From the NCBI GenBank assembly GCA_945862145.1, contig CAMAXE010000008.1, positions 62,001 through 126,000 of the forward strand: DNA of 64,000 nt. Reading direction: 5' to 3'. Positions 1-64,000 of the stretch are shown one piece after another. The notes beneath the pieces were generated by a model. It did not search any database. It was not told the DNA's origin and worked only from the letters and a program-made list of their open reading frames with translations. Position numbers and translations under genes: made by a program. Every line of letters starts with the position of its first letter. The stretch's first letter is position 1. The DNA is from Klebsiella pneumoniae (GTDB lineage: Bacteria; Pseudomonadota; Gammaproteobacteria; Pseudomonadales; UBA5518).

Positions 1-1
1 T

Positions 2-790
2 GGACAGGCTATCCACGTCGGCGAGGAAGTTGGCGTACCCCTGTGGGCGCAAGCGGTGTCGAAGGCCAGAGAGCGTGACAGGTGGATGGTCCATGCCGCG
101 CCGGCCCTGTTGGAGCACTTCGGCAATTGCGGTGCCGCTATCGATTCAGATCGTACGCTCAGCCTCGATACCGAAATCCGCTTCCACCTCACGCCCAAAG
201 TCCATCAATGGGTCGCAGGGCTACTGGGAAGAGCCCCTGCGGCCTCGCTCTCGCCCTTGGGTGACGAGTTGTTCGCGGGTGGACATCGGTTTCTCGTTAC
301 GCGTGATCTCTCTGTCGCGAAAGCCTATTTGCACGAGCGCTATGAGGGGGCCCGAGAGGCGCGCTACGGAATGCTTGCGTCTTCCAAAGACAAGTGGCTG
401 CCGGGGTTCGGTGTCGACAATACCTTCCAGACCACCAAGCGGTTGAAGGTAGGAGCCTGGTACAACTCGAAACCGGGTAGCGAGGATTCCTGCTGCGCGC
501 TGCAGACCGTGGCCACCGAATTCGCCTCGCAGGGGCTTGAACTGGACTGCGCGTTGCTGGCTTGGGGATCTGACCTGCTGTGGACCGAGACAGGTTGGAC
601 GATTCGATACTCCGGCGGCACCAGAAGCCCGCTGCGCGACCCGCTTGCCGTCCGGAAGAATGTGTATCGGGTGCTGCTCACGCGCGGACGGGATGGGACG
701 GTGATATTTGTGCCGCCTGATGAGAGGATGGACGAAACGTACGCCCGATTGATCTCGTCAGGAGTATCTCCCCTGGATCCTGATCGCTGA
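2..790 (+). CDS. DUF2075-family (Schlafen group 3-like) DNA/RNA helicase, C-terminal part; reading frame open to the window edge
   Basis: ORF 56..790 continues in frame upstream to base 2 (GQAIHVGEEVGVPLWAQAVSKARERD); C-terminal motifs ALQTVATEFASQGLELDCALLAWGSDLLW and KNVYRVLLTRGRDGTVIFVPP typical of DUF2075. Confidence 0.7.
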   Translation, partial: GQAIHVGEEVGVPLWAQAVSKARERDRWMVHAAPALLEHFGNCGAAIDSDRTLSLDTEIRFHLTPKVHQWVAGLLGRAPAASLSPLGDELFAGGHRFLVTRDLSVAKAYLHERYEGAREARYGMLASSKDKWLPGFGVDNTFQTTKRLKVGAWYNSKPGSEDSCCALQTVATEFASQGLELDCALLAWGSDLLWTETGWTIRYSGGTRSPLRDPLAVRKNVYRVLLTRGRDGTVIFVPPDERMDETYARLISSGVSPLDPDR

Positions 791-822
791 CTCAATTCTG
801 ATGGTCTGAAGGCTGCTGCTTG

Positions 823-1701
823 TCAGCAGTAGACCTCGGAAGATGGTGACGGCTGGCCTCTGAGGCATACAGGTTGAACCGAGGCATCAGATGAATCGGA
901 ACGATAAGCGCGTTTTCTGCGGTAAGTGACGGGTATCTCTCTCTTTCTCCGCGCACACGTTACGGCACGGGGACGCTGTTCGAGCTTAGGCGTCGAAGCG
1001 GTAACATCGATGTGCCCTGTCGTTGGGGCGTCCAAAGGCTCGACAGGCTCGGGTCTGCGTGAACGTGCCGCTTTTTCGATCGCTTCCTCGCGCCCGGTTC
1101 GACCCGGAATCGAGGCTTTTGGTTCAGGGCGTGGCACCGAGAGATGAACTGAAGATTCCGCTATGAACGTTGCGAGTATCGATCCATCTTCTCGGTCGTA
1201 TTTGAAGCGGTACTGGTCCCCACGTGCATCCGTCACCGCACCCTTGGCTTTGCTGAGAGAAGCCTCATTCGCGAACGCGCTTGCGTAGCGTAGGTGTTCA
1301 AGAAGGTCTTTCATTGCTTCCGGTTTGTGGTGCTGCAGCAGTCGTGTCCCGGCGTGATGTGTGACACGACCCTGTAGCGCTGCGAGCGTGATAGTCGCGC
1401 CTCCGCGCCCGTCACGCCTGACGTCGAGTTGATACGTAAAGAGCCGCCTGTCCATGCCTCCGAGAAACCGGCACTGCCAAAGGAGGTTTTTCTCAATGCC
1501 GTCGTTCACGCCTATGACGAGGTGTTTCAGGGCCTTTTCGGTGAAACGCTGTATGTCCCGCAGGGATGTGATGTTGGGCAGTGTCTCGTTCAGATACAGC
1601 GTTCGGTCTGCCACATAGTCGAAAACGTTCGTCACGACACGACCGGCGTGTCTCTGGGTGTAGTCCGGAGGAATGATGTCGAGGCGGGTTCGTCTACTCA
1701 T
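823..1701 (-). CDS. hypothetical protein
   Basis: 292-aa ORF, longest in its interval; no family recognised. Confidence 0.45.
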   Translation of the reverse strand: MSRRTRLDIIPPDYTQRHAGRVVTNVFDYVADRTLYLNETLPNITSLRDIQRFTEKALKHLVIGVNDGIEKNLLWQCRFLGGMDRRLFTYQLDVRRDGRGGATITLAALQGRVTHHAGTRLLQHHKPEAMKDLLEHLRYASAFANEASLSKAKGAVTDARGDQYRFKYDREDGSILATFIAESSVHLSVPRPEPKASIPGRTGREEAIEKAARSRRPEPVEPLDAPTTGHIDVTASTPKLEQRPRAVTCARRKREIPVTYRRKRAYRSDSSDASVQPVCLRGQPSPSSEVYC

Positions 1702-1796
1702 GGTGTTTGTTGCCCCTTCGCGTTGCGGTGAGTGAAGCCAAAAAAGGTGATTCGGAGGTCAGTGTTTGCGTGCTTGCCTGGGGCAGGCTCGGTGGA

Positions 1797-2378
1797 TCAC
1801 CACCCTCCCACCTCCTCCATCTCCACCCGATGCACCGGGCACATCGGCGGCCCGTACTGCAGATAGCGCTTCGGGATCGACAGCTGATACCCGCAGGTGC
1901 CGCAGCGCGCACGCGGCGGGTCTGCGGGGCGCGGCCGAGGGGGTTTGCGGGCGAGCGTGCCGTGGGGAAAGGGCCCGATGTCTGCGGCTATGCGCGTGAG
2001 CCGCTCTTTGAGCGCATCGCCTGCGCTCGCATACCGCATCTTTCCCTGCAGCCCCACGCTGAGCGCAATCGCCTTGAACTCCTTGCCGTGACCGTGCTTG
2101 CAGTCGTCCACGGCGTGCACCAGTTCGTGCGTCAGCACGTCCAGCACCTCGACGGGGCTGCTGAGGCTCGGCACGATGAAAATCTGGTTCAGCCCGTCAC
2201 CCGAACTTTTCGAAGGCCAGCACTCTCCGATAGTGCGGCTGCGCTGGCCGGTGGCAGGCCAGCCTACCGAGACCTTCACCTCGGGTACTTCGTGCCCCTG
2301 CGCGCGGAAGAGAGGCCGCAGGCGGTCCACGCCCGTCAGCAGCCAGTTCTCTCGGGTGGGTGAGGTGTGGCTCGGCAT
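1797..2378 (-). CDS. SprT-like zinc metallopeptidase domain protein
   Basis: HELVHAVDDCKHGHGKEFK active site plus C-terminal zinc ribbon CGTCGYQLSIPKRYLQYGPPMCPVHR. Confidence 0.85.
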   Translation of the reverse strand: MPSHTSPTRENWLLTGVDRLRPLFRAQGHEVPEVKVSVGWPATGQRSRTIGECWPSKSSGDGLNQIFIVPSLSSPVEVLDVLTHELVHAVDDCKHGHGKEFKAIALSVGLQGKMRYASAGDALKERLTRIAADIGPFPHGTLARKPPRPRPADPPRARCGTCGYQLSIPKRYLQYGPPMCPVHRVEMEEVGGW

Positions 2379-2742
2379 GTCTGCGCTCCGGCGTTGTGTC
2401 GGGCGGCAGTATTCGCGGGGTGAGCCTCACCAGATGAGACTCGGTACGGCGTGATCAGGCCGGCTAGCGGTCGCCAGCACCATTCACGCGCGCCCGTCTC
2501 TTCGAGGGCGCCAACGATATTCGAGTCGGTTTTGAAGTTGCCGCGGTGCCAGGTGCCCTTTTGCTGCACCGAAGCAGAGTGGTGCAACTGTCGGTGGTAG
2601 TTCTATGCGACACCCATTGCTACACCCATTTACACCCAATTCGTCAGGGTCGGATGCCGGCCCTTCCCGGCCTGGATGGCCATGGTGAATTCGCGATCGG
2701 TGTGGCCTGCTGCTGCGTCGTGAGTGAGGCTTGCCTTGGCTG

Positions 2743-4347
2743 TCAGCAAAGCCCCCGCGCCACCGCCTCCGCCACCTTGATCCCGTCAACCCCGGCCGAG
2801 AGTATCCCGCCCGCGTAACCCGCCCCTTCGCCGCAGGGGTAGAGGCCACGCACGTTTAGGCTCTGCAAGGATTCCGCATCGCGTGTGATGCGCACCGGCG
2901 AGGAGGTGCGGCTCTCGATGCCGGTGAGCACTGCATCTGCGCTGTCAAAGCCGCGGATCTGTTTGCCGAAGGCGGACAAGGCCTCGCGGATGGCCTCGAT
3001 GGCGTAAGCCGGCAGTGCCTCCGACAGATCACCAAGCAGCACGCCCGGCGTGTACGAGGGCATCACATCACCGAGCTGCGTGGAGCGCACGCCGCGCAGG
3101 AAGTCACCCACCAGTTGGCCGGGGGCGCAGTAGTTGCTGCCGCCCAGCACATAGGCCGTAGATTCCAGCTGTTCCTGCAAGGCGATGCCGGCGAGTGGCC
3201 CGCCCGGGAAGTCTTCTTCGGGGTTGATGCCCACCACGATGCCGGCATTGGCATTGCGCTCGGTGCGCGAGTACTGGCTCATGCCATTGGTGACCACGCG
3301 CCCAGGCTCGGAGGTGGCCGCAACCACCGTGCCGCCCGGGCACATGCAAAAACTGTAAACCGCGCGGCCGTTGCGTGCGTGGTGCACGAGTTTGTAGTCA
3401 GCGGCGCCGAGTTCAGGGTGCCCGGCAAAACGGCCAAGGCGCGCGGTATCGATAAGCGATTGCGGATGCTCGATCCGGAAGCCGATCGCAAAGGGCTTTG
3501 CCTCCAGGAACACGCCTCTTCGTTCGAGCATGCGCAGCGTGTCGCGAGAGCTGTGCCCCAGCGCCAGCACCACGTGGCGGCTGTGCAGGATCTCGCCGCC
3601 CTCGAGCGCCACGCCCGCCACCTCGCCCTGCTCGATCAGCAGATCAGTTACCTTCCTTTCGAAGCGCACTTCGCCGCCCAGCGCGATGATTTCCTCGCGC
3701 ATCGCGGCCACCACGCCGGTGAGCCGGAAGGTGCCGATGTGCGGCTTGCTCACGTGGAGGATTTCCGGCGGTGCGCCAGCGCGCACGAACTCGTGCATCA
3801 CTTTGCGGCCGTAGAACTTCGGGTCCTTGATCTGGCTGTAGAGCTTGCCGTCGGAAAACAGGCCGGCGCCACCCTCGCCGAACTGCACATTTGATTCCGG
3901 AATGAGCGTGTTCTTGCGCCACAGCGCCCAGGTGTCGCGGGTGCGGCGGCGCACATCGCGACCGCGCTCCAGTACGATCGGCTTGAAGCCCATTTGCGCC
4001 AGCAGGAGCGCCGCGAACAGCCCGCAGGGGCCGAAGCCCACGATGATCGGCCGTTCTTTCAGCTGTGCCGGCGCCTGCGCCACGGTGTGATAGGCCGTAT
4101 CCGGTGCGGGGCCGATGTGGCGGTCGTCTGCAAAGCGCCGCAGTACGGCAGCTTCATCGCGCACGCTGACATCGACGATGCAGACAAAGAAGATGCCGGT
4201 GTTTTTCTTGCGCGCGTCGTAGCTGCGTTTGAAGAGGGTGAAGTCGAGGAGTTTGTCCTCGGCAATGGCCAGGCGTTTCACGATGGCCTGGCGCAGCGCC
4301 TCGGGCGGGTAGTCGAGCGGCAGCGGCAATTCGGTAATTCGTATCAC
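2743..4347 (-). CDS. NAD(P)/FAD-dependent oxidoreductase (COG2509-like)
   Basis: Rossmann segment RPIIVGFGPCGLFAALLLAQMGFKPIVLERG, GEGGAGLFSDGKLYSQIKDP; likely GTG start at 4347 (VIRITELPLPL); the listed ORF extends upstream only through repeat DNA. Confidence 0.8.
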   Translation of the reverse strand: MIRITELPLPLDYPPEALRQAIVKRLAIAEDKLLDFTLFKRSYDARKKNTGIFFVCIVDVSVRDEAAVLRRFADDRHIGPAPDTAYHTVAQAPAQLKERPIIVGFGPCGLFAALLLAQMGFKPIVLERGRDVRRRTRDTWALWRKNTLIPESNVQFGEGGAGLFSDGKLYSQIKDPKFYGRKVMHEFVRAGAPPEILHVSKPHIGTFRLTGVVAAMREEIIALGGEVRFERKVTDLLIEQGEVAGVALEGGEILHSRHVVLALGHSSRDTLRMLERRGVFLEAKPFAIGFRIEHPQSLIDTARLGRFAGHPELGAADYKLVHHARNGRAVYSFCMCPGGTVVAATSEPGRVVTNGMSQYSRTERNANAGIVVGINPEEDFPGGPLAGIALQEQLESTAYVLGGSNYCAPGQLVGDFLRGVRSTQLGDVMPSYTPGVLLGDLSEALPAYAIEAIREALSAFGKQIRGFDSADAVLTGIESRTSSPVRITRDAESLQSLNVRGLYPCGEGAGYAGGILSAGVDGIKVAEAVARGLC

Positions 4348-4455
4348 GGTCCGGGTCCTGGCCGGTGTATCCGGCAGAGGGTGGAGGAGCTGCCATTCTA
4401 GCCCGGGGCGCCGTGGTGACGGGGTCTGATCATGATCACCAAATGCCCAGTCCTT

Positions 4456-4507
4456 CCATCTCCATCCGGTGGACCGGACACATCGGCGGCGCCAGATGCA
4501 GGTAGCG
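4456..4507 (-). pseudogene. remnant of the 3' end of a second SprT-like gene
   Basis: Encodes RYLHLAPPMCPVHRMEMEGLGIW*, matching the SprT-like C-terminus RYLQYGPPMCPVHRVEMEEVGGW*; the 52-bp DNA blocks at 1817-1868 and 4456-4507 align without gaps. Confidence 0.65.
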
Positions 4508-4531
4508 GGCGTGGGCGCGGCGCGTAATAAA

Positions 4532-5006
4532 GGCTGGTCGCGGGCATGGCCCGCTCGTACCCGGGAACCCGCGCGTCGCCTGCTGTAGGAGCGCGCCATG
4601 CGCGCGATATGGGTGGTGCGCTGGCAGAATCGGCTGGTCGCGGGCATGGCCCGCTCGTACCCGGGAAGGCGCGCGTCGCCTGCTGTAGGAGCGCGCTATG
4701 CGCGCGATATGGGTGGTGCGCTGGCAGAATCGGCTGGTCGCGGGCATGGCCCGCTCCTACTCGGGAGCGCGCGCGTCGTCTGCTGTAGGAGCGCGCCATG
4801 CGCGCGATATGGGTGGTGCGCTGGCAGAATCGGTTGATCGCGGGCATGGCCCGCTCCTACTCGGGAACGCGCGTTGTGTGTTGTAGGAGCGCGCCATGCG
4901 CGCGATATGGGTGGTGCGCTGACAGAATCGGCTGATCGCGGGCATGGCCCGCTCCTACTCGGGAACGCGCGCGTCGTCTGCTGTAGGAGCGCGCCATGCG
5001 CGCGAC
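4532..5006. repeat. REP/REPIN-like array, ~100-bp period, ~4.7 units; each unit holds two hairpins in opposite orientation
   Basis: Units begin GG(C/T)TG(G/A)TCGCGGGCATGGCCCGCTC at 4532, 4632, 4732, 4832, 4930; second hairpin GTAGGAGCGCGCCATGCGCGCG in each unit. Confidence 0.9.
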
Positions 5007-5077
5007 CTGCATGCTGTGCTTGGCCTGATCCTTCGCAGCCGCTACAGTCCTCGCATATCCCGCTCCGGACATATCCC

Positions 5078-5692
5078 ATGCCGTCTTTTCCCAGACGTTC
5101 GTTTGTTGGTTTTGCCCTGCGCCTCGGCGCCATGCTGGGGCTGTCGCGGGTGCTGCCGGCCTCGGCGGCCGGCGGCATCATTGCCACGGATGCCACCGCG
5201 CCTTTCGATGCAGCCTTGCTCGATGCGCTGGGCGCTGCGGTGCTGCCCTCGGAGCTGGGAGAGCCGGGCAGGGCGGCGGCGCTGCGGCGTTTCAGTGTGT
5301 GGATCGCGGGCTATGTGCCCGGCGCCGAGCTGAACCATCCGTATCCCGCCGCGCCGGTGAGCCAGCTGCCGGCCTCGCCGCTCGCCGCGTGGCAGGGGCA
5401 GCTGCAGGCGCTGGATGCCGCGGCGCGCGCGCAGGCGCCGGGCGGTTTCGCGACGCTGGAGGTGCCCGCGCGCCAGGCGCTGCTGGCGCAGGCCTTTGAG
5501 GCCGTTAAGGGCCCCGATCTCCCGCTACCCATCGATGCGCAGCACGTGGCGCTAGGGCTGATGACGCATTTCTTCCAGTCGCCGCAGGGCACGGATCTTT
5601 GCTACCGCGCGGCCATCGGCAAGGCCATGTGCCGTCCGCTGGAGGACCTTCCCCACGCGCCGCGCGCGCTGCGTCCGGAGGATCTGGTATGA
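5078..5692 (+). CDS. gluconate 2-dehydrogenase subunit 3-like protein, putative Tat signal
   Basis: N-terminal RRSFVGF followed by a hydrophobic stretch; stop overlaps start of the following GMC oxidoreductase (ATGA). Confidence 0.6.
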   Translation: MPSFPRRSFVGFALRLGAMLGLSRVLPASAAGGIIATDATAPFDAALLDALGAAVLPSELGEPGRAAALRRFSVWIAGYVPGAELNHPYPAAPVSQLPASPLAAWQGQLQALDAAARAQAPGGFATLEVPARQALLAQAFEAVKGPDLPLPIDAQHVALGLMTHFFQSPQGTDLCYRAAIGKAMCRPLEDLPHAPRALRPEDLV

Positions 5693-7278
5693 GCGCGCGC
5701 GTGGTGGAGTGCGATGTCTGCATCATCGGCTCGGGCATTTCGGCTGCCATGGTGGCCGAGCGCCTGGTGCGCGATGGCAAGCGCAACATCGTGGTGCTCG
5801 AGGCCGGCGCCGAGCAGCCCGGGCCGCTGGAGTTCGCGCGGCTGCGCCAGCGCAACCTCGATTACGGCGAGAGCCCCTGGCCCAAGGACCACATCGACGG
5901 CATGTACGTTGATGGCATGCAGAGCCCCACGCAGTGCGTGGGCGGTATGGCCATGCACTGGGGTGGTGTGACGCCGCGGTTTTCACCGGAGGATTTCCGC
6001 CAGCGCTCCGCCTGTGGCGTGGGTACGGACTGGCCTATCAGCTACGAGGAACTCGATCCGTTTTATCAGGAAGCCGAAGAGCTGATCGGCATTGGCGGCG
6101 AGCAGGGCCCGCCGGAACTCGACCCGCGCGGCAAGCCCTTCCCCATGCCCGCGCTACCGCTCAACTACAACCTGCTGCAGTACCGCGAGTGGGCCGCCAA
6201 GGCGGGCATTCCGATGTGGAGCCAGCCCTCTGCAAAGCTCACGGTGGCACGCCCCGACGACGGCCGCGCGTCCTGCTGCCGCAGCGACACCTGCGACCCC
6301 ATCTGCCCCACCGGCGCCAAGTACTCCCCCGACATGACGTGGCGGCGGCTGCGTGCCTCGGGCCACGTTACCTTGCACGCCAACACCGTGGTGCGGCGGC
6401 TGCACACCGCACCGGACAGCGAGCGCATCGAGCGCGTGGTGACGGTGAGCGCAGGGCAGGAAACGGAGTACCTCGCCAAGACCTTCGTGGTGGCCGCAGG
6501 CTATCTGTGGAGCAGCCATCTTCTGCTGCTTTCCGCCGATGCGCGGCATCCGCAGGGGCTCGCCAATTCCTCGGGGCTGGTGGGCAAGTACATCACCGGT
6601 CACCGTAACGTGAGCGCACGTATCGCGCTGCCAATCCGCCTGTTCCCGGGCATGCAGGAGCAGCATTCGCTGGTCAGCAAGTTCTTCATGCGCAAGCCGC
6701 GCACCGATAAATACCTGCGCCACGATCTGCGTGTCTGGGAAGACACCGTGGGCCGCCTGCCGCGCCTGCGCGATGACGCCGGCAAGCTCCTGATGGGCGA
6801 TGCGCTGCTCGCCGACTGGCGCGCCCGCACCGACACCGAATCCACCGCCCGCGTGCGTGGCTATTACGACGTCATCCCCGCCAGGAACAGCGAGATCACA
6901 CTGGATGCCTCGCGCCGTACGCCCTTCGGCGATCCGCTCGCGCGCCTGCAATTGCGCGACGATCCGGTGTCTGCGGAGCTGCGTGGCTACAGCGAGCAGC
7001 GGCTCGCGGAGTTGATGGCCGATATGGCGCGTGCTGGCAACGGCCGCGTGATCGCCTCCGCTACCGACGCCTTTCAGGACCATCCCGGTGGCGGCTGCCG
7101 CATGGGCAAGGACCCGGCGAGCAGCGTGGTCGATCGCCACGGCCGCAGCCACGATCACCAGAATCTTTTCGTGGTGGGTGCGCCCACGCTGGTGTCCTCG
7201 GGTTGCGCTAACGGCACGCTCACTTTCAGTGCGCTGTCCTTGATGGCTGCAGCCGAGATCGCGCGAGCGCTGTCCTGA
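5689..7278 (+). CDS. GMC family oxidoreductase
   Basis: ECDVCIIGSGISAAMVAERLV FAD motif; GGMAMHWGGVTPRF; C-terminal HPGGGCRMGKDPASSVVDRHGRSHDHQNLFVVGAPTLVSSGCANGTLT. Confidence 0.88.
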   Translation: MSARVVECDVCIIGSGISAAMVAERLVRDGKRNIVVLEAGAEQPGPLEFARLRQRNLDYGESPWPKDHIDGMYVDGMQSPTQCVGGMAMHWGGVTPRFSPEDFRQRSACGVGTDWPISYEELDPFYQEAEELIGIGGEQGPPELDPRGKPFPMPALPLNYNLLQYREWAAKAGIPMWSQPSAKLTVARPDDGRASCCRSDTCDPICPTGAKYSPDMTWRRLRASGHVTLHANTVVRRLHTAPDSERIERVVTVSAGQETEYLAKTFVVAAGYLWSSHLLLLSADARHPQGLANSSGLVGKYITGHRNVSARIALPIRLFPGMQEQHSLVSKFFMRKPRTDKYLRHDLRVWEDTVGRLPRLRDDAGKLLMGDALLADWRARTDTESTARVRGYYDVIPARNSEITLDASRRTPFGDPLARLQLRDDPVSAELRGYSEQRLAELMADMARAGNGRVIASATDAFQDHPGGGCRMGKDPASSVVDRHGRSHDHQNLFVVGAPTLVSSGCANGTLTFSALSLMAAAEIARALS

Positions 7279-7430
7279 GGCAGGGGGCAGTGCGGTGGTC
7301 GCATTACTGATCACGCCGGGGTCGGAACACGGCTGCTCGCAAGTATCATGACGCGCGGCGCGAGCCGGCCCCTTTCGTTCGTCCTGATGCATTCGCTTCG
7401 CATTTTTACATCTGTAACCCGGAGAGACTC

Positions 7431-8576
7431 ATGAGCAACACGCACCCGCTGCGGGGACTGCAACTGCAATCCCTGATCCGCCCCGAGGGCGAACTGGAGC
7501 TCGCGCTGGTTCAAGTGGATACGCCCGAGCCCGGTCCCAACGAGATCGTGCTGCGCATCGAGGCCGCGCCGATCAATCCCTCCGACATCGGGCTGTTGTT
7601 CGGCGCCGCGGACCTGGCCACCGCCAAGGGCGTGCTGATCGACGGCCATCCGGCGCTGCGTGTGGCCGTGCCCGAGCGTGGCATGCGGGCGATGGCGCCG
7701 CGGGTGGGCATGGCCATTCCCTGCGGCAATGAGGGCGCCGGCACGGTGGTGCGCGCGGGCTCCTCGCCCGAGGCGCAGGCGCTGCTCGGCCGCACTGTGG
7801 CCGGCATCGGGGGCGGCGGCATGTACGCCCAGTACCGCTGCCTGCGGCTCGATCAATGCCTGCCGCTGCCCGCCGGCGCCACGGCGGAGCAGGGCGCCTC
7901 CTGCTTCGTGAACCCGCTTACCGCGCTCGGCATGGTCGAGACGATGAAACTCGAGGGCCATCGCGCATTGGTGCACACGGCTGCTGCCTCCAACCTCGGC
8001 CAGATGCTGAACCGCATCTGCCTCAAAGACGGCATCGAGCTGGTGAACATCGTGCGCAAGCCCGAGCAGGCAGAGCTCCTGCGCGCGCAGGGCGCGAAGC
8101 ACGTCTGCTCCACCGACTCGCCCGCGTTCATGGAAGAACTGACCGAGGCGCTGGCCCTAACCGGCGCCACTATCGCCTTCGATGCCATCGGCGGCGGTAA
8201 GCTCGCCGGCCAGATCCTCGCCTGCATGGAGACTGCCATCGCCCGCACGGCCACCGAGTTCAGCCGTTACGGCTCTAACGTGTTGAAGCAGGTCTACATC
8301 TACGGCGGGCTGGATCTCTCGCCCACCGAGATCACGCGCAGCTTCGGGATGTGCTGGGGCGTGGGCGGCTGGCTGCTGTTTCCCTTTCTGAACCGTGTCG
8401 GGCCGGCGGTGACCGCCGCCCTCAAGCAGCGGGTGGCCGATGAGCTGCTCACCACCTTTGGCAGCCACTACGCCCGCCGTATCCCGCTTGCGGGCACCGT
8501 GGATCCGGCCGAGGTGGCGGTCTATGCGCAGCGCGCCACGGGCACCAAGTTCCTGATCGAACCCGCATCGCCCTGA
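7431..8576 (+). CDS. MDR-family zinc-binding dehydrogenase / quinone oxidoreductase-like
   Basis: EAAPINPSDIGLLFG, GNEGAGTVV, VHTAAASNLGQML. Confidence 0.8.
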   Translation: MSNTHPLRGLQLQSLIRPEGELELALVQVDTPEPGPNEIVLRIEAAPINPSDIGLLFGAADLATAKGVLIDGHPALRVAVPERGMRAMAPRVGMAIPCGNEGAGTVVRAGSSPEAQALLGRTVAGIGGGGMYAQYRCLRLDQCLPLPAGATAEQGASCFVNPLTALGMVETMKLEGHRALVHTAAASNLGQMLNRICLKDGIELVNIVRKPEQAELLRAQGAKHVCSTDSPAFMEELTEALALTGATIAFDAIGGGKLAGQILACMETAIARTATEFSRYGSNVLKQVYIYGGLDLSPTEITRSFGMCWGVGGWLLFPFLNRVGPAVTAALKQRVADELLTTFGSHYARRIPLAGTVDPAEVAVYAQRATGTKFLIEPASP

Positions 8577-8661
8577 GGATCGGCCGGCAGGGGGGGGGGG
8601 AGACAAACGGCGCGCTGCTGGCTAGACTCCAGAAAACCGCACTGAACGAGGAATAAGCAAC

Positions 8662-11181
8662 ATGAGCTCCTTGCCAAGTAATCGTATTGGTCGACGCGCG
8701 CTTGCAGGTGCGGTTTCCGCCGCCGTGGCTGGAACCATGGCCCCTGTAGCTTTTGCCCAGCAAGGCATCGAGGAAGTCATCGTCAGCGCCCGCAAGCGTG
8801 ACGAGAACATCCAGGACATCCCGCAGGCCGTGCTGTCTTTCAGCGCCAAGGACATGTCTAGGAAGGGCATCCAGAGCCTCCAGGATGTGGCCCGATTCTC
8901 GCCGTCGATGACGGTGGTGGGCGCCGGTGCCGGCCAGATGAAAGTCGTGTTCCGCGGGCTCGCGGATTCGCCCCGGCCCTTCATCGCGGAGTCTTCGGCG
9001 GCCATTTATCTCGATGAGCAGCCGCTCACCTCCGGCGCGCAGTCTCCGGAAATCCGTCCCATCGACCTGGCCCGCATCGAGAGCCTCGCCGGCCCGCAGG
9101 GCACGCTCTACGGCGCCAGTTCGCAGTCGGGCACCGTGCGCTACATCGTGAACAAGCCCGATGCCGAGGCCTTCGATGCCAGCATCGGCGGCGGCCTCGA
9201 GCAGATCGACAGCGGCAGCACGGGCTGGAACGGCGACGTCATGGTCAACATGCCGCTCATCAAGGACAAGCTAGCCATTCGCCTGGTGGGCTTCGGCGCC
9301 AAGGATGCGGGCTATATCGACAACGTGCTCGGCACCACGCCGCTGCACGGCGGCAAGGACAATTCGGCCCTGGTGAGCAAGGACATCAACGAGGGCAACT
9401 GGCAGGGCGGGCGCATCTCCGCCAAGTGGTGGGTGAACGAGGACTGGTCCCTCACCGGCATCTACAACAATGCCCGCTCCAAGCAAACCGGCTTCAACGA
9501 TTACGACGCCAATGTCGGCGACCTGAAGACCGTGAAATTTGTGAACGAGCGCTGGGACGATGCCTGGTCGAACTACCAGTTCACCGTCGACGGCGACCTT
9601 GGCTGGGCCACCGTCACCAGTTCCACCTCCTACTTCGAGCGCGATGTGGCCTACGTCTTCGACGCCACCAAGAACATTGCCTACTACCACGCCGTCCTCG
9701 GCGTCTATGGCCGTGGCAACTGCGCCTCGGACCAGCCCTACTACAACATCTACGACTTCGCCACGGCCTGCGAACTGAACGGTTCGGGCACCGACGTTGA
9801 CGACGCAGACCCGATCTCGTGGTTCCGCCAAGACCAGAAAGACAATCGCTGGACCCACGAGACGCGCCTCGGCGGTTCCACCTCCAAGCTCGACTGGACG
9901 CTCGGTTTCTTCTACCAGAAGTCCGAGCAGCACTGGGAGTACGGCACCTACGTGAAGGACTTCACGCGCACCGAGCGCTGGGCGCATTTCCAGGCTATCC
10001 GTGAACTGAACGGCCAGGACCCTCTCGCGCCCACCGACGTCAACTGGCGCTCAGGCGAGCGCTGGGAACGCAAGGATGCCTCGGTCTTCGGCGAAGGCGA
10101 GTACGCGCTGAACGAGCAATGGAAAATCTTCTTCGGTGCCCGTTGGTACAAGGCAGATATCGAGCGCCTCTACTACGAGCGCGTGCCCTCCACCAACGAC
10201 CCGCGCTTGGTGCCCAGTGATGGCAGCGAGAACGGCTGGCTGCCGAAGATCGGCGTGAAATACCAGATCGACGACAACCGCATGGTCTACGCGCTGTACT
10301 CGGAGGGTTTCCGCCTGGGTGGCGCCAACCGCGACCGCGCCGAGCAGCGCGGGCTCGTGCCCACCTTCCCGCGGGAGTACGAGTCCGACATCCTCCAGAA
10401 CTGGGAGATTGGCCTCAAATCCCAGTGGTTCGACAGCCAGGTACAGCTGAACATCACCGGCTACCATCAGGTCTGGAAGGACATGCAGCTCGAGCTGAAC
10501 GACCCCGGCTGCTGCACCCCGGTCGACATCGACAACGACGGCAGCACCGATGTGCGCTACCCCTACCAGACTGTCATTGCCAACCTCGGCGATGCACAGG
10601 TCGACGGCTTCGATCTCGATCTTTCCTGGAGCACGGGAGAGGGCTGGTCGGCAGGGATTGTGTCCACCTATCTCTTCAAGGCGGAACTGAAGGACGACAT
10701 CATCGCGGGCAATCCCAACGACCCCACCGACGATCCGTTCGTGCTGGACGGCGGCACGCGCCTGCCGCTCACCGCGGACCTCAAGTTTTCCACCTACCTC
10801 GAGTACGCGTGGCCCATGGCCCTGCTCGACGGTGGCGAGGCTTACGCGCGGCTCCAGTACAGCTACACCGACGGTTCGTGGAACCGCCTCAAAGACAACG
10901 ACGGCTGCCCGGGTTCGCGCTGCTTCGATTACAACGGCGACCGCTACAAGGACAAAAACGGCTACGGCGCCCGTGGCCGCCAGCCCGACTACGAGACGGT
11001 GGACCTGCGGATGGGCTACAGCACGGATCTCTGGGATCTCACGCTGTATGCCGACAACATGCTCGATCAGCGCGTGGTGCAGTTGCAGCCGTTCAACGCT
11101 GCTACCTATTTCGGGGGCCACACCATCCGGACCAGTCAGCCGCGCTCTTTCGGCATGAGCCTGCGCCGGTCCTTCCGCTGA
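8662..11181 (+). CDS. TonB-dependent receptor
   Basis: Signal peptide; IEEVIVSARKRDENIQDIPQAVLSFSA plug start; RIESLAGPQGTLYGASSQSGTVRYI; C-terminal beta-signal RSFGMSLRRSFR. Confidence 0.92.
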   Translation: MSSLPSNRIGRRALAGAVSAAVAGTMAPVAFAQQGIEEVIVSARKRDENIQDIPQAVLSFSAKDMSRKGIQSLQDVARFSPSMTVVGAGAGQMKVVFRGLADSPRPFIAESSAAIYLDEQPLTSGAQSPEIRPIDLARIESLAGPQGTLYGASSQSGTVRYIVNKPDAEAFDASIGGGLEQIDSGSTGWNGDVMVNMPLIKDKLAIRLVGFGAKDAGYIDNVLGTTPLHGGKDNSALVSKDINEGNWQGGRISAKWWVNEDWSLTGIYNNARSKQTGFNDYDANVGDLKTVKFVNERWDDAWSNYQFTVDGDLGWATVTSSTSYFERDVAYVFDATKNIAYYHAVLGVYGRGNCASDQPYYNIYDFATACELNGSGTDVDDADPISWFRQDQKDNRWTHETRLGGSTSKLDWTLGFFYQKSEQHWEYGTYVKDFTRTERWAHFQAIRELNGQDPLAPTDVNWRSGERWERKDASVFGEGEYALNEQWKIFFGARWYKADIERLYYERVPSTNDPRLVPSDGSENGWLPKIGVKYQIDDNRMVYALYSEGFRLGGANRDRAEQRGLVPTFPREYESDILQNWEIGLKSQWFDSQVQLNITGYHQVWKDMQLELNDPGCCTPVDIDNDGSTDVRYPYQTVIANLGDAQVDGFDLDLSWSTGEGWSAGIVSTYLFKAELKDDIIAGNPNDPTDDPFVLDGGTRLPLTADLKFSTYLEYAWPMALLDGGEAYARLQYSYTDGSWNRLKDNDGCPGSRCFDYNGDRYKDKNGYGARGRQPDYETVDLRMGYSTDLWDLTLYADNMLDQRVVQLQPFNAATYFGGHTIRTSQPRSFGMSLRRSFR

Positions 11182-11242
11182 TGCGGCCTGCGCTCCCGGC
11201 GGCGTCGTGCCGCAGGGAGCGCGTGGCGGTGGTGGCTCCTGC

Positions 11243-12904
11243 ATGAGTCGCCTTACGGCTTTCACAACCCTCTTGCTGCCGCTCCTTGTGGGCGGCTGTG
11301 CCTCACCACCTGCCGATACCGTGTTTCTGGGCGGACATGTCTGGACCGGCACCTCTGCCGTCTACCCGGTTGCGGGCGCCGAACCCACGGCGCTCGCAAT
11401 CCGTGCGGGCACGGTGGTGGCGGTGGGTGGAGATGCAGAGATCGCGCGTCTCGCCGGGCCTGCTACGCGCCGGGTGGCGCTGAACGGCCGTCGCGTGGTG
11501 CCGGGCTTTGTCGATGATCATGTGCATTTCATTTCAGGCGGGCTTGATCTCGAAGAAGTCCAGTTGCGCCCTGCCACTACCCGCGAGGATTTCGTGCGCC
11601 GCATCGCCGCGCGTGCCGCGCAGCGCCCGGGGCAGTGGATCACGGGCGGCAATTGGGACCACGAACCCTGGGGCGGAACACTGCCTGAAAAGGGCTGGAT
11701 AGACGGCGTCACCCGCGACACACCCGTGCTGGTCTCGCGCCTTGACGGCCACATGATGCTTGCCAATTCGCAGGCACTGGCGCTCGCCGGCATCACGGCG
11801 AAGACGCCCGATCCGCCCGGCGGGATCATCGAGCGTGACGCCCGTGGCGAGCCCACGGGAATCCTCAAAGACAAGGCCATCGATCTCGTATTCCGCCAGA
11901 TCCCGCCGCTCTCGCAGAACGCCGAGGACGCGGCCATCGACGCCGGCCAGGCGCATGTGCTCGCCCGCGGTGTCACCACGGTCTATGACATGGACACATG
12001 GCAGGCCCTCGCTGCCTTCGAGCGGGCGCGCAAGGCGGGACGGCTGAAACTCCGCGTCCACAGTGCGGTACCGCTGGAGACCTGGCCGCGCCTTGCCGAG
12101 TACGTGGCGCGCGAAGGGCGCGGCGATGACTGGCACTCCTGGGGTTCGCTGAAGGGTTTCACCGATGGTTCGCTGGGCGCGCGCACGGCGCTGCTTAACG
12201 CGCCCTACACGGATCAAGCCGACACCGTCGGCATCGCGCAGAACGATCTCGACGAACTCGGCGGGCAGATCATCGCCGCTGATGCGGCGGGGTTGCAGGT
12301 GGCGGTACACGCCATCGGTGACCGCGCGGTGGACTGGACCATCGACACTTTCCTCGAGTCCGAGCGACGCAACGGCCCACGCGACCGACGCTTTCGCATC
12401 GAGCATGCCTACGTCACCAGCCCCGATGCCGTGGCGCGCATGGCAGAACACCGGATCGTGGCCTCGCTGCAGCCGTATTTCACCGATGACGAAACCCGCT
12501 GGCTGATGAATCGGCTCGGGCCTGTGCGCGAGGCCTGGACCAACTGCTTCCAGGCCCTGCTTGCCGCCGATGTGCCGGTGGCGTTCGGCAGCGACTGGCC
12601 GGTGACGCGCGTCGATCCGCTGTGGGCTATCCACTCCGCCACCACGCGCAAGGATCTGGATAGCGCCGCCACGCCGGCGCTCTGGAGCGGGCGCCAGCGT
12701 ATGACGGTGCCCGAGGCCATCGCGGCCTATACGCGTGGCAATGCGTGGGCGGGCTTTCGCGAGACACGCACCGGCACGCTCGAGCCCGGCAAGGCCGCAG
12801 ACCTCGTGGTGCTCTCGCAGGACCTGCTTGCGCCCGGCGTCGATGCGCGCGAGGTTGAGGTCGATATGACGGTGGTGGGTGGCGAGGTGGCCTTCGCCCG
12901 CTGA
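11243..12904 (+). CDS. amidohydrolase (YtcJ-like), predicted lipoprotein
   Basis: Lipobox LVGGC; RRVVPGFVDDHVHFISGG; VAVHAIGDRAVDWTID; VAFGSDWPVTRVDPLWAIH. Confidence 0.88.
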   Translation: MSRLTAFTTLLLPLLVGGCASPPADTVFLGGHVWTGTSAVYPVAGAEPTALAIRAGTVVAVGGDAEIARLAGPATRRVALNGRRVVPGFVDDHVHFISGGLDLEEVQLRPATTREDFVRRIAARAAQRPGQWITGGNWDHEPWGGTLPEKGWIDGVTRDTPVLVSRLDGHMMLANSQALALAGITAKTPDPPGGIIERDARGEPTGILKDKAIDLVFRQIPPLSQNAEDAAIDAGQAHVLARGVTTVYDMDTWQALAAFERARKAGRLKLRVHSAVPLETWPRLAEYVAREGRGDDWHSWGSLKGFTDGSLGARTALLNAPYTDQADTVGIAQNDLDELGGQIIAADAAGLQVAVHAIGDRAVDWTIDTFLESERRNGPRDRRFRIEHAYVTSPDAVARMAEHRIVASLQPYFTDDETRWLMNRLGPVREAWTNCFQALLAADVPVAFGSDWPVTRVDPLWAIHSATTRKDLDSAATPALWSGRQRMTVPEAIAAYTRGNAWAGFRETRTGTLEPGKAADLVVLSQDLLAPGVDAREVEVDMTVVGGEVAFAR

Positions 12905-12914
12905 CTCCCCGTGC

Positions 12915-13165
12915 CGTAGCGGGCCATGCCCGCGACCAACCCGGATATCGCGCGCATGGCGCGCTCCTACATCGGATGCTGCGCATGCCGCACACGCGCG
13001 TCACGCCGGCTGCCGCGCACGTCCCGCCGTAGGAGCGGGCCATGCCCGCGACCAACCCGGATATCGCGCGCATGGCGCGCTCCTACATCGGATGCGGCGT
13101 ATGCCGCACGCGCGCATCGTGCCGGCTGCCGCGCACGTCCCGCCGTAGGAGCGGGCCATGCCCGC
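12915..13165. repeat. REP/REPIN-like array, ~116-bp period, ~2.2 units
   Basis: CCATGCCCGCGACCAA at 12924, 13040, 13156 (exact 116-bp spacing) with intervening inverted hairpin CGCGCGCATGGCGCGCTCCTAC. Confidence 0.88.
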
Positions 13166-13191
13166 GACCAAACACGCCGTGCCCTCGAAAA

Positions 13192-13556
13192 TCAGCTTTT
13201 TCGACGTGCGTTCTCGACATAGTGGAAGCTCTCCACGGGATGAGTCCGCCAGTTGGCCAGCAGTGCGAGCACCAGCAACGCGGCCATCGCGTTCATGGTG
13301 GAGTTGTAGATGCCCGCGCTCGGGTCTGGGGTGCCGGGCGGCACCAGCAGCATCAGTTTCTCGATGCTCACCGTATTGGCGCGCACCAGTTTCCCGGTCC
13401 CACTACGCCAATCACCCGCGTGAGCGGCGGGTCGAACACGCTCCACGCGTAGACCGAGCCGATGCACAGGTGGATCGATACCGAGGCTGCCGCTACCCGC
13501 CAGCGATTGAAGCCCGGCGGGGCGACGATGTGTTCCTTGGTGAGCGCGAGCCCCAC
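13192..13556 (-). pseudogene. OFA-type (oxalate/formate antiporter family) MFS transporter with a large internal deletion and frameshift
   Basis: N-terminal fragment MGLALTKEHIVAPPGFNRWRVAAASVSIHLCIGSVYAWSVFDPPLTRVIGVV; C-terminal fragment KLVRANTVSIEKLMLLVPPGTPDPSAGIYNSTMNAMAALLVLALLANWRTHPV in another frame; the transmembrane middle is missing. Confidence 0.75.
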
Positions 13557-13566
13557 GGTGGCTTCT

Positions 13567-14346
13567 TTATTTGCGCACCAGCGCCGAGATGCCGCCCGTG
13601 TAGTAGGGCTCGGAGAACAGTACGGATTTCTTGCGCTCGTCGGTGATGGTGATGCAGGCGCCGATCAGGTCCACCTTGCCCGCAACCAGCGCGGGGATCA
13701 TGCCGCCGAAGTCCATGTTCACCACCTCGAGCTTGCGGTTCATTCGCTTGGCAACACGGGCGGCGATCTCGACGTCCATGCCCACCACCTTCTGTGAGCC
13801 ATCCACGAAGGAGAAGGGCTCGGTCACCGAGGCGGTGCCAAAGCGCAGCACCTCGCCGGTGCCCTCCTCGATGGTGGGCATGGGCTCGGGCGCACCTTGG
13901 GCGGGCAGCCAGCGCGCGCGCATCTGCTCGTACTCGCCGCTTGCTTTCATCTCGGCCACGAGGCTGTCTACGGCGCTTTTCAGCGTGGCATCGCCGAGGC
14001 GCATGGCAAAACCGTACTGGTCCACCGAGATCGGCTCGGCGAGCACCGTGAGCCCGGGCACCTTGCCGGCGATGTTGCGCAGGATCGGCTCGTCGTAGGC
14101 GGCAGCATCGGCCTTGCCGGTTTTTACGGCCATGGCCGAATCGAGCGCGCTGTTGAAATACTTGATCTTCGCGTTCGGCAGCTTGGCGAGCACCAGTTGA
14201 TCGGCCACCGTGCCGGTGGGCAGCGCAACCTCCATGCCGTCGAGTTGTTTGAGTTCGGTGATCGTGCTGCGTTCGGAGCAGCCCGACAGCACGGTGGTGG
14301 CCAAAAATAGTGCGGTCAGCAGGCGCGTTGCGGCAGGCATGGACAT
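13567..14346 (-). CDS. ABC transporter periplasmic solute-binding protein (family 3, amino-acid type), lipoprotein
   Basis: Lipobox VLSGC; GDATLKSAVDSLVAEMKASGEYEQMRARWLP; VVGMDVEIAARVAKRMNRKLEVVNMDFGGMIPALVAGKVDLIGACITITDERKKSVLFSEPYYTGG. Confidence 0.82.
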   Translation of the reverse strand: MSMPAATRLLTALFLATTVLSGCSERSTITELKQLDGMEVALPTGTVADQLVLAKLPNAKIKYFNSALDSAMAVKTGKADAAAYDEPILRNIAGKVPGLTVLAEPISVDQYGFAMRLGDATLKSAVDSLVAEMKASGEYEQMRARWLPAQGAPEPMPTIEEGTGEVLRFGTASVTEPFSFVDGSQKVVGMDVEIAARVAKRMNRKLEVVNMDFGGMIPALVAGKVDLIGACITITDERKKSVLFSEPYYTGGISALVRK

Positions 14347-14498
14347 GAGTGGCTCCGGTTGGGCGCGGACGGATGTCCGGCGCGACGGCTGAACAGTACC
14401 CCCGCACAGCCCCGCTGGCAACGCAGGGCTGCGTTGCGGTGCGCGGGCGTGGTGTGACAAGGTTCGATCGCGGTGAGAACAGCTGGCGGAGAGATGTG

Positions 14499-15026
14499 AT
14501 GCACAAGAGAACGCTGCAGGCCGCATGCCTGTGCCTGCTGGCGCTGCCCCCTGCGCTCGCCGTAGCAGCGAACCCCAAGGCTTTGGCACAGGCTCCGGAT
14601 TTCACCGCGCCGCGGCTCGATGCCGACGGCAGTTTCACGCTATCCGGACACCGCGGAACGCCGATGGTGCTCGACTTCTGGGCCACTTGGTGCGCGCCCT
14701 GCTGGCGGGCGCTTGCGGCCTCGGTCCGGCTGCAGTCGGCCTACGAGGCGAAAGGCCTGCAAGTGCTCGGTGTGAACATCGACGAGGACGTTCCCAAGGC
14801 GCGCGAATTCGCGGCGCGGCGCGCGCCCACGTTGGCGATGGTCTCGGATGCCAGCGGCCACATTGCCGACAGCTATGACGTGCACGCCATGCCGGTCACG
14901 GTGGTGCTCGATTGTGAGGGGCGTATCGCCGCCCGTTTCGAGGGATTCCCCGACGGCGTGGAGCGTCAGATCGAGCGCGCGGTTGCCGCCGTTACAGCAC
15001 AGCCTTGCGAGACGCGAGCGGATTGA
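14499..15026 (+). CDS. TlpA/ResA-like thioredoxin-fold protein
   Basis: Signal peptide; VLDFWATWCAPCWRALAA; VHAMPVTVVLD cis-Pro region. Confidence 0.87.
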   Translation: MHKRTLQAACLCLLALPPALAVAANPKALAQAPDFTAPRLDADGSFTLSGHRGTPMVLDFWATWCAPCWRALAASVRLQSAYEAKGLQVLGVNIDEDVPKAREFAARRAPTLAMVSDASGHIADSYDVHAMPVTVVLDCEGRIAARFEGFPDGVERQIERAVAAVTAQPCETRAD

Positions 15027-16845
15027 AATTTCGCGCCAGCATGATCCGCCAGGCCGTGGCGCAGGTGCTGGGCAGCGGATTGGCGTGCCAGCCGAAGGGC
15101 ACCATCGCGCGGCGGTTGGCGTAGAGGTAGGGCCGATTGCCGGCGGCGAGGATATCGTCGAAACCCGCGTCCGGTACGCGGTCGAGTCGTAATTGCTCTA
15201 GCCCCTCCAGCATCCCTTGTTCGTCTGCGCGCAGTTGCGCGAGCCACTCCTTTACTTCTGCCGCCGCCGGGTCCTGCGGGTCCAGTGATGCGTAGTGCGT
15301 GATCATGTCGCGCACGGCAGTGATGGCGCCAGCGGTCCACTCCGCTGACATGATCGCCGCGCGGTAATTGCCACCTGAATCCCGGCCGTTGCCGTCGATG
15401 TCGGAGAAGCCCACGCCGAGGAGCTGCGTGCCCTTGCCGTAACCGCCCCAGCGTTTCATGTCCTGCCAGGCGCGAAAGGCGCTGCCAGCGCCGAACCAGC
15501 CGTCCAGTGTGTCGGCGCCCAGCGTGGCGATGCCCCAGGTGATCACGTCCACGGCGCGGGGGCCGCCGGTGGGCACCCACGGCGCTTGAGCATCGGGCGC
15601 GTTCGCGCGTCCGCCCTGCACGAAGCTGCCGTTCTGCCAGGCGTGGTGATGCAGGAAGTCCTGCAGCCCCGCCGTGTGTCTGCCGTCCGCATGCTGGCCG
15701 CCGCGCAGCAACACGCCAAGTTGCTGCTGCGCGCGTGCGATCTGCGTGCGATCGCCATCGCCGAGCGCCGTGTCGGACTGCAGCGTGGTGGCGAGCGTGG
15801 CTTCGAGCAGTTGCAGTCCTGCATACAGCGAGAAGTTGTTTTCCACCGATACGAAGTACGGGTCCACCGGGTCTTTGCCCTGATTCTGCACGGTGCCCGC
15901 AGGCGCGTAGTACACGCCGCCCAGCGTGGATTGCATCGCTGCGAAGGTGCCGAGCAGGGGCATGGCGTTCTGCAGCGCGGGTTCTGTGAAGGGCACGCAG
16001 GGCTTCTCTAGCGTGCCTTGGTAATGGAGGTGCGCGGCGTGCAGAGGGCCTAACAGGAATGCCCAGACGTTCTCGCCGGTGATCGGCTTGTAATCCATCC
16101 AGCTCACCAGCCCGGGCTGGTAAAGCGGATTGCCGCTCGGCAGGCCCGAGGTTTTCACCAGGCTCGCGTAGGCGCCATCGGGACCTTTCTCGAGAAAAGG
16201 ATCCACGGAGAGCCAGCTGCGCGGCACCATGCGGAAGGCGTAGGCCGCCTTGGGGTCGCGGATGCGCTGGCCGTTGTAAACGAAGGTCTCGCCCTGCGTG
16301 AGGCCGCGGATCATGCCGGGCGCCGCATCGGGTGCGTTGCCGAAATAGCCCCCGCGCAGCAGCAGGTTCTGGTTTGTGGCAAGCGTGTAGGCGTCGTTGG
16401 CGAGGCGCGTTGGCGCGCCCAGCACCACGGCGATCTGCCAGGTTGCGCTGTCGTAGAGGTTGGCGCCCGAATGCGTGTTCACGCGCTCGGCGAGCAGGGC
16501 GCCCGCGGCGTTGTCCTCGGCGGCTACGCTGTAATCGCCTGGGTTGTAGCGCAACTCCACCGCGCAGTCCGGCGCGGGGAAATGGCACACACGCTCGCCC
16601 CAGTAACGAGCGTTGTCGACGAAACTGAGTGGCAGGCGCTTGCCTGCCAGCGCCCCCGCGGTTGCGGTGTAGAGCATGCCGCCCTGATCGCGCGGCATGA
16701 CCAGAAAGCGGTAGCTGCTGGCAAGAGCATCGCTGTCTGCGCCCGCGCTGCCCGTGTCCGCTTGCACAGCCTCTGCCGCAAGGCCACGCGCCACGGCAAG
16801 CGCAAGACTCGCGAGGCTGAGCAGGGCGGCGCGTGACGCTGGCAT
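14992..16845 (-). CDS. secreted hypothetical protein
   Basis: ~617 aa with signal peptide MPASRAALLSLASLALAVARGLAAEA; coherent along the whole length; family not recognised. Confidence 0.6.
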   Translation of the reverse strand: MPASRAALLSLASLALAVARGLAAEAVQADTGSAGADSDALASSYRFLVMPRDQGGMLYTATAGALAGKRLPLSFVDNARYWGERVCHFPAPDCAVELRYNPGDYSVAAEDNAAGALLAERVNTHSGANLYDSATWQIAVVLGAPTRLANDAYTLATNQNLLLRGGYFGNAPDAAPGMIRGLTQGETFVYNGQRIRDPKAAYAFRMVPRSWLSVDPFLEKGPDGAYASLVKTSGLPSGNPLYQPGLVSWMDYKPITGENVWAFLLGPLHAAHLHYQGTLEKPCVPFTEPALQNAMPLLGTFAAMQSTLGGVYYAPAGTVQNQGKDPVDPYFVSVENNFSLYAGLQLLEATLATTLQSDTALGDGDRTQIARAQQQLGVLLRGGQHADGRHTAGLQDFLHHHAWQNGSFVQGGRANAPDAQAPWVPTGGPRAVDVITWGIATLGADTLDGWFGAGSAFRAWQDMKRWGGYGKGTQLLGVGFSDIDGNGRDSGGNYRAAIMSAEWTAGAITAVRDMITHYASLDPQDPAAAEVKEWLAQLRADEQGMLEGLEQLRLDRVPDAGFDDILAAGNRPYLYANRRAMVPFGWHANPLPSTCATAWRIMLARNFNPLASRKAVL

Positions 16846-17055
16846 TGGTGGGGCCTCCGGCAAGGCGTAGTGAGCTGGCATTGTCGCCTGAGCAGGCGCG
16901 GGGGCTAAACACAATTCCGCCGCTGGGCGCGGCGATTCACGCCATGGTCCGGTGTCATCGCACTCCGCGCAGGGCGGCATATCGGGCCGGTCGGCGATAC
17001 ACTGCGCCCCGGCGCCTGCAACCGGTCAGCGTTTCCCCAGGTGCCAGAGGAGATC

Positions 17056-18972
17056 ATGCCCACCATTCGCCAACGCATCCGTTTTTCCGGCCGCATCGCG
17101 GGCGCCGTCCTTGCCCTGCTGAGTCCGCTGCTCCTTGCGGCACCCTTGCCCGATGTGGAGTGGCCGGTCTACGGCGGCGATCCCGGCGGCCAGAAATACT
17201 CGCCGCTTAACGATGTGAACCGCGACAACGTGGCGGCGCTGCGGCTCGCGTGGTCCTGGGAAACCGGCGAGCAGCCCAACCGCGAGTTCGTCACCTCGCC
17301 GGGGATGTTCGAGGCCACACCGTTGGTGGTCGATGGCGTGATGTATCTCAGCACGCCCTACAACCGGGTGGTAGCGCTGGATCCCGCCACCGGGCGCGAG
17401 CTCTGGGCCTACGACCCCGGTGCCTACCGGGCGGGGCAGCCACCGAACGGCACCGGCTTTGTGCACCGCGGCGTGGCGCTGTGGCGCGATGCCGCCAGCG
17501 GCAAACTGCGCGTCTTCATGAACTCGCGCGACCGCCTGCTCCAGCTCGATGCCGCCACCGGCACCCTCGTGAGCAGCTTTGGCGAGCAGGGCGCCGTGAA
17601 CCTGCTCGATGGCCTGCAGTGGCCGGTCAATCCGCGCCACTACACCAACACCTCGCCGCCGCTGGTGTGGCGCGATCTGGTGATTCTCGGCAACGGCGTG
17701 GCCGACCGGCTGGTGTATCCGCGCGATCCGCCCGGTGATGTGCGGGCCTTCGATGCCCGCACGGGCAAGCCGGTGTGGAGCTTCCACACGGTGCCGCGCG
17801 CAGGCGAGCCCGGTGCCGAGACCTGGGGCAAGAACGCCAATACGCGCACCGGGCACGCCAATGTCTGGGCGCCCATGTCGGTGGACGAGGCGCGCGGGCT
17901 CGTCTATCTGCCGGTGGGCACGCCGAGCAACGATTTTTATGGCGGCAACCGGCCGGGCTCGAACCTCTACGCCGACTCGCTGGTGTGCCTGGACGCGGCC
18001 ACCGGCAAGCGCGTGTGGCACCAGCAGTTGATTCATCACGGGCTGTGGGACTACGACCCGCCCGCGCCGCCCTCGCTCGTCACCCTGACCCTCGACGGAC
18101 AGCGCGTGGATGCGGTGGTGCAACTCACCAAGCAGGGCTTCGTGTTCGTGTTCGACCGGGTGACGGGCAAGCCACTCTATCCCGTGGAAGAGCGCCCCGT
18201 GCCTCCGAGCGACGCGCCCGGCGAGAGCGCCTGGCCCACGCAGCCCTTTTCTACCGGACTGCCTCCGTTGGTGCCGCAGGGCGTGACCCTTGAGGACGCC
18301 ACGGATCTCACGCCCGAGCTGCACGCCGAGGCTGTGGCAGTCTTGCAGAAAGCCCGTCTCGGGCCGCTGTTCACCCCGCCCAGCCAGCAGGGTACGGTGC
18401 AGCGTCCGGGCCTGATCGGTGGTGCGACCTGGGGCGGTGGCGCTTTCGACCCCGACACGGGGGTGATCTACACCAAGGTGAACAACTCGCCCGAGATCAT
18501 TTATCCGGATCTCACGGATGCCGAGGGCAATGTGCCTGAGGTGGGCCCCAACGATGCCCCCGCCATCTCGCTTTATCTGAAGCATCGCATCCCGGTGCTG
18601 AAGCCGCCTTATGCCTTCCTCGATGCACTGGACCTGAACGCCGGGCGCATGCTCTGGCAACTGCCCTTCGGCGATGACGCCAGGATCCGCGCCCATCGGG
18701 CGCTGGCCGGTGCCAAGCTGCCGGCCAAGCTGGGAGCGGTGGGCTCGGCCGGTGTGCTGGTGACCAAGGGCGGTTTTGTCTTTGGCGGCGGTGGTGACAC
18801 GGCGGTGCACGCGGTGGATGCGCGCACCGGCGCGGATCTGTGGAGCTACCCGACTGGCGAACTCGTCACCAACGGCACGCCCATGAGTTATCGGGTCGGG
18901 GGGCGGCAGTTCCTGGTGATCGCGGTGGGCGGTCCGGGCCCGGGTGCTCGCTTGCTGGCTTTTTCGCTGTGA
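17056..18972 (+). CDS. PQQ-dependent (quinoprotein) dehydrogenase
   Basis: EWPVYGGDPGGQKYSPLNDVNRDNVAALRLAW; LDAATGKRVWHQQLIHHGLWDYD beta-propeller repeats. Confidence 0.9.
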   Translation: MPTIRQRIRFSGRIAGAVLALLSPLLLAAPLPDVEWPVYGGDPGGQKYSPLNDVNRDNVAALRLAWSWETGEQPNREFVTSPGMFEATPLVVDGVMYLSTPYNRVVALDPATGRELWAYDPGAYRAGQPPNGTGFVHRGVALWRDAASGKLRVFMNSRDRLLQLDAATGTLVSSFGEQGAVNLLDGLQWPVNPRHYTNTSPPLVWRDLVILGNGVADRLVYPRDPPGDVRAFDARTGKPVWSFHTVPRAGEPGAETWGKNANTRTGHANVWAPMSVDEARGLVYLPVGTPSNDFYGGNRPGSNLYADSLVCLDAATGKRVWHQQLIHHGLWDYDPPAPPSLVTLTLDGQRVDAVVQLTKQGFVFVFDRVTGKPLYPVEERPVPPSDAPGESAWPTQPFSTGLPPLVPQGVTLEDATDLTPELHAEAVAVLQKARLGPLFTPPSQQGTVQRPGLIGGATWGGGAFDPDTGVIYTKVNNSPEIIYPDLTDAEGNVPEVGPNDAPAISLYLKHRIPVLKPPYAFLDALDLNAGRMLWQLPFGDDARIRAHRALAGAKLPAKLGAVGSAGVLVTKGGFVFGGGGDTAVHAVDARTGADLWSYPTGELVTNGTPMSYRVGGRQFLVIAVGGPGPGARLLAFSL

Positions 18973-19247
18973 GGCGCAGCGCCGCCTGGCTGGCGGGTGT
19001 GTTGGCTCTGGCCGCGCAGGCTGCCGAGCAGTCTGTGTGGCCCGAGGGCGAGGGCCGTGCGATCGCCGAGCGCGCCTGCAGCCAGTGTCACGATCCGGTG
19101 GTCATTACCGCCTCGCGCCTAAGCGCGGGTCAGTGGTCGGCGCGGGTCGATGCGATGCTGGCTAAGGGCGCCAAGGTGGGCGACGATGAGATCGACCCAC
19201 TGATCGAGTATCTGGCGACGCACTTCGGGCCTGCGTCGCCGCGCTGA
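18969..19247 (+). CDS. small c-type cytochrome, probable electron acceptor of the PQQ dehydrogenase
   Basis: GTG start overlapping the upstream stop; signal peptide; ERACSQCHDP heme motif. Confidence 0.75.
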   Translation: MRRSAAWLAGVLALAAQAAEQSVWPEGEGRAIAERACSQCHDPVVITASRLSAGQWSARVDAMLAKGAKVGDDEIDPLIEYLATHFGPASPR

Positions 19248-19296
19248 TGCAACGGCCCTGTTTTCACTCTGTCACAGCAACCAAAAGGAGTCCTGT

Positions 19297-19473
19297 ATGC
19301 CGGTAATCCACGTCGAACTCTGGAAAGGCAAGCCGCCGGAAGCCCGCAACGCCCTCGCCGAGGCCATCACGGCCGCAGCGGTGAAGCACCTCGAGATTCC
19401 TCCGGAGGTGGTCACGATCATCTTCAACGAGATCGAGAAGCCCGACTGGTATATCGCCGGCAAACCCTCCTGA
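19297..19473 (+). CDS. 4-oxalocrotonate tautomerase-like small enzyme (58 aa)
   Basis: Hand-translated: MPVIHVELWKGKPPEARNALAEAITAAAVKHLEIPPEVVTIIFNEIEKPDWYIAGKPS; catalytic Pro2; CAAAAGGAG upstream. Absent from the ORF track (<60 aa). Confidence 0.85.
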   Translation: MPVIHVELWKGKPPEARNALAEAITAAAVKHLEIPPEVVTIIFNEIEKPDWYIAGKPS

Positions 19474-19514
19474 GGGGCTGCGTGGGGTCGCGGGTGAGGC
19501 GTGATCCTGGGCGG

Positions 19515-19860
19515 GGGAATGATCGCGGGCATGGCCCGCTCCTACCTGGGGGGGATCGCGGGTGAGGCGTGATCCTGCTCGGGGGAATGATCGCGGGCAT
19601 GGCCCGCTCCTACCGGGGGAGGGTCGCGGGTGTGGCCCGCTCCTACCTGGGGAATGATCGCGGGCATGGCCCGCTCCTACCTGGGGGGGATCGCGGGCAT
19701 GGCCCGCTCCTACCTGGGGGGGATCGCGGGTGTGGCCCGCTCCTACCTGGGGAGGATCGCGGGTGTGGCCCGCTCCTACCTGGGGAGGATCGCGGGCATG
19801 GCCCGCTCCTACCTGGGGGCGGTGCGCTGGGTGATTGCGTAGGAGCGCGCCATGCGCGCG
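19515..19860. repeat. REP-like tandem array, ~31-34-bp period, eight copies of TCGCGGGYRTGGCCCGCTCCTAC
   Basis: Copies near 19522, 19590, 19623, 19657, 19689, 19723, 19755, 19788; then one opposite-orientation GTAGGAGCGCGCCATGCGCGCGA at ~19838. Confidence 0.9.
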
Positions 19861-20114
19861 ACCCAGCGGTGCCGTGGACTTTAGGGGCTGCAGGCCTTCT
19901 GAACACAGGGCTTTGTGACAGTTGCAGTGGCGGGCCGCGCCCGCGACGGCCCCTACCCCCTCGGGAATAGCCAAGTTCTGCCGAGCCTTGGTCTTGATCC
20001 GGCTTGGACTATCCAGATAAATTGCGCGCTCATTTTTGCAGGCCCGTAGCCTGCCGGGACGGCCACGCCGCTCCGATGTGCCGGTTTCCCCGACCTCTTC
20101 TACAGGACACGATT

Positions 20115-22244
20115 GTGGCAAGGCAGAAAGAACTCAAGCTCTATCGCAACATCGGCATCATCGCGCACATCGATGCCGGCAAGACCACGACCACCGAGCG
20201 GGTCCTCTACTACACCGGCCGCAAGCACCAGATCATCGAGGTGCACGACACCAAGGATGGCAAGGGCAGCACCACCACCGACTACCTCGAGCAAGAGCGC
20301 AAGCGCGGGATCACGATCCAGAGCGCGGCGGTTTCCACCGAGTGGAAGGGTTACCAGATCAACGTCATCGACACCCCCGGTCACGTCGATTTCACCATCG
20401 AAGTGAACCGCAGCCTCCGCGTACTCGACGGCGCCGTGGTGGTCTTCGACGGCGTAGCCGGCGTGGAGCCGCAGACCGAGACCAACTGGCGCCTCGCCAA
20501 CCAGTACAACGTTCCCCGTATCTGCTACATCAACAAGATGGACCGCATGGGGGCCAACTTCGGCCACTGCGTGAAGGGCATCCGCGAGCGTCTCGGCGCC
20601 AACGCGCTGCTCTGCCAGATCCCCATCGGCAGCCACGACGAGTTCGTGGGCATGGTCGATCTGGTCGCCGGCGTGGGTTATGTCTGGTCGGCTGACGACA
20701 AGGACAGCCCCTGGGAGACCGTCCCCATGGAAGGATTGCGCGAGCGCTTCACGTTCGCGTCCTCGGCCGACAACGAGTGGCTTTCTGACCTGCCGAAACT
20801 CCGTCAGAACATGCTCGAGACAGCGCTTGCCCTGGACGATGATGCGTTCATGCAGTATGTCGAGACCGGCGAATTCGACCCCGCCGTATTGAAGGAGTGC
20901 ATCCGCAAGGGCTCCGTTTCCGGGGCGCTGGTACCCGTGTTCTGCGGCTCCTCGTTCAAGAACAAGGGTGTGCAGCAGCTCCTCGACGCGGTCATCGACT
21001 ACCTGCCCTACCCGGGCCAGAACGGCGGCATCGCGCTGGTTGACGAGGACGGCAACGCCATCGGCGAGCAGGAAGTCCGCGACGACGCTCCGGCCCGCGC
21101 GCTGGCCTTCAAGGTCATCAACGACCAGTTCGGCTCACTCACCTTCATCCGCGTCTACTCGGGCGTGATCAAGAAGGGCGATGCGCTGATAAACGTCACG
21201 CGCGACAAGAAAGAGCGCGTAGGCCGTATCGTCGAGGTGCAGGCCAACCAGACCAAGGATATCGAGGAAGCACGGGCGGGTGATATCTGCGCCCTTGTGT
21301 CGATGCGCGACACCGAGACCGGCGACTCCCTCAGCGACCCTGCGCACCCGGCCTTGCTCGAGCGCATGCGCTTCCCCGACCCGGTGATCAGCGTGTCGGT
21401 CGAGCCCAAGACCCGTGGCGACCAGGACAAGATGTCTTCGGCGCTTTACAAGATGGCCAAGGCAGATCCCTCGCTGCGCCTCGAGGTCGATCACGAGACC
21501 GGTCAGACCGTACTTCGCGGCATGGGCGAGCTGCACCTCGAGGTCACCATCGACCGCATGCGTACCGAGCTTGGCGTGGAGGCCAACATGGGTAAGCCCA
21601 AGGTGAGCTTCCGCGAAGCCTTCGGCAGGTCCCTCGAACACATCTACACCCACAAGAAGCAGACCGGTGGTTCGGGTCAGTTCGCCGAGGTGAAGATCCG
21701 CTTCGAGCCGGGCGAAACAGGTTCGGGCGTGGAGTTCATCGATGAGGTCTCCGGCGGGCGTATCCCGCGCGAGTACATCCCGTCGGTCGAGCACGCGATC
21801 CGCACCGAGTGCAAGACCGGTCAGGTGGCGGGCTATGAGGTGGTCGACTTCAAGGCCTTCCTGCTCGATGGCAAATTCCACGAGGTTGACTCCTCGGCGC
21901 TCGCCTTCGAAATCGCAGGCCGTGCAGCCTTCCGCGAAGCCCACAGGCTCAGCAAGCCGAAGCTCCTCGAGCCGATGATGCGCATCGAGGTGGTGGTGGA
22001 TTCCGATTATCTGGGTGACGTGATCGGCGATATCAACCGTCGGCGTGGTCAGGTGGTGGAGCAGGGCCAGAAAGGCACCGCATCCTTTGTGCAGGGCTTT
22101 GTGCCGCTTGCCGAGATGTTTGGCTACATCAGCTTCCTGCGCTCGGCCACCAGCGGCCGCGGCACCTTCACCATGGAGTTTGATCGCTACTCCGAAGTGC
22201 CGACCAGCATGGTCGAGAAGATGATGGAGAAAGAGGGCCGCTAA
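20115..22244 (+). CDS. elongation factor G (fusA-type paralogue)
   Basis: [31 protein letters not shown] start at 20115; full-length domains through [15 protein letters not shown]. Confidence 0.92.
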
Positions 22245-22263
22245 GCCCTCGAGTTCCGGCGGT

Positions 22264-22296
22264 GCCGGGCGTCCCTGCAGTCAGGGGCGCCCCGGC
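22264..22296 (+). terminator. stem-loop after the EF-G gene, possible terminator
   Basis: GCCGGGCGTCCCTG-CAGT-CAGGGGCGCCCCGGC inverted repeat 20 bp after the stop; no T-run. Confidence 0.35.
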
Positions 22297-22358
22297 TCCA
22301 CGGTGCCTTGATCCCCCCGCAGCCCTGCTGGCCAGCGCGTGTTTCCCCCGTTTGATCC

Positions 22359-23555
22359 CTACAGCCGCCCCAGAATAGCGATTGCCGCCAGGCAGTTGTA
22401 GGGCACGCCACCCAGGTTGTGGCTGAGTCCCAGTACCGGATCCTTCAGTTGCCGCTTGCCGGCGCGTCCGAGCAGCTGCAGGTAGTTCTCGTAGGCCATC
22501 CTGAGGCCCGTCGCGCCGATGGGGTGACCGAAGCATTTGAGGCCACCGTCGATCTGGCAGGGCAGGCCGCCATCGGCATCGAAGAAGCCGTCCATGATGT
22601 CCTTCACCGCGCCGCCATCGGGCGAGATGCCCAGGTCCTCCATGGTCACCAGTTCGGTGATCGAGAAGCAGTCGTGCACCTCCATCATGCTGATCTCCTT
22701 GCGGGGATTGCGTACGCCGGCCTCCGCATAGGCTTTGGCGGCGGCGATGCGCGTGTTGGCGACGTAGCTCCCGTCCCAATCCGCAGTGCCGATTTCCAGC
22801 CCCGCGCTCAAGGAGAGCTGCAGCGCCTTGATCGTGACGATGTCGTGCTTGCCGAGAGAGCGGGCGATCTCCGGGGTCGTGACGATGGCGCAGGCGGCGC
22901 CGTCGCTCACGCCACAGCAGTCGTAGACCCCCAGCGGATCGGCGATCAGCGGGGCGTTCAGGATGGTGTCCAGATCGACTTCTTTCTGCAGGTGCGCCTT
23001 GGGGTTACGCGCCCCGTTCTGGTGGCTTTTCCAGGACACCCGGGCCATCGCCATCTTCAGGTCCTCGCGCGAGACGCCGTAGCGTGCGCGGTAGCCCGCG
23101 GCCAGTTGCGCGAAGCCGCCGGGCGCGGTGGATGCGGGGAGGATCAGGTCGTTCAACGTGCCGCGGGTGCCGGTCGGCAGGCCGCCGTAACCCGTGTCCT
23201 TCAGCTTTTCCGCGCCGATCGCGAGCGCGATGTCGACCACACCGGCGGCCACCGCATAGGTCGCGCCGCGCAGTGCTTCGGTGCCGGTAGCGCACATGTT
23301 CTCTACCCGCGTGAAGGGGATGCCCCCCATGCGCAGCGCCGTGGTGGCCGGAATGGCCGAGGTGCCCACGTTGACCCGGTCAACGGCAGAGCCGTACCAG
23401 CCGGCCTCGATCCGGCTCTTCTCGATGCCGGCGTCGGCCAGCGCCTCCTGGAAGGCCTCGTTCAGCAGATGCTCGGTGCCGCAATCCCAGCGCTCCCCGA
23501 ATTTCGAGCAGCCCATGCCGATGATCGCGACCTTGTCCTTGATGCCAGTTGCCAT
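22359..23555 (-). CDS. thiolase-superfamily acetyl-CoA acetyltransferase (SCP2-thiolase-like)
   Basis: ENMCATGTEALRGATYAVAAG, MEVHDCFSITELV, GGLKCFGHPIGATGLRM. Confidence 0.88.
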   Translation of the reverse strand: MATGIKDKVAIIGMGCSKFGERWDCGTEHLLNEAFQEALADAGIEKSRIEAGWYGSAVDRVNVGTSAIPATTALRMGGIPFTRVENMCATGTEALRGATYAVAAGVVDIALAIGAEKLKDTGYGGLPTGTRGTLNDLILPASTAPGGFAQLAAGYRARYGVSREDLKMAMARVSWKSHQNGARNPKAHLQKEVDLDTILNAPLIADPLGVYDCCGVSDGAACAIVTTPEIARSLGKHDIVTIKALQLSLSAGLEIGTADWDGSYVANTRIAAAKAYAEAGVRNPRKEISMMEVHDCFSITELVTMEDLGISPDGGAVKDIMDGFFDADGGLPCQIDGGLKCFGHPIGATGLRMAYENYLQLLGRAGKRQLKDPVLGLSHNLGGVPYNCLAAIAILGRL

Positions 23556-23575
23556 GACGTGTCCTCGCGGCGGGT

Positions 23576-25015
23576 TCAGCCGGCCGGCGTTGCTTTCCAG
23601 AAGTAACGGTGATGATGACGCAGGCTGTCGCGATCCTTGATCCGGAACACCATGCGCAGCTGCAGGCCCACCTCGAATGTCTCGGGCACCACCTCGACCA
23701 TTTCCATCAGCGTGCGCGCACCGTTGTCGAATTGCACCAGCCCCATGTGCAGTGGCGGGGCCGGGTAGTACGCCAGCCAGTCGGCCGTGAAAGTGGCCAC
23801 ACGGGCGGGCTCGTCGGCCAGCGGCACCGGCGCCAGTGGCGCCACTGATCCGCAGCGCACGCAGGCGGCCATGCGCGGAAACTGCACCGTGTCGCAGGCG
23901 CTGCATTTGCCGCCGATGAAAGAGATGATCTGATCGCTCGCGCGGTAGAGCTGCGTCATCGAGGTCTTGGTGTCGAGTTCGGCGCGCATGCCCCAATCGA
24001 GTTCGATCTCACCGCTGAAGGAGAGCATCCGCGTGTAGCTGGTGTCGCTGAGGCCGTGCGCCAGAGCGCGGCTTACGCTCATGCCCGACTGATGGCTCGT
24101 GATGGCCGCCGTGGCCTCGAAGAGCAGTGCGTCGCAGCCGGCGCCGAAACCCACCACCAGTATGCGCTCACCCGGCTTGGCCGCTTCCAGCGCGAGCCCG
24201 AGCATCATCAGCGGGTGCGCAGCGCCCGTGTCGCCGCAACGCGCGGCCAGGTTGTCGACCACTGCATCGGCGCGAATCCCGAGCTTTCTGGCAACCGCTG
24301 GTGCCACGCCGGAAATCGTCGATGGCAGGCAGAAATAGCTGATATCGGCCGCGTTGATGCCGCTGGTTTGCAGCAGGCGCGAGACCACTCCGGGCACGAT
24401 CTTGAGATAGGCCTCGTCACGGACCCAGCGCTCCTCCCAGGCGTAGTCGTATTTCTGTCCCTCGCTGCGGAAATGATCGACAAACTGACTGATCGCCGAG
24501 GCGCTGCCGAGGTAGCGCGCGATCACCTCGCCCGCGCCCGTACGCACGGCCACAGCGCCCGCGCCGTACTGCATTTCCTGCGCGCTTGCCGGTTTGGCGC
24601 GGCGCTTGTCGACCGCCACCACGATGGTGTCGCCGCTGGCCGAGGACTCCAGCGCGCGAATCAGCGCCGAGGTGCCGCAGCGCAGCGAGCCGCCGGCATC
24701 CAGCGAGCCGATGTCGTGGGAGAGTCCTGATGCCGCGGCGATCAGGCTGGCGTTCTGCAGATCGGCGAAGGGCGCGGTGGTGGAGGCAAAGCTCAGCGCG
24801 GTGACGGGGTTCGCGCGCGCTCTGCGCAGGCAGGCGCGCACGGCGTCCACGCTCATGGTGATGGCGTCTTCATCCCAGCTGCAGAAGGCGCGCTCGCCCT
24901 TGCCTGCGGCTTTGAGTCCGGGCATCGCCCAGGCATGCGCTGCGGCAATGGAGGAGCGCGCCATGCGCAGGCGGGGGATGTAAGCCGCGTAAGAGGTGAT
25001 GCCTCGGTCGGACAT
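23576..25015 (-). CDS. 3-hydroxy-3-methylglutaryl-CoA synthase-like protein fused to a C-terminal DUF35 zinc-ribbon/OB domain
   Basis: ITSYAAYIPRLRMARSSI N-terminus; CSACDTVQFPRMAACVRCGS zinc ribbon in the C-terminal ~130 aa. Confidence 0.8.
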   Translation of the reverse strand: MSDRGITSYAAYIPRLRMARSSIAAAHAWAMPGLKAAGKGERAFCSWDEDAITMSVDAVRACLRRARANPVTALSFASTTAPFADLQNASLIAAASGLSHDIGSLDAGGSLRCGTSALIRALESSASGDTIVVAVDKRRAKPASAQEMQYGAGAVAVRTGAGEVIARYLGSASAISQFVDHFRSEGQKYDYAWEERWVRDEAYLKIVPGVVSRLLQTSGINAADISYFCLPSTISGVAPAVARKLGIRADAVVDNLAARCGDTGAAHPLMMLGLALEAAKPGERILVVGFGAGCDALLFEATAAITSHQSGMSVSRALAHGLSDTSYTRMLSFSGEIELDWGMRAELDTKTSMTQLYRASDQIISFIGGKCSACDTVQFPRMAACVRCGSVAPLAPVPLADEPARVATFTADWLAYYPAPPLHMGLVQFDNGARTLMEMVEVVPETFEVGLQLRMVFRIKDRDSLRHHHRYFWKATPAG

Positions 25016-25334
25016 TCAGTGGCTCCGTCAGCTGGGTTGCGGTGGATCGGATTGTTTCGGGATGCCTGCTTGGCCGGCGTATCGCGACTCGCGCGGCGGC
25101 ACGGGTTGCCATGGCAAACGCTGCCGGCGCATCATCCGGCGGCTGCGCCCCAGCGAGGCGTTGCTGCCGCCACCGTCTGTGCCGACTATCGCAGGGGCTC
25201 GCATCCGTCGTGTTGCGTCTGCTCGGCGAACGGCCGCAGCTTTCGGGGTCCCGGCAAGGGCAACCGGACTGTAGCATTCTTCGTTGCTCGATTCTTATTC
25301 GTGTCTGGCGCGCCCGAAATATGCAAGGAAACCG

Positions 25335-26423
25335 ATGATGAGCCCTGTCCTTTTCACGCCGCTCAGAGCGGGCGAGCTGGCCTTGCCCAACCGCATCCTG
25401 ATGGCGCCACTGACCCGTGCGCGCGCCGGAGGCGAGCACCTACCCAACGCGCTGATGGTCCGTTACTACGCCCAGCGCGCCGGCGCCGGGCTGCTGATTA
25501 CCGAAGCCACCATGGTCGCGGCCGATGCCAGCGCCTTCGTCCAGGAGGCCGGGATTTTCGATGATCGCTGCGCCGCGGCCTGGCGCGTGGTGACCGATGC
25601 GGTGCACCGCCGGGGCGGGCGTATCGTCATGCAGCTCTGGCACCCGGGCCGTGCGGCGCACTCCGGTATCAACGCAGGCAGCCAGCCGATCTCGAGTACT
25701 GGCCGTGCCATTCGCAATGACACCATTCACCTCCCCGGTCTCGGCGCGCAGCCCTACGAGATCCCCCGCCGTCTGGCGACAGACGAGCTGCCGGGCGTCA
25801 TCAAGGCCTTTGGTGATGCCGCGCGGCGCGCCAGGGAGGCGGGTTTTGACGGGGTACAGATCCACGGTGCCCACGGGTATCTGATCGATCAGTTCCTGCG
25901 CGACAGCGTGAACGACCGCAGCGATGCCTACGGCGGGTCCATCGCCAACCGGGCGCGTTTGCTGCTCGAGGTCCTGGACGCGAGCATCGAGGCTTTCGGC
26001 GCGGGGCGCGTCGGGGTGCGGCTTTCGCCGCTGGTCGATTACAACGATGTTGCGGACTCAGACCCCGCTGCGCTCCTCAGCTGGCTCGCGCCCGAGTTCG
26101 AGCGCCGCGGGCTTGCCTTCGTGGAACTGCGTCACGGCATGCACACGACCCCGGGGGAACAAGCCCTCGCGCGGGTGTTTCGCGATCACTACCGCGGCGC
26201 ACTGGTGCTTAACGGTGGCTTCGACCAGGCGAGCGGGGCGGCGGCTATCGACAGCGGACTTGCCGATGCCATCGCCTACGGTAAGGCCTTTATCGCAAAC
26301 CCCGATCTGGTCACGCGTTTTGCCGCCGGCGCGCCGTTGAATCCCCTCGATCCGACCACTCTCTATGGCGGGGGAGCCCACGGCTACACGGACTATCCGA
26401 GCCTTGCCGGCGACGATGCCTGA
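25335..26423 (+). CDS. Old Yellow Enzyme-type NADH:flavin oxidoreductase
   Basis: LPNRILMAPLTRARA, QLWHPGRAAH, GVQIHGAHGYLIDQFLRDSVNDRSDAYGGS. Confidence 0.92.
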   Translation: MMSPVLFTPLRAGELALPNRILMAPLTRARAGGEHLPNALMVRYYAQRAGAGLLITEATMVAADASAFVQEAGIFDDRCAAAWRVVTDAVHRRGGRIVMQLWHPGRAAHSGINAGSQPISSTGRAIRNDTIHLPGLGAQPYEIPRRLATDELPGVIKAFGDAARRAREAGFDGVQIHGAHGYLIDQFLRDSVNDRSDAYGGSIANRARLLLEVLDASIEAFGAGRVGVRLSPLVDYNDVADSDPAALLSWLAPEFERRGLAFVELRHGMHTTPGEQALARVFRDHYRGALVLNGGFDQASGAAAIDSGLADAIAYGKAFIANPDLVTRFAAGAPLNPLDPTTLYGGGAHGYTDYPSLAGDDA

Positions 26424-26544
26424 GACGCCGGGCTAACGTGAGTTGCAATCGAGCCGCGAGACCAACATCCTGAGTGTTGCGGGTACAGCCCGGGCATCAC
26501 GCGTACTATCGACAGCCAGCATTTTCCAGGGAGCCGCCGCACGC

Positions 26545-27339
26545 ATGAATTTCAACGACTACACCGCCCTGCAGTTCAGCCGTGAGGGCAAGATTCTCAC
26601 CGTCACCATCAACCGGCCCGAGGTGAAGAACGCGATCAACGCCACGCTGCACGAGGAATTCTCGCGCGTGTTCACCGATATCGATCGCGACGACCAGACT
26701 GATGTCGTGATCCTGACCGGCGCCGGCAAGGCCTTCTGCGCGGGCGGGGATCTGGACTGGCTGCTGGAGATGCACGGCGACGTCGTGCGCACGGCCGCGG
26801 GTATCCGCAACGACCGCAGAGTGCAGAATTCGATGCTCGATCTCGAGAAGCCGATCATCGCCAAGCTGCGCGGACCCGCGATCGGCTTGGGCTGCTCGCT
26901 CGCGCTGTTCTGCGACTTCGTCTACGCGTCCCCGGACGTGGTGCTCGCCGATCCGCACGTGAGCGTGGGCCTGGTCGCAGGCGACGGTGGCGCCGTGCTC
27001 TGGCCCCAGTTGATCGGGTACATGCGCGCCAAGAGTTACCTGCTCACCGGCGACAAGATCACCAGCACCGATGCCGCGCAGATGGGCCTGATCACCAAGG
27101 TGGTTCCGGAGGAGGAACTCGACGCGGTGGTGCAGGCGATGGCCACGCGGCTGGTGAACGGTGCGACCCACTCGATCAAGTGGACCAAGGCCTCGATCAA
27201 TGCCGGGCTCAAGGTGATCGCCAACGCGATCATTGATCGCGCGGCGGCCTACGAGAACGTGACGCAGCTGCTGCAGGATCACCGGATCGCGCTCGAGGCC
27301 TTCCACAATCGCGAAAAGCCCAAGTTCACCGGTACCTGA
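26545..27339 (+). CDS. enoyl-CoA hydratase/isomerase
   Basis: VTINRPEVKNAIN; VVILTGAGKAFCAGGDLDW; GPAIGLGCSLALFCDFVYAS. Confidence 0.9.
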   Translation: MNFNDYTALQFSREGKILTVTINRPEVKNAINATLHEEFSRVFTDIDRDDQTDVVILTGAGKAFCAGGDLDWLLEMHGDVVRTAAGIRNDRRVQNSMLDLEKPIIAKLRGPAIGLGCSLALFCDFVYASPDVVLADPHVSVGLVAGDGGAVLWPQLIGYMRAKSYLLTGDKITSTDAAQMGLITKVVPEEELDAVVQAMATRLVNGATHSIKWTKASINAGLKVIANAIIDRAAAYENVTQLLQDHRIALEAFHNREKPKFTGT

Positions 27340-27415
27340 GTGACGCCGGGCGAGCTCGCGCAGCGCGCAGGCCCCGGGCGTCGATTCCATCAAACACGAT
27401 AGCGGGAGTGCAGAC

Positions 27416-28381
27416 GTGAAGATCAAATCGGTTGGTTACGTGGGCCTCGGTGCCCCTGATCCCGCGGTGTGGCTGCAGTACGCAACCGGGATCATCGGCA
27501 TGATGCCAGCGCGCGCTGTGCCCGGCGAGGGCTGGAGCATACCGGGCACCGTGCAGGGCGACGACGGCGCGGGGCGACCGAGCGGCGGGCGCGGAATCGC
27601 CGAGGACGGCACCGTGTATCTCAAGATGGACGAGCGCCAGTGGCGGGTTGCCGTGCATCCCAGCGAGGAAAACCGCGGGCTGCATTACCTCGGACTCGAG
27701 GTGGATGGTGTGCAGGAACTCGAGGCCGCGGTCGTGGAGCTCGGCCAACACGGTGTGGCCGTTGACATGGGCTCGGCGGACGATGCCTTTGCTCGCGGGG
27801 TCACTGGGCTCGCGCGATTCAAGGATCCGGCGGGTGTGAGCCTCGAGCTTTTTTATGGCCCTGCGGTCGACTACAAGTTTTCTTCGCCCATCCCGAACAC
27901 GCGCTTCATTGCCGGGCATCTTGGCTTCGGACACGCGATCCTGTTCGTCGATCGCATGGCCGAGGTCTTTGATTTTTACACGCGGGTGCTGGGTTTCAAG
28001 CTGACGGATTTCATCCGCTTCGGGCCCGGTCACTCGATCCGCTTTCTGCGCTGCAACGAACGCCACCACAGCATCGGGTTGGCTGATGTCGGCGTGCCGG
28101 GTGGCCTGCACCACGTGATGTTCGAGATGCAAAACGCCGATCAGGTTGGCCGCACGCTCGATCGCGTGCAGCGCGCAGCGATCCCCATCACCGCCTCGCT
28201 AGGGCGTCACGTGAACGACCACATGCTCTCGTTCTACATGCGCAGCCCCTTCGGCTTTGGCGTGGAGATCGGCTGTGAGGGCATGACGATCGACCACACC
28301 TGGACTGCCAACGAGTTCTGCGAAGGGGATATCTGGGGGCATCACGGCATTGCCGAGGATGTCCAGAAATCGAGCGAGTGA
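27416..28381 (+). CDS. type I extradiol ring-cleavage dioxygenase (BphC-like, VOC superfamily)
   Basis: Candidate 2-His-1-Glu ligands in FGHAILFVD, GLHHVMFEM, GVEIGCEG; two-module VOC architecture. Confidence 0.82.
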   Translation: MKIKSVGYVGLGAPDPAVWLQYATGIIGMMPARAVPGEGWSIPGTVQGDDGAGRPSGGRGIAEDGTVYLKMDERQWRVAVHPSEENRGLHYLGLEVDGVQELEAAVVELGQHGVAVDMGSADDAFARGVTGLARFKDPAGVSLELFYGPAVDYKFSSPIPNTRFIAGHLGFGHAILFVDRMAEVFDFYTRVLGFKLTDFIRFGPGHSIRFLRCNERHHSIGLADVGVPGGLHHVMFEMQNADQVGRTLDRVQRAAIPITASLGRHVNDHMLSFYMRSPFGFGVEIGCEGMTIDHTWTANEFCEGDIWGHHGIAEDVQKSSE

Positions 28382-28439
28382 CCGTGGATGTGCGTGCCAT
28401 GCGCCGCGTGGTCGCAGGGCGGATCCGGAGGCGATCGCC

Positions 28440-28856
28440 GTGGTGACGGGTTTCAATGCGCTGCTCGGCGTGGAACTGCTGGGTGAGCGCGATGAGGCCT
28501 ACCATCTCGAGCTGTTGGTCGGTCCGCAGCACCTGCACGATGCGGGCGGTGTCCACGGGGGTGTATTCCTCAGCCTGCTCGATATCGTGATGGCGCGCGC
28601 CGCGCGGATGGCCCTGCCGCCGGGCTCCTACATGCCGACGCTTGAGCTCAAGACCAATTTTCTCGCCTCCGTATCACAGGGTCGCATCCATGCCACGGGC
28701 CGCGTTATTTCGCGCACCACGCGCACCTGTTATCTCGAGGCTGAACTGGTGTCCGACACCGGCCGACTGCTCGCGCGCGCCAGCGCCACCATGATCGCCC
28801 CCGTACCCCGATCCCCCGAGGCCCCGACGTCGGGCGCATCTGCAGGAGTTTCCTGA
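28440..28856 (+). CDS. PaaI-like hotdog-fold thioesterase
   Basis: HDAGGVHGGVFLSLLDIVMARAA; KTNFLASVSQGRIHATGRV; likely GTG start near 28440. Confidence 0.78.
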   Translation: MVTGFNALLGVELLGERDEAYHLELLVGPQHLHDAGGVHGGVFLSLLDIVMARAARMALPPGSYMPTLELKTNFLASVSQGRIHATGRVISRTTRTCYLEAELVSDTGRLLARASATMIAPVPRSPEAPTSGASAGVS

Positions 28857-28859
28857 ATC

Positions 28860-29660
28860 ATGCCTTCATCCGCCGCTGACACATCGCAAGCAAGCCCGCG
28901 ACGCGAATTCCCGGACGGCGTTGCCGTGGTCATCGGCGGCAGCGGTGGCATCGGCAGCGTCATCTGCACGAGCCTTGCGGCAGCCGGCACCGATGTGGTC
29001 CTCACTTACCGCAACAACGAGGCCGCCGCGCTGGCGGTGGTTGATGCCGTGATCGCGATGGGCAGGAAGGCGCAATGCCATCGGCTCTCGAGCGAGCATC
29101 CGGCCGAGGTGGAAGAATTTTTCGAGCAGGTCGCCGCCGGGCATCCGCGTATCCACACCGTGGTGAACGCCGCGGGCACGACCATCCCCATGACTTATAT
29201 CGGCGATCTCGATGCCGCCACCTGGCGCGACGTGATGAACGCCGACGCCAACGGCTTCTTCAACATCGTGCATGCCTCACTGCCGCAGTTGCGCAAGCAC
29301 GGTGGCTCCTATGTGCAGATCGGTACCGTGGGCATGCATCGCTGGCCGGCACGCGACATCCTCTCGGTGGCGCCCAAGGCCGCCATTGATGCGCTCATCA
29401 CCGGCATCGCCCGCGAGGAAGGACGCCATGGTGTCAGGGCCAACACCGTTGCGCTGGGGCTGATCAACGCCGGCATGGCCTTGCGTTTCAAGGGCAAGGA
29501 ATATGACGAGAACTACTTCAAGGCAGCGGTCAGGAATACCGCCCTGAAGCGTCTGGGCACCGCCTCGGAAGTGGCGGACGCCGTAGTTTTTTTCGCCTCC
29601 GAGCGCGCCTCCTACCTGACGGGCCAAACCCTGGTGCTCGATGGTGGATTCAGTCTGTAG
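28860..29660 (+). CDS. SDR-family oxidoreductase
   Basis: VVIGGSGGIGSVI; VVNAAGTT; SYLTGQTLVLDGGFSL. Confidence 0.88.
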   Translation: MPSSAADTSQASPRREFPDGVAVVIGGSGGIGSVICTSLAAAGTDVVLTYRNNEAAALAVVDAVIAMGRKAQCHRLSSEHPAEVEEFFEQVAAGHPRIHTVVNAAGTTIPMTYIGDLDAATWRDVMNADANGFFNIVHASLPQLRKHGGSYVQIGTVGMHRWPARDILSVAPKAAIDALITGIAREEGRHGVRANTVALGLINAGMALRFKGKEYDENYFKAAVRNTALKRLGTASEVADAVVFFASERASYLTGQTLVLDGGFSL

Positions 29661-29672
29661 ATAGGGGGCATC

Positions 29673-31124
29673 ATGCGTAATCCTGAACAGAAGCTCGCCA
29701 AGAGCCTCAACATCTGGGAAGTCATCAGTATTTCGATTGCACTGATGGGTCCCTCGATGGCCGCCAACATCAACCCGCAGGGGCCGGCCAGCGTAGTCGG
29801 TAGCGCCGTGCCGCTGGCGTTTCTGATCGCTACGATCGGTGTGGCGTTGGTGAGCTACGGTTTCATCCGGCTTACCCAGGCCTTCAATCATGCCGGGTCG
29901 GTCTACGGTCTTGTCGGCAAAACCCTCGGGCCGCGCAGCGGCGTCATCGCCGGCTGGGGGCTCTTGGGGACCTACACGTTCTATTCCGTGGTTAGCACCA
30001 TGGCCACCGGCGTGTTCGGTACCGCGCTGCTTGAGCAACTGGGCATCGTCTCCGGTGCCGCGAGCGGGCCCATCCCGTTTCTGATTGGTGGGCTAGGACT
30101 TTTTGGCGTCGTCGCGCTGGCGGTCACCTCGGTCAAGCGTGGCACCGGGCTGCTGCTGGTGATCGAAGGGGCTACGGTTGCCCTCATCCTGCTCACGACG
30201 ATCACCGTTCTGGTGAAGCTGCTGAACGGAACCGCGCCGGGCGGCCAGACCTTCACACTGAGCGTGTTCCGTATTCCCGAGGGGCTCGATACCAGCTCCA
30301 TTTTCCTCGGCGTTGTTTTCGGCTTCCTGTCTTTCGCCGGTTTCGAGGCAGCGGCAACCATGGGTGAAGAGGCTCATGCACCGCGTCGTGATATCCCCAA
30401 GGCGATCTTGGGCGTGGTGATTTTCGGCGGCATTTATTTCACGTTCATCACCGCCGTTCAGGTCATGGGCTTTGGCGCGAACGAGGAGGGTATGAAGGCC
30501 TTCGTCGGATCCAGTTCGCTGTTGGGCGACCTCGGCTCGCTCTACATCGGCCCCTGGGTGGGCATCCTGATCACGCTCGGTGTTTCGATCTCCGCCGTGG
30601 GTTGTTTGCTCGCCTGCGTCGTCGGCGCTGCCCGCATGTTGTTCGCGCTGGGGCGTGATGCGGAGATTGCGACCTTCGCGCGGGTCTCGCCCACGTCCAG
30701 GGTGCCGACCACCGCGGTGTACTGGGTTGCAGCTACGGTGGTCCTCTTCACGGTGGTGTGGAAACTCGCGTTCGACGCGGCCGCCCTCGATGTGTTCGTC
30801 GGCGCTGGTGTGATCGGCACCCTGATCCTGCTGGTGGCCTACGGCTTGGCCACCATCGGCGCCATCCGGTTCCTGTTCTTCTCGGGCAAGAAGCGCGTTC
30901 CGCAGTGGGAGATTGTTATCCCGCTTCTGGGCCTTGCGATGCTGGTCTACACGCTGTTCCGCAACGTGTGGCCGCTGCCGACCAGTGGTGCTGCGCAGGC
31001 ATACAACCTGATCACCATCGCGTGGCTCCTGCTGGCGGTCATCGGGGTGTTGGCAGCGCCCAGAATCGCGACCCGGATGGGCGAGCGGATCAACGCTGAC
31101 GAGAACCTCGTCGAGACCCGGTGA
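29673..31124 (+). CDS. APC-family amino acid/amine permease
   Basis: INPQGPASVVGSAVPLAFLIATIG; FGFLSFAGFEAAATMGEEAHAPRRDIPKAI; 12-TM-like hydrophobicity. Confidence 0.88.
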   Translation: MRNPEQKLAKSLNIWEVISISIALMGPSMAANINPQGPASVVGSAVPLAFLIATIGVALVSYGFIRLTQAFNHAGSVYGLVGKTLGPRSGVIAGWGLLGTYTFYSVVSTMATGVFGTALLEQLGIVSGAASGPIPFLIGGLGLFGVVALAVTSVKRGTGLLLVIEGATVALILLTTITVLVKLLNGTAPGGQTFTLSVFRIPEGLDTSSIFLGVVFGFLSFAGFEAAATMGEEAHAPRRDIPKAILGVVIFGGIYFTFITAVQVMGFGANEEGMKAFVGSSSLLGDLGSLYIGPWVGILITLGVSISAVGCLLACVVGAARMLFALGRDAEIATFARVSPTSRVPTTAVYWVAATVVLFTVVWKLAFDAAALDVFVGAGVIGTLILLVAYGLATIGAIRFLFFSGKKRVPQWEIVIPLLGLAMLVYTLFRNVWPLPTSGAAQAYNLITIAWLLLAVIGVLAAPRIATRMGERINADENLVETR

Positions 31125-31369
31125 GGGTTGGTGGGGGGATGTGAGGTGCTCAGGTCATCCCGCGAATGCAGTGAGGTTTTTCCCGCGCCATGCCTGGTGG
31201 CAGTCTGCATGCGGTGCAATTGACGGAGTACTATCGCGACAAGAGCCTGTTCATCGAGCAGTTCCTTGAGGGCGTGGTGATCAGCATGGGAGCAAGCCAG
31301 TCCATGAGCCGCAGGGCGGGTCTGAACAACGCACCCCAAGGCGGCAAAATCTGAAGTCTGATGCAGACA

Positions 31370-32160
31370 ACAGCGGTCTCACCATCCGATTTTCCTCGGA
31401 GCACCTCTGGAGGTGCTGTTTGCGCCCCAATTCGCCCGGCTTGCCGGGCATTCCGTCCACTCCGGACGGATTTATCCCGTATTCACCAATGCCCGTCGCG
31501 CCGTCCACAGGTTCGCCAGCGCGAACAGCGTGCACAACTGCGCGGTGTTCTTCGCCAGCCCGCGGTAGCGCACCTTGATGTAACTGAACTGCCGCCTCAC
31601 CACGCGGAAGGCGTGCTCTCCCTTCGCCCGCACCTGCGCCTTGATCCGCTCGATCTGGTCCAGAATCCGAGCATGTCTCGACGCGCCCAGAGCTCTGCGC
31701 TTGACGGGACGTATGGCCACGTGCCACACCAAGTTCTTCTCCGTGTTCTCGTTACGCTTTGCCACACCCGGATAGCCGGAATCCGCAAAGACCATTTCTT
31801 CCTCGCCGTGCAGCAGGTCGCTCGCGACGGTGACAACGGCCACGTTCGCCGCGTGCCCTCAACGGCGTGCACAAGGCCCGTTTCGGCATCCGAACCCACG
31901 TGGGCCTTCATCCCGAAGAACCACTGCTTTCCCTTTCGCCTCTGGTGTATTTCCGGATCGCGCGTGCCGCTGTCGTTCTTGGTCGAACTCGGTACAGCGA
32001 TGATGGCGGCCTCCACGATCGTGCCTTGTTTGAGCATCAGGCCTTTGCGGACGAGCAGTTTGTTGACCGTCTCGAGGATGCGTTGAGCGAGCGAGTGCTT
32101 CTCGACCAAGTGGTGGAACTTGCGCGCGGCACACTTAGCTTCAATCGCGGATGACTCCTC
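31370..32160 (-). mobile_element. IS5-family (DDE) transposase remnant, N-terminally truncated and frameshifted
   Basis: LVEKHSLAQRILETVNKLLVRKGLMLKQGTIVEAAIIAVPSSTKNDSGTRDPEIHQRRKGKQWFFGMKAHVGSDAETGLVHAVEGT in one frame, then VVTVASDLLHGEEEMVFADSGYPGVAKRNENTEKNLVWHVAIRPVKRR...HAFRVVRRQFSYIKVRYRGLAKNTAQLCTLFALANLW in another. Confidence 0.88.
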
Positions 32161-32210
32161 TGTCTGTCGACCCCCTTGGCGCAACGTGGATCGGTCGATG
32201 CGTGCGCCGA

Positions 32211-32693
32211 CTACTGCTCCCCAAGCCCCCAGTCCTTTATGACCGTGAGTTCCAGACGAACGCCGCTCGGATCGGTGCAGAACACAACGTCCTGATACCA
32301 TCCATCGTCCTTTTCGATTCGCTTGCGTGTTCCCGGAACTATCACGCCTCCAAAGAACTCCACGCGCGCGATCGCGCGATCCACGTCGTCGACCGATACA
32401 CACAGATGCGTGAGACCAAGCTGGTTCATCGGGCGCGCAGTTGCATCACCAATGTGGCCAGGCGTATCGAATGCCAGCAGTTCGATGCTGAAGCCATCCT
32501 TGCAGATAAATCTGGACTGTACTTTCAATCCGCCGTAAACACCCATCACGCTTTCATAATCAATCCCGACCTCAAAAGCCGCCATATCCGCGAAACCCAG
32601 ACCCTCGCAGTAGAATGCGACGGACTGGTTTAACTCCGCGACGCATATGCCGAAATGCATCAACCTGGATTGGACAGCGGCTGCCATGATCAC
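32211..32693 (-). CDS. VOC-family (glyoxalase-like) protein
   Basis: LMHFGICVAELNQSVAFYCEGLGF; GLTHLCVSVDDVDRAIARVE; DVVFCTDPSGVRLEL. Confidence 0.82.
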   Translation of the reverse strand: MIMAAAVQSRLMHFGICVAELNQSVAFYCEGLGFADMAAFEVGIDYESVMGVYGGLKVQSRFICKDGFSIELLAFDTPGHIGDATARPMNQLGLTHLCVSVDDVDRAIARVEFFGGVIVPGTRKRIEKDDGWYQDVVFCTDPSGVRLELTVIKDWGLGEQ

Positions 32694-32805
32694 CTTGACC
32701 TCACTTCCGGCGAAACCAGCTCCAGGGTTTGTGGCGTATGCCGCCTTGCGCGTGTCAAGACTGACCTTGAATCACGCAGATATCTTCGACTAATCGCGCG
32801 GCAAA

Positions 32806-33321
32806 TCACGCGGATAGCGAAAGCGATACGCTGCCTTCGGAATCTGCGGACTGGGTCGCAATGAAACTTCGGCGCATGCGCATCGAGCGGATCAGCCAAC
32901 TGCCATCAACCCTAGCGTATTCGTCGCTATACTCACCGAGCAATTGTGTAAGAGTCTGCTTCTCGTGATTCACGGCGATGTACTGGATACCCCAGATACC
33001 CAGCGCCTGATCAGCATCGACCAGCGTGATCTGGGGATTGAAACCGATGTGACGGCCGCGAGCCTGCCCCTGAGCCGCTGACCTAGCATCAAGGAACTCC
33101 CGATAGGCGAGCCGCCCATGGATGGGTGGTATTCCCTCAAAATCAACCAATACATCCCGGCAGAGACAATTCAACAGGTCGTCGACATTGCTCCGATCTG
33201 TTGCGCGCCAGAACATGAACTTCAGACAAAGGATCTGCGTAACCGCATCGCTCACCGCCCACTCCTCCATTACCAAATCACCCGCCGAAGCACTTAATGA
33301 TTCCCAGCGACCATGGCTCAC
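32806..33321 (-). CDS. SnoaL/NTF2-like protein
   Basis: ILCLKFMFWRATDRSNVDDLLNCLCRDVLVDFEG...GEYSDEYARVDGSWLIRSMRMRR. Confidence 0.68.
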   Translation of the reverse strand: MSHGRWESLSASAGDLVMEEWAVSDAVTQILCLKFMFWRATDRSNVDDLLNCLCRDVLVDFEGIPPIHGRLAYREFLDARSAAQGQARGRHIGFNPQITLVDADQALGIWGIQYIAVNHEKQTLTQLLGEYSDEYARVDGSWLIRSMRMRRSFIATQSADSEGSVSLSLSA

Positions 33322-33572
33322 ACGGCGATTCTAGGAAATGCTGACCGGCGGGGAATGGCAATCCGGTCCAATGATGGGCATTTTAAGGGCCACCTCCAGA
33401 ATCATTGCATACGGCTCAGCGATTGACAGGCCGACCCGAGCGAAGGTAGGCTCGCCGCTCTGGTCTGGAGCATTATTGTGCGTGCGCGCACGCGATCTCC
33501 CTGCCATTGAACGGCGATTGCGCATATTCCGCGACAAAGGGCCGCGAGTGAGCGAGGTCGATCAAGCATTTT

Positions 33573-34628
33573 ATGTTGAAGCCTAGTTCCGCCTTTTATT
33601 CCACTTCGGTGAACGCCGCGCCGGCGCTTCTGAGTGCCGTTGAAAAGGCCGGTGGCGATGGTGACGAGATAGTTCGAAGGGCTGGCTTACCTTATTCCGC
33701 TGGAGCGGTACGCTCACGGTCCGTGGAGGGGATTTCGCGGGAGAATCTGACGTCGCTCTACCGCGAGTGCGTGCTCTTTCTTGAGAGCGACACCTGCACA
33801 CGCGATCACCGACCGCAGTGGCCGACAGAGAATTACGAGATCGTCTGCTTCTGCCTGATCGGCTGTCCGAATTTGTCCGAGGTGCTGGCACGCACTCGCG
33901 ATTTCTTCGACGCGCTGGCCGCTTCGCAGTGCGAGATTTCCATCAGTATGAGCAGGGACATCACCACGTTCTCGCTCAATTCACACCGTCAGGACGCTGG
34001 CCCCAGCGCCTTTATTACCGACCTCGTCGGTACCGCGTCATTCCAGCGTCTTTTCAGCTGGCTCATCGGCGAAAACCTCCCGGTCATCGAGTCCGGTACC
34101 ATTTATCCGGAATCTCTGTGGGAGCCTGTAATGGCGAGCATTGCACCGCCCGGTCTGCGTTTCGGCCAGGCATCCAGTTACTTTTCGTTTCCCTCGGCTT
34201 ATCTCAACAAGCGCTTAGTGCGCAGCTATACCGACGTGAGCAATATGCGCGGCGCGATACCCTGGACTTTCATGCTGCCGATGGATTACGCGGACGATTT
34301 GCCTTCTACGGTTCGCGTTCTCCTTAACTCCTCCTTGCACAACGGCGACCAGATCCCGGATTTGAACCAACTCGCGCGAAAGCTGGGGTGCAGCACAAGA
34401 ACACTGCGACGCAGGTTGAGCAGTGAAGCCATTTCTCTCACCACCCTGAAGAATGAGTGCCGGCTGGAGATAGCAACCGATTTGCTGCGCAACTCATCAC
34501 TGACGATAGAGCAGATCGCATCGCGGGTCTCGTTAAGCGATGCTATTGTTTTCCGGCGCGCGTTCAAGCGCTGGACCGGGGTTTCGCCGTCCGATTATCG
34601 ATACGGCATGCATCTCTTGACTACCTAG
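33573..34628 (+). CDS. AraC-family transcriptional regulator
   Basis: C-terminal HTH: LARKLGCSTRTLRRRLSSEAISLTTLKNECRLEIATDLLRNSSLTIEQIASRVSLSDAIVFRRAFKRWTGVSPSDYR. Confidence 0.9.
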   Translation: MLKPSSAFYSTSVNAAPALLSAVEKAGGDGDEIVRRAGLPYSAGAVRSRSVEGISRENLTSLYRECVLFLESDTCTRDHRPQWPTENYEIVCFCLIGCPNLSEVLARTRDFFDALAASQCEISISMSRDITTFSLNSHRQDAGPSAFITDLVGTASFQRLFSWLIGENLPVIESGTIYPESLWEPVMASIAPPGLRFGQASSYFSFPSAYLNKRLVRSYTDVSNMRGAIPWTFMLPMDYADDLPSTVRVLLNSSLHNGDQIPDLNQLARKLGCSTRTLRRRLSSEAISLTTLKNECRLEIATDLLRNSSLTIEQIASRVSLSDAIVFRRAFKRWTGVSPSDYRYGMHLLTT

Positions 34629-34877
34629 CCTGCAGTTCTTGGCCGCGCCAGTATCCTTCGTTGGCCTGCAACGCCATCGTCCTGTGGCTCCTGACTCCTA
34701 TAATAAGCCCAGCCCAGCCAAGCAACGTTGGGTTGATGCGGCGCGCCGCATCGGGTTCCGGTGTGAATAAAACATTAGCGCGCAGCGGGATTTCAAATAT
34801 GTTTTCCAAGCGAGGATCACACGGCATCCTTCGTTCCGCAACTGCGACTGGTGTGTGACAGAGACTACAAAACCACG

Positions 34878-35686
34878 ATGAATACCCTCTGCGGCGGGAG
34901 CGCCATCGTCACGGGCGCCGGATCCGGTATCGGCAGGGCCTTTGCGTTGCTGGTCGCCGAACGCGGTGCGCCAATTACCGTTGCCGACCTCGTCCCGGAG
35001 CGACCAGAGTTAGTTGCCGAGGAGATACGTACACGCGGCGGACGCGCCATCGCCTTCACGGCCGACGTGGCAGACGAATCGCAGATCCGTGAAATGGTGG
35101 AAGCGACGCTGGAGGCCCATGGAGGCGTCGATATCCTGCACAACAACGCCGGTGATGGCCGGCAGGAGACCATGCAGCGTGATCTGAGAGTCGACATGAT
35201 GGACATCGAACTCTGGGAACACGTCATGCACGTGAACCTGCGTGGCGCGATGCTGGTCTGGAAGTGGGTGATATCGGAGGTGCTCAAGGGCGGTCGTGGG
35301 TTAATCGTCAAGACCTCCTCGCACGCGAGCCTGGGTGGCCGGGTAGCAACTGTGGTGGATGGAACCGCCAAGAGCGGCGTCATTGGTCTCACCCAATACA
35401 TCGCCACAACATACGGACGGCAGCGCATTCGCTGCAATGCGGTGCTGGCGGGGCTGATCATGTCGCCGGCCGCGCACTGAGCGCCGCCCGGCGCGTTGGC
35501 GTCACATCTCGAAAAATGCCGCCGTACCCCGGCGAGCCCGAGGACGTCGCATTTTTGGTCGCGTTTCTGGCATCTGATGAGTCGCGCTACACAACCGGCC
35601 AGCTCATCGCGATCGATGGTGGCACCTCGGCGCATTCGCCATGGTATAGCGATGTTCGTCGGCAGCAGACCGGAAGTGCGCGCTGA
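34878..35686 (+). pseudogene. SDR-family oxidoreductase interrupted by a frameshift
   Basis: 34878..35480 gives the SDR fold to NAVLAGLIMSPAAH*; the usual C-terminal block GEPEDVAFLVAFLASDESRYTTGQLIAIDGGTSAH continues in a different frame (35516..35686). Confidence 0.75.
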
Positions 35687-35726
35687 GCACCGGGCATGAA
35701 TCACGATCAATTTAATGACGGAGGGT

Positions 35727-36506
35727 ATGCAAATGGGAGACGCACTGATCAGGGAGCGACACGGGGCAGTAGAGCGAATCATTCTGAATCGGGCTGCACA
35801 GGACAATATGCTGAATGACGCGTTCCGCACGGAAATGCTGCGCGCCTGCGACGAAATCACGCGTGACACGGATATACACGTTGTAATTCTCACGGGTTGC
35901 GATGGCATTTTTTCGCGCTCCTCGGACTGGGTGGAACAGAATGCCAAGGGCTACATGGAGAGCGAGGAGGCCTTTCGCGGCTTCCTGTGGAATGTGCGCG
36001 ATGTATCGATCCGGATGCGCTCGGTGCCGAAGCCGATCATCGCGGCGGTAAACGGTGTCGCCACGATGGGTGGCTTCGAACTCGCGCTGTCCTGCGATTT
36101 CATTGTCGCTTCCAGCGCTGCCACCATGGGCGACGGTCACGTCTCAGGTGTCGGAGGGGGGGGGGGATCGCAACGGTTGATGGAGCTTATCGGCGCACGC
36201 GCGACGCGATGGATGCTGTATACAGGGGAGGTATTGAGCGCCGAGCGCGCCTACGAACTCGGGATCGTCCAGCAGGTCTACCCTTCGGAAAAATTCGACG
36301 AGTCGGTACTGGAACTTGCCAAGGAGATCGCAACGCGCCGCCTGGGTCGTTCGCTGGAGCGCATCAAGGCGCTGACTGCAGGCTCGGAGCCATCGCTCAG
36401 CAGCTTGAATTATGAGATCGACCACTCAATTGCCCATTGGTTGTCGCGGGAGGCGAGCGCGTGGCGTGCCGATTTCTCTGCAAGCGGCGGCAATTCGGGC
36501 AAATGA
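35727..36506 (+). CDS. enoyl-CoA hydratase/isomerase family protein
   Basis: HVVILTGCDGIFSRSSDW; KPIIAAVNGVATMGGFELALSCDFIVAS; ELIGARATRWMLYTGEVLSAERAYELGIVQQV. Confidence 0.87.
   Translation: MQMGDALIRERHGAVERIILNRAAQDNMLNDAFRTEMLRACDEITRDTDIHVVILTGCDGIFSRSSDWVEQNAKGYMESEEAFRGFLWNVRDVSIRMRSVPKPIIAAVNGVATMGGFELALSCDFIVASSAATMGDGHVSGVGGGGGSQRLMELIGARATRWMLYTGEVLSAERAYELGIVQQVYPSEKFDESVLELAKEIATRRLGRSLERIKALTAGSEPSLSSLNYEIDHSIAHWLSREASAWRADFSASGGNSGK
36156..36166. repeat. G11 homopolymer inside the ECH coding sequence
   Basis: tcggaGGGGGGGGGGGatcg; encodes a poly-Gly run. Confidence 0.95.
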
Positions 36507-36586
36507 ACGGTGGCGTCGTGATCGTGGCTTGCCACCTCCGAGATCTCCGGGAGAGTGGCCTCTTCAATCCGGCTGGGAACAGCTAA

Positions 36587-37810
36587 ATGGAAGCGCGGCT
36601 CATCCCTACGCCGGCTGAAAGCGGGCAAGCTCGAGAATCTTTCTACGATCCCTTCATGGCAGAGGTGTTCGACGGCGATCCCTACCCGCTCTATCGCAGG
36701 CTGCGGGATGAGTCGCCGCGCCTGTTCCTGCCACGATACAACGCGTGGTTCTTTTCGCGATTCGAGGATGTATGGCAGTTGTCGAAAGAGCCGTCACTCT
36801 CGGTGGCACAGGGATTAACCACCAGCCAACTGCTGCTCTGCACGCCTGCGCACCCGTTGATGGTGAGCCAGATGGACCCGCCGCAGCACACAATGTTCCG
36901 CTCGCTGCTGAATGAGATATTCAAGCCGGCCGCAGCTTCCGCCCTCGAGGCCGCCATCCGCCGTCGAGCGGTCGAACTTCTCGAACCCATCCGCGCCCGC
37001 GGTGGCGGCGACATGATGGCCGACTTCGGTTCTCCGCTTGCTGCGGAGGTGGGGTGCATACTCAGCGGTCTGCCCGCCGCCGACGTCGCGTTGCAGATCG
37101 CATGGAACAGGAATTTCTTCGATCGCGCGCCTGGTCATCGCGGTGACACGGAAACCGGGGCGCGTGCTTTCGTAGAGCTGATGCAATACATCGTCGATCG
37201 CGTGGATGCTGCGCGGCGTGGCACGGAGCATGCCGCGGGTACGCTGAAGCTGCTGCTCGATGCGCAAAAAAATGATTCCACCGTTACCGATGCCCACATC
37301 GTGAATATGGTTTTCAACATGCAGATTGCCGCCGGCGACACAGTACCAAAGGGCATTGCTGCAACACTGTACCGCCTGTGGGAGGCGCCAGAGCAACGGG
37401 ACCTGCTCGAAGCGGAACCAGGATTGGCGCATGCCGCGTACATGGAGGGTACACGGCTAGACATGCCGACGCAGATGCAGGGGCGTGCTGCCACGACGCG
37501 CTTGGAGCTTGGCGATACCCAAATCGAACCGGGGCACAAGACAATGCTGCTGTTTGCGTCGGCAAGTCGTGACGATCGCGAGTTCCCTGAGCCAGAGGCA
37601 TTCCGTATCGATCGCGACCCGCGCCGCACTCTGGTCTTCGGCAACGGAATTCACCGCTGCCTGGGGGTACATGTAGCGCAGGTCGAAGGCACGGTCGCAA
37701 TCCAGGAAGTGATGGCGCGGCTGCCACTGTTCCGCATCGATCCGGCTGCCTCCCTGCAATGCAAGACTGAGTTCCTTAAGGGCTGGGCAAGTCTTTGCCT
37801 GAGCCTGTAA
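36587..37810 (+). CDS. cytochrome P450
   Basis: Heme loop FGNGIHRCLGVHVAQVEG; ExxR in MEGTRLD; I-helix region IAAGDTVPKG. Confidence 0.92.
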   Translation: MEARLIPTPAESGQARESFYDPFMAEVFDGDPYPLYRRLRDESPRLFLPRYNAWFFSRFEDVWQLSKEPSLSVAQGLTTSQLLLCTPAHPLMVSQMDPPQHTMFRSLLNEIFKPAAASALEAAIRRRAVELLEPIRARGGGDMMADFGSPLAAEVGCILSGLPAADVALQIAWNRNFFDRAPGHRGDTETGARAFVELMQYIVDRVDAARRGTEHAAGTLKLLLDAQKNDSTVTDAHIVNMVFNMQIAAGDTVPKGIAATLYRLWEAPEQRDLLEAEPGLAHAAYMEGTRLDMPTQMQGRAATTRLELGDTQIEPGHKTMLLFASASRDDREFPEPEAFRIDRDPRRTLVFGNGIHRCLGVHVAQVEGTVAIQEVMARLPLFRIDPAASLQCKTEFLKGWASLCLSL

Positions 37811-37822
37811 ATCCGCCTATCC

Positions 37823-38248
37823 ATGACCACCAACCAAGCACAGGAGCTTGCCATGTCCGTCGAAGCAATCATTCGCGTGTTTTCCACTTACTGCCGCAGC
37901 ATCGACGATGGTCGTCTAGATGATGTGGCTGCCTTGTTCGCCGAGAACGGAACCTTGACGCTCGAGGCATTCGACGTGAGGGCTACCGGCCCAAAGGCCA
38001 TCCGCGCCAAATTCGACGAGATCACCGATCCGAGCATCAAAGGGACTCATGCTTCTTTCAACCACCTCATCGACATTGATGGCGATTCGGCCGAAGCCAC
38101 GGCCGACTTCATGCTGATCGAGTTTGGAGGGCTGCCGCGCATCCTTACCGTCGGACGTTACCAGAGCCGGTTCGTGCGCGTGGGTGCCGAGTGGAAAATC
38201 CTCCAATGGGATATGGAGCTGCGCGCAAACGCCTTTGGCTCGGACTGA
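37823..38248 (+). CDS. SnoaL/NTF2-like protein
   Basis: IIRVFSTYCRSIDDGRLDDVAALFAENGTLT...GRYQSRFVRVGAEWKILQWDMEL. Confidence 0.78.
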   Translation: MTTNQAQELAMSVEAIIRVFSTYCRSIDDGRLDDVAALFAENGTLTLEAFDVRATGPKAIRAKFDEITDPSIKGTHASFNHLIDIDGDSAEATADFMLIEFGGLPRILTVGRYQSRFVRVGAEWKILQWDMELRANAFGSD

Positions 38249-38260
38249 ATCACGCGCTAG

Positions 38261-39271
38261 TCAAATACCGCGCGGCTGCATGCCGGCAGCGCGATAAATT
38301 GCGTCGATCACACGCATGGTGCGGATGCCATCGTCGATGGTAGCCGGGTTTGGCGCACCATCACGGATGACCCGCGCCACATCCTGGAACAGATACACGA
38401 AACCGCTGGCGCGGTCGAATTGCTCCGTTTGCAGCGAACCGTTGCGGCGCAGATGAATAAAGTGCTCGCCCCAGTGCGGCATGCATGGCTGTATGACTTC
38501 GAGGTCGGCGTCGTCGCCACTCAGCTTCAGCCATTCATCGAGCTTGTCGCCAGCGTAGTCCAGCGATGCCACGAGACGGCCTTCCACGCCGCTCGGAAAT
38601 CGAAGCTGCGCTTCCATTGCGCTGTCGATCTGCGCCGAGTGCAATCGCGCCGAGGCGCTGAGCACTTCAGGCTCCTCTCCCGTGACCCACCGCAACAGGT
38701 GCACGCAATAGCAGCCCGGGTCCATCATCGCGCCACCCGCCAGGGGGTAGCTGAATCTGATGTTGTCGGGCCCCGCTGTTACCCAAGCGCCCGGAACCTG
38801 AAAATGCGATTCGACGCGACGTAATTTGCCGAGCACACCCGATCGCACGATCGCTTCGATGCGCCGGGCGACGGGATGATGACGATAGTGCCAAGCTTCG
38901 ATGAATATCCTGCCGGTTTCAGCCACAGCCGCGGCCATGCGCGCCGCCTGCTCGGCATTCGCCGCCGCGGGTTTCTGACACAGCACGTGCTTCCCCGCGT
39001 GCAGCGCGCGGATTGTCCACTCGCAGTGCATTCCATTCGGCAGCGTGTTGTAGACTAGCTCGACCTTAGGGTCCTCCAGCATCTCGTCGTAGCCGCCGTA
39101 GTAACGCGGGATTGCATGTTCGCCGGCGAAGGCCCGGGCGCGTTCGATATTGCGCGAGGCGATCGCGAACAGCGTCACCGGCAGATCGAAGCCACGCAGC
39201 TCGAGCAGTGATTCGCGGAGTATGTCCGCGCAACCCAGCGCCCCGATCCGGATTCCGGCTGTATCACTCAT
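38261..39271 (-). CDS. Gfo/Idh/MocA-family oxidoreductase
   Basis: RIGALGCADI; VYNTLPNGMHCEWTIRALHAGKHVLCQKPAAANAEQA; GGAMMDPGCYCVHLLRW. Confidence 0.88.
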   Translation of the reverse strand: MSDTAGIRIGALGCADILRESLLELRGFDLPVTLFAIASRNIERARAFAGEHAIPRYYGGYDEMLEDPKVELVYNTLPNGMHCEWTIRALHAGKHVLCQKPAAANAEQAARMAAAVAETGRIFIEAWHYRHHPVARRIEAIVRSGVLGKLRRVESHFQVPGAWVTAGPDNIRFSYPLAGGAMMDPGCYCVHLLRWVTGEEPEVLSASARLHSAQIDSAMEAQLRFPSGVEGRLVASLDYAGDKLDEWLKLSGDDADLEVIQPCMPHWGEHFIHLRRNGSLQTEQFDRASGFVYLFQDVARVIRDGAPNPATIDDGIRTMRVIDAIYRAAGMQPRGI

Positions 39272-39442
39272 TTTGATTCCGTTCTGGATCGCCCGCTCGG
39301 GCATACCCGTTTTCTTCCGGTGCGATGAATTACCGAGTACCGGATATTCGCATATTTTTAACAACCGAGGCGCGGCATACGTGGCGTTTGCCCTGACAAT
39401 CAATGGTGCATCACGAGCCGGGAGCTGCGACCGCCATGCCCC

Positions 39443-39463
39443 TGGCCGACAAAGTGTCTATCA
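39443..39463 (+). promoter_or_regulatory. 21-bp direct-repeat motif copy 1 (TGGCCGACAAAGTGTCTATCA), candidate operator
   Basis: 20/21 identical to 40163..40183; upstream of the SnoaL-like gene. Confidence 0.45.
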
Positions 39464-39634
39464 GCGGACGAATCTGTACTTATCGCGCAAGCTCGGAGGC
39501 TCTACCATCTGGTCGGCGACGCTGGACTATGTTTCCGACGCGGCCTATGCCGTGCATGAAGCGAACAGACCTTCGCGGACGCCAGGAGTGATTATTTTTC
39601 TTCACTGCATTTTTGAACTTCGTGGAGTTTCCAA

Positions 39635-40093
39635 GTGGAATTCAATGATTATCTGCAGATAAAAAATCTCATGTTCCGATACGCGCATCTGATGGACCAG
39701 GCCGACTTTGACGGCGTGGGCGAGATATTTGCTCACGCGGACGTTTACCTTCCGAACATGGAACCGTTCCGCTCGGATCCAGCGGGGCTAGCCGCCATGT
39801 TTCGCGAGTGGAATCATGTGCACCAGGATACGGGTACGTTGCGTACACGGCATGTGACCACCAACGTGCTGCTCGAATCCGATGAGCCGGATCGCGCAAA
39901 ATCCCAGTCCTATGTCGTTGTCTTCCAGGCTACGCGTTCCATGCCTCTGCAAGCCGTCATTGCGGGAACCTATCTGGATCGCTTCGAAAAGGTCGGCGGA
40001 CTCTGGCGATTCAGCGAGCGGCGGGAGGAGGCACATCTTTTTGAATTGCTGGGGGATCTCAGCAATCATTTGAAGATCCCATATGAACCCTGA
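39635..40093 (+). CDS. SnoaL/NTF2-like protein
   Basis: IKNLMFRYAHLMDQADFDGVGEIFAHADVYL...AGTYLDRFEKVGGLWRFSERR. Confidence 0.78.
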   Translation: MEFNDYLQIKNLMFRYAHLMDQADFDGVGEIFAHADVYLPNMEPFRSDPAGLAAMFREWNHVHQDTGTLRTRHVTTNVLLESDEPDRAKSQSYVVVFQATRSMPLQAVIAGTYLDRFEKVGGLWRFSERREEAHLFELLGDLSNHLKIPYEP

Positions 40094-40162
40094 GGCGCCA
40101 CACCCGTCGTCGTCCGCGCTGAGGTCTCGGTGACCGATATCATGCACTTTCACGTCCACTTT

Positions 40163-40183
40163 TGGCCGCCAAAGTGTCTATCA
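40163..40183 (+). promoter_or_regulatory. 21-bp direct-repeat motif copy 2 (TGGCCGCCAAAGTGTCTATCA), candidate operator
   Basis: 20/21 identical to 39443..39463; 124 bp upstream of the TonB receptor start. Confidence 0.45.
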
Positions 40184-40306
40184 ATGGGCCAGCACGCACT
40201 TTTACGGTGTTCTGTACGAGTCTAAAATCGGGCCGCGACCATCGCATCCAGTTGCGTTACCGCGTGCTTGCAACCGGCTAGAGTACCTAATAAAGAGGAT
40301 ACATTG

Positions 40307-42601
40307 ATGCAAGTCAGGCAACTGAAGAATACACGCCCTTCGAACAACACGGCCTTGACTGCGCTGGTCATCGCTATCGCATCGGCTTCCAATCCAGTCA
40401 GTGCTGCCGACGGCAAGGCCTTCCTCGACGAAATCATCGTTACCGCACAGAAGCGCGAGCAGCGTCTGCAGGATGTCCCCACAACGGTGACCGCGCTGTC
40501 GGCGGAAAGTCTCCGCGCCGCCAGCATTACTGAAGTCAACCAGCTCTCCAGCATCGCACCGGGCGTGTTCATCAACGCGGACCAGACCGGCCGCAACACG
40601 AAGATCAAGATCCGCGGTGTCGGTCCGGACGAGCAATCGAATATTCGTCCGTCGATCGGCTTTTTTTACAATGACATTCCGCTGATGACGCAGCTCCAGG
40701 GCGGCCAGTCGGTTGCATCGGATCTCGATCTTGGCGATCTGGTGCGCATCGAAGTGCTCAAGGGACCACAATCGACGCTGTTCGGGGAATCTGTCTCGGG
40801 CGGCGCGATCGGTTTCTACAACCGGCGCCCCCATCTCGACGATGAGGTGAACGGACGCGTGTCGGTGGGCATCGGCGATAACAACCTGCGACAGATGCGC
40901 GGGTCGGCCGGCGCGCCACTCGGCGAGAAATTCGCCGTCCGGGTTGCCGCCTACAAGAACGAGCTCGATGACCAGGTCGTCAACACGGTCGACGGTTCGC
41001 GGCGCGAGCTGTTGTCCGAGGGATATTCCGCACAGCTGCTGTTCGAACCGAACGATGGCCTGAGCTTTCTTTTGGAGTACAACCGTCGCGAGAGCGAGCA
41101 GCATGGCGGCGCCATCGATGGCATGGACGTGCTGGAGTATGGTCCGCAAACCATCGCCGACGCGGTGGCAAAGGGCATCACGCTGACCGCGCCGGATCCC
41201 TTCGATCGCAAGGTGCAGATGGTGTTTCCCTTCGATGAGAAGATGGTCAACGAAATGACCTCGATGCACATAAACTGGCAGATCGACGATCGCTGGAGTC
41301 TCACCTCCATCACGGGCTATCAGAAGAACAAGGATCATTATTACGGCGACGGCCCGCTGGGGGGCTACAACGCCAGCAACAGTGTGACCGCTGGTTTTTT
41401 CGCCCAGGGCGTGCAGGACATCGAATACAGCACTGAGGAGATACGGCTCAATTTCGCGGGCGATAGGCTGCACTCGATGTTCGGCATATTCTATGCCGAG
41501 TACGACGCCCCCGAGTCGCGCGGTGATTTTGGTTTCGTGATCTCTCCTGATTTCACCTTTCCGATTGCGCAGTACATCACGGTGGACCAGGAGACCCGTT
41601 CGCTGTTCAGTCACAACTCATACGAGTTCAACGATGCCTGGGAGCTGGTGTTCGGCGCGCGCTATACCACCGAGGAGGCCGACGGTCGCAACGGGCTGGT
41701 GTATTTCCAGGGGCTCTACTCCGGTGCGCCGCTCGATGTCAGTCTGTTCTCCGAAGTGGAATCGGACGAGGATGCGTGGGGAGCGACGCTCAAGCTGCTG
41801 CATCATCTCAATGAGAACATCACGCTCTATGGCGGTGTCGATCGTGGCTTCCGTCTCGGCGGCATCAACAATCTGGGCCAGCCAAATTACGACACCGAGG
41901 TTGCGATCAACTACGAGGTCGGGATGAAGGGTCTGTTTCTCGACAACATGCTGCGTTTCAATGTGAGCATCTTTCACACAAAATACGATGGCTACCAGGT
42001 GGTTTCCTACAATTCGGATTCCTTCACATTCATCACGCAGAATGCGGACGTGACGGGCAAGGGTGTAGAACTCGAAGCGCTTTGGGCGCCAATCGAACAG
42101 CTCGAACTGGGTGCCAGCTATCTCTACAACGAGGCGGAATACGATGAGTATATCGGCGCGACCTGCGACAATTATCAGCTCGCCAACGGTCTTTGTCCGG
42201 ACGATCCGGTGGTCGGCGCACAGGATCTCGGCGGCAAGCGGCTGTCGGCGGCGCCGCGATCATCAGCCAATCTGAGCGCCCAGTATCGTGACACGCTGGC
42301 CGGCACCTCGCTCGAGTGGTATGTGCGCGCCGAATATACCTTCCGTGATGATACCTACTCCCATCCAGTTGGTGACAATGGCGACCCGTTGCAGAAAATC
42401 GACTCCTATGGCTTGTTCAATGCCAGTATCGGACTCACGTCAGCCCAAGGATGGAGCGTGATGGTATGGGGCAAGAATCTCGCTGACGAGGATTACTTCA
42501 CGAACATTTCGCGGCAACCGGTCGGCTCGGAGTCAGCCTATGTGCACGGCAGAATTGGCTGGGAGCGCAGCTTTGGCGCCACCGTGGCCTACGAGTTCTA
42601 G
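40307..42601 (+). CDS. TonB-dependent receptor
   Basis: LDEIIVTAQKREQRLQDVPTTVTALSAESL; RIEVLKGPQSTLFGESVSGGAIGFYNRRP; ends GATVAYEF. Confidence 0.93.
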   Translation: MQVRQLKNTRPSNNTALTALVIAIASASNPVSAADGKAFLDEIIVTAQKREQRLQDVPTTVTALSAESLRAASITEVNQLSSIAPGVFINADQTGRNTKIKIRGVGPDEQSNIRPSIGFFYNDIPLMTQLQGGQSVASDLDLGDLVRIEVLKGPQSTLFGESVSGGAIGFYNRRPHLDDEVNGRVSVGIGDNNLRQMRGSAGAPLGEKFAVRVAAYKNELDDQVVNTVDGSRRELLSEGYSAQLLFEPNDGLSFLLEYNRRESEQHGGAIDGMDVLEYGPQTIADAVAKGITLTAPDPFDRKVQMVFPFDEKMVNEMTSMHINWQIDDRWSLTSITGYQKNKDHYYGDGPLGGYNASNSVTAGFFAQGVQDIEYSTEEIRLNFAGDRLHSMFGIFYAEYDAPESRGDFGFVISPDFTFPIAQYITVDQETRSLFSHNSYEFNDAWELVFGARYTTEEADGRNGLVYFQGLYSGAPLDVSLFSEVESDEDAWGATLKLLHHLNENITLYGGVDRGFRLGGINNLGQPNYDTEVAINYEVGMKGLFLDNMLRFNVSIFHTKYDGYQVVSYNSDSFTFITQNADVTGKGVELEALWAPIEQLELGASYLYNEAEYDEYIGATCDNYQLANGLCPDDPVVGAQDLGGKRLSAAPRSSANLSAQYRDTLAGTSLEWYVRAEYTFRDDTYSHPVGDNGDPLQKIDSYGLFNASIGLTSAQGWSVMVWGKNLADEDYFTNISRQPVGSESAYVHGRIGWERSFGATVAYEF

Positions 42602-42623
42602 CCGCGAGGATCATTGTGCGCGG

Positions 42624-42650
42624 CCCTGTACCGCCGTCGGCGGGGCAGGG
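42624..42650. terminator. stem-loop between convergent genes, possible bidirectional terminator
   Basis: CCCTGtaCCGCCgtcGGCGGggCAGGG between the TonB receptor (+) and isomerase (-) stops; no T-run. Confidence 0.35.
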
Positions 42651-42679
42651 TGGCTCGACACCTGCCGCGAAGCTTCACG

Positions 42680-43531
42680 CTAACTTTTTGATCCAGCGTT
42701 TTCCAGGCACAGCAGCTCGCGCATGGCGGCGCCGCATTCACGGCCTGTCTCCACGGCGGTGGTATCTTTCCAGCGCAGTGCCGGCGCTTCGATTCCCCAG
42801 GGGCCCGCGAAGCCGATTCCCCTGAGTTCATCCACCAGTTTGTGGATCGGCAAGCCACCCTGCCCGGGCAGCAAGCGGTCCGATGCCTCGTCAACGATGT
42901 TGGGCCACGGTTTTGCTGGGCCATCGTTGAGCTGGATATTTGCCAGACGCGCGGCTGGAGTGGCGCGCAGTTCCTCGAAGGTGCTGCCACCGCGAAAGAA
43001 ATGCCATGCATCGATCGCAACGCGTGCATTGCTCATCGCGCCGCCGGCAACGATCCGGTTCGCAATGGAGAGCGTGCGAATGCCAGCCCAAGGAATGAAT
43101 TCAAGCGTCGCGGCGAGTTGCCGCGTGGCCGCGCGTTCGCAGATGGCCGCAAAGACATCGCTCGCCTCCGCGATATCGATTTCGGCGCTGAAGGCTTGCG
43201 CCACGTTGATGAATTCTCCGCCCAGCGCGTCGGCTACGCGGTAGAGCTCGTCCTCGGTCGATCGAAATGCGGCGACGTCCGGGGCCTGCTCGCCAGGCAA
43301 CCAATCGAGCAGACAGTCGATACCCGCCACACGTACGCCTGCATCATCAAGCATGCGCCGCATCGCCGCATCGCTGATGCCACGCTCGCGGGCGCCGAGG
43401 TAATCGTGTACCCAGCAGGTGATGCCGCGAAATCCGCCCGCGGCGGCCGCTGCGATCTTGTGCTCCAGTGAGGAGTCGAAAAGGGTCGCGCCGCAGAACA
43501 CCAGATCCATGCTGTTGAATGGTTCCCTCAT
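42680..43531 (-). CDS. sugar phosphate isomerase/epimerase-like TIM-barrel protein
   Basis: LEHKIAAAAAGGFRGITCW; ATLEFIPWAGIRTLSIANRIV; ARVAIDAWHFFRGG; LANIQLNDGPA. Confidence 0.8.
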   Translation of the reverse strand: MREPFNSMDLVFCGATLFDSSLEHKIAAAAAGGFRGITCWVHDYLGARERGISDAAMRRMLDDAGVRVAGIDCLLDWLPGEQAPDVAAFRSTEDELYRVADALGGEFINVAQAFSAEIDIAEASDVFAAICERAATRQLAATLEFIPWAGIRTLSIANRIVAGGAMSNARVAIDAWHFFRGGSTFEELRATPAARLANIQLNDGPAKPWPNIVDEASDRLLPGQGGLPIHKLVDELRGIGFAGPWGIEAPALRWKDTTAVETGRECGAAMRELLCLENAGSKS

Positions 43532-43560
43532 ATTTTCTCCATTGTTGTTGAACCAGCGTC

Positions 43561-44319
43561 TCAGGAAAGACCCATGGACGCGACCACGGGCCCGGCCATG
43601 TATCCGCCATCGACGGGATAGGCGCCACCCGTGCAGTAGCTGCTCTCGTCGGAGGCCAGGAACGCCACCATCCGGGCGACCTCCACAGTCTGGCCGATCC
43701 GGGGTATGGCCTGGTTGGCAAAAAACTGTTGCTCGCCGGCTTCGGCGAGATTGTCGGCGATCATCGGGGTCGCCATCGCGCGCGGATGCACCGTATTCAC
43801 GCGAATGCCGCGGTGCCCGAGTTCCAGAGCGGCCGCTTGCGTCAAACCGGTGACGGCCCATTTGGAGGCGACATAACTGCATGCGCCATTGATGCCCTCG
43901 AGCCCTGCACATGAAGAGATGTTGACGATGCTGGCACCGTGCGTCATCAGCGGGGCAAGTTCCCTGATCCCGAAGAACACACCCATCAGATTGACATCCA
44001 TCACTTCCCGGAAGGAACGGGTGCTGCAGTTTGCAATCGGCTCGTGGCGCACTATCGCCGCGTTGTTGACCAGTATGTGCAGCGCATCTCCGCGCTCGCG
44101 CAATTTTTCGGCTGCGCGGAGCCAGTGTGACTCCTCGGCCACATCCAGTTGCCAGTACTCGCAACCGGGAAATGTATCGAGAAGTGCTGATTCACAGATG
44201 GCTTCGCGCCCGGAGAGGATGACGGTGGCGCCCTCGGACTGGAATAGGCGGGAAATCTCCGCGCCGAGTCCGCGCATTGCGCCGGTGACCAGTGCGCGCT
44301 TGCCGTCGAGTTTTCCCAT
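43561..44319 (-). CDS. SDR-family oxidoreductase
   Basis: ALVTGAMRGLGAEISRLF; LVNNAAIV; SYVASKWAVTGLTQAAALELG; YCTGGAYPVDGGY. Confidence 0.9.
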   Translation of the reverse strand: MGKLDGKRALVTGAMRGLGAEISRLFQSEGATVILSGREAICESALLDTFPGCEYWQLDVAEESHWLRAAEKLRERGDALHILVNNAAIVRHEPIANCSTRSFREVMDVNLMGVFFGIRELAPLMTHGASIVNISSCAGLEGINGACSYVASKWAVTGLTQAAALELGHRGIRVNTVHPRAMATPMIADNLAEAGEQQFFANQAIPRIGQTVEVARMVAFLASDESSYCTGGAYPVDGGYMAGPVVASMGLS

Positions 44320-44505
44320 TGCCTGCTACCAATCTACTGATCCATGCCCGTGATGCAGTATAGCGAAGTGTTTCGCTCAGGTCGGTGTTCGTCTGACAGG
44401 CGCGTGCCGTGAAAACGCGAACAAAGGCGCGCCAAGCACTGACGGGTTCTACCCCGATTCTGCAGACACTTACGCTAAGCCCAATGCTGGGCCGAAGGAG
44501 TGTTC

Positions 44506-45153
44506 ATGTCGAAGCGCAAGCGTTACAGACCTGAGTACAAGCGGGAGATCGTTGAACTGGTTCGGCGATCCAAGCCGAGCTGCCGGCAGGTTGCCTTGGA
44601 GGTCGGCGTCAATCCGAATCTGCTGACCCGCTGGGTCTGGGAATCGGACGCCGGTGGGAGCAAAGCCTTTCCGAGCAGCGGAACGCCGTGGGAGGAGGAA
44701 CTCGCTCGCCTCAAGCGCGAACTGGCGCGCGTCACGAAGGAGCGGGATTTTTTAAGAGATGCGGCAGCGTACTTCGCGAAGCAATCACCGAACGGTGCAC
44801 GGTAATTGAGCGCTGGCGCAGCGACTATCCCATCGGGATGATGTGCCGCTGCCTTGAGGTGTCCACGAGCGGCTTCTATGCGTGGGCGAGCCGCAAGCCC
44901 GGGCCCCGGCGCGAGGGCGAATGCGCGCCTCCTGAAACGCATGCGGGAGATTCACGAGGACAGCAAAGGCGTCATTGGCGCGCCCCGGATGCAGGAAGAC
45001 CTGGTCAACGAGGGCGAGCGGGTCAGCCTGAATCGGGTGGCGCGGTTGATGGCGCGTGCGGGACCGCCAGGTTGGCCAAGGCGCAGGAGGCGCCGCTGCG
45101 GCGCCAAGCCTGGGACACGTTCCGTTGGGGTGGAGAAGTCGCTCAGCGCATAA
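44506..45153 (+). mobile_element. IS3-family element remnant: orfA plus N-terminal part of frameshifted orfB, no DDE domain
   Basis: OrfA MSKRKRYRPEYKREIVELVRRSKPSCRQVALEVGVNPNLLTRWVWE...LKRELARVTKERDFLRDAAAYFAK; OrfB pieces IERWRSDYPIGMMCRCLEVSTSGFYAWASRKPGP and ARANARLLKRMREIHEDSKGVIGAPRMQEDLVNEGERVSLNRVARLMARAG in different frames; truncated at the cytochrome gene. Confidence 0.87.
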
Positions 45154-45634
45154 CCTCAGCGGCCGTACTGTAGTAGCGCATCGTAGGTGGCGCTCCATGC
45201 TCCGCGATCAGCGACTCCACCAGTTGCTTGCGGTAGTCCTTCAGGCTCACCGTGTTCAGTGGCGCGCGGCGCAGCATGGACACCTCAGGGGCCGTATAGC
45301 GCGACGCGCCGGCAGGCGCGCCTGCCCCGCCAATATCCCACACCATGAAGTTCAGTACCCCGGCGAGTGCTGCGTCATCCAGCGCGGAGGTGACGACGTT
45401 GGGTAACTGCACCAGGTAACGGCGACCCTGCGGCGTGTTGAGGAAATAGCCCACCTGATCGCGCAGATCCGGTACCAGGCGCGCGTTGGAGACGCCGCTC
45501 TCGCCGTGGCAGCCGCCGCAGGCAAGCAGGTAATCGCTCTGCACTTTGCTGAACTGCGGGATGTTGGCGGGCTCGGCGGCGATTGCCTGCATGCAGAGCA
45601 GGCCCGCCAGGCAGAGCAGGTACCGCAGCCTCAT
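45143..45634 (-). CDS. c-type cytochrome, downstream of TTQ amine dehydrogenase
   Basis: Signal peptide; LLACGGCHGESGV heme motif; start overlaps the preceding stop. Confidence 0.8.
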   Translation of the reverse strand: MRLRYLLCLAGLLCMQAIAAEPANIPQFSKVQSDYLLACGGCHGESGVSNARLVPDLRDQVGYFLNTPQGRRYLVQLPNVVTSALDDAALAGVLNFMVWDIGGAGAPAGASRYTAPEVSMLRRAPLNTVSLKDYRKQLVESLIAEHGAPPTMRYYSTAAEVMR

Positions 45635-46104
45635 GGGGCGATCTTGGCGATGCCCAGTGATTTGCGCAGGGCATGTACTTCGGTGGCTGAGCGCGCGCCA
45701 CCGCTGCGCACGGCCTGCACTTCCTCTGCACTGAAGGGGGCAGGTGGCTTGCGCGGTTGTTTGCCGAGCGTTGTGAGGTAATTCAGCAGGGATGCTACAT
45801 CGGCATCGGGTATCTGCGCGAAGCCCGGCATCATGCCCATGATCGCCTGGCCATCGACTGTGATATTGCCGCTCATGCCATGGATCACCACCTGCACCAG
45901 GTAGCCGCGCGCTGCGGGCTTGGCGCCGATCGCGGCAATCCGACCGGCGAGACGTGGAAACTGGCCGGCCAGGCCGGCGCCACCGGACTGGTGGCACATG
46001 AGGCAGTTCTGCAAGTACACCGCGGCGCCGTCTGTGGCTGCCGCCCGTTGGGTGACGCCTGCCAGCGCCGCCAGTAGAGCGCACAGGAAAAGTGCGGCCC
46101 TCAT
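45631..46104 (-). CDS. c-type cytochrome
   Basis: Signal peptide; YLQNCLMCHQSGGAGLAGQFPRLAG; MMPGFAQIPDADVASLLNYLTTLG. Confidence 0.85.
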   Translation of the reverse strand: MRAALFLCALLAALAGVTQRAAATDGAAVYLQNCLMCHQSGGAGLAGQFPRLAGRIAAIGAKPAARGYLVQVVIHGMSGNITVDGQAIMGMMPGFAQIPDADVASLLNYLTTLGKQPRKPPAPFSAEEVQAVRSGGARSATEVHALRKSLGIAKIAP

Positions 46105-46676
46105 GGGGAACTCGCCAGTCCCACCAACGCCGCGGTGGAGCAATGGTAGATGGCCGAGGCGTTGCCGAAGCACCAGATGATGTCGCTGTTCAGTTGCGGC
46201 CGATAGGTGGGCATCTCGCGGTCCACGCTCTGGCAGATGCAGGAGGCGGGTGCCTTGCAGGCGGGCTTGCCGCAGCAATCGCGGTAAGCGATGACATAGG
46301 AGCGACCGTCGTCGGGATTGCGGCAGGTGCCAATCCAGGCAATGGGTGATGGCTCCGAGCCGGGCGGGCAGGTGTGCACGCCGCCGCCGCAGCAGCCGCA
46401 GATCGTGCCGTCGATGGCGCAGTAGCGCCAGTAGTCGCATTGTTCGGAGTTCTTGGCCTGCGCATGGCGCTCGAAATCCGTCATGCCCTGCGAGGGTGCG
46501 GGCGCCGCGGTGGCGCGCGCCACCGGCAGCAACGGAAACGCCGGTACGGTCACCATCACGGCACCCAGTCTGGAGAGAAAACTGCGCCGCGATGAAAAGC
46601 CTGCGAGGCGGCGGGTGAAACCTTCGCTCAGCGAATCGAGAATCGGCTTAGGCACGCGTGTTCCCCTGTGCGGCAT
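46101..46676 (-). CDS. aauA: TTQ amine dehydrogenase small (light) subunit, aromatic-amine-dehydrogenase-like
   Basis: Tat leader SSRRSFLSRLG; CDYWRYCAIDGTICGCCGGGVHTCPPGSEPSPIAWIGTCRNPDDGRSYVIAYRDCCGK; SDIIWCFGNASAIYHC; both TTQ tryptophans present (codons at 46335-46337 and 46173-46175). Confidence 0.9.
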   Translation of the reverse strand: MPHRGTRVPKPILDSLSEGFTRRLAGFSSRRSFLSRLGAVMVTVPAFPLLPVARATAAPAPSQGMTDFERHAQAKNSEQCDYWRYCAIDGTICGCCGGGVHTCPPGSEPSPIAWIGTCRNPDDGRSYVIAYRDCCGKPACKAPASCICQSVDREMPTYRPQLNSDIIWCFGNASAIYHCSTAALVGLASSP

Positions 46677-47271
46677 CGGCCGCGTCGGCTTGTGCGGAAA
46701 GATAGGACTGGATGCTGGCGTAGCCGCTCTCGCGGGCGATCACCAGGCTCTCGAAATGTTCGCGGCTGTTCACCAGCCCCTTGGAGGCGATGCGCCCGGT
46801 GTCGTCCAGCAGCACCGCGTAGGGCAGCTTGTCGACGCGGAAGGCCATGCCCACCTCGGGGCCGTTCACGAAGCTGCGTTCGTCGATGCCGAAGCGTGCG
46901 ATCAATTCGCGTTGCTCCGCGGCATCGGCGTCGCCCATGAAGAGCACTTCGAGGCGCTCGCTTTTGGCGAAGCTCTGTGCGATGGGGATCAGCTTTTTGC
47001 AGATGGGGCAGGCGGCGGAGACAAACAGCATGAGTCGCAGGCGGCCCGCGGCGAGTTGTCCGCCCACGGTGATCGCATTGCCGCCCATGGCGTGCACCTC
47101 GATGCGCGGCGAGGACTCGCCCACACCGGGCCCGGCGCCACTCATCAGCGCTCCGGCCGGCGCGATGCGCTCGTGCAGCACACCGATCTGGCGTGCCAGC
47201 GCCAGGATGGCCACGCCCTGCAATATCACCACCACCCACAGCACGGTTTGCGACACCAGGCCTCCTGTCAT
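46648..47271 (-). CDS. aauD: MauD/AauD-like thioredoxin-fold maturation protein
   Basis: LFVSAACPICKKLIPIAQSFAKSERLEVLFMGDAD; position between E and A genes. Confidence 0.87.
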   Translation of the reverse strand: MTGGLVSQTVLWVVVILQGVAILALARQIGVLHERIAPAGALMSGAGPGVGESSPRIEVHAMGGNAITVGGQLAAGRLRLMLFVSAACPICKKLIPIAQSFAKSERLEVLFMGDADAAEQRELIARFGIDERSFVNGPEVGMAFRVDKLPYAVLLDDTGRIASKGLVNSREHFESLVIARESGYASIQSYLSAQADAADAAQGNTRA

Positions 47272-47831
47272 GACGCGCTCCGTGAAGCCCATGCGGGCCT
47301 GCCGCGCGCGAGCAGCGCACCGGTGTCGATGGCCCAGAGTGTGTTCATGCCCTGCAGCAGCACGAAGAGCCCGATGCCCCCCAATAAGCCGTTCAGCAAT
47401 TGCGCGCCGCCAAGCACGGGTATGGGCAGCGCCGCGCAGGCGAGGGCCCCGCTCATCAGCGTGAGGTTGCGCAACACCAGTTCCCAGCGCAGCCTCTGGC
47501 GCAGCGTGCCGCGGAAACAGCCGCAATCGATATGTGAGCGCCCGCGATGCAGGTTGATGCCCATGGCCAGGGCGAATACGCCCAGCAAGAGCGCCGCGGC
47601 CACCTCCGCGACAGGCGTGGCCACGGCCGGCGCAAGCAACGCGATGCCCGTCAGCAATTCGAGGGGGGCGAGGGTGTGGCTCAGCAGCGGCACCAGCGCA
47701 CGCGGCAGCACGCGGTAATTGGCGATCACGCCCTCGAGCACCTCGCGATGCCGGAGCTTGCCAGCCCCTGCCACCAGGAACACCAGTGCCAGCAGCACAC
47801 GCAGCGAAATCAGGGCGTCTTCGGGAAGCAT
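47268..47831 (-). CDS. aauE: MauE/AauE-like membrane maturation protein
   Basis: LLALVFLVAGAGKLRHREVLEGVIANYRVLP; SHIDCGCFRGTLRQ; ATGA overlap with aauD. Confidence 0.87.
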   Translation of the reverse strand: MLPEDALISLRVLLALVFLVAGAGKLRHREVLEGVIANYRVLPRALVPLLSHTLAPLELLTGIALLAPAVATPVAEVAAALLLGVFALAMGINLHRGRSHIDCGCFRGTLRQRLRWELVLRNLTLMSGALACAALPIPVLGGAQLLNGLLGGIGLFVLLQGMNTLWAIDTGALLARGRPAWASRSAS

Positions 47832-47843
47832 GATCCGCCGTCC

Positions 47844-49001
47844 TCAGTGACCGGCCAGCGTGGCGGCTTCAGCCAGACCCGCCTCGATGGTGCGCAGCAC
47901 CTCGCCGGTGTTGGCATCCATCACGGCAGCCGGCGCCTCCATGCTGACCAGGTAGAGCTGGGGTTGCGCGTCCTGGCTCACGGTGACGCTGCGGGTGGGC
48001 ATCGGCGAGCGCCAGCGGTGCAGCAGCAAGCGGCTTTTGCGATCCAGTACCCAGATTTCGGTGGCGTGGGCCTTATGCGACCAATACGGCCCTACGTGCA
48101 TGAGCACGAAAAGACGGTCGCTCGCCTTGTGCCAGGCAATGGGCTGGCGGCCGCCCGGTCGCCAGGCGAGTTCATCCGCGCCGGTGCCTGCAGCCTCGTA
48201 GCCCGCGGTACGCTGCAGCGACCACGGCTTGTCGATCACGGGCTTCGAACCCAGCCTGGCCTCGTATACCAGCCCGGTGTAGGACAGGAACACGGCCGTT
48301 CCGGTGGCGGCGTCGTAGAGGCTGTTGTCGAAGACCGGGTCTACTGCGGCATCGAAGAAAGGCTTGGTGTGCGTGACGGTGGGTGCGCCCGTGTCGGGCA
48401 CGGTCACCATGGCGAGCGACCCGTCGCCACAGACCGAGGACACGCCGGTTTCTCCCCAGGCGAAGGCCATCGCGCAGCCCGGCACTTCAACCGTACCGCC
48501 GACCGTTTCTTTCCGCAGATCGACCCAGGTGATGGACGTGGCGGGGTGCAGGTTGTAGAGGTAAGCCCTGTGGCCGGAGGCGCTGATGCTCGTGTTGTTG
48601 TACTTCAGGTTCACCGGCGCGCGCGGCGGCACGGTGATTTCTTTCAACAGGTTGAGTGTGCTCGCATCGTAGATCGAGAGCAGATCAATGCGATCACCGC
48701 GGTTGCCGCGGGTCCACATCGTCTCGCCGACGTAGATCCGCGTATTGTCGGGAGAGAAGTCGAGTGTGGCGTTGGCCCCGATCGGCACCTGTGCTTCGAT
48801 GCGCCCGGTGTCGGTGTCGAACACCACGGCGCTGCCATCGTAGGCCATGGTGTAGAGCCGGTGTGGTTTGCCGATGGTGAGCACGGTGGTATCGCTCAGT
48901 TCGGCGGGTAGCACGGGCGGCTGGGCCCGGGCGACATCCGTTGCCGCCGCGCAGAACACAGCCAGAACGCCGAGCCTCAGGTGCTGCCGTAGAGTCCGCA
49001 T
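47844..49001 (-). CDS. aauB: TTQ amine dehydrogenase large subunit
   Basis: Beta-propeller protein with signal peptide: VFDTDTGRIEAQVPIGANATLDFSPDNTRIYVGETMWTRGNRGDRIDLLSIYDASTL; first gene of the B-E-D-A set. Confidence 0.88.
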   Translation of the reverse strand: MRTLRQHLRLGVLAVFCAAATDVARAQPPVLPAELSDTTVLTIGKPHRLYTMAYDGSAVVFDTDTGRIEAQVPIGANATLDFSPDNTRIYVGETMWTRGNRGDRIDLLSIYDASTLNLLKEITVPPRAPVNLKYNNTSISASGHRAYLYNLHPATSITWVDLRKETVGGTVEVPGCAMAFAWGETGVSSVCGDGSLAMVTVPDTGAPTVTHTKPFFDAAVDPVFDNSLYDAATGTAVFLSYTGLVYEARLGSKPVIDKPWSLQRTAGYEAAGTGADELAWRPGGRQPIAWHKASDRLFVLMHVGPYWSHKAHATEIWVLDRKSRLLLHRWRSPMPTRSVTVSQDAQPQLYLVSMEAPAAVMDANTGEVLRTIEAGLAEAATLAGH

Positions 49002-49089
49002 GTGCTGTTGCTTCCCCGTCCAGTGGCGCCGGGCGCCGGTGTGCCTGTGAGTCGAGTCGAGATCGTACGCGATGCCGCTGCGCGCCGGT

Positions 49090-50343
49090 TCAACGCGCTG
49101 CAGTTTTTGCGCCGGCCCATTTGTACACAACGCCACCGCGCATCACGAAGACCACGCGCCGCACGGCCGTGAGGTCGGCGAGCGGGTCGCCATCCAGCGC
49201 AATGATATCCGCCTCGTAGCCCGCCTTGAGGCGGCCAAGGCGATCACCCATGCCGAGTGATTCTGCGGCCACCGCGTTGGCCGATACCAGCGCCTGCATC
49301 GGCGTTTGACCGCAGTATTCCACCCGGCCGAGGAACTCATCGGCGTTGTGGCCGTGGGCCCCTGCGGTGGCGTCGGTGGAGAACACCAGCTTCGCGCCGG
49401 GGATGGCGGCGGCCAGTTTGCAGACCCGGAAATCTTCCGGCATGTCCTTTTTCATGGTCTGCATGCCCGCCTCGGTGTAGTTGCCCACGCCGAGGTAGCG
49501 CTCCTTGTTCGCGAGGTAGTTCTGCACCACCAACCCTACCTGCGGGCTCAAGTACACACCCGCCGCAGCGGCTTCCTTGATCTCGGCGTCGCTGGCGTAG
49601 GTCATGTGTTCGATCTGGTCGCAGCCCGCGCGTGCTGCCACCGCTACTTGCGAACGGTAGGCGTGCACCATGGCGCGCAGCCCCTGGGCGTGGCTTTCCT
49701 CGCAGAGCACTTTCAACTGGTGCTCCGTGAAGGTGGGGCCGGCACCGACACGCTGGCTCATCGAGGACATGATCTTGATCAGATCCGCGCCGTCGGCCTT
49801 GCGCTTGCGGACGACGGCACGCAGCTCCTCGTCCGTCATCTGGGCATTGCCCTCGATCCAGGTAAGCGAGGTGAGCACGCGCGGCCCCGGAAAGCCGCGG
49901 TCACGGATGGCATCGCGCAGCGGGCGCTCGCTGTAGTCGCCAACCGCCTGCACGGTGGTGAAGCCGCCCATCAGGGAATCCCATGCCGCACCGGCAACAC
50001 CCATGGCCCACTCGGCGGCAGGCTCGGTTTCGGTGGCGATGCGGCCCGTGCGGTCGAAGTGCGAGTCGAGGTGCACGTGCGCGTCGATCCAGCCGGGCAG
50101 CACGGTGTAGCCGCGCAGGTCTATCACGCTGCCGGACGTGGCCTCGCCGGCCAGCGAGCGGATGCGGCCATCGGCTACCTCGATGCGCGCGCTATCCAGC
50201 ACAGCGCCCGCGCCATCGAGCGCGTGATCCGTGAGTAGCACGACCGGCCCCGCCGGTGGCGCCGGTGGCGGCACCGGCGTGACCTCGGCGACTGCGGGCA
50301 GCGCAAAGAGGAGCGTAGCGAGAAGGCAGGCGGTGCGGTGCAT
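49090..50343 (-). CDS. secreted amidohydrolase (imidazolonepropionase-like)
   Basis: Signal peptide; YTVLPGWIDAHVHLDSHF; LRAMVHAY; LVFSTDATAGAHGHN; YEADIIALDGDPLADLTAVRRVVFVMRGG. Confidence 0.88.
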   Translation of the reverse strand: MHRTACLLATLLFALPAVAEVTPVPPPAPPAGPVVLLTDHALDGAGAVLDSARIEVADGRIRSLAGEATSGSVIDLRGYTVLPGWIDAHVHLDSHFDRTGRIATETEPAAEWAMGVAGAAWDSLMGGFTTVQAVGDYSERPLRDAIRDRGFPGPRVLTSLTWIEGNAQMTDEELRAVVRKRKADGADLIKIMSSMSQRVGAGPTFTEHQLKVLCEESHAQGLRAMVHAYRSQVAVAARAGCDQIEHMTYASDAEIKEAAAAGVYLSPQVGLVVQNYLANKERYLGVGNYTEAGMQTMKKDMPEDFRVCKLAAAIPGAKLVFSTDATAGAHGHNADEFLGRVEYCGQTPMQALVSANAVAAESLGMGDRLGRLKAGYEADIIALDGDPLADLTAVRRVVFVMRGGVVYKWAGAKTAAR

Positions 50344-50360
50344 CTGGGTGTGCCTTGCTG

Positions 50361-50783
50361 TCAGGCCGGGGCGGCCAGTGGACGGAATTTGGGAACGCTG
50401 ATCTCCTCGGACCAGGCCTCGAAGGAGACCTCGACGGGCATCCCGACGGTGACGGCCTCGGGGGCGCAGCCGATGATGTTGCCCATCATGGTCGGGCCCT
50501 CGGCGAGCGCGATCAGCGCGATCACGTACGGGGTATCGGCGGCGTATCCCGGCGAGACGGGGCGGCGTACCACCGTGTAGCTGCTCACCGTGCCGTGGCC
50601 GCTGGCGGGCACCCAGGCCAGGGTGTCGCCGTTGCAGTGGCTGCACATGATGCGTGGATAGAACTGGTGCTTCCCGCAGCTGCCGCACTGCTGCAGCAGG
50701 AGCCGGCCTTCGCGGCAACCCTCCCAGTACGGGCGCGATACGGGCGTGGGTCGGGGGAAATGCTTGCCGGCATGGGCGTCCAT
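50361..50783 (-). CDS. DUF35 (zinc ribbon + OB-fold) protein
   Basis: RLLLQQCGSCGKHQFYPRIMCSHCNGDTLAWVPASGHGTVSSYTVV; start/stop overlap with upstream thiolase. Confidence 0.9.
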   Translation of the reverse strand: MDAHAGKHFPRPTPVSRPYWEGCREGRLLLQQCGSCGKHQFYPRIMCSHCNGDTLAWVPASGHGTVSSYTVVRRPVSPGYAADTPYVIALIALAEGPTMMGNIIGCAPEAVTVGMPVEVSFEAWSEEISVPKFRPLAAPA

Positions 50784-52012
50784 CAGTTGCGCTCCGTGCC
50801 GAGGATGATCGTAGTGTGGCTCGACATGATGCCGCCCTGTGCGTGCGCAAGTCCCACCCGCGCACCGGGCACCTGGCGCGCGCCGGCGCTGCCGCGCAAC
50901 TGCAGCACCGACTCGGTGAGCGCGAACATCGAGCCCGGGTTGCCGGGGTGGCAGTGCGAGAGCAACCCACCGTGGGTGTTCACGGGAATGCGCCCACCGA
51001 GGCGTATGTGGCCTTCCTGCACGAAGGGACCGGCCTCGCCCTTGGCGCAGAAACCGAGATCCTCGATCTCGATCAGCACGGTCGGCGTGAAGCAGTCGTA
51101 GAGCTGCGCGAACTGCATGTCGGACGGACCAAGCCCGGCCATGGCGTAGGCGTGTTCACCGGATTCGCGCGCGGCCGAGGTGGTGAGGCTGTGCGCCTGG
51201 CTGATGTGCTCGTGGCTGTGGCCCTCGCCGATGCCGAGCAGATAAACCGGCGTGTGGGGGAAATCCCGCGCGCGTTCCGCGGAAGTGACGATCACCGCGG
51301 CACCGCCGTCGGAGACCAGCGAGCAATCGAGCAGATGCAGCGGATCGGCGATCAGGCGCGAGGCCAGCACGTCCTGCACGCTGATCGGTTCGCGCATTTG
51401 CGCCCCCGGGTGTAGCGCGGCGTGCGCTCGGCAGGCTACCGCCACCTCTGCCATCTGCTCCGGCGTGGTGCCGTAAGCGGCCATATGCGCCCGCGCGATC
51501 AGTGCGTAGAGCGCCGGTACCGTGGGCCCGTAGGGCGATTCGAACTGCGGGTGCCCGCAGGAAGACTGGGTTTTCATGGCCTGGTCGCGCGACATCCCGC
51601 TGCGCAGGCTGTCGGCCATAGTGATAAGCACCGTGTGGCACAGGCCCGCCATGATCGCGCTCGCCGCCTGGTGCAGCGCGGCAAAGGTGGTGCCGCCGCC
51701 GGTGGCAGCGCTCACGCAGTAGCGGGGGAAGATCTGCAGGTACTCAGCGATGGTTTCGGCGTGGTACATGCACGGCTCGGCCATCGAGTTGCAGGTGATC
51801 AGGCCATCGACCTGGTCTTTGCGGATGCCGGCATCGGCGAGCGCCCGGCGTGCTGCGTCAACGCACAGTTCCGTGGCGCCCAGATGGGGCACGATGCCGA
51901 CGGCGGTATCGGCTGCGCCGACGATGGCGATGGCGCCGCGAAGTGGGTGCACGGTATCCCCCGGGGTGTTGCAACTCGGCTCCGGCGAGCCACCAGGGCT
52001 GCGCGCGGCCAT
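50783..52012 (-). CDS. thiolase-superfamily (SCP2/Ltp2-like) protein
   Basis: ATGGGTTFAALHQAASAIMAGL; LYDCFTPTVLIEIEDLGFC; RIPVNTHGGLLSHCHPGNPG. Confidence 0.85.
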   Translation of the reverse strand: MAARSPGGSPEPSCNTPGDTVHPLRGAIAIVGAADTAVGIVPHLGATELCVDAARRALADAGIRKDQVDGLITCNSMAEPCMYHAETIAEYLQIFPRYCVSAATGGGTTFAALHQAASAIMAGLCHTVLITMADSLRSGMSRDQAMKTQSSCGHPQFESPYGPTVPALYALIARAHMAAYGTTPEQMAEVAVACRAHAALHPGAQMREPISVQDVLASRLIADPLHLLDCSLVSDGGAAVIVTSAERARDFPHTPVYLLGIGEGHSHEHISQAHSLTTSAARESGEHAYAMAGLGPSDMQFAQLYDCFTPTVLIEIEDLGFCAKGEAGPFVQEGHIRLGGRIPVNTHGGLLSHCHPGNPGSMFALTESVLQLRGSAGARQVPGARVGLAHAQGGIMSSHTTIILGTERN

Positions 52013-52080
52013 TCCCGCAGACTAGCTGCGCGGTGGTCCGGCGCGCAAGGCTGTGGGGGGCCGCCAGACGGGCTTTATAG

Positions 52081-53262
52081 CTAGCGCGGACGGAACCGGA
52101 TCGGCACTTCGCAGTAGCCCTGCAGGAACTCGGTGAACGTGCGGCGGCAGCGCTGTTGCTGCACCTCGTACTCCGGGATCGCGGCAAAGAGTTCTTCGAG
52201 GATGATTTTTCCCTCGAGGCGGGCAAGATGCTGCCCAATGCAGGCGTGTATGCCCGCGCCGAACGCCAGGGTGCGTGGCGGGCGCCGCGAGATCTGGTAC
52301 TGATCGGCGTCGGGAAATTCCCGCTCGTCACGGTTGGCCGAGGCGAACAGGAACATCACGTTCTGTCCGGCGCTGATGGTCTTGCCGTGCAGCTCGAGGT
52401 CTGTCACCACCCGGCGTCCGAGCACATTGGTGGGCTGGTCGTAGCGGGCGGTTTCGGCGAAGGCGTGCGGGATCAGCGTGTGGTCTGCGCGCACCTCGGC
52501 AACCTGCTGCGGATGTTGCGCCAGGTAGTAGACCGTGCCGGCCGTTACCAGTGCGATGGTGTCGGAGCCGGTGACGGTGAAGGAAAAAATACTGAAGTAG
52601 ATTTCCTCGTCGGTCATCTGTCTGCCGTCGATGGCGAACTCGAGCCAGGTGTTGATTTGCGTGCCGGGCCGAGGTGGAGTGCGGCGGTACTGCCGCACCA
52701 GTGCCATGGTGTATTCGTAGATTTCCCCGAAGGCCTTCATGCCCTGCGGCGTCGTGCCGCGATGGCCCGGTTCGCGGTGATAAAAAACATCGAGCAGGCT
52801 GCGGATATGCGCGATCTCGGCGTATTGCAGCCCGATGAAGTCGGCGATGGTGCGCAGCGCCACGTCGGTTGCAAGTGCGTAAACGTCGATCTCGCCGCTC
52901 TCCAGCCCGGCTGCCATGAGGCTGCGCGTCCGCGTGCGCAGCGTGTCTTCGAGCAGGGCGACTGCATTTTTGGCGTAGAGGCGGTTGACCGCGTTCTTGT
53001 GGAGCGTGTGCTCGGGCGGATCCATGAACACCATCGCCGAGGGTTTGGGTCCCTCCACCAGCAGCATGTCGATGCTGGTGCCCATGGTCGCTGTGAAGTG
53101 GGTACGGTCGTTACTGGCCTGCAGCACATCCTCGAAGCGTGACAGCGCCCAGGTGTTCAGGTCCTCTACGAAGTACGCGGGCTCTTCATCGCGCATGCGG
53201 CGGAACACCGGCCAGGGGTTCGCGAGGAACGCTTCGGAGAACGGATGGTAGTCATTGGACAT
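52081..53262 (-). CDS. cytochrome P450
   Basis: FGAGIHACIGQHLARLEG; ExxR AETARYD; I-helix TVTGSDTIALVTAG. Confidence 0.93.
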   Translation of the reverse strand: MSNDYHPFSEAFLANPWPVFRRMRDEEPAYFVEDLNTWALSRFEDVLQASNDRTHFTATMGTSIDMLLVEGPKPSAMVFMDPPEHTLHKNAVNRLYAKNAVALLEDTLRTRTRSLMAAGLESGEIDVYALATDVALRTIADFIGLQYAEIAHIRSLLDVFYHREPGHRGTTPQGMKAFGEIYEYTMALVRQYRRTPPRPGTQINTWLEFAIDGRQMTDEEIYFSIFSFTVTGSDTIALVTAGTVYYLAQHPQQVAEVRADHTLIPHAFAETARYDQPTNVLGRRVVTDLELHGKTISAGQNVMFLFASANRDEREFPDADQYQISRRPPRTLAFGAGIHACIGQHLARLEGKIILEELFAAIPEYEVQQQRCRRTFTEFLQGYCEVPIRFRPR

Positions 53263-53572
53263 GGCAGGGTCCTGTTGGAAAGTGGCGCTCCGATGGGGCC
53301 GCCGCTGGTTGGGGCCCTCTGACATCGCACGGTAGCGTGCAGCATCGTTGGCTGCACCGCCACTCAGGTTTTACTCGTTTTTGTAGCCATCAGCCACGCG
53401 GTGGACAAGCCATGGCGGTTTCCGGCATCGTAGAAACGGTCGCGCCGACGGGCTCCGGTGCAGAGCCTCGAGGCGAGGGTCTCGCGTACCGCGTCACCTG
53501 TTGCGAGTTCCAACCGAGCAGGGGTGGTCGTTATCATCGATCGCACCGGCATTACCCAGATGGAAGGCTTCG

Positions 53573-54754
53573 ATGGATTTTGAATTCACTCCGGATGAAC
53601 TGCTGTTTGTAGAGGAAGTGCGCGCGTTCATCCGCGAGCAGGCCTTGTTGCCCGACGCCGCAGACGTCATGGCGCCCGATCGCGATTCTGACGCCATGCT
53701 CGCAGACACGCCGGCGCGCCGGCGCTTCAACCGGGAAATGGCCAAGCGCGGCTATCTCGGCCTGTCCTGGCCCAAACAGTACGGTGGCAGCGAAAAAAGC
53801 GGCATCTACGAATTCCTGCTGAACGAGGAACTGGCGCGGGTGGGCGCGCCGTTGATCGGCAAGGGCGTGGGCATCGTGGGCAAGACACTGATCCGCCATG
53901 GCTCGGAGAAGCTGAAATCCGAGTTCCTGCCGAAGATCCGCACCGCCGAGATCGAGTTCGCGCTCGGCTACTCCGAGCCCGGGGCCGGCTCCGATCTGGC
54001 CGCTCTCAAGGTGAAGGCCGAGCGCAGCGGCGAGGGCTGGTGTTTCAACGGGCAGAAGACCTGGAACACCTCGGCGCACTTCGCTGACTGGTACTGGCTT
54101 GCCGCCCGCACCGATCCGCTGGCCCCCAAGCACAAGGGCATAAGCCTTTTCCTGGTGCCGATGAACCACCCCGGCATCACCGTCCAGCCGATCCGGACGT
54201 TGGGCGAGCACCGCACCAATCACGTGTTTCTCGATGATGTCTGGGTGCACGACGACTACCGCGTGGGGGAACTGAACAAGGGCTGGACCTACATCAGCGA
54301 GGCGCTGGATCTGGAGCGCTTCACGATCTACCCGTTCAGCCCGCTCGAGGTGAAGTTGGAGCAGATGTGGCAATACGTGCGTGGCGTCCAGCGCAACGGC
54401 CGCGCCCTGATCGCGCTCCCGGAAGTGCGCCGCGAGATGGCGCGCATCGTGGCGCAGGTCGAGACCGCCAAGATGCTGCAGCGCAGTGTTATTTTCTCCG
54501 CTGCACAGGGTGGCGTGCCTACCGTGGAGGCCGCCATGTGCAAGCTCTACACGACCACGCTCTCGCAACGCATGGCCAACACCATGATGAACATGCTTGG
54601 GCCCGATGCGCTGCTGCACAAGTCCTGTCCCGACGCGCCTGCTGGCGGCAAGTGGGAGTGGGTCTACCGCTCGAGCCCCTTAGACACCATCGGTGCCGGC
54701 ACCTCGGAGATCCAGAAAAACATCATCGCCCGCCGTGGTCTGGGGCTTCCCTGA
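53573..54754 (+). CDS. acyl-CoA dehydrogenase
   Basis: LGYSEPGAGSDLAALKVKAERSGEGWCFNGQKTWNTSAHFADW; YRSSPLDTIGAGTSEIQKNIIARRGLGLP. Confidence 0.92.
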   Translation: MDFEFTPDELLFVEEVRAFIREQALLPDAADVMAPDRDSDAMLADTPARRRFNREMAKRGYLGLSWPKQYGGSEKSGIYEFLLNEELARVGAPLIGKGVGIVGKTLIRHGSEKLKSEFLPKIRTAEIEFALGYSEPGAGSDLAALKVKAERSGEGWCFNGQKTWNTSAHFADWYWLAARTDPLAPKHKGISLFLVPMNHPGITVQPIRTLGEHRTNHVFLDDVWVHDDYRVGELNKGWTYISEALDLERFTIYPFSPLEVKLEQMWQYVRGVQRNGRALIALPEVRREMARIVAQVETAKMLQRSVIFSAAQGGVPTVEAAMCKLYTTTLSQRMANTMMNMLGPDALLHKSCPDAPAGGKWEWVYRSSPLDTIGAGTSEIQKNIIARRGLGLP

Positions 54755-54870
54755 GGAACTGAGGAGCAGGCAGTGCACCTTGCTTCGAGCCGCCCGCGGG
54801 CACACGCAAGCGCTGCTGTACGAGCGGTACCGCTACCCATTCATTTCATCGTCCAGTCGAGTCATGCCTG

Positions 54871-56028
54871 ATGGATCTTTCTTTCAGTGAAGAGCAAGAA
54901 ATGCTGCGCGACCTGACGCGGCGCCTGTGCGAGGACTTCGTGCCGTTGCCGGTGTTGCGTACGCTCGAAGGGACCGAGCCCGGGTACTCGGCCGATTTCT
55001 GGCGGGCGCTGGTCGATGCGGGCCTGCCGGGGCTAGTCATCGATCCGGCGTTTGACGGGCTGGGGCTCGGCGCGACCGAGGCGATGATCGTGCACGAGGA
55101 GTTCGGACGTACGCTCGCGTTGTCGCCGCATTTCATAAGCTCGCTGCTGGCGGCGAGCCTGATCGGCGCGGCCGGCGATGAAGCGCAGCGCAGTCGCTGG
55201 CTCCCGGCCATCGCCAACGGTACTGCGATCGTGAGCGTTGCGAGCCTGGAGCCCGGCTGCGGCTTCGCGCTCGAGGACATCCGGTGCCGCGCGTTGCGTG
55301 GCGCGCAGGGCTACCGCCTCTCGGGCACCAAGCACCTTGTGCCTTATGCCTCGAGCGCGCAGGCGGCAGTGGTGCTGGCCAGAACCGGCCCTGCGCCCGC
55401 CGATGTGATCGCGTTGATCGTCGATCTCGCGAGCCCGGGCGTGTCGCTTCGCTACCAACCCAATCACGCCAGCGAAGCGCGCTTTCACATGGATTTCGTG
55501 GATGTGTTGCTTGCTCCGGAAAACGTACTGAACGGCGGCGAATCCATCGCGCAGGCCTGGCACGAGGCCATGTATGCCGCGCTGATTCCGATCGCTGCGC
55601 AGGCCGTGGGAGCAGCGGCAAGGGCGCACGTGATAGCGGTGGAGTACGCCAAGGTGCGGGAGGCTTTCGGCAAGCCCATTGGCGCGTTTCAGGCGATCGC
55701 GCACAGCCTTGCCGATGTAGCCGTTGAAGTGGCGGGATGCCGCATGCTGGTGCGGCAGGCGGCGTGGGCGAAAGACAGCGGCCACGCCTTCCACCGGCTC
55801 GCTGCCATCGCCAAGCTGCAGGCCTGCGAGATGTTCCGCCGCGCGGCGGCGGTGACCATACAGGTGCACGGCGGCATGGGTTTCACCACCGATGCCGATC
55901 CGCAGTTGTTTTTCCGTCGCGCCAAGCAGTTGCAACTGCTCGATTGGGATACCGATTTTCTTGAGGAACGCATCGTGGAGATGTGTATGCAGGAGACGCC
56001 GGATCCCGGGGCTGTCGCGCATGTCTGA
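54871..56028 (+). CDS. acyl-CoA dehydrogenase
   Basis: MDLSFSEEQEMLRDLTRRLCE; AKVREAFGKPIGAFQAIAHSLADVAVE; QVHGGMGFTTDADPQLFFRRAKQLQ. Confidence 0.92.
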   Translation: MDLSFSEEQEMLRDLTRRLCEDFVPLPVLRTLEGTEPGYSADFWRALVDAGLPGLVIDPAFDGLGLGATEAMIVHEEFGRTLALSPHFISSLLAASLIGAAGDEAQRSRWLPAIANGTAIVSVASLEPGCGFALEDIRCRALRGAQGYRLSGTKHLVPYASSAQAAVVLARTGPAPADVIALIVDLASPGVSLRYQPNHASEARFHMDFVDVLLAPENVLNGGESIAQAWHEAMYAALIPIAAQAVGAAARAHVIAVEYAKVREAFGKPIGAFQAIAHSLADVAVEVAGCRMLVRQAAWAKDSGHAFHRLAAIAKLQACEMFRRAAAVTIQVHGGMGFTTDADPQLFFRRAKQLQLLDWDTDFLEERIVEMCMQETPDPGAVAHV

Positions 56029-56063
56029 GTCGCGGCTGCGCCGCCAGCAGGAGGGCTAGGCCG

Positions 56064-57212
56064 GTGTTCAAAGACCAGACGGCGATCGTGGGGATCGGCC
56101 AGACCGCCTTTGCCAAGTCCCTGCCCGAGAGCGAGCTAGAGCTCGCCTGCGAGGCCGTGAAGCGGGCGCTCGATGACGCGGGCCTGAAGCCCGGGGATGT
56201 CGATGCCCTGGGGTGCTATACCACCGAACAGACGCCGGATTTCGAACTCGCGCGCAACCTCGGGCTGGGTGAGTTGCGATTTTTCTCGCAGTCGCCCCAC
56301 GGGGGCGGCGCCGCGTGCGGGGCGATCGGACAGGTCGCACTCGCCATCGCGGCCGGTGTTGCGCGCGTTGGCGTGGTGTGGCGCTCTCGCAAACGCAGCG
56401 CGCCGGGAACGCGCATCTGGGCCGGGGTGCAGGAGCGTGTGACGGACCACTGGAAATGGTCACGGCCTTCGGGCCTGTTGCGGCCTGCCGACGAGGTGGC
56501 GATCCTGATGCGCCGCTACATGCACGAGTTCGGCGTCTCGCGCGAGCAACTCGCACACGTCGCCCTCGCGCAGCGCGAGTACGCCCTCCGCAACCCGGTG
56601 GCCTTCATGCGCGAACGCCCCATGACGCACGAGCAGTACATGGACGCGCGGATGATCTCGGATCCGCTGTGCCTGTTCGACAACTGCCTCGAAACCGACG
56701 GCGCCATTGCCGTGGTCATCGTGCGTTCGGAGCACGCGCGTGATCTGCCCCATCCGCCGGCATTCATCCATGCGTTTTCGCAGGGCATGTCGCGCCAGCA
56801 CCAGGTGATGGCCGATTTTCACGGGGCAGACCCCTTGCTCAGTTCCTCCTGTGTCACGGCCGCCAATCTCTGGCGCCAGGCCGACTGTGGCCCGCAGGAC
56901 GTCGATGTCGCCCAGTTCTACGATGCCTTCTCGCCGCTGGTGTTGTTCTCGCTGGAAGCCTACGGATTCTGCCCGCGGGGCACCGCTGCCGATTTCGTTG
57001 CCGGGGGCGGCACCCGGCCTGGCGGTCGCCTGCCGGTCAATACCTCGGGCGGCAGCCTCTCGGAGGTTTATCTGCATGGCATGAATCTGGTCATCGAGGC
57101 GATCCGGCAGATCCGCGGCACCTCGAGTTCACAGGTGGCGGGCGCCGAGTATTCGCTGGTCACCTCCTGTGACGCCACGCCGAACGGCGCGATCCTGCTG
57201 CGGAGAAAATGA
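56064..57212 (+). CDS. thiolase-superfamily (Ltp2-like) protein
   Basis: AIVGIGQTAFAKSLPESELELACEAVKRALDDAGLKPGDVD; FYDAFSPLVLFSLEAYGFC; RLPVNTSGGSLSEVYLHGMN; GTG start. Confidence 0.85.
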   Translation: MFKDQTAIVGIGQTAFAKSLPESELELACEAVKRALDDAGLKPGDVDALGCYTTEQTPDFELARNLGLGELRFFSQSPHGGGAACGAIGQVALAIAAGVARVGVVWRSRKRSAPGTRIWAGVQERVTDHWKWSRPSGLLRPADEVAILMRRYMHEFGVSREQLAHVALAQREYALRNPVAFMRERPMTHEQYMDARMISDPLCLFDNCLETDGAIAVVIVRSEHARDLPHPPAFIHAFSQGMSRQHQVMADFHGADPLLSSSCVTAANLWRQADCGPQDVDVAQFYDAFSPLVLFSLEAYGFCPRGTAADFVAGGGTRPGGRLPVNTSGGSLSEVYLHGMNLVIEAIRQIRGTSSSQVAGAEYSLVTSCDATPNGAILLRRK

Positions 57213-57668
57213 ATGATCGACACCATTCCGCTGCCGGCCACCGACGATCCTCACGACGCGCCGTTCTGGAGCGCTGCGCTGCGCTCAGAGCTCGTCGTGC
57301 AGTCCTGCGAGGGCTGCGCGAGGCTGCGGTTTCCACCGCGCCCGGTGTGTCCGTATTGCCAGTCGACAGCGCACCAGTGGCGCGTGCTCTCGGGGGCTGC
57401 GACGGTGTGGTCCTATGCGAAGCCGAGCTCCCCGCTGCTGCCAGCCTTCGAGGCCCTGACGCCCTACGTGGTGGTGCTGGCGCAGATCGACGAGGACCCC
57501 TCGATCCGGATCATCGGCAACCTGGTCTCGCCTGCGGGCGGTGGCGTCACGGTTGTGGACGATTCTGGTCTCGCGATCGGTGCGCCGCTACGCGTGGCCT
57601 TCAGGCAGTACGCGCCGGATGTTGCGCTGCCATGCTGGACCTTGCTTGGGGACGCTGTGGGTGAGTGA
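57213..57668 (+). CDS. DUF35 (zinc ribbon + OB-fold) protein
   Basis: LVVQSCEGCARLRFPPRPVCPYCQSTAHQWRVLSGAATVWSY. Confidence 0.9.
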   Translation: MIDTIPLPATDDPHDAPFWSAALRSELVVQSCEGCARLRFPPRPVCPYCQSTAHQWRVLSGAATVWSYAKPSSPLLPAFEALTPYVVVLAQIDEDPSIRIIGNLVSPAGGGVTVVDDSGLAIGAPLRVAFRQYAPDVALPCWTLLGDAVGE

Positions 57669-58191
57669 GCTGCCGGAGCTTGTGAGAGGGTGGATCGGCA
57701 AGGCCGTGGTGGTGGTCTGCGATACGGTCACCGTGGAAAAGCAGTCGTGGGTCACGTTCTGTGCCGCCGTCCGCGATGGCAACCCGCTCTACTGGGACGA
57801 GGCCTTTGCGCAGCAGCACACCGGCAGCACCATCGCGCCGCCCGCGATGCTGCCCGGCTGGGCGAGCGCGCCGGAGTGGTACCCCGGCAAGCAGGGTGAT
57901 GGCATCCGGCCCATGGAATTGCATTTCATGATCAAGGAAGCGCTCGATTACCCGAACGGTATCGTCACCAGCGTCGACATCGAATACCACGAACCGGTGC
58001 GCGCGGGAGACTCGGTGCGGGTCGAGCAGATCCTGCGCGAGGTGAGCGAGGAGCGCAGCACCCGTCTCGGGCCCGGACGCAACTGGATCATCGACGTGGT
58101 GTTCCGCCGGCAGGATGGCGTGTTGCTCGGCGTGCAGGCGATGGCGTTCCTCGGCTATCGCAGCGGCGCGGCCGTCAAGGAGCAGCCATGA
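57661..58191 (+). CDS. MaoC/FAS1-like hotdog dehydratase subunit (ChsH2-N-like)
   Basis: FCAAVRDGNPLYWDEAFAQQHTGSTIAPPAMLPGW; overlaps both neighbours. Confidence 0.8.
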   Translation: MSELPELVRGWIGKAVVVVCDTVTVEKQSWVTFCAAVRDGNPLYWDEAFAQQHTGSTIAPPAMLPGWASAPEWYPGKQGDGIRPMELHFMIKEALDYPNGIVTSVDIEYHEPVRAGDSVRVEQILREVSEERSTRLGPGRNWIIDVVFRRQDGVLLGVQAMAFLGYRSGAAVKEQP

Positions 58192-58649
58192 ATCCCGAAC
58201 TCGTCCTGGAGGCGAGACTGCCTGAGCGTCGCATCGAGGTCACCACCAAGTCCGTCATCATGGGTGCCGTTGCAAGCCGCGACTGGCAGCCCTTGCACCA
58301 CGACGTGGTCTGGGCGCGATCGCAGGGCAATCTGCCCGACATCATCCTGAACAACTACACGCAGGCAGGCTTGATCAGCTGCTACGTGACGGATTGGTCG
58401 GGGCCCGCGGCCCGTATCGGGCGCCTGCGGTTTTCCATGCGAAGCCCCATTTGCCCGGGCGATGTGCTGGCGATTTCCGGCGTGATTCAGGAGATCGAAC
58501 AGCAGGCCGAACTGATCTGGGTGGTGATTGCCGTGGCGCTTGCGGTGGGCGAGCGCGTCGCGACCACATCCTCCGTGCGCGTGGCCTTGCCAGCCGCAGA
58601 GGAAGCGCCGTCGGTGTGGCAGTGTCCGGCTACCGCATGGCGGCCCTAG
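58188..58649 (+). CDS. MaoC-like hotdog dehydratase subunit (ChsH1-like)
   Basis: SVIMGAVASRDWQPLHHDVVWARSQGNLPDIILNNYTQAGLISCYVTDWSGPAARIGRLRFSMRSPICPGDVL. Confidence 0.85.
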   Translation: MNPELVLEARLPERRIEVTTKSVIMGAVASRDWQPLHHDVVWARSQGNLPDIILNNYTQAGLISCYVTDWSGPAARIGRLRFSMRSPICPGDVLAISGVIQEIEQQAELIWVVIAVALAVGERVATTSSVRVALPAAEEAPSVWQCPATAWRP

Positions 58650-58659
58650 GCGGGCTGGC
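58518..58659 (+). repeat. 142-bp direct repeat, copy 1: 3' end of the MaoC-like gene
   Basis: TGGGTGGTGATTGCCGTGGCGCTTGCGGTGGGCGAGCGCGTCGCGACCAC...CGCATGGCGGCCCTAG; matches 61435..61576 without gaps, about 7 mismatches by eye. Confidence 0.93.
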
Positions 58660-58958
58660 GACTTCGTCGGGATCGCGAAAGCATCGCCGCCACGCCCTGG
58701 CCGGACGCAAATGGAAACCGCGCCGGCATAACGACAACAATTATTCGCAAGGACGCCGCTGATGAGAAAACATTGGGTTGGCATGTGGGCGGCTGTGTCC
58801 GTGGACGACAAGAACCGGGGCATCCCGAAAAGACATGACTTTCGGAAAAAGGCCTTTTATAATTCTTATCCTCAAAAAGAACTCCTGAAAACGAGTAAAA
58901 AAACTCTAGCACCAAGATTGGCGCTAATTAAAAATTTTACTTCAAAAGGTAATACCTG

Positions 58959-61163
58959 ATGCGTTTAACTGCTCTAGCTACAATCTTTACAACAACAATT
59001 TTTCTTATAGGTATTGCTCCTGTTTCGAAGGCTACCGTTATCTCTCAACCACCTTCCGAGGCGGCCAAACAATTGCCCAACATCATCAACATAATTACAG
59101 ATGATACCGGCATTGACCAGTTTTCTATTTTTGGTTACGGTGGAAATCCTGATGAGCAGGCTAAAACCCCCAATCTTGATGCAATCGCCCGCGCTGGAGT
59201 TCGTTTTCGAAACACTTGGTCTCACCCCAGTTGCGGACCGTCCAGATCATCAATTTTAAACGGTCGCTATAATATTCGTACCAATGTGCTATCTGCACCA
59301 ACCCCCCCTGACCTACCTAACTCGCAGACCTCGCCTTACGAATACATGATTCCGAAGCTATTGAAGAAGAAAAACTACGTCAGTGCGGTGATCGGCAAGA
59401 TGCATTTGTCGACTGATTTTAGGGATAAAAACAACTTGCCCTATCTCAATGAAACTATGCGTAAAATGGGCTTTGACTATTTTGAAGGCTATCTTGAGGG
59501 TGGTCCTGCGCCGATTGACACTACAGCAGGAGGCATTGCTCCCAGTGGTACCTATAGCTGTGGATTTGTACCTTCACTGACGGACAATGTAAACACGGGG
59601 GCCAATACTGGTGCCTGTTACAGCGCTAGTGGAGCCTGTAGCAGTATGTCGACAGCAAACTATCGCACTCCAGGGCGAAGTTGCCTTGAGATTGGTGGTA
59701 TCTTCGTTCCCAATGCCAGTTGTGGCACGATGCCAAATACGCTAAATTTTAACACTCAGAATGGTCATTACACTGGTAATTGGGTCATCAACAAGGAAGA
59801 TGGTACAACGATAACCCAACCGCCCAGTAATGAAAAGGCAAGAGGTTTCAAAACCCAGCAAGAAGTCAGCAGGGCTGTTGCCTGGATAAATAACCAAAGT
59901 GATGAAAAGCCTTGGATGCTAAGTCTCGGCATATCAGCTATCCATGAGCCAGTTCAGCAGTCACCGACTGATCTTGTGGCTTCGGATGCAAAACCCACAG
60001 ATGCCTATGACTGTAACGATAAAACTCAAAAGCGAGAGCTTGCTACGCAGATGGTTGAAGCCATTGATCATGAAGTAGGTCGCTTGCTCGTGGAAGCCAA
60101 GTTGGCAACCTACAATAGTGATGGAACGCTAAACTACCAGCCAGAAAAAACCAATACTTATGTGGTATTTACTTCTGACAATGGTACTTGGACGACAAGC
60201 GTACGTTCACCTTTTGATCCCCAAAGAGCAAAGGGTACGCCCTATCAAACAGGAGTATCGGTTCCATTGATAATCGCTGGCCCTGGAGTGAAGTCACCAG
60301 GTCGGCAAGTGAATCATATGGTCAACTTAACTGATCTCTACACTTTTTTTGGAGAAGTCGCTGAAATTGACGTTCGTAAAGCGGTCCCAAAATATCGTCA
60401 ACTGGATTCAAGAAAGTTGATGCCCTACCTCCTCAATCCGAAGCGGAAAGGTCTCCGCACAACCAATTTCACACATCAAGGTAACAATATTCGAGCAAGC
60501 AGTACGGTTTCATATCCTTGTCTGATCGAGGGTCTCCAGCAATGCACTTATGGCATTCCTAGTTTTAAAGGCTGCTTAGATCAAGGTGGTAAATGGTACG
60601 GGCCAGGAGGCGAAGTCACTGCAGAACCTGGTTATTACACCTCCTGTTGTCAAGTGAATCAGTTGACTGGTAAGGATTACCTATCCTCGATTACATCTAC
60701 TGGGATTCGCAATAATAATTACAAGCTCGTCGAGCAAGTCAGCGAGAATTGTCAAAATGGTGTGGCGCTCGATCCGCCGAACGTGAAAAACGAGTTTTAT
60801 CAGATTAATCAAAGTATTAATAATCTGAAGCTTGACACGGCGGACAAGGACTTGCTGCTTGGAGTTCTAACTAGGAATCAGAATCTCCAGTACCAGTCCT
60901 TGAGGGAAAAGCTGGCGCGAATAAAGAATAGTGTCGTGGCCTGTCCCGGGGACGGTAATATGGATAAAGTTGTTAACCAGAAGGATCTCGATGAGTGGGC
61001 TAAATTTGCCGAGACCACCCCCGGCTTTACAACTGGGAATGCTGGAGGAAAGGGAAGTTGGTACGACTTTGGTGGACCTGCCGACTCCAGTCATCCAGAC
61101 GGTGTTACGGATGAGACGGATAAAGCGATCATAGAAGCTAATTTGGGTAAGCGCTGTAAGTGA
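58959..61163 (+). CDS. type I (formylglycine) sulfatase, secreted, with C-terminal dockerin-like EF-hand region
   Basis: IINIITDDTGIDQFSIFGYGGNPDEQAKTPNLDAIARAGVRFRNTWSHPSCGPSRSSILNGRY (CxPSR, Cys codon 59232-59234); signal peptide; C-terminus GDGNMDKVVNQKDLDEWAKF and HPDGVTDETDKAIIEANLG. Confidence 0.9.
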   Translation: MRLTALATIFTTTIFLIGIAPVSKATVISQPPSEAAKQLPNIINIITDDTGIDQFSIFGYGGNPDEQAKTPNLDAIARAGVRFRNTWSHPSCGPSRSSILNGRYNIRTNVLSAPTPPDLPNSQTSPYEYMIPKLLKKKNYVSAVIGKMHLSTDFRDKNNLPYLNETMRKMGFDYFEGYLEGGPAPIDTTAGGIAPSGTYSCGFVPSLTDNVNTGANTGACYSASGACSSMSTANYRTPGRSCLEIGGIFVPNASCGTMPNTLNFNTQNGHYTGNWVINKEDGTTITQPPSNEKARGFKTQQEVSRAVAWINNQSDEKPWMLSLGISAIHEPVQQSPTDLVASDAKPTDAYDCNDKTQKRELATQMVEAIDHEVGRLLVEAKLATYNSDGTLNYQPEKTNTYVVFTSDNGTWTTSVRSPFDPQRAKGTPYQTGVSVPLIIAGPGVKSPGRQVNHMVNLTDLYTFFGEVAEIDVRKAVPKYRQLDSRKLMPYLLNPKRKGLRTTNFTHQGNNIRASSTVSYPCLIEGLQQCTYGIPSFKGCLDQGGKWYGPGGEVTAEPGYYTSCCQVNQLTGKDYLSSITSTGIRNNNYKLVEQVSENCQNGVALDPPNVKNEFYQINQSINNLKLDTADKDLLLGVLTRNQNLQYQSLREKLARIKNSVVACPGDGNMDKVVNQKDLDEWAKFAETTPGFTTGNAGGKGSWYDFGGPADSSHPDGVTDETDKAIIEANLGKRCK

Positions 61164-61238
61164 GAATAATATTTCAAAAAGTTGCGCTCTCAGAAGTGGG
61201 GAAAAAAAGTATCATCCCCGACATTATGCTGATATTGC

Positions 61239-61434
61239 TTGTGCATAATAATTATGTCTTTCCCTGTAGTTGAGGGCTATGAGGCAAGAGCCAAAGAAGT
61301 CGGGTGTAAGAGCGGATTTGTCGTCTGGTTTGCCAATCACCTGCGCGTAAAAGCGGCACGCTTGGTCTACTACGGATTCATTGCCCGGTACACGGATCAT
61401 CTGTTTGTACAAAGTGATGCCATGCTGGAGTGGA
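61239..61434 (+). pseudogene. fragment resembling a GT4-type glycosyltransferase, truncated at the MaoC-tail repeat
   Basis: FPVVEGYEARAKEVGCKSGFVVWFANHLRVKAARLVYYGFIARYTDHLFVQSDAMLEWM; similarity ends where the 142-bp repeat begins. Confidence 0.5.
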
Positions 61435-61576
61435 TGGGTGGTGATTGCCGTGGCGCTTGCGGTGGGCGAGCGCGTCGCGACCACGTCCACCGTGCGCGTA
61501 GCCTTGCCAGTCACAGAGGAAGCGCCGTCGGTGTGGCAGTGTCCGGCTACCGCATGGCGGCCCTAGACGCGCTGGC
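61435..61576 (+). repeat. 142-bp direct repeat, copy 2: orphan MaoC gene 3' end
   Basis: Near-identical to 58518..58659; no upstream MaoC coding sequence present. Confidence 0.93.
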
Positions 61577-61617
61577 CGATTGGTGGGGGTGGGCGACTCG
61601 CGGTGGTTTGCTGTCGC

Positions 61618-62889
61618 TCAGGCTGCACGCGCAAGCTCGTCATCCGCGCTGGGGGTACGCTTGCCAAGCAGCACAGCGGAAAAAATAGCGGCCACTAGAA
61701 CGGCCATGCTGATGGTCAAGGAAGAGTCGTAAGAGCCCGAGGTATCCCGCAATCGGCCGATGAGAAACGGACTGACGCCGAATCCCAGCGCATAGATACT
61801 GTAGAACCATCCGTAGATCGCACCGAAGGCGCGCTGCCCGAAAAGGCGTGCCGTCAGGAAGGCCAGCATGTCGAGCTCCGCGCCGAGGAGCAGGCCGATC
61901 AGCATGACGCCGCCCACGGCGTAATCCAGGCCGCCGATCCTGACCAACAGCACGCCTAGCATGCCCAGCGCGAGGACAGTCACCGCCACACGGTGGGGAG
62001 TGAAGCGGTCCAGGCACAGACCCACGACCAGACGGCCCACGACCGACGCGATGCCCATTAGCGAGGCGGTAGCTGCCGCAGCGGCCGGTGTGGCGCCCAG
62101 ATCCCGGAACAGGGGGACCAAGTGCACCATCACTCCGCCAATGCCCATGGCCATGCTCACGGCGAGCGCGGACATCGCCCAGAAAGCCGCCGTGCCGCGA
62201 GCCTTTCGCAGGGTGAAACCCCGGGCAGTGGGCGTGCTGCCCGCGGTCATGGCCGCGGCGGCGCGGCGTTCGGTCGGTTTGAAACCGAGGTATACCACCG
62301 GTGCAGCGAACAGGGCGACCAGTGCGAGACAGCTATAGGCGCCTCGCCACCCGGCCCGGGAGACCACTTCCGTCACGAAATTCGGGAGCCAGAACCCACC
62401 CAGGCCGGCGCCCGTCAGCACGATGCCGAGTGCGAGCCCGCGTTGCCGGTCGAAGGCCGCGCTGATCGGACGTGCGAGCACGATGGGCGTTGAACCCGCC
62501 CCCGCCAGCGCGATCAGGAAAAAGAAAGTCCAGAGTCCCGTCAGCGATTCCAGCGTGGCTGCCATCGTGAGCAGCAATAGGCCGAAGGCGGCAAGGCTTA
62601 AGGACCCGACCACGGAAGCGCCGAAGCGATCGCAGGCGGTGCCGACCACCGGGCCCGCAAGGAACAAGCCCATCGTGAGTATGGTCACTGCGAGCGAAAT
62701 ATCGCCGCGAGCCCAGCCGAATTCGCTCTCTAGCGGCCCGATGAACGAGCCCAGGCTGTAGACCATCATGGCGTTCATGCTGGCGGCGAGGCCGATCGCA
62801 GCGCTCACCACCAGGAGGGTTCGGCCCTTGAATTCGTTCGTTCGCGGGTGTGCGTCAGCCGGTGCAAGGCCGGTGTGGTCATCTGGCAT
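61618..62889 (-). CDS. MFS transporter
   Basis: 12-TM-like; FIGPLESEFGWARGDISLAVTILTMGLFLAGPVVGTACDRFGAS; RQRGLALGIVLTGAGLGGF. Confidence 0.9.
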   Translation of the reverse strand: MPDDHTGLAPADAHPRTNEFKGRTLLVVSAAIGLAASMNAMMVYSLGSFIGPLESEFGWARGDISLAVTILTMGLFLAGPVVGTACDRFGASVVGSLSLAAFGLLLLTMAATLESLTGLWTFFFLIALAGAGSTPIVLARPISAAFDRQRGLALGIVLTGAGLGGFWLPNFVTEVVSRAGWRGAYSCLALVALFAAPVVYLGFKPTERRAAAAMTAGSTPTARGFTLRKARGTAAFWAMSALAVSMAMGIGGVMVHLVPLFRDLGATPAAAAATASLMGIASVVGRLVVGLCLDRFTPHRVAVTVLALGMLGVLLVRIGGLDYAVGGVMLIGLLLGAELDMLAFLTARLFGQRAFGAIYGWFYSIYALGFGVSPFLIGRLRDTSGSYDSSLTISMAVLVAAIFSAVLLGKRTPSADDELARAA

Positions 62890-63165
62890 GGCGAGGCCGT
62901 ATATTTAGTTGTCTCTATCAACATACCTGTTGTCTGGCGGTGGCACAACATTGGCGGCCCGGGGCATCGGTGGTTCGGGGCGATCCTCGACCGGCATGCG
63001 CATGGAGGAGATCTCCCTCTCGCGCAGTCTCAGCCTTGTGGGTTTTGATCTCAAAAAGACGGCTGATGTGGCACGAGTGGAGCCGCTTATCGATGCGGCG
63101 GCTGAGCGCAACTGCAAGCAGCTCGACCCGTTGTATCTGCTGATTCCATAGGACGCCCGCCCCCG

Positions 63166-63573
63166 TCAGGTCCGGGCTTGCGTCCCCATCAAGCCCAACA
63201 TCCGGTGCGTGTCGAAGTAGAAGGGCCGGATCTCCCGGATCGTGCCGCCTTCGACGCGCCAGATTTCCGCGATCGGCATCTCGAGCGCTGCGTTGTCATG
63301 ACGTGAACGCCCGTGCAGCGTGGCCACCACCACCACGTGATCGCCCTCGGCAATGAAGCGTTCCACCGCCACACGTGTATCTAGCCAGGCTCCGAAGACA
63401 CGGGCCACCAGGGCGAGGAAGGCATCGAGCCCGACGTGGCGACCTGCGTAGGGCAGGGACTCGGCCTCGATAACGACCAAATCGGGCGCCGCCAGACGCG
63501 CCATCGCAAGCTTGTCCCCGGCCGCTGCGGCGGCGAGAAAAGCGCGGACGATAGACGTGTTGGAATCGGTCAT
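63166..63573 (-). CDS. SnoaL/NTF2-like protein
   Basis: IVRAFLAAAAAGDKLAMARLAAPDLVVIEAESLPYAGRHVGLDAFLALVARVF...PIAEIWRVEGGTIREIRPFYFD. Confidence 0.83.
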   Translation of the reverse strand: MTDSNTSIVRAFLAAAAAGDKLAMARLAAPDLVVIEAESLPYAGRHVGLDAFLALVARVFGAWLDTRVAVERFIAEGDHVVVVATLHGRSRHDNAALEMPIAEIWRVEGGTIREIRPFYFDTHRMLGLMGTQART

Positions 63574-63714
63574 GGAGGAGCTCCGGGGGCAGGCGGCGAA
63601 TGATCGGTCCGCCGGTCATGGCGGCACAAGTCTCCGGTGCCCGCCGAGGGGTGGCGCCCGCACGCGGAGCGTGTCTATTATTCGCGGCCACAACATCCGT
63701 CGGAGAGCTCAGGC

Positions 63715-64000
63715 ATGCGACTTCAGGGCAAGGTAGCGGTAATCACGGGCGGCGCGAGCGGTATCGGGGCGGCCTCTGTCAGCCGCTTCATCCAGGAGGG
63801 GGCCCGCGTGGTGATCGGCGACATCCAGCGCGGGCCGGGCGAGGCCTTCGTGGCGCAATTTGGCGATAAGGCCACCTTCGCTGTCTGTGACGTCACCAAG
63901 GAGGATCAGGTAGCGGCCCTGGTCGATCTGGCTGTGAGCCATTTCGGGCAGTTGGACATCATGTTCAACAACGCCGGCATCGTGGGCGCCGTAGGCCCCA
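63715..64000 (+). CDS. SDR-family oxidoreductase, truncated by the window end
   Basis: MRLQGKVAVITGGASGIGAASVSRFIQEGARVVIGDIQ...QLDIMFNNAGIVGAVGP; open at the right edge, not in the ORF track. Confidence 0.9.
   Translation, partial: MRLQGKVAVITGGASGIGAASVSRFIQEGARVVIGDIQRGPGEAFVAQFGDKATFAVCDVTKEDQVAALVDLAVSHFGQLDIMFNNAGIVGAVGP

Follow-up and report, generated by a model that had tools for sequence, protein, structure and literature searches.

A foreign sulfatase gene bracketed by a 142-bp duplication of an intact MaoC gene's 3' end in an uncultured gammaproteobacterial genus

The stretch of DNA analysed here (64,000 nucleotides, C8:62001-126000 of genome G000, hereafter the window) contains a foreign AT-rich insert that carries one intact sulfatase gene and lies directly behind a gene for a MaoC-like dehydratase. 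The 3' end of the MaoC gene occurs a second time on the far side of the insert, while the gene itself is whole (Table 1). The orthologous site of a congener, G005, has neither the insert nor the second copy. Undirected insertion-duplication is the best explanation that we can offer for this locus, and we hold it with about even confidence.

Table 1. Features of the MaoC-sulfatase locus and of other repeat-bracketed inserts in G000. Positions without a contig prefix are those of the window.
Feature	Position	Strand	Evidence
MaoC-like dehydratase, intact host gene, 153 aa	58188..58649	+	PF01575, E 9e-10
Left repeat copy, MaoC 3' end plus 10 bp	58518..58659	+	Repeat alignment, site patterns
Insert, 2775 bp, absent from the orthologous G005 site	58660..61434		L045 alignment
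Short stretch of about 14 bp between left copy and IS91 remnant	58660..58673		No homologue found
IS91-type remnant, 5'-truncated	58674..58874	+	83% identity to G001 L052/L079
Sulfatase gene, intact, 734 aa	58959..61163	+	PF00884, E 2e-33
Family-4 glycosyltransferase, internal fragment, cut at both ends	61254..61436	+	42% identity to G691
Right repeat copy, orphan MaoC tail joined to native downstream flank	61435..61576	+	Alignment to G005
MFS transporter, native downstream neighbour, 423 aa	61618..62889	-	PF07690, E 5e-27
Case a, 115-bp repeat, 3' end of intact Amdase-like gene	C2:135697-135811/138351-138465		Scan
Case b, 189-bp repeat, upstream region and first codons of intact M48 peptidase gene	C10:15206-15394/16273-16461		Scan
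Case c, 96-bp repeat, SnoaL-like gene 5' end	C2:219673-219768/223324-223419		Scan

The two repeat copies are identical at 135 of 142 positions and align without gaps; the approximately seven mismatches reported in the earlier note are exactly seven. The longest exact run shared by the copies is 53 bp, and when the repeat finder extended the match without gaps it covered 154 bp at 92% identity. Chance would not produce such a repeat: when the surrounding 9-kb region was block-shuffled 200 times, repeated 14-mers averaged 0.36 and never exceeded 5, whereas the real sequence has 77. When the 142-bp sequence was searched against the whole genome (4.38 Mb, 51 contigs), it matched at these two places only, with no third copy or other orphan MaoC tail. 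A repeat search detected no inverted repeats at the ends of the insert. Classical DDE transposons leave a short target duplication of 2-14 bp beside terminal inverted repeats, whereas the repeat here measures 142 bp.

The GC content is 0.45-0.50 between the repeat copies and about 0.65 around them. Codon usage differs in the same direction, with a GC3 of 0.43 in the sulfatase gene compared to 0.81 in the MaoC gene and 0.78 in the downstream MFS gene. The AT-rich character noticed earlier is thus borne out, and the insert is foreign DNA. A single intact gene sits among truncated fragments in this mosaic, which has no machinery of its own: inspection of the open reading frames and a Pfam scan revealed no intact recombinase, integrase or transposase gene inside it, and each of its two ends is a piece of a broken gene and not the terminus of an element.

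The single intact gene (GC 0.46) had been recognised as a sulfatase from its sequence, which the Pfam match supports. Its product is predicted to be an S1 sulfatase, as the translation combines the sulfatase domain with the C-x-P-S-R signature, here in the formylglycine motif C92-G-P-S-R, and its closest relatives among proteins of solved structure belong to the S1 sulfatases. The start of the protein resembles a signal peptide. A second AT-rich sulfatase gene (GC 0.49) lies in a low-GC stretch at G000:C2:168736-170889; it was rejected as the direct source of the window gene, the two proteins being only 54% identical. The glycosyltransferase-like fragment mentioned in the earlier note is also real. 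Its 61 aa are 42% identical to residues 189-253 of the product of G691 L247:820-2259, a 480-aa group-1/family-4 glycosyltransferase with Glyco_trans_1_4 and Glyco_transf_4 domains. Weak matches of this right-hand fragment to C46 and C38 (E 0.57) were dropped, since the peptide has no similarity there. No donor of the insert was found in the order, class and phylum samples, where the closest sequences reached 53-54% identity for the sulfatase and 42-44% for the glycosyltransferase, and neither the genome nor any sample searched contains a further copy of the insert.

The left part of the insert was searched in plasmids and 85k species and matched only in G001, a congener genome from the Lake Erken metagenome. 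The match (L052/L079, contig C531) is 83% over 199 bp, with gaps, and identifies the remnant of an IS91-type element. The remnant holds the last 25 or so codons of the transposase (RRHALAGRKWKPRRHNDNNYSQGRR*) and the characteristic ori-side end (...TTATCCTC). In G001 the same frame continues on its upstream side with CARCGGPVKVIACIEDQGVIDKVLDHL, which is the C-terminus conserved among IS91-type transposases in other copies of the genus, and the related contig also carries a Y2_Tnp (PF04986) gene. The similarity stops at CCTC in both genomes; other copies in the genus end ...TTCCTATACTT. The natural ori end of the truncated element thus faces the sulfatase gene. The body of the Y2/HUH transposase gene and the ter end are gone. 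The statement that no transposase lies inside the insert therefore holds for intact genes and fails for this 5'-truncated piece. IS91 elements generate no direct repeats (PMC5714925), so that the 142-bp duplication bracketing the whole insert is not an IS91 signature. The locus shares with IS91/ISCR rolling-circle elements the remnant at its left edge and differs from them in having a target duplication and no working element.

The empty site that had been sought in relatives was found in G005, the genome in which the orthologous MaoC was detected among five congeners, all of them fragmented metagenome assemblies (93% protein identity). Contig C619 of G005 (L045) is 95.5% identical to window positions 56271-58659 and then continues, with no break, as a 97.9% match to the window from 61435 onwards. 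It contains a single 142-bp copy (L045 2248-2389) in an uninterrupted order of MaoC gene, copy and downstream MFS gene, and the window exceeds it by 2775 bp plus one extra 142-bp copy. This comparison polarises the event as a foreign insertion that duplicated the MaoC 3' end and left the gene intact, as the earlier note had suspected. G005 could, for its part, have lost an insert through recombination between the repeats. Over the 142 bp, the window copies differ from each other at 7 sites and each differs from G005 at 11-12; private differences number 3 in the left copy, 4 in the right copy and 8 in G005, and at 8 sites both window copies agree against G005. The two copies are thus nearer to each other than to the G005 orthologue. 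Being each other's nearest relatives, they place the duplication in the G000 lineage after the split from G005, and the 8 common sites are as expected if it arose there. The earlier note had also proposed recombination between diverged MaoC paralogues. This origin was rejected: the next most similar MaoC in G000 has only 34% protein identity, no third copy exists, and the copies are mutually closest with respect to G005.

Direct repeats of at least 35 bp lying 0.45-12 kb apart were scanned for in 2.06 Mb, or 47%, of G000 only. Between the repeats of case a (C2, L121 15697-18465) lie genes for a fasciclin and a lipoprotein, together with an AbiEii-like fragment and a scrap of IS91, and the orphan tail is 2.5 kb from the intact Amdase-like gene. 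G005 has this tail too, next to the same outer flank and with derived bases in common, so the tail predates the species split. At the same place G005 has other inserts, one of which is bracketed by its own long repeat, and there one orphan tail runs directly into IS91 3' sequence. The site appears as a hot spot, its G005 inserts including AbiE toxin-antitoxin genes, a binding protein and an AT-rich deaminase. Case b (L226) brackets an AT-rich ORF of 182 aa without a Pfam match; in G005 both flanks lie on one contig with no insert and a 105-bp spacer. Of the three sequences, its orphan copy has diverged furthest, with 12 private changes versus 5 and 8. Case c, with copies 3.6 kb apart, was dropped as a further example, as no empty site was demonstrable and the orphan copy adjoins REP-like DNA (GGGGTCAGGTCTTCCATTTTTC). 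Other hits of the scan were an ordinary integrase island (C3:73456-80770), some repeats of 61-577 bp on C9, and cases that were short or in tandem.

Dispersed repeats were observed as well. One of about 131 bp (G000:C2:220817-220948) is present many times over in both G000 and G005, with some further copies in G001. In the window, tandem arrays at 4532-5005, 12918-13171 and 19514-19819, with units of 100, 116 and 66 bp, share a GCGGGCATGGCCCGCTCCTAC-like motif and are seemingly dispersed palindromic repeats of the genome.

The bracketed inserts have no fixed att core: the MaoC repeat is unique, the other inserts use unrelated sequences, and the end points of the repeats vary between loci and, at one locus, between species. 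The varying ends and the position of case b at a 5' end favour a general process over a site-specific integrase, and at some loci IS91 may have helped. It would be tempting to extend this to the whole genus, as one unnamed process, perhaps IS91-driven, through which orphan and often AT-rich genes are repeatedly gained with duplications of about 100-240 bp at gene edges and the gene intact. We consider such an extension unlikely. The recurrence described here comes from the 47% of G000 that was scanned.

Undirected insertion-duplication at the MaoC locus would have begun after the split from G005 with the arrival of a foreign AT-rich fragment comprising the sulfatase gene, the glycosyltransferase piece and the IS91 end. 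The fragment would have been inserted at a break, or at a fork that had stalled, about 10 bp past the MaoC stop codon, and the gene would have remained whole because the break lay past that codon. In the process, 142 bp of target would have been copied to both sides of the fragment, either by fill-in of a widely staggered break or by a template switch restarting upstream, and the two copies would have drifted apart afterwards. General repair enzymes would suffice for this, and a dedicated element would be unnecessary. How the fragment was joined, that this took one step, when it happened and where the fragment came from are what we infer here, whereas the insertion, the duplication, the foreign composition, the mosaic content and the empty site are shown by the data. 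Joining in one step needs no pre-joined donor and fits both the sister relationship of the copies and the scrap-like content of the insert. The G005 empty site, the broken insert ends, the absence of an intact recombinase or transposase gene and the gapless copies unique to the locus speak for insertion-duplication. Against it, 142 bp is long for an end-joining event, the divergence between the copies (4.9%) is high beside that of the flanks from G005 (2-4.5%), and the searches gave no donor.

An insert with a complete MaoC end on one side and a partial one on the other would also result from a Campbell-type single crossover, in which a circular or re-circularised molecule carrying a MaoC tail beside the sulfatase gene recombines once via RecA. 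We regard this as possible though somewhat doubtful. It has a laboratory precedent in E. coli, where a trimmed and re-circularised plasmid gave 56 of 60 unusual integrants with a duplication of the lacZ end; in 14 sequenced integrants these target-end duplications measured 109-950 bp and were attributed to single crossovers of partly degraded plasmids (PMC3240628). Foreign DNA is bracketed by the end of the target gene in both systems, but those plasmids were built with target homology and for the MaoC insert no such donor is known. Along the flanks, G000 and G005 diverge unevenly, with anything from 1 to 20 differences in 200 bp, which makes homologous exchange with diverged strains plausible. 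The private coding changes are nonsynonymous in MaoC in the left copy (3 of 3) and synonymous in the right copy (2 of 2). This contrast is a faint hint that divergence of the right copy took place inside a working gene of another strain, and the changes lean slightly to crossover while being too few to decide. A crossover nevertheless requires a foreign molecule already holding the MaoC tail of this lineage, and none was found in the genome, plasmids or 85k species; as the copies are nearer each other than to G005, the tail would have to come from a very near strain. In addition, 142 bp is short for RecA crossovers.

The IS91 3' end separates the left copy from the foreign DNA, its ori end facing the sulfatase gene, and this suggests another route. 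An element beside the MaoC tail could have read through its ter end and taken the tail along by rolling-circle transposition, the resulting circle or hybrid molecule then recombining back at MaoC. Members of the IS91 family are known to take adjacent DNA with them (PMC5714925), and the orphan tail that runs into IS91 3' sequence at the second G005 locus is in keeping with such capture. This route is improbable, as it requires two separate steps, IS91 makes no direct repeats, the remnant lacks transposase body and ter end, and the other repeat-bracketed inserts show small or no IS91 pieces. The second origin proposed in the earlier note, a cassette duplicating its target's 3' end, fared worse when read as a dedicated cassette or island with the gene end as a long attachment site. 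Placement at, and duplication of, a gene 3' end does resemble island att sites, and other gene ends in G000 are bracketed in a similar way. We nonetheless judge it very improbable: no integrase or other recombinase is present, the insert is bounded by broken genes, the repeats vary in length and end points from locus to locus and, at one locus, between species, one repeat lies at a 5' end, and the ordinary integrase island at C3:73456-80770 looks quite different. An assembly artefact might be suspected in a 51-contig assembly and is the least credible reading of all, given that 7 sites distinguish the copies, that both junctions are internal to a contig of 130 kb and that the alignment of the flanks to G005 holds on either side of the insert.

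The locus falls into a class already known. Many small variable segments of bacterial genomes have been ascribed largely to illegitimate recombination, or to recombination mediated by repeats, and 10-18% of those in E. coli, S. aureus and S. pyogenes are flanked by direct repeats, mostly shorter than 30 bp (PMC2884548). Like them, the MaoC-sulfatase insert is short, strain-specific and without mobility genes, lies between direct repeats (142 bp, 95%) and has an empty site in a relative (L045). It differs in that its repeat is 142 bp long, 5% diverged and derived from the neighbouring gene, and is thus a long-repeat member of these repeat-flanked variable segments. Homology-facilitated illegitimate recombination has been proposed for orphan genes in the type VI immunity arrays of Vibrio (PMC5361080). 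There too, orphan gene parts stand beside newly gained genes; in those arrays, however, the old effector is displaced, whereas here the host gene is intact and its tail duplicated.

With a filled site, an empty site and three-way site patterns, the locus is a clear polarised case of a foreign metabolic gene added behind an unharmed catabolic gene. Should the other bracketed inserts share its origin, a long target duplication could be read as the scar left by undirected gene capture, and the rate of such capture could be measured by counting these scars throughout a genus.
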